DNA of 5,496 nucleotides. Origin: Elusimicrobiota bacterium (GTDB taxonomy: Bacteria > Elusimicrobiota > Elusimicrobia > UBA1565 > UBA9628). Below are positions 1 through 5,496 of this stretch, one piece after another. The notes beneath the pieces are model-generated. The model worked only from the letters and a program-made list of their open reading frames with translations. It ran no database searches and had not been told where the DNA came from. The translations under genes were made by a program, and so were the position numbers. Each line of letters starts with the position of its first letter. The stretch's first letter is position 1. The stretch spans positions 1-5,496 of the forward strand of contig JACQBB010000324.1 in the NCBI GenBank assembly GCA_016194625.1. The letters run 5' to 3'.

Positions 1-1
1 C

Positions 2-1840
2 CTGCTCGACACCGACGAGGTCTTCGAGGTCCCGTACATGGCCTCGAAGCTCTCCGTCTCGGCGGCCCCCACGCGCATCCTCGACGCCAAGGACCGCGTG
101 ATCGCGGAGTTCTCCGTCGAGAAGGGCCAGTACGTCCGCTCCGCCGACGACCTGCCCGCCTACCTCAAGAAGGCCATCGTCGCCAGCGAGGACGCGCACT
201 TCTACGACCACCACGGCATCGACTGGCGCGCGACGGCGCGCGCGGCCGCGGTCACGCTCCTGCGCGTGCGCCGCCAGCAGGGCGGCAGCACGCTGACCCA
301 GCAGCTGGCCAAGCAGATGTTCACGACGCGCAAGAAGACCCTGGGGCGCAAGATCTTCGAGTTCTTCTGCGCGCGCAAGCTCGAGGAGAAGTTCACCAAG
401 GACCAGATCCTGCTGATGTACTTCAACCTGGCCTACTTCGGCCACGGCTGCTTCGGCGTGGAGTCGGCGGCGCGCTACTACTTCGGCAAGCCCGCGTCCG
501 CGCTGGAGGTAGGCGAGGCCGCGATGCTCGTGGGCATCATCCCGAACCCGAACAAGTACTCGCCGCTCGATCGTCCCGAGCTGGCCAAGGCGCGCCTGCG
601 CACGGTGCTCAAGCGCATGGTCAAGAACGGCTTCGTGCCGGATTCGGCGCTCGACCGCATCGAGTCCGAGTTCTGGGCGTCGTTCGAGCGCCGCCTGAGG
701 ACGCGCGAGGTCTCGTTCTGGCGCACGCGCGTCAACGAGGCGCCCTACGTCGTCGAGTTCGTGCGCCGCCAGATGCTGAAGAGCGTCACCAAGGAGCGCC
801 TGCTCAAGGGCGGCCTGACGATCCGCACGACCTTCGACCTGGACGCGCAGAAGGGCGCGCAGGACGCGCTCGCCGAGCGCCTGGCCAAGGAGAACGACCC
901 CGACGCCGAGCCCGACGAGGACGGCGAGCCCGCCGGCAAGCGCGGTCCCGTCGAGGGGGCGCTCGTCGCCCTGCGCCCGGCCGACGGCGCCCTGCTCGCG
1001 CTGGTCGGCGGCTCCGGCTTTTCGTTCCAGAACCAGCTCGACCGCGCGATGGACGGCCGCCGCCTGATGGGCTCGTCGGTGAAGCCTTATGTGTATTCCG
1101 TCGCGTTCGAGAGCGGCAAGGCCGCCCCGGAGACGAAGTACCTGGACGCGCCGATCACCTTCCCGCTGCCCGGCGGCCGCAAGTGGTCGCCGCACAACTA
1201 CGGCAACAAGTACTTCGGCGAGGTGCGCCTGGACTTCGCGCTGTGGAAGTCGCTGAACTCGGTCGCGATCAAGCTGCTCAAGGACGTCGACATCGACGCG
1301 GTGCGCTCCGCCCTGTCGCTCGGGACCGGCGTCCCGCTGGACCGCTTCCCGCGCAACCTGTCGCTCGCGCTGGGCACCGCCGACCTGGCGCCGGTGCAGA
1401 TGGCCCAGGCCTTCGCCGTCTTCGCCAACGGCGGGCACGCGGTGCGCGCGTGGTGGCTGCGCGGCGTCGAGGACCGCGACGGCAAGACCATCATCCCCGG
1501 CCTGGAGCCCAAGGACCCCGGCCCCGTCGTGTTCAAGCCCGAGACGGTCAAGACGATGGTCACGGTCATGAAGGGCGTCCTCGGCCCCGAGGGCTCGGCC
1601 TACTCCTCGGCCCGCAAGACCGGCTTCAACATCCCCGCCGCCGGCAAGACCGGCACCACCAACGAGTACCGCGACGCCTGGTTCTCCGGCGTCACCCCCG
1701 ACCTGGCCGCCTCCGTCTGGCTCGGCCACGACGACGGCGTCCCCATGTCCCCCGGCAAAGCCGGCGGCGCCATCTCCGCCCCCGTCTGGATGCGTTTCGT
1801 GAAGTCCTACTACCTGTCCCGGCCGACGAAGGATTTTTGA
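2..1840 (+). CDS. Class A penicillin-binding protein (PBP1A-type, GT51 + transpeptidase), 5'-partial
   Basis: Bifunctional peptidoglycan synthase that polymerises lipid II glycan strands and cross-links stem peptides on the periplasmic face of the inner membrane. The frame is open to the left window edge, so the ATG at 38 is probably internal and the cytoplasmic tail and transmembrane anchor lie upstream. Numbering from that ATG: GT51 motif 1 is SEDAHFYDHHG with catalytic Glu51; motif 2 is QGGSTLTQQ (81-89); motif 3 is RKIFE with the expected second Glu at 108, and the 57-residue spacing equals E233/E290 of E. coli PBP1b. Motif 4 is YFGHGCFGVESAA (133-145). The transpeptidase has SSVK (nucleophile Ser346, Lys349), SLN (405-407) and KTGT (537-540). 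An acidic, Asp/Glu/Pro-rich linker (about 283-300) separates the two halves. The protein ends soon after the transpeptidase domain, and its TGA stop abuts the mobile element. Family equivalents are called mrcA/ponA; orthology to one of them is not proven. Confidence 0.96.
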   Translation: MLDTDEVFEVPYMASKLSVSAAPTRILDAKDRVIAEFSVEKGQYVRSADDLPAYLKKAIVASEDAHFYDHHGIDWRATARAAAVTLLRVRRQQGGSTLTQQLAKQMFTTRKKTLGRKIFEFFCARKLEEKFTKDQILLMYFNLAYFGHGCFGVESAARYYFGKPASALEVGEAAMLVGIIPNPNKYSPLDRPELAKARLRTVLKRMVKNGFVPDSALDRIESEFWASFERRLRTREVSFWRTRVNEAPYVVEFVRRQMLKSVTKERLLKGGLTIRTTFDLDAQKGAQDALAERLAKENDPDAEPDEDGEPAGKRGPVEGALVALRPADGALLALVGGSGFSFQNQLDRAMDGRRLMGSSVKPYVYSVAFESGKAAPETKYLDAPITFPLPGGRKWSPHNYGNKYFGEVRLDFALWKSLNSVAIKLLKDVDIDAVRSALSLGTGVPLDRFPRNLSLALGTADLAPVQMAQAFAVFANGGHAVRAWWLRGVEDRDGKTIIPGLEPKDPGPVVFKPETVKTMVTVMKGVLGPEGSAYSSARKTGFNIPAAGKTGTTNEYRDAWFSGVTPDLAASVWLGHDDGVPMSPGKAGGAISAPVWMRFVKSYYLSRPTKDF

Positions 1841-1866
1841 GGGTCAGGCCTTAACTTATTTGACTT
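1841..1866 (+). repeat. Left terminal inverted repeat of the element
   Basis: It begins GGGTCAGGCCTTAACTTA and pairs with 2705-2730 read on the opposite strand, 25 of 26 positions matching; the single difference is T at 1852 against A in the partner. Two further outward bases, GA at 1839-1840, also pair, and they are the last two bases of the PBP stop codon TGA. The transposase stop codon (TAA on the minus strand, 1858-1856) lies inside this repeat, so the last transposase codons and the element end are shared sequence. Confidence 0.9.
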
Positions 1867-2659
1867 GTTGCGTTAATGCGCGACTGACGATGGTCAGCGA
1901 AACTTTCAGATGCCGAGCGATATCGGTCGGTCGATGACCGAGTCTCGATGCCGATAGTGAAATCGCCCGCCGAACCTGACTGACGGGCCTTCGTCGGGAA
2001 CCCGACAGTACTTCGCCGGGTTCGATGCCATACCTTCCCGATACATTCCGGACGATTTCGTCCATTGAGGCTGACGGACGATCTTCGGTTCTCAGGAGAT
2101 CCGGCGGGATTTCTGCATCAAGGGACGGCCAGGGTTCGAAGTCTTGATTTGAGAGGCAAGACTCGGGCTCGACCGGCCAATGACCGCGCACGCTTTCCGG
2201 AAGGAGGCCGTTTTCGACTAGCCAGGGTTGAGGATTCAAACTCGACCAGGGCCAATCCGCCGCCGTGCTCCTCAGGCCGGCTCGTACGGGATTCTCATGG
2301 ATATATTTGACCAGGCGGGCCAGATACAATTCATCAGTGCACAGAAATGCTTTGTAACGCGCCTGGAAGAGATGTCCTTCCCGATCATGTCGGGCGTTGA
2401 AAGTTAGAGAGTACTTCGTGAGTATCCGGTGCATTATCCTGCTGAGCGGCGTGCTGGGAGTCCGGATCGCGAGGTGGAAATGGTTCCCCATCAAACAGTA
2501 AGCGAACAGTTGGAAGGGGAGCTGACGGTGGACTTCGGCTAAGACGCTCAGGAACAACAAGCGATCGTCATCATCGACGAAGACCTCGCGTCCGTCGACG
2601 CCGCGGGCCATCGCATGATAGGTCGCACCGGGATAATGTATTCTTGGGGGCCGAGGCAT
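1856..2659 (-). CDS. Y1/HUH transposase, IS200-like/RAYT class, with C-terminal helix-turn-helix
   Basis: 267-residue single-strand DNA transposase. The start is ATG at 2659 because the product then begins MPRPPRIHYPGATYH, the usual opening of this family; an upstream in-frame ATG at 2695 would add 12 unlike residues. The N-terminal Y1 domain (about 1-130) has MGNHFHLAI with the metal-binding HUH pair His60/His62, followed by GHLFQARYKAF and KYIHENPVRAGL. Tyr102 is the best candidate nucleophile, with Tyr119 as an alternative; an alignment is needed to decide. A second domain (about 200-267) has GRYGIEP, SRRRPVSQVRRAI and a helix-turn-helix at about 243-263 (RPTDIARHLKVSLTIVSRAL), resembling the C-terminal DNA-binding domain of DnaA. 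A modest AGGGA lies about 12 nt upstream of the start. The frame has no visible disruption, and the stop falls inside the left terminal repeat. It is transcribed against its neighbours. Confidence 0.93.
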   Translation of the reverse strand: MPRPPRIHYPGATYHAMARGVDGREVFVDDDDRLLFLSVLAEVHRQLPFQLFAYCLMGNHFHLAIRTPSTPLSRIMHRILTKYSLTFNARHDREGHLFQARYKAFLCTDELYLARLVKYIHENPVRAGLRSTAADWPWSSLNPQPWLVENGLLPESVRGHWPVEPESCLSNQDFEPWPSLDAEIPPDLLRTEDRPSASMDEIVRNVSGRYGIEPGEVLSGSRRRPVSQVRRAISLSASRLGHRPTDIARHLKVSLTIVSRALTQQVK

Positions 2660-2693
2660 GCTTTCATACGTTTTCCCTAGGCAAATTGTTCCC

Positions 2694-2747
2694 ATGCGCC
2701 GAATAAGTCAAATAAGTTTAGGCCTGACCCTCCTCATAATCGCATGC
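2694..2747 (+). other. Lipoprotein signal peptide and lipobox, largely element-encoded
   Basis: Codons 1-18 of the PPC lipoprotein: Met-Arg-Arg n-region, hydrophobic core ISLGLTLLII, and Ala-Cys at the cleavage site (Cys codon 2745-2747). The inverted repeat ends at 2730, so only the last few residues (LLIIAC) are encoded by DNA outside the element. The chimeric nature is read directly from the coordinates; that it works for export is inferred from its composition. Confidence 0.75.
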
Positions 2748-4205
2748 GGCCCCACTCGGGAAGTGGAGCCGAACTACAGCTATCAGCAGGCGACGGCGCT
2801 CAAGCCGGGGGCGACGGGCGTGGGGACGATGAAGAACGCCAAGGAGCCGCATTGGTGGCGGATCGACGCGACGGCGGAGGGCGTGCTGTCGGCGTACGAT
2901 AAGGACCGGCGCGAGCTGATCCGCGTCGACGAGACGACGACGGGCGGGGACGAGCAGATGCCCTCGCTGGGCGTCTCGCCCGGGGTGTACTACCTGACGG
3001 TCGCCAACAAGAACCCGACGGCCAACAACCCGACGCAGGAGTACAAGCTCGTCACCAAGTTCGACGCCGCCAAGGGCCGCGAGCGCCAGCCGGACTACTC
3101 GTCGCTGAGCGCGCAGCCGCTGGAGGCGGGCGGCACGGTGCGCGGATGGTACTGGCCGACGCGCAACCTCCTCATCGACGACCCCGCGGCGCAGGGCGTC
3201 GACCACTGGTTCTCCGTGGACGTGCAGAAGCAGGGGCTGTTCCTGCTGAACGTGGACGTGTCCGAGGTCCCCAAGGTGGACCCGATCCTCGAGGTGTACG
3301 ACACGAACGCGTACAAGCTGACCTCGGTGGACCAGGGCGGCGTCGGCGAGGGGGAGAGCCTGCGCAGCTTCGGCGTGCGCGGCCCGGCGAAGTACTTCCT
3401 GCGCCTGCGCTCGAAGTACGACAACGCCGGCAACCCCGACGCGCCGTTCGACCTGATGACGGAGCTGCTCCCGTACCAGGGGCGCACCGAGTTCGAGCCG
3501 AACAACCAGCGCGCCGACGCGACCCCGTTCGAGCTGGACTCGATCCAGGGGACGATCTCGCCGGCCGGCGACTCGGACTGGTACAAGGTCTCCGTCGGCA
3601 CCGATTCCAAGTTCATCCTGCGCGCCGACGTGACCGGCGTGCCGGGCATGGAGCTGACGCTGGCGCTCAAGGACTCGTTCGGCAACGACCTGGCCGCCGT
3701 GGACAACGCGGGCAAGGAGGCTCCGCAGGTGCTCACCGGCTGGGGCGCGACCAAGGGCGACTATTATCTCGTCGTGGCCGAGAAGACCGGCAAGAAGGCC
3801 GACGCGCGCAGCCCGTACACGCTGAGCAGGAAGCTGATCCCGTGGCAGGCGGGCCTGGAGTGGGAGCCTAACGACTCGACGGCGACCGTCCAGGGCCTCA
3901 AGGTCGGCGACTCGGTGGACGGCTACTTCGCCCCGAAGGGCGACCAGGACTGGTACGAGTTCAACGTGTACCAGAAGGGCGTCTACGAGCTGGAGCTGAC
4001 CGGCGTCATCAACGCCGCCCCGACGGTCACGCTCTTCGACCAGGAATACAAGGAGCTCGCCTCCGCCGCGGCCGCCAAGCCCGGAGAGCCCGTGGTCCTG
4101 TCGCGCGAGCTGGATCGCGGCACCTACGACGTGCGCCTGCGGCCGTCCGACCCCGCGCAGAACAACGTGCGCGACAAGTACTCGTTCCGGGTGAGGGTCA
4201 AGTGA
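2694..4205 (+). CDS. Lipoprotein with four tandem PPC-like beta-sandwich domains
   Basis: 503-residue predicted lipoprotein. The start at 2694 gives a compact signal peptide, MRRISQISLGLTLLIIA, followed by Cys18 (lipobox IIAC). An ATG at 2658 would add 12 residues (MLSYVFPRQIVP) and is possible. Residue +2 is Gly, so an E. coli-type Lol rule would send it to the outer membrane. The mature part reads as four repeats starting at about residues 25 (EPNYS), 132 (QPDYS), 268 (EPNNQ) and 391 (EPNDS). Each has a central D-x-D-W or HW element (HWWRID, DHWFSV, SDWYKV, QDWYEF) and a late G-x-Y strand (GVYYLTV, KYFLRL, GDYYLVV, GTYDVRL), the pattern of bacterial pre-peptidase C-terminal (PPC) domains. 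Repeats 3 and 4 are closest to the consensus. No protease or other catalytic domain is present, so a binding or structural role is inferred. The first 12-13 codons come from the mobile element. No strong ribosome binding site precedes 2694. Confidence 0.9.
   Translation: MRRISQISLGLTLLIIACGPTREVEPNYSYQQATALKPGATGVGTMKNAKEPHWWRIDATAEGVLSAYDKDRRELIRVDETTTGGDEQMPSLGVSPGVYYLTVANKNPTANNPTQEYKLVTKFDAAKGRERQPDYSSLSAQPLEAGGTVRGWYWPTRNLLIDDPAAQGVDHWFSVDVQKQGLFLLNVDVSEVPKVDPILEVYDTNAYKLTSVDQGGVGEGESLRSFGVRGPAKYFLRLRSKYDNAGNPDAPFDLMTELLPYQGRTEFEPNNQRADATPFELDSIQGTISPAGDSDWYKVSVGTDSKFILRADVTGVPGMELTLALKDSFGNDLAAVDNAGKEAPQVLTGWGATKGDYYLVVAEKTGKKADARSPYTLSRKLIPWQAGLEWEPNDSTATVQGLKVGDSVDGYFAPKGDQDWYEFNVYQKGVYELELTGVINAAPTVTLFDQEYKELASAAAAKPGEPVVLSRELDRGTYDVRLRPSDPAQNNVRDKYSFRVRVK
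2705..2730 (-). repeat. Right terminal inverted repeat of the element
   Basis: Read on the minus strand it begins GGGTCAGGCCTAAACTTA, matching the left end with one mismatch. On the plus strand it lies in frame within the lipoprotein gene and encodes roughly residues 4-13 of its signal peptide (ISQISLGLTL). It uses ATA, AGT, CAA and TTA codons that are unusual beside the G/C-ending codons of the rest of that gene. A short direct repeat, AATAAGT, occurs twice here (2702-2708 and 2711-2717). Confidence 0.9.
4192..4205 (+). promoter_or_regulatory. Ribosome binding site and GTGA stop/start overlap
   Basis: GAGGG near 4193-4197 lies about 5 nt before the GTG start at 4202. The start codon shares bases with the TGA stop of the upstream lipoprotein gene (4203-4205). 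The close Shine-Dalgarno and the 4-nt overlap support the GTG start and suggest termination-reinitiation coupling between the two lipoproteins. Confidence 0.75.
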
Positions 4206-4705
4206 GGCCGGCCTCGCTGGCGCTGGCGTCCGCGCTGGCGTTCGCGGCTTGCGCGCCCGGCCGCGGCGCGGCTCCCGCCGGCCCCGCGCAGGCGGGAGAG
4301 TCCGTCGAGGCCCCCAAGCGCCCGCGCTTCGAGGAGCCGCCCGAGGTCAAGGACCCGAACTTCATCCTGGTGGTGTCGGAGACGGTCCCCAACCCCGACG
4401 ACGACGGGATCTCCTACACGAAGGTGTTCGTCGACGGCAAGGAGGCCGGCAAGACCGGCGTCGGCCGCAAGGCCGACGAGCGCACGCTCAAGCTGAAGCT
4501 TCCCATCGGCAACCAGCCGGTGCGCCTGGAGCATTGGGTCCTGCCGGGCGTCGGCGAGTGGACCCGCCTGGACGACGCGCTGCAGCCGCGCGAGCGCTTC
4601 GTCCGCGTCGAGGAAGGCACCGTCGCCCGCCTCGAGCTGCGCTTCGCCGAGGGCGAGGCGTCCAACACCCTCACGCTGAGCCGCGTCCCCGCGCCCGCGC
4701 CTTAG
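4202..4705 (+). CDS. Small lipoprotein of unknown function, translationally coupled
   Basis: 167 residues from a GTG start at 4202 that overlaps the upstream TGA stop (GTGA), with a GAGGG ribosome binding site in the last codons of the preceding gene about 5 nt ahead. This arrangement implies translational coupling and a shared role with the PPC lipoprotein. The signal peptide MRPASLALASALAFAA leads to lipobox FAAC with Cys17; the next residue is Ala, compatible with the outer membrane. A low-complexity Ala/Gly/Pro linker (about 18-35) tethers a beta-rich domain (about 50-160) that opens NFILVVSETVPNPDDDG. It includes VFVDGKEAGKT (75-85), faintly reminiscent of PEGA-type surface domains, then LEHWVLPG and RERFVRVEEGTVARLELRF. 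I do not recognise the family and assign no function. The stop TAG overlaps the convergent gene's stop. Confidence 0.88.
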   Translation: MRPASLALASALAFAACAPGRGAAPAGPAQAGESVEAPKRPRFEEPPEVKDPNFILVVSETVPNPDDDGISYTKVFVDGKEAGKTGVGRKADERTLKLKLPIGNQPVRLEHWVLPGVGEWTRLDDALQPRERFVRVEEGTVARLELRFAEGEASNTLTLSRVPAPAP

Positions 4706-5496
4706 CGCGGCCTCGGCTTCAGGGCCAGGCCCGCGCGTCCGTTCTTCTTGCGCGCCCCGTCGCGCGCCGCCAGGCGCTTCTCGAGCAGGGCGTTCTCGGC
4801 CAGCGCCGTGCGCACCGCCGGGTCGTCCGGGGCCAGCGCCGCGGCGCGGGCCGCGGCGGCCTCCGCGGTCTCCAGATCTCCGGCGACGCGCGCGGCCTCG
4901 CACCAGGCGACCAGGTCGGCCACCCGCTCCGGGGTCCGCGCGGCCTGCAGGCTGCGCTCGCGCGCGGCGTCCGCCAGTTCGCCCAGCGCCGCGTAGGCCT
5001 CGGCGCGGCGCGCGTGGACGCGGCCGTGCTCGGGGGCGACCGCGTCCAGGCGCGCGTAGAACTCCAGCGCCTCGCGGGGGCGGCCCAGGTCGGCGGCGGC
5101 CTTGCCGCGCAGATAAAGGGAGGGCGCGTAGACCGCGGCCCCGGGCCACACGCGGCCGGCGGACGCCAGCGCGTCCGCGGGGCGCCCGGCGCGCGACTCG
5201 GCGACGGCGCGGTTGAAGCTGACGTCGGAGGACAGCCACAACCCGGGCCAGACCGCGAGCGCGGCGAAGGCCAGGAACGCGGGGCCCTGCAGAAGGCGGC
5301 GCGCCTCGGCTCCCGCGGGGATGGGCAAGGTCCGCCCCAGCGCGCGCGGTCGCGACAGGGGCGACAGGCCCGCGGCCAGCCCGCCCGCGGCCCAGGCCAG
5401 GAACGCGCCCGCGCCCGCCGCCGGCAGAAGGCCGAACGCGCCGGAGACGGCGGTCGCGGCGAAGGCGCAGGCGAAGGCCGCGGCGAAGCCGGCCTC
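4702..5496 (-). CDS. C-terminal part of a polytopic membrane protein with TPR tail (O-antigen ligase-like?)
   Basis: The minus-strand frame has no stop between 5496 and its TAA at 4704-4702, so this is the 3' part of a longer gene; the TTG at 5328 is unlikely to be the true start. By hand translation the N-terminal visible part is Ala/Phe/Gly-rich and hydrophobic (AAAFACAFAATAVSGAFGLL; AGAFLAWAAGGLAAGL), giving two likely membrane segments. A polar stretch (SPLSRPRALGRTLPIPAGAEARR) follows, then a third segment (GPAFLAFAALAVWPGLWL, about 5290-5230). The remainder is a soluble helical tail with about four TPR-like units (for example SLYLRGKAAADLGRPREALEFY, AAALAPDDPAVRTALAENA) and a basic end (KKNGRAGLALKPRPR). 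Membrane helices followed by TPRs at the C terminus are typical of O-antigen ligase (Wzy_C/WaaL-type) proteins in many environmental bacteria. The catalytic loop is not in view, so that call is tentative. Confidence 0.8.
   Translation of the reverse strand, partial: EAGFAAAFACAFAATAVSGAFGLLPAAGAGAFLAWAAGGLAAGLSPLSRPRALGRTLPIPAGAEARRLLQGPAFLAFAALAVWPGLWLSSDVSFNRAVAESRAGRPADALASAGRVWPGAAVYAPSLYLRGKAAADLGRPREALEFYARLDAVAPEHGRVHARRAEAYAALGELADAARERSLQAARTPERVADLVAWCEAARVAGDLETAEAAAARAAALAPDDPAVRTALAENALLEKRLAARDGARKKNGRAGLALKPRPR

Follow-up and report, generated by a model that had tools for sequence, protein, structure and literature searches.

The window, which is the whole 5,496-nt stretch of DNA analyzed here, carries a RAYT (REP-associated tyrosine transposase) gene lying antisense between the 3′ part of a PBP1A gene and the gene of a PPC-domain lipoprotein, hereafter LIP. 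The features are given below with their positions in the window.

2..1840, forward strand: PBP1A gene, 3′ part, with Pfam Transgly and Transpeptidase domains; its TGA stop adjoins the left repeat.
1841..2730, reverse strand: RAYT element from terminus to terminus, bounded by inverted repeats whose positions relative to the RAYT start match those in other copies.
1856..2659, reverse strand: RAYT gene, 267 aa from the ATG at 2659 or 279 aa from the upstream ATG at 2695.
1839..1869, no strand assigned: left terminal REP, which also carries the last codons and the stop of RAYT.
2694..2696, forward strand: probable LIP start codon ATG, inside the element and the last in-frame start ahead of the cysteine.
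2702..2732, forward strand: right terminal REP, in the LIP frame, encoding the putative signal-peptide core.
2745..2747, forward strand: lipobox cysteine codon TGC, within IIAC.
2694..4205, forward strand: LIP, the PPC-domain lipoprotein gene (Pfam PPC, 1.8e-09), with 183 homologues.

The PBP1A gene, whose stop codon ends at 1840, scored 499 bits against TIGR02074, slightly below the cut-off of 508.75. The RAYT of the window was recognized by Pfam Y1_Tnp (1.3e-13) and by NCBIfam REP_Tyr_transpos (82 bits, cut-off 80), and it gave a weak match to TnpArep 4er8 (E 0.0097). Residues 212-273 of the protein read from 2695 to 1856 on the reverse strand match the DnaA helix-turn-helix weakly (E 0.00024, under the Pfam cut-off), and this C-terminal part is perhaps a DNA-binding tail. 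The gene 3′ of LIP (4202-4705, GTG start) has no Pfam match and a likewise lipoprotein-like N-terminus (LAFAAC). Rfam returned no match in the window at gathering thresholds.

The inverted repeats flanking RAYT (1839-1869 and 2702-2732) are 31 nt long and 94% complementary, and the right one, translated in the LIP frame, reads ISQISLGLTL. Only two in-frame ATG/GTG/TTG codons precede the lipobox cysteine, at 2658 and 2694, both of them within the element, and none lies between the right repeat and the cysteine. A bacterial lipoprotein signal combines a basic n-region, a hydrophobic core, and a lipobox cysteine (a PS51257-like rule); in the window, the whole pattern is present when reading from 2694 and only part of it from 2658. 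The same pattern was found at 11 of 13 loci, the exceptions being L002, without K or R in its first seven residues, and L006, which departs from it. Start positions matching 2694 lie 35-56 nt upstream of the core end in the relatives. From these features, we infer that LIP translation starts inside the element and that the protein is lipidated at the cysteine, with the right repeat and the ATG at 2694 encoding the start, the n-region, and much of the hydrophobic core. The original prediction that an element end supplies the LIP start codon and signal-peptide core is borne out by the in-frame right arm and by the position of both candidate starts, and its reasoning on excision was reproduced by eye: once the element is precisely removed, the sole start left is a TTG a few codons ahead of the cysteine, and no n-region remains. 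At the other terminus, the window RAYT ends in QVK, the same residues that, followed by a stop, result from reading the left arm outward. By eye, at least 8 of 12 loci have the tail codons of RAYT in the left REP, and the last codons, often with the stop, were noted in it in the window (1839-1869), L001-L004, L007, L009, and L106, so that both ends of the element appear to be coding.

To place the window among its relatives, 29 Elusimicrobiota loci with LIP (L001-L029) were compared and L106, from genome G205, was added, the named relatives being metagenome-assembled genomes. RAYT lies antisense to and directly upstream of LIP at all 12 closest loci (L001-L012), which together with L106 and the window gives 14 loci, and it was not found upstream of LIP at any of the 17 more distant loci, of which L013 has only 192 nt upstream of the LIP match. 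The same arrangement at 13 further loci, with RAYTs 36-49% identical to that of the window, indicates that the fusion goes beyond chance. Because the window arm core, used as a query in L001-L029, gave a single weaker match, in L006, arms were located by pairing within each locus; they were found in the window and 12 further loci, while the contig of L010 ends inside the RAYT gene. The left repeat starts right at the stop codon of PBP in the window, L006, L007, and L011; the distance is at most about 10 nt in L001 and L002, 28 nt in L008, and 2 kb in L012. Across the RAYT-bearing loci, between 5 and about 29 nt separate the end of the right repeat from the cysteine. Outgroup loci without the element have ordinary signal peptides at the same cysteine, and the PBP stop lies 58-100 nt from it at 12 of 13 measurable loci (the exception, L026, has 449 nt). 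The element would then have replaced the original LIP start, n-region, and part of the core in most cases, in keeping with the earlier proposal that the ancestral 5′ end was lost or rebuilt.

The reading frame of the right repeat is conserved across these loci. In 12 of 13 loci, the repeat core lies 16, 19, 22, 28, or 31 nt from the cysteine, distances that all leave the same remainder on division by 3; the remaining one, L011, has 30 nt and a broken frame, and since frameshifts also affect its PBP and RAYT, a sequencing error is likely. With L011 left out, all 13 loci examined have an open LIP frame that includes a start within the element; for the other two frames, this is so in 3 of 26 cases. 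When the arms are read in the LIP frame, a stop is met in 2 of 12 left arms (window and L007) and in 0 of 12 right arms, counts that are too few to prove selection on their own. Of 35 REPs fetched from genome G007, 27 would interrupt the LIP frame with a stop, and the right arm at its LIP locus belongs to a stop-free subclass comprising 4 of the 35. Taken together, the frame and stop data fit selection for coding. Hydropathy in the LIP frame was higher in right than in left arms by a mean of 0.45 over 8 loci, which was not significant (32 of 256 sign flips), and the left arm is no neutral control here because it encodes the RAYT tail.

The wider distribution of the REP-encoded core was examined in the 183 LIP homologues, of which those named by organism among the 120 matches listed are Elusimicrobiota. 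Using our own pattern for a REP-type core, [GSCA]LT[LPFWV] before the cysteine, the 120 listed homologues were divided into 46 with a REP-type core, 47 lacking one, 18 with a late start (at most 14 residues up to the cysteine and no REP-type core), and 9 without the cysteine; an N-terminal extension with a stretch reading as the antisense of the RAYT start occurs in 9 of the 120. In a LIP tree of 148 rows, a single clade of 117 rows (SH-aLRT 99) takes in all 46 REP-type rows, leaving none among the 31 rows outside. Within that clade, 27 rows with other signal peptides and 5 that carry the antisense extension but no REP-type core depart from the REP pattern, which argues against a simple picture. 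Two nested groups of such rows, one with P0089, P0093-P0097, P0101-P0103, and P0106 and the other with P0032, P0033, and P0060, look like secondary returns to ordinary signal peptides. The ordinary signal peptides within the clade suggest that any tie between RAYT and host would be breakable. At least seven apparent contig matches between the LIP and RAYT lists were seen by eye, as expected if both genes share contigs.

The trees point to a single gain. The 14 RAYT-bearing loci form one clade of the LIP tree (100/100) and require one change, and in a RAYT tree of the 13 LIP-locus copies (L011 left out), the main clades agree with those of LIP. The window RAYT, unlike its LIP, does not group with L001 and L007, although this grouping could not be rejected (p-AU 0.107). 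L002 stands out by its different REP core and the length of its RAYT branch. The 23 close RAYT copies found elsewhere in these genomes make up a single separate clade (97/95), and the number of RAYT matches per genome is 1-2 in 7 of 12 genomes and 6-11 in 5 of 12. A REPIN-RAYT system is expected to have a vertically inherited RAYT in single copy. The LIP-locus copy looks vertically inherited, and its codons look constrained (dN/dS 0.17-0.29 in 8 pairs, with dS of 0.9-1.6 near saturation). The off-locus clade (L037, L039, L042-L047, L050, L051, L057, L059-L063, L094, L096-L099, L101, and L102) nests beside the LIP-locus copies when rooted on distant paralogues, an uncertain rooting, as if a mobile RAYT lineage had arisen from the resident one. 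A second, distant RAYT-like protein, 28-35% identical to that of the window, is present in 8 of 12 relatives (L052-L056 and L103-L105) and varies far less among them than the LIP-locus RAYT does.

REPs were also searched for away from the LIP locus, each genome being scanned with patterns built on its own arms or those of its close group, allowing up to three mismatches. This search gave 4-36 matches per genome in 11 relatives, often including the LIP-locus arms, and reversed patterns gave none in the same 11; G008, searched with the motifs of other genomes only, had no match, and G011 was left out. An inverted REP pair is present at 45 of 60 fetched sites, and 42 of these pairs are 52-71 nt long. 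In G205, the peptide of the LIP arm, FNEFASL, is encoded by 12 of 21 fetched REPs. We take an HUH motif and a catalytic tyrosine motif to be RAYT hallmarks; in the window, they read NHFH and YIHENPV. NHFH is present in 13 of the 14 LIP-locus RAYTs (missing in the frameshifted L011), and the tyrosine motif is present in all 14. A RAYT, its flanking REPs, and dispersed inverted REP pairs together make up a REPIN-RAYT system, so the element appears to be an ancient, vertically kept one whose right REP doubles as a signal peptide. IS200/IS605 insertion sequences, which lack long terminal inverted repeats and have a short TnpA, share the Y1 transposase domain with the element; this class was ruled out by the 31-nt terminal repeats and the 267-aa protein of the RAYT model.

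It had further been proposed that every copy of the element carries a ready-made ATG and hydrophobic stretch and could serve as a portable signal-peptide donor. An open frame with a start at this place is indeed present in 17 of 20 other RAYT copies in which the core was found (in 4 more copies no core was found), but the donor role is not supported, given the stops that 27 of the 35 G007 REPs would introduce and the lack of a clear second in-frame fusion at 108 REP sites in 60 loci, a screen by eye in which only sites with a coding-like outward frame of at least 40 aa were judged. The outcome of this screen also speaks against a Rickettsia palindromic element, which would lie in frame in many genes.

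The two arms of a locus resemble each other far more than they resemble the arms of other loci (87% versus 59% similarity over 25 nt), and none of 10,000 random arm pairings reached the observed similarity. Beyond the LIP locus, 10 REPIN sites with the same flanking genes in G007 and G001 were compared (L111/L142, L112/L146, L113/L133, L118/L129, L119/L138, L121/L130, L122/L135, L124/L141, L126/L131, and L128/L136). Similarity of the variable part of the REPIN was 53% at orthologous sites, 50% at non-orthologous sites, and 61-63% between sites of one genome. REP sites can thus have great age even as their sequence turns over in each genome separately, a pattern that would amount to concerted evolution and that would carry the LIP signal peptide along. 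A REPIN site beside a HAD-like gene is common to G007, G205, and G010 (L114, L158, and L166). Clade-inherited antiquity, the REPIN-RAYT nature with its dispersed REPs, and the concerted change of the arms were all missed by the original prediction.

We consider it highly probable, from comparative sequence evidence, that a RAYT element with its flanking REPs inserted once into the short PBP1A-LIP gap, in the ancestor of this Elusimicrobiota clade, replacing the LIP start codon, n-region, and part of the hydrophobic core, and was then inherited vertically. The right REP would have stayed in the LIP frame, its sequence shifting in parallel with those of the left REP and of the REPs dispersed elsewhere in that genome. 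Ribosomes would start at an ATG, GTG, or TTG inside the element, whose leader would supply the basic n-region and whose REP the hydrophobic core. Once the protein is exported, the cysteine would be lipidated and signal peptidase II would remove the REP-encoded piece before it. Since that piece is discarded, mainly hydrophobicity, length, and frame would matter, and a drifting REP would be tolerated.

It could be argued instead that the site is a hotspot in which RAYTs were inserted before LIP repeatedly and independently, the shared layout reflecting convergence. The strong divergence of arms between loci (0.59), the different core and long RAYT branch of L002, and the 6-11 RAYT matches in 5 of 12 genomes, which indicate that movement occurs, would be consistent with such a history. 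However, the LIP-locus RAYTs are not scattered among the 23 off-locus copies (one clade, 97/95), the main RAYT clades agree with LIP, a single change suffices on the LIP tree, and the orientation is common to all 14 loci and the frame to 12 of 13, which renders repeated insertion improbable. A recent insertion unique to the window's lineage, as its 94% identical arms would suggest in isolation, was rejected and carries practically no weight, given the same layout at 13 other loci with RAYTs only 36-49% identical to the window's and the one change on the LIP tree; the likeness of arms within a locus comes from concerted change.

The repeat might also not be translated as an export signal, with LIP starting downstream or remaining cytosolic, and database gene calls are indeed often late (18 of the 120 listed homologues). 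Yet the window offers no start codon between the repeat and the cysteine, the frame is kept by indels in multiples of three, and the outgroups have ordinary lipoprotein signals at the same cysteine, making this reading very unlikely.

A more tentative idea, for which we see less than even chances, is that the captured REP locks RAYT in place. Loss or precise excision of the element would remove the LIP start and export signal, the host's need for this conserved envelope lipoprotein would sustain the REPIN-RAYT system, and REP drift would dictate signal-peptide evolution. The persistence of RAYTs and REPINs is an open question, and the locus provides a concrete, testable tie to a host gene. PMC8049555, in the parts considered here, models REPIN persistence and argues that populations of too little benefit get purged.

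In the portions of PMC3116915 and PMC8049555 that describe REPIN-RAYT systems, the REP-flanked RAYT, the dispersed inverted REP pairs, and the long-kept RAYT locus resemble what is seen here; unlike in those portions, the flanking REP here codes for the lipoprotein start region and signal peptide, and RAYT is present in many copies in some of the genomes. IS605 stem loops at Borrelia lipoprotein genes (PMC2775950, in part) are similar in that ends of Y1-transposase elements became fixed beside lipoprotein genes, but they lie at the 3′ ends of those genes, as RNA stem loops and without the transposase, whereas here the element end lies at the 5′ end of the gene, is translated, and is accompanied by the transposase. 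Rickettsia palindromic elements (PMC10969869, in part) are likewise small palindromic mobile elements lying in frame in genes; those are scattered into many genes, whereas a single terminus of a resident element was captured here, and it encodes a part expected to be cut off. Neither precedent, in the sections drawn upon (PMC2775950 and PMC10969869), mentions an N-terminal export signal retained alongside its own transposase, and the best literature matches included no description of a signal peptide formed by a REP or IS end, most subscription journals lying outside that scope. The terminal REP would be a putative transposase substrate and host-gene codons at once, an example of how the end of a mobile element can become part of a coding sequence at a point where the encoded piece is cleaved off and lost, and the 14 loci allow transposase, REP, and signal peptide to be followed jointly.

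A further observation concerns gene order around the element. At six loci (L003, L004, L005, L009, L010, and L106), the PBP gene is inverted and lies on the other side of RAYT-LIP, and a third REP is present (L003, 7986-8011; L004, 8004-8029; L005, 7991-8016; L009, to 5990; L010, to 2676; L106, to 5674). This REP lies within about 35 nt of the PBP end at the five loci with known PBP coordinates and in the matching place in L106, which suggests rearrangement through REPs.
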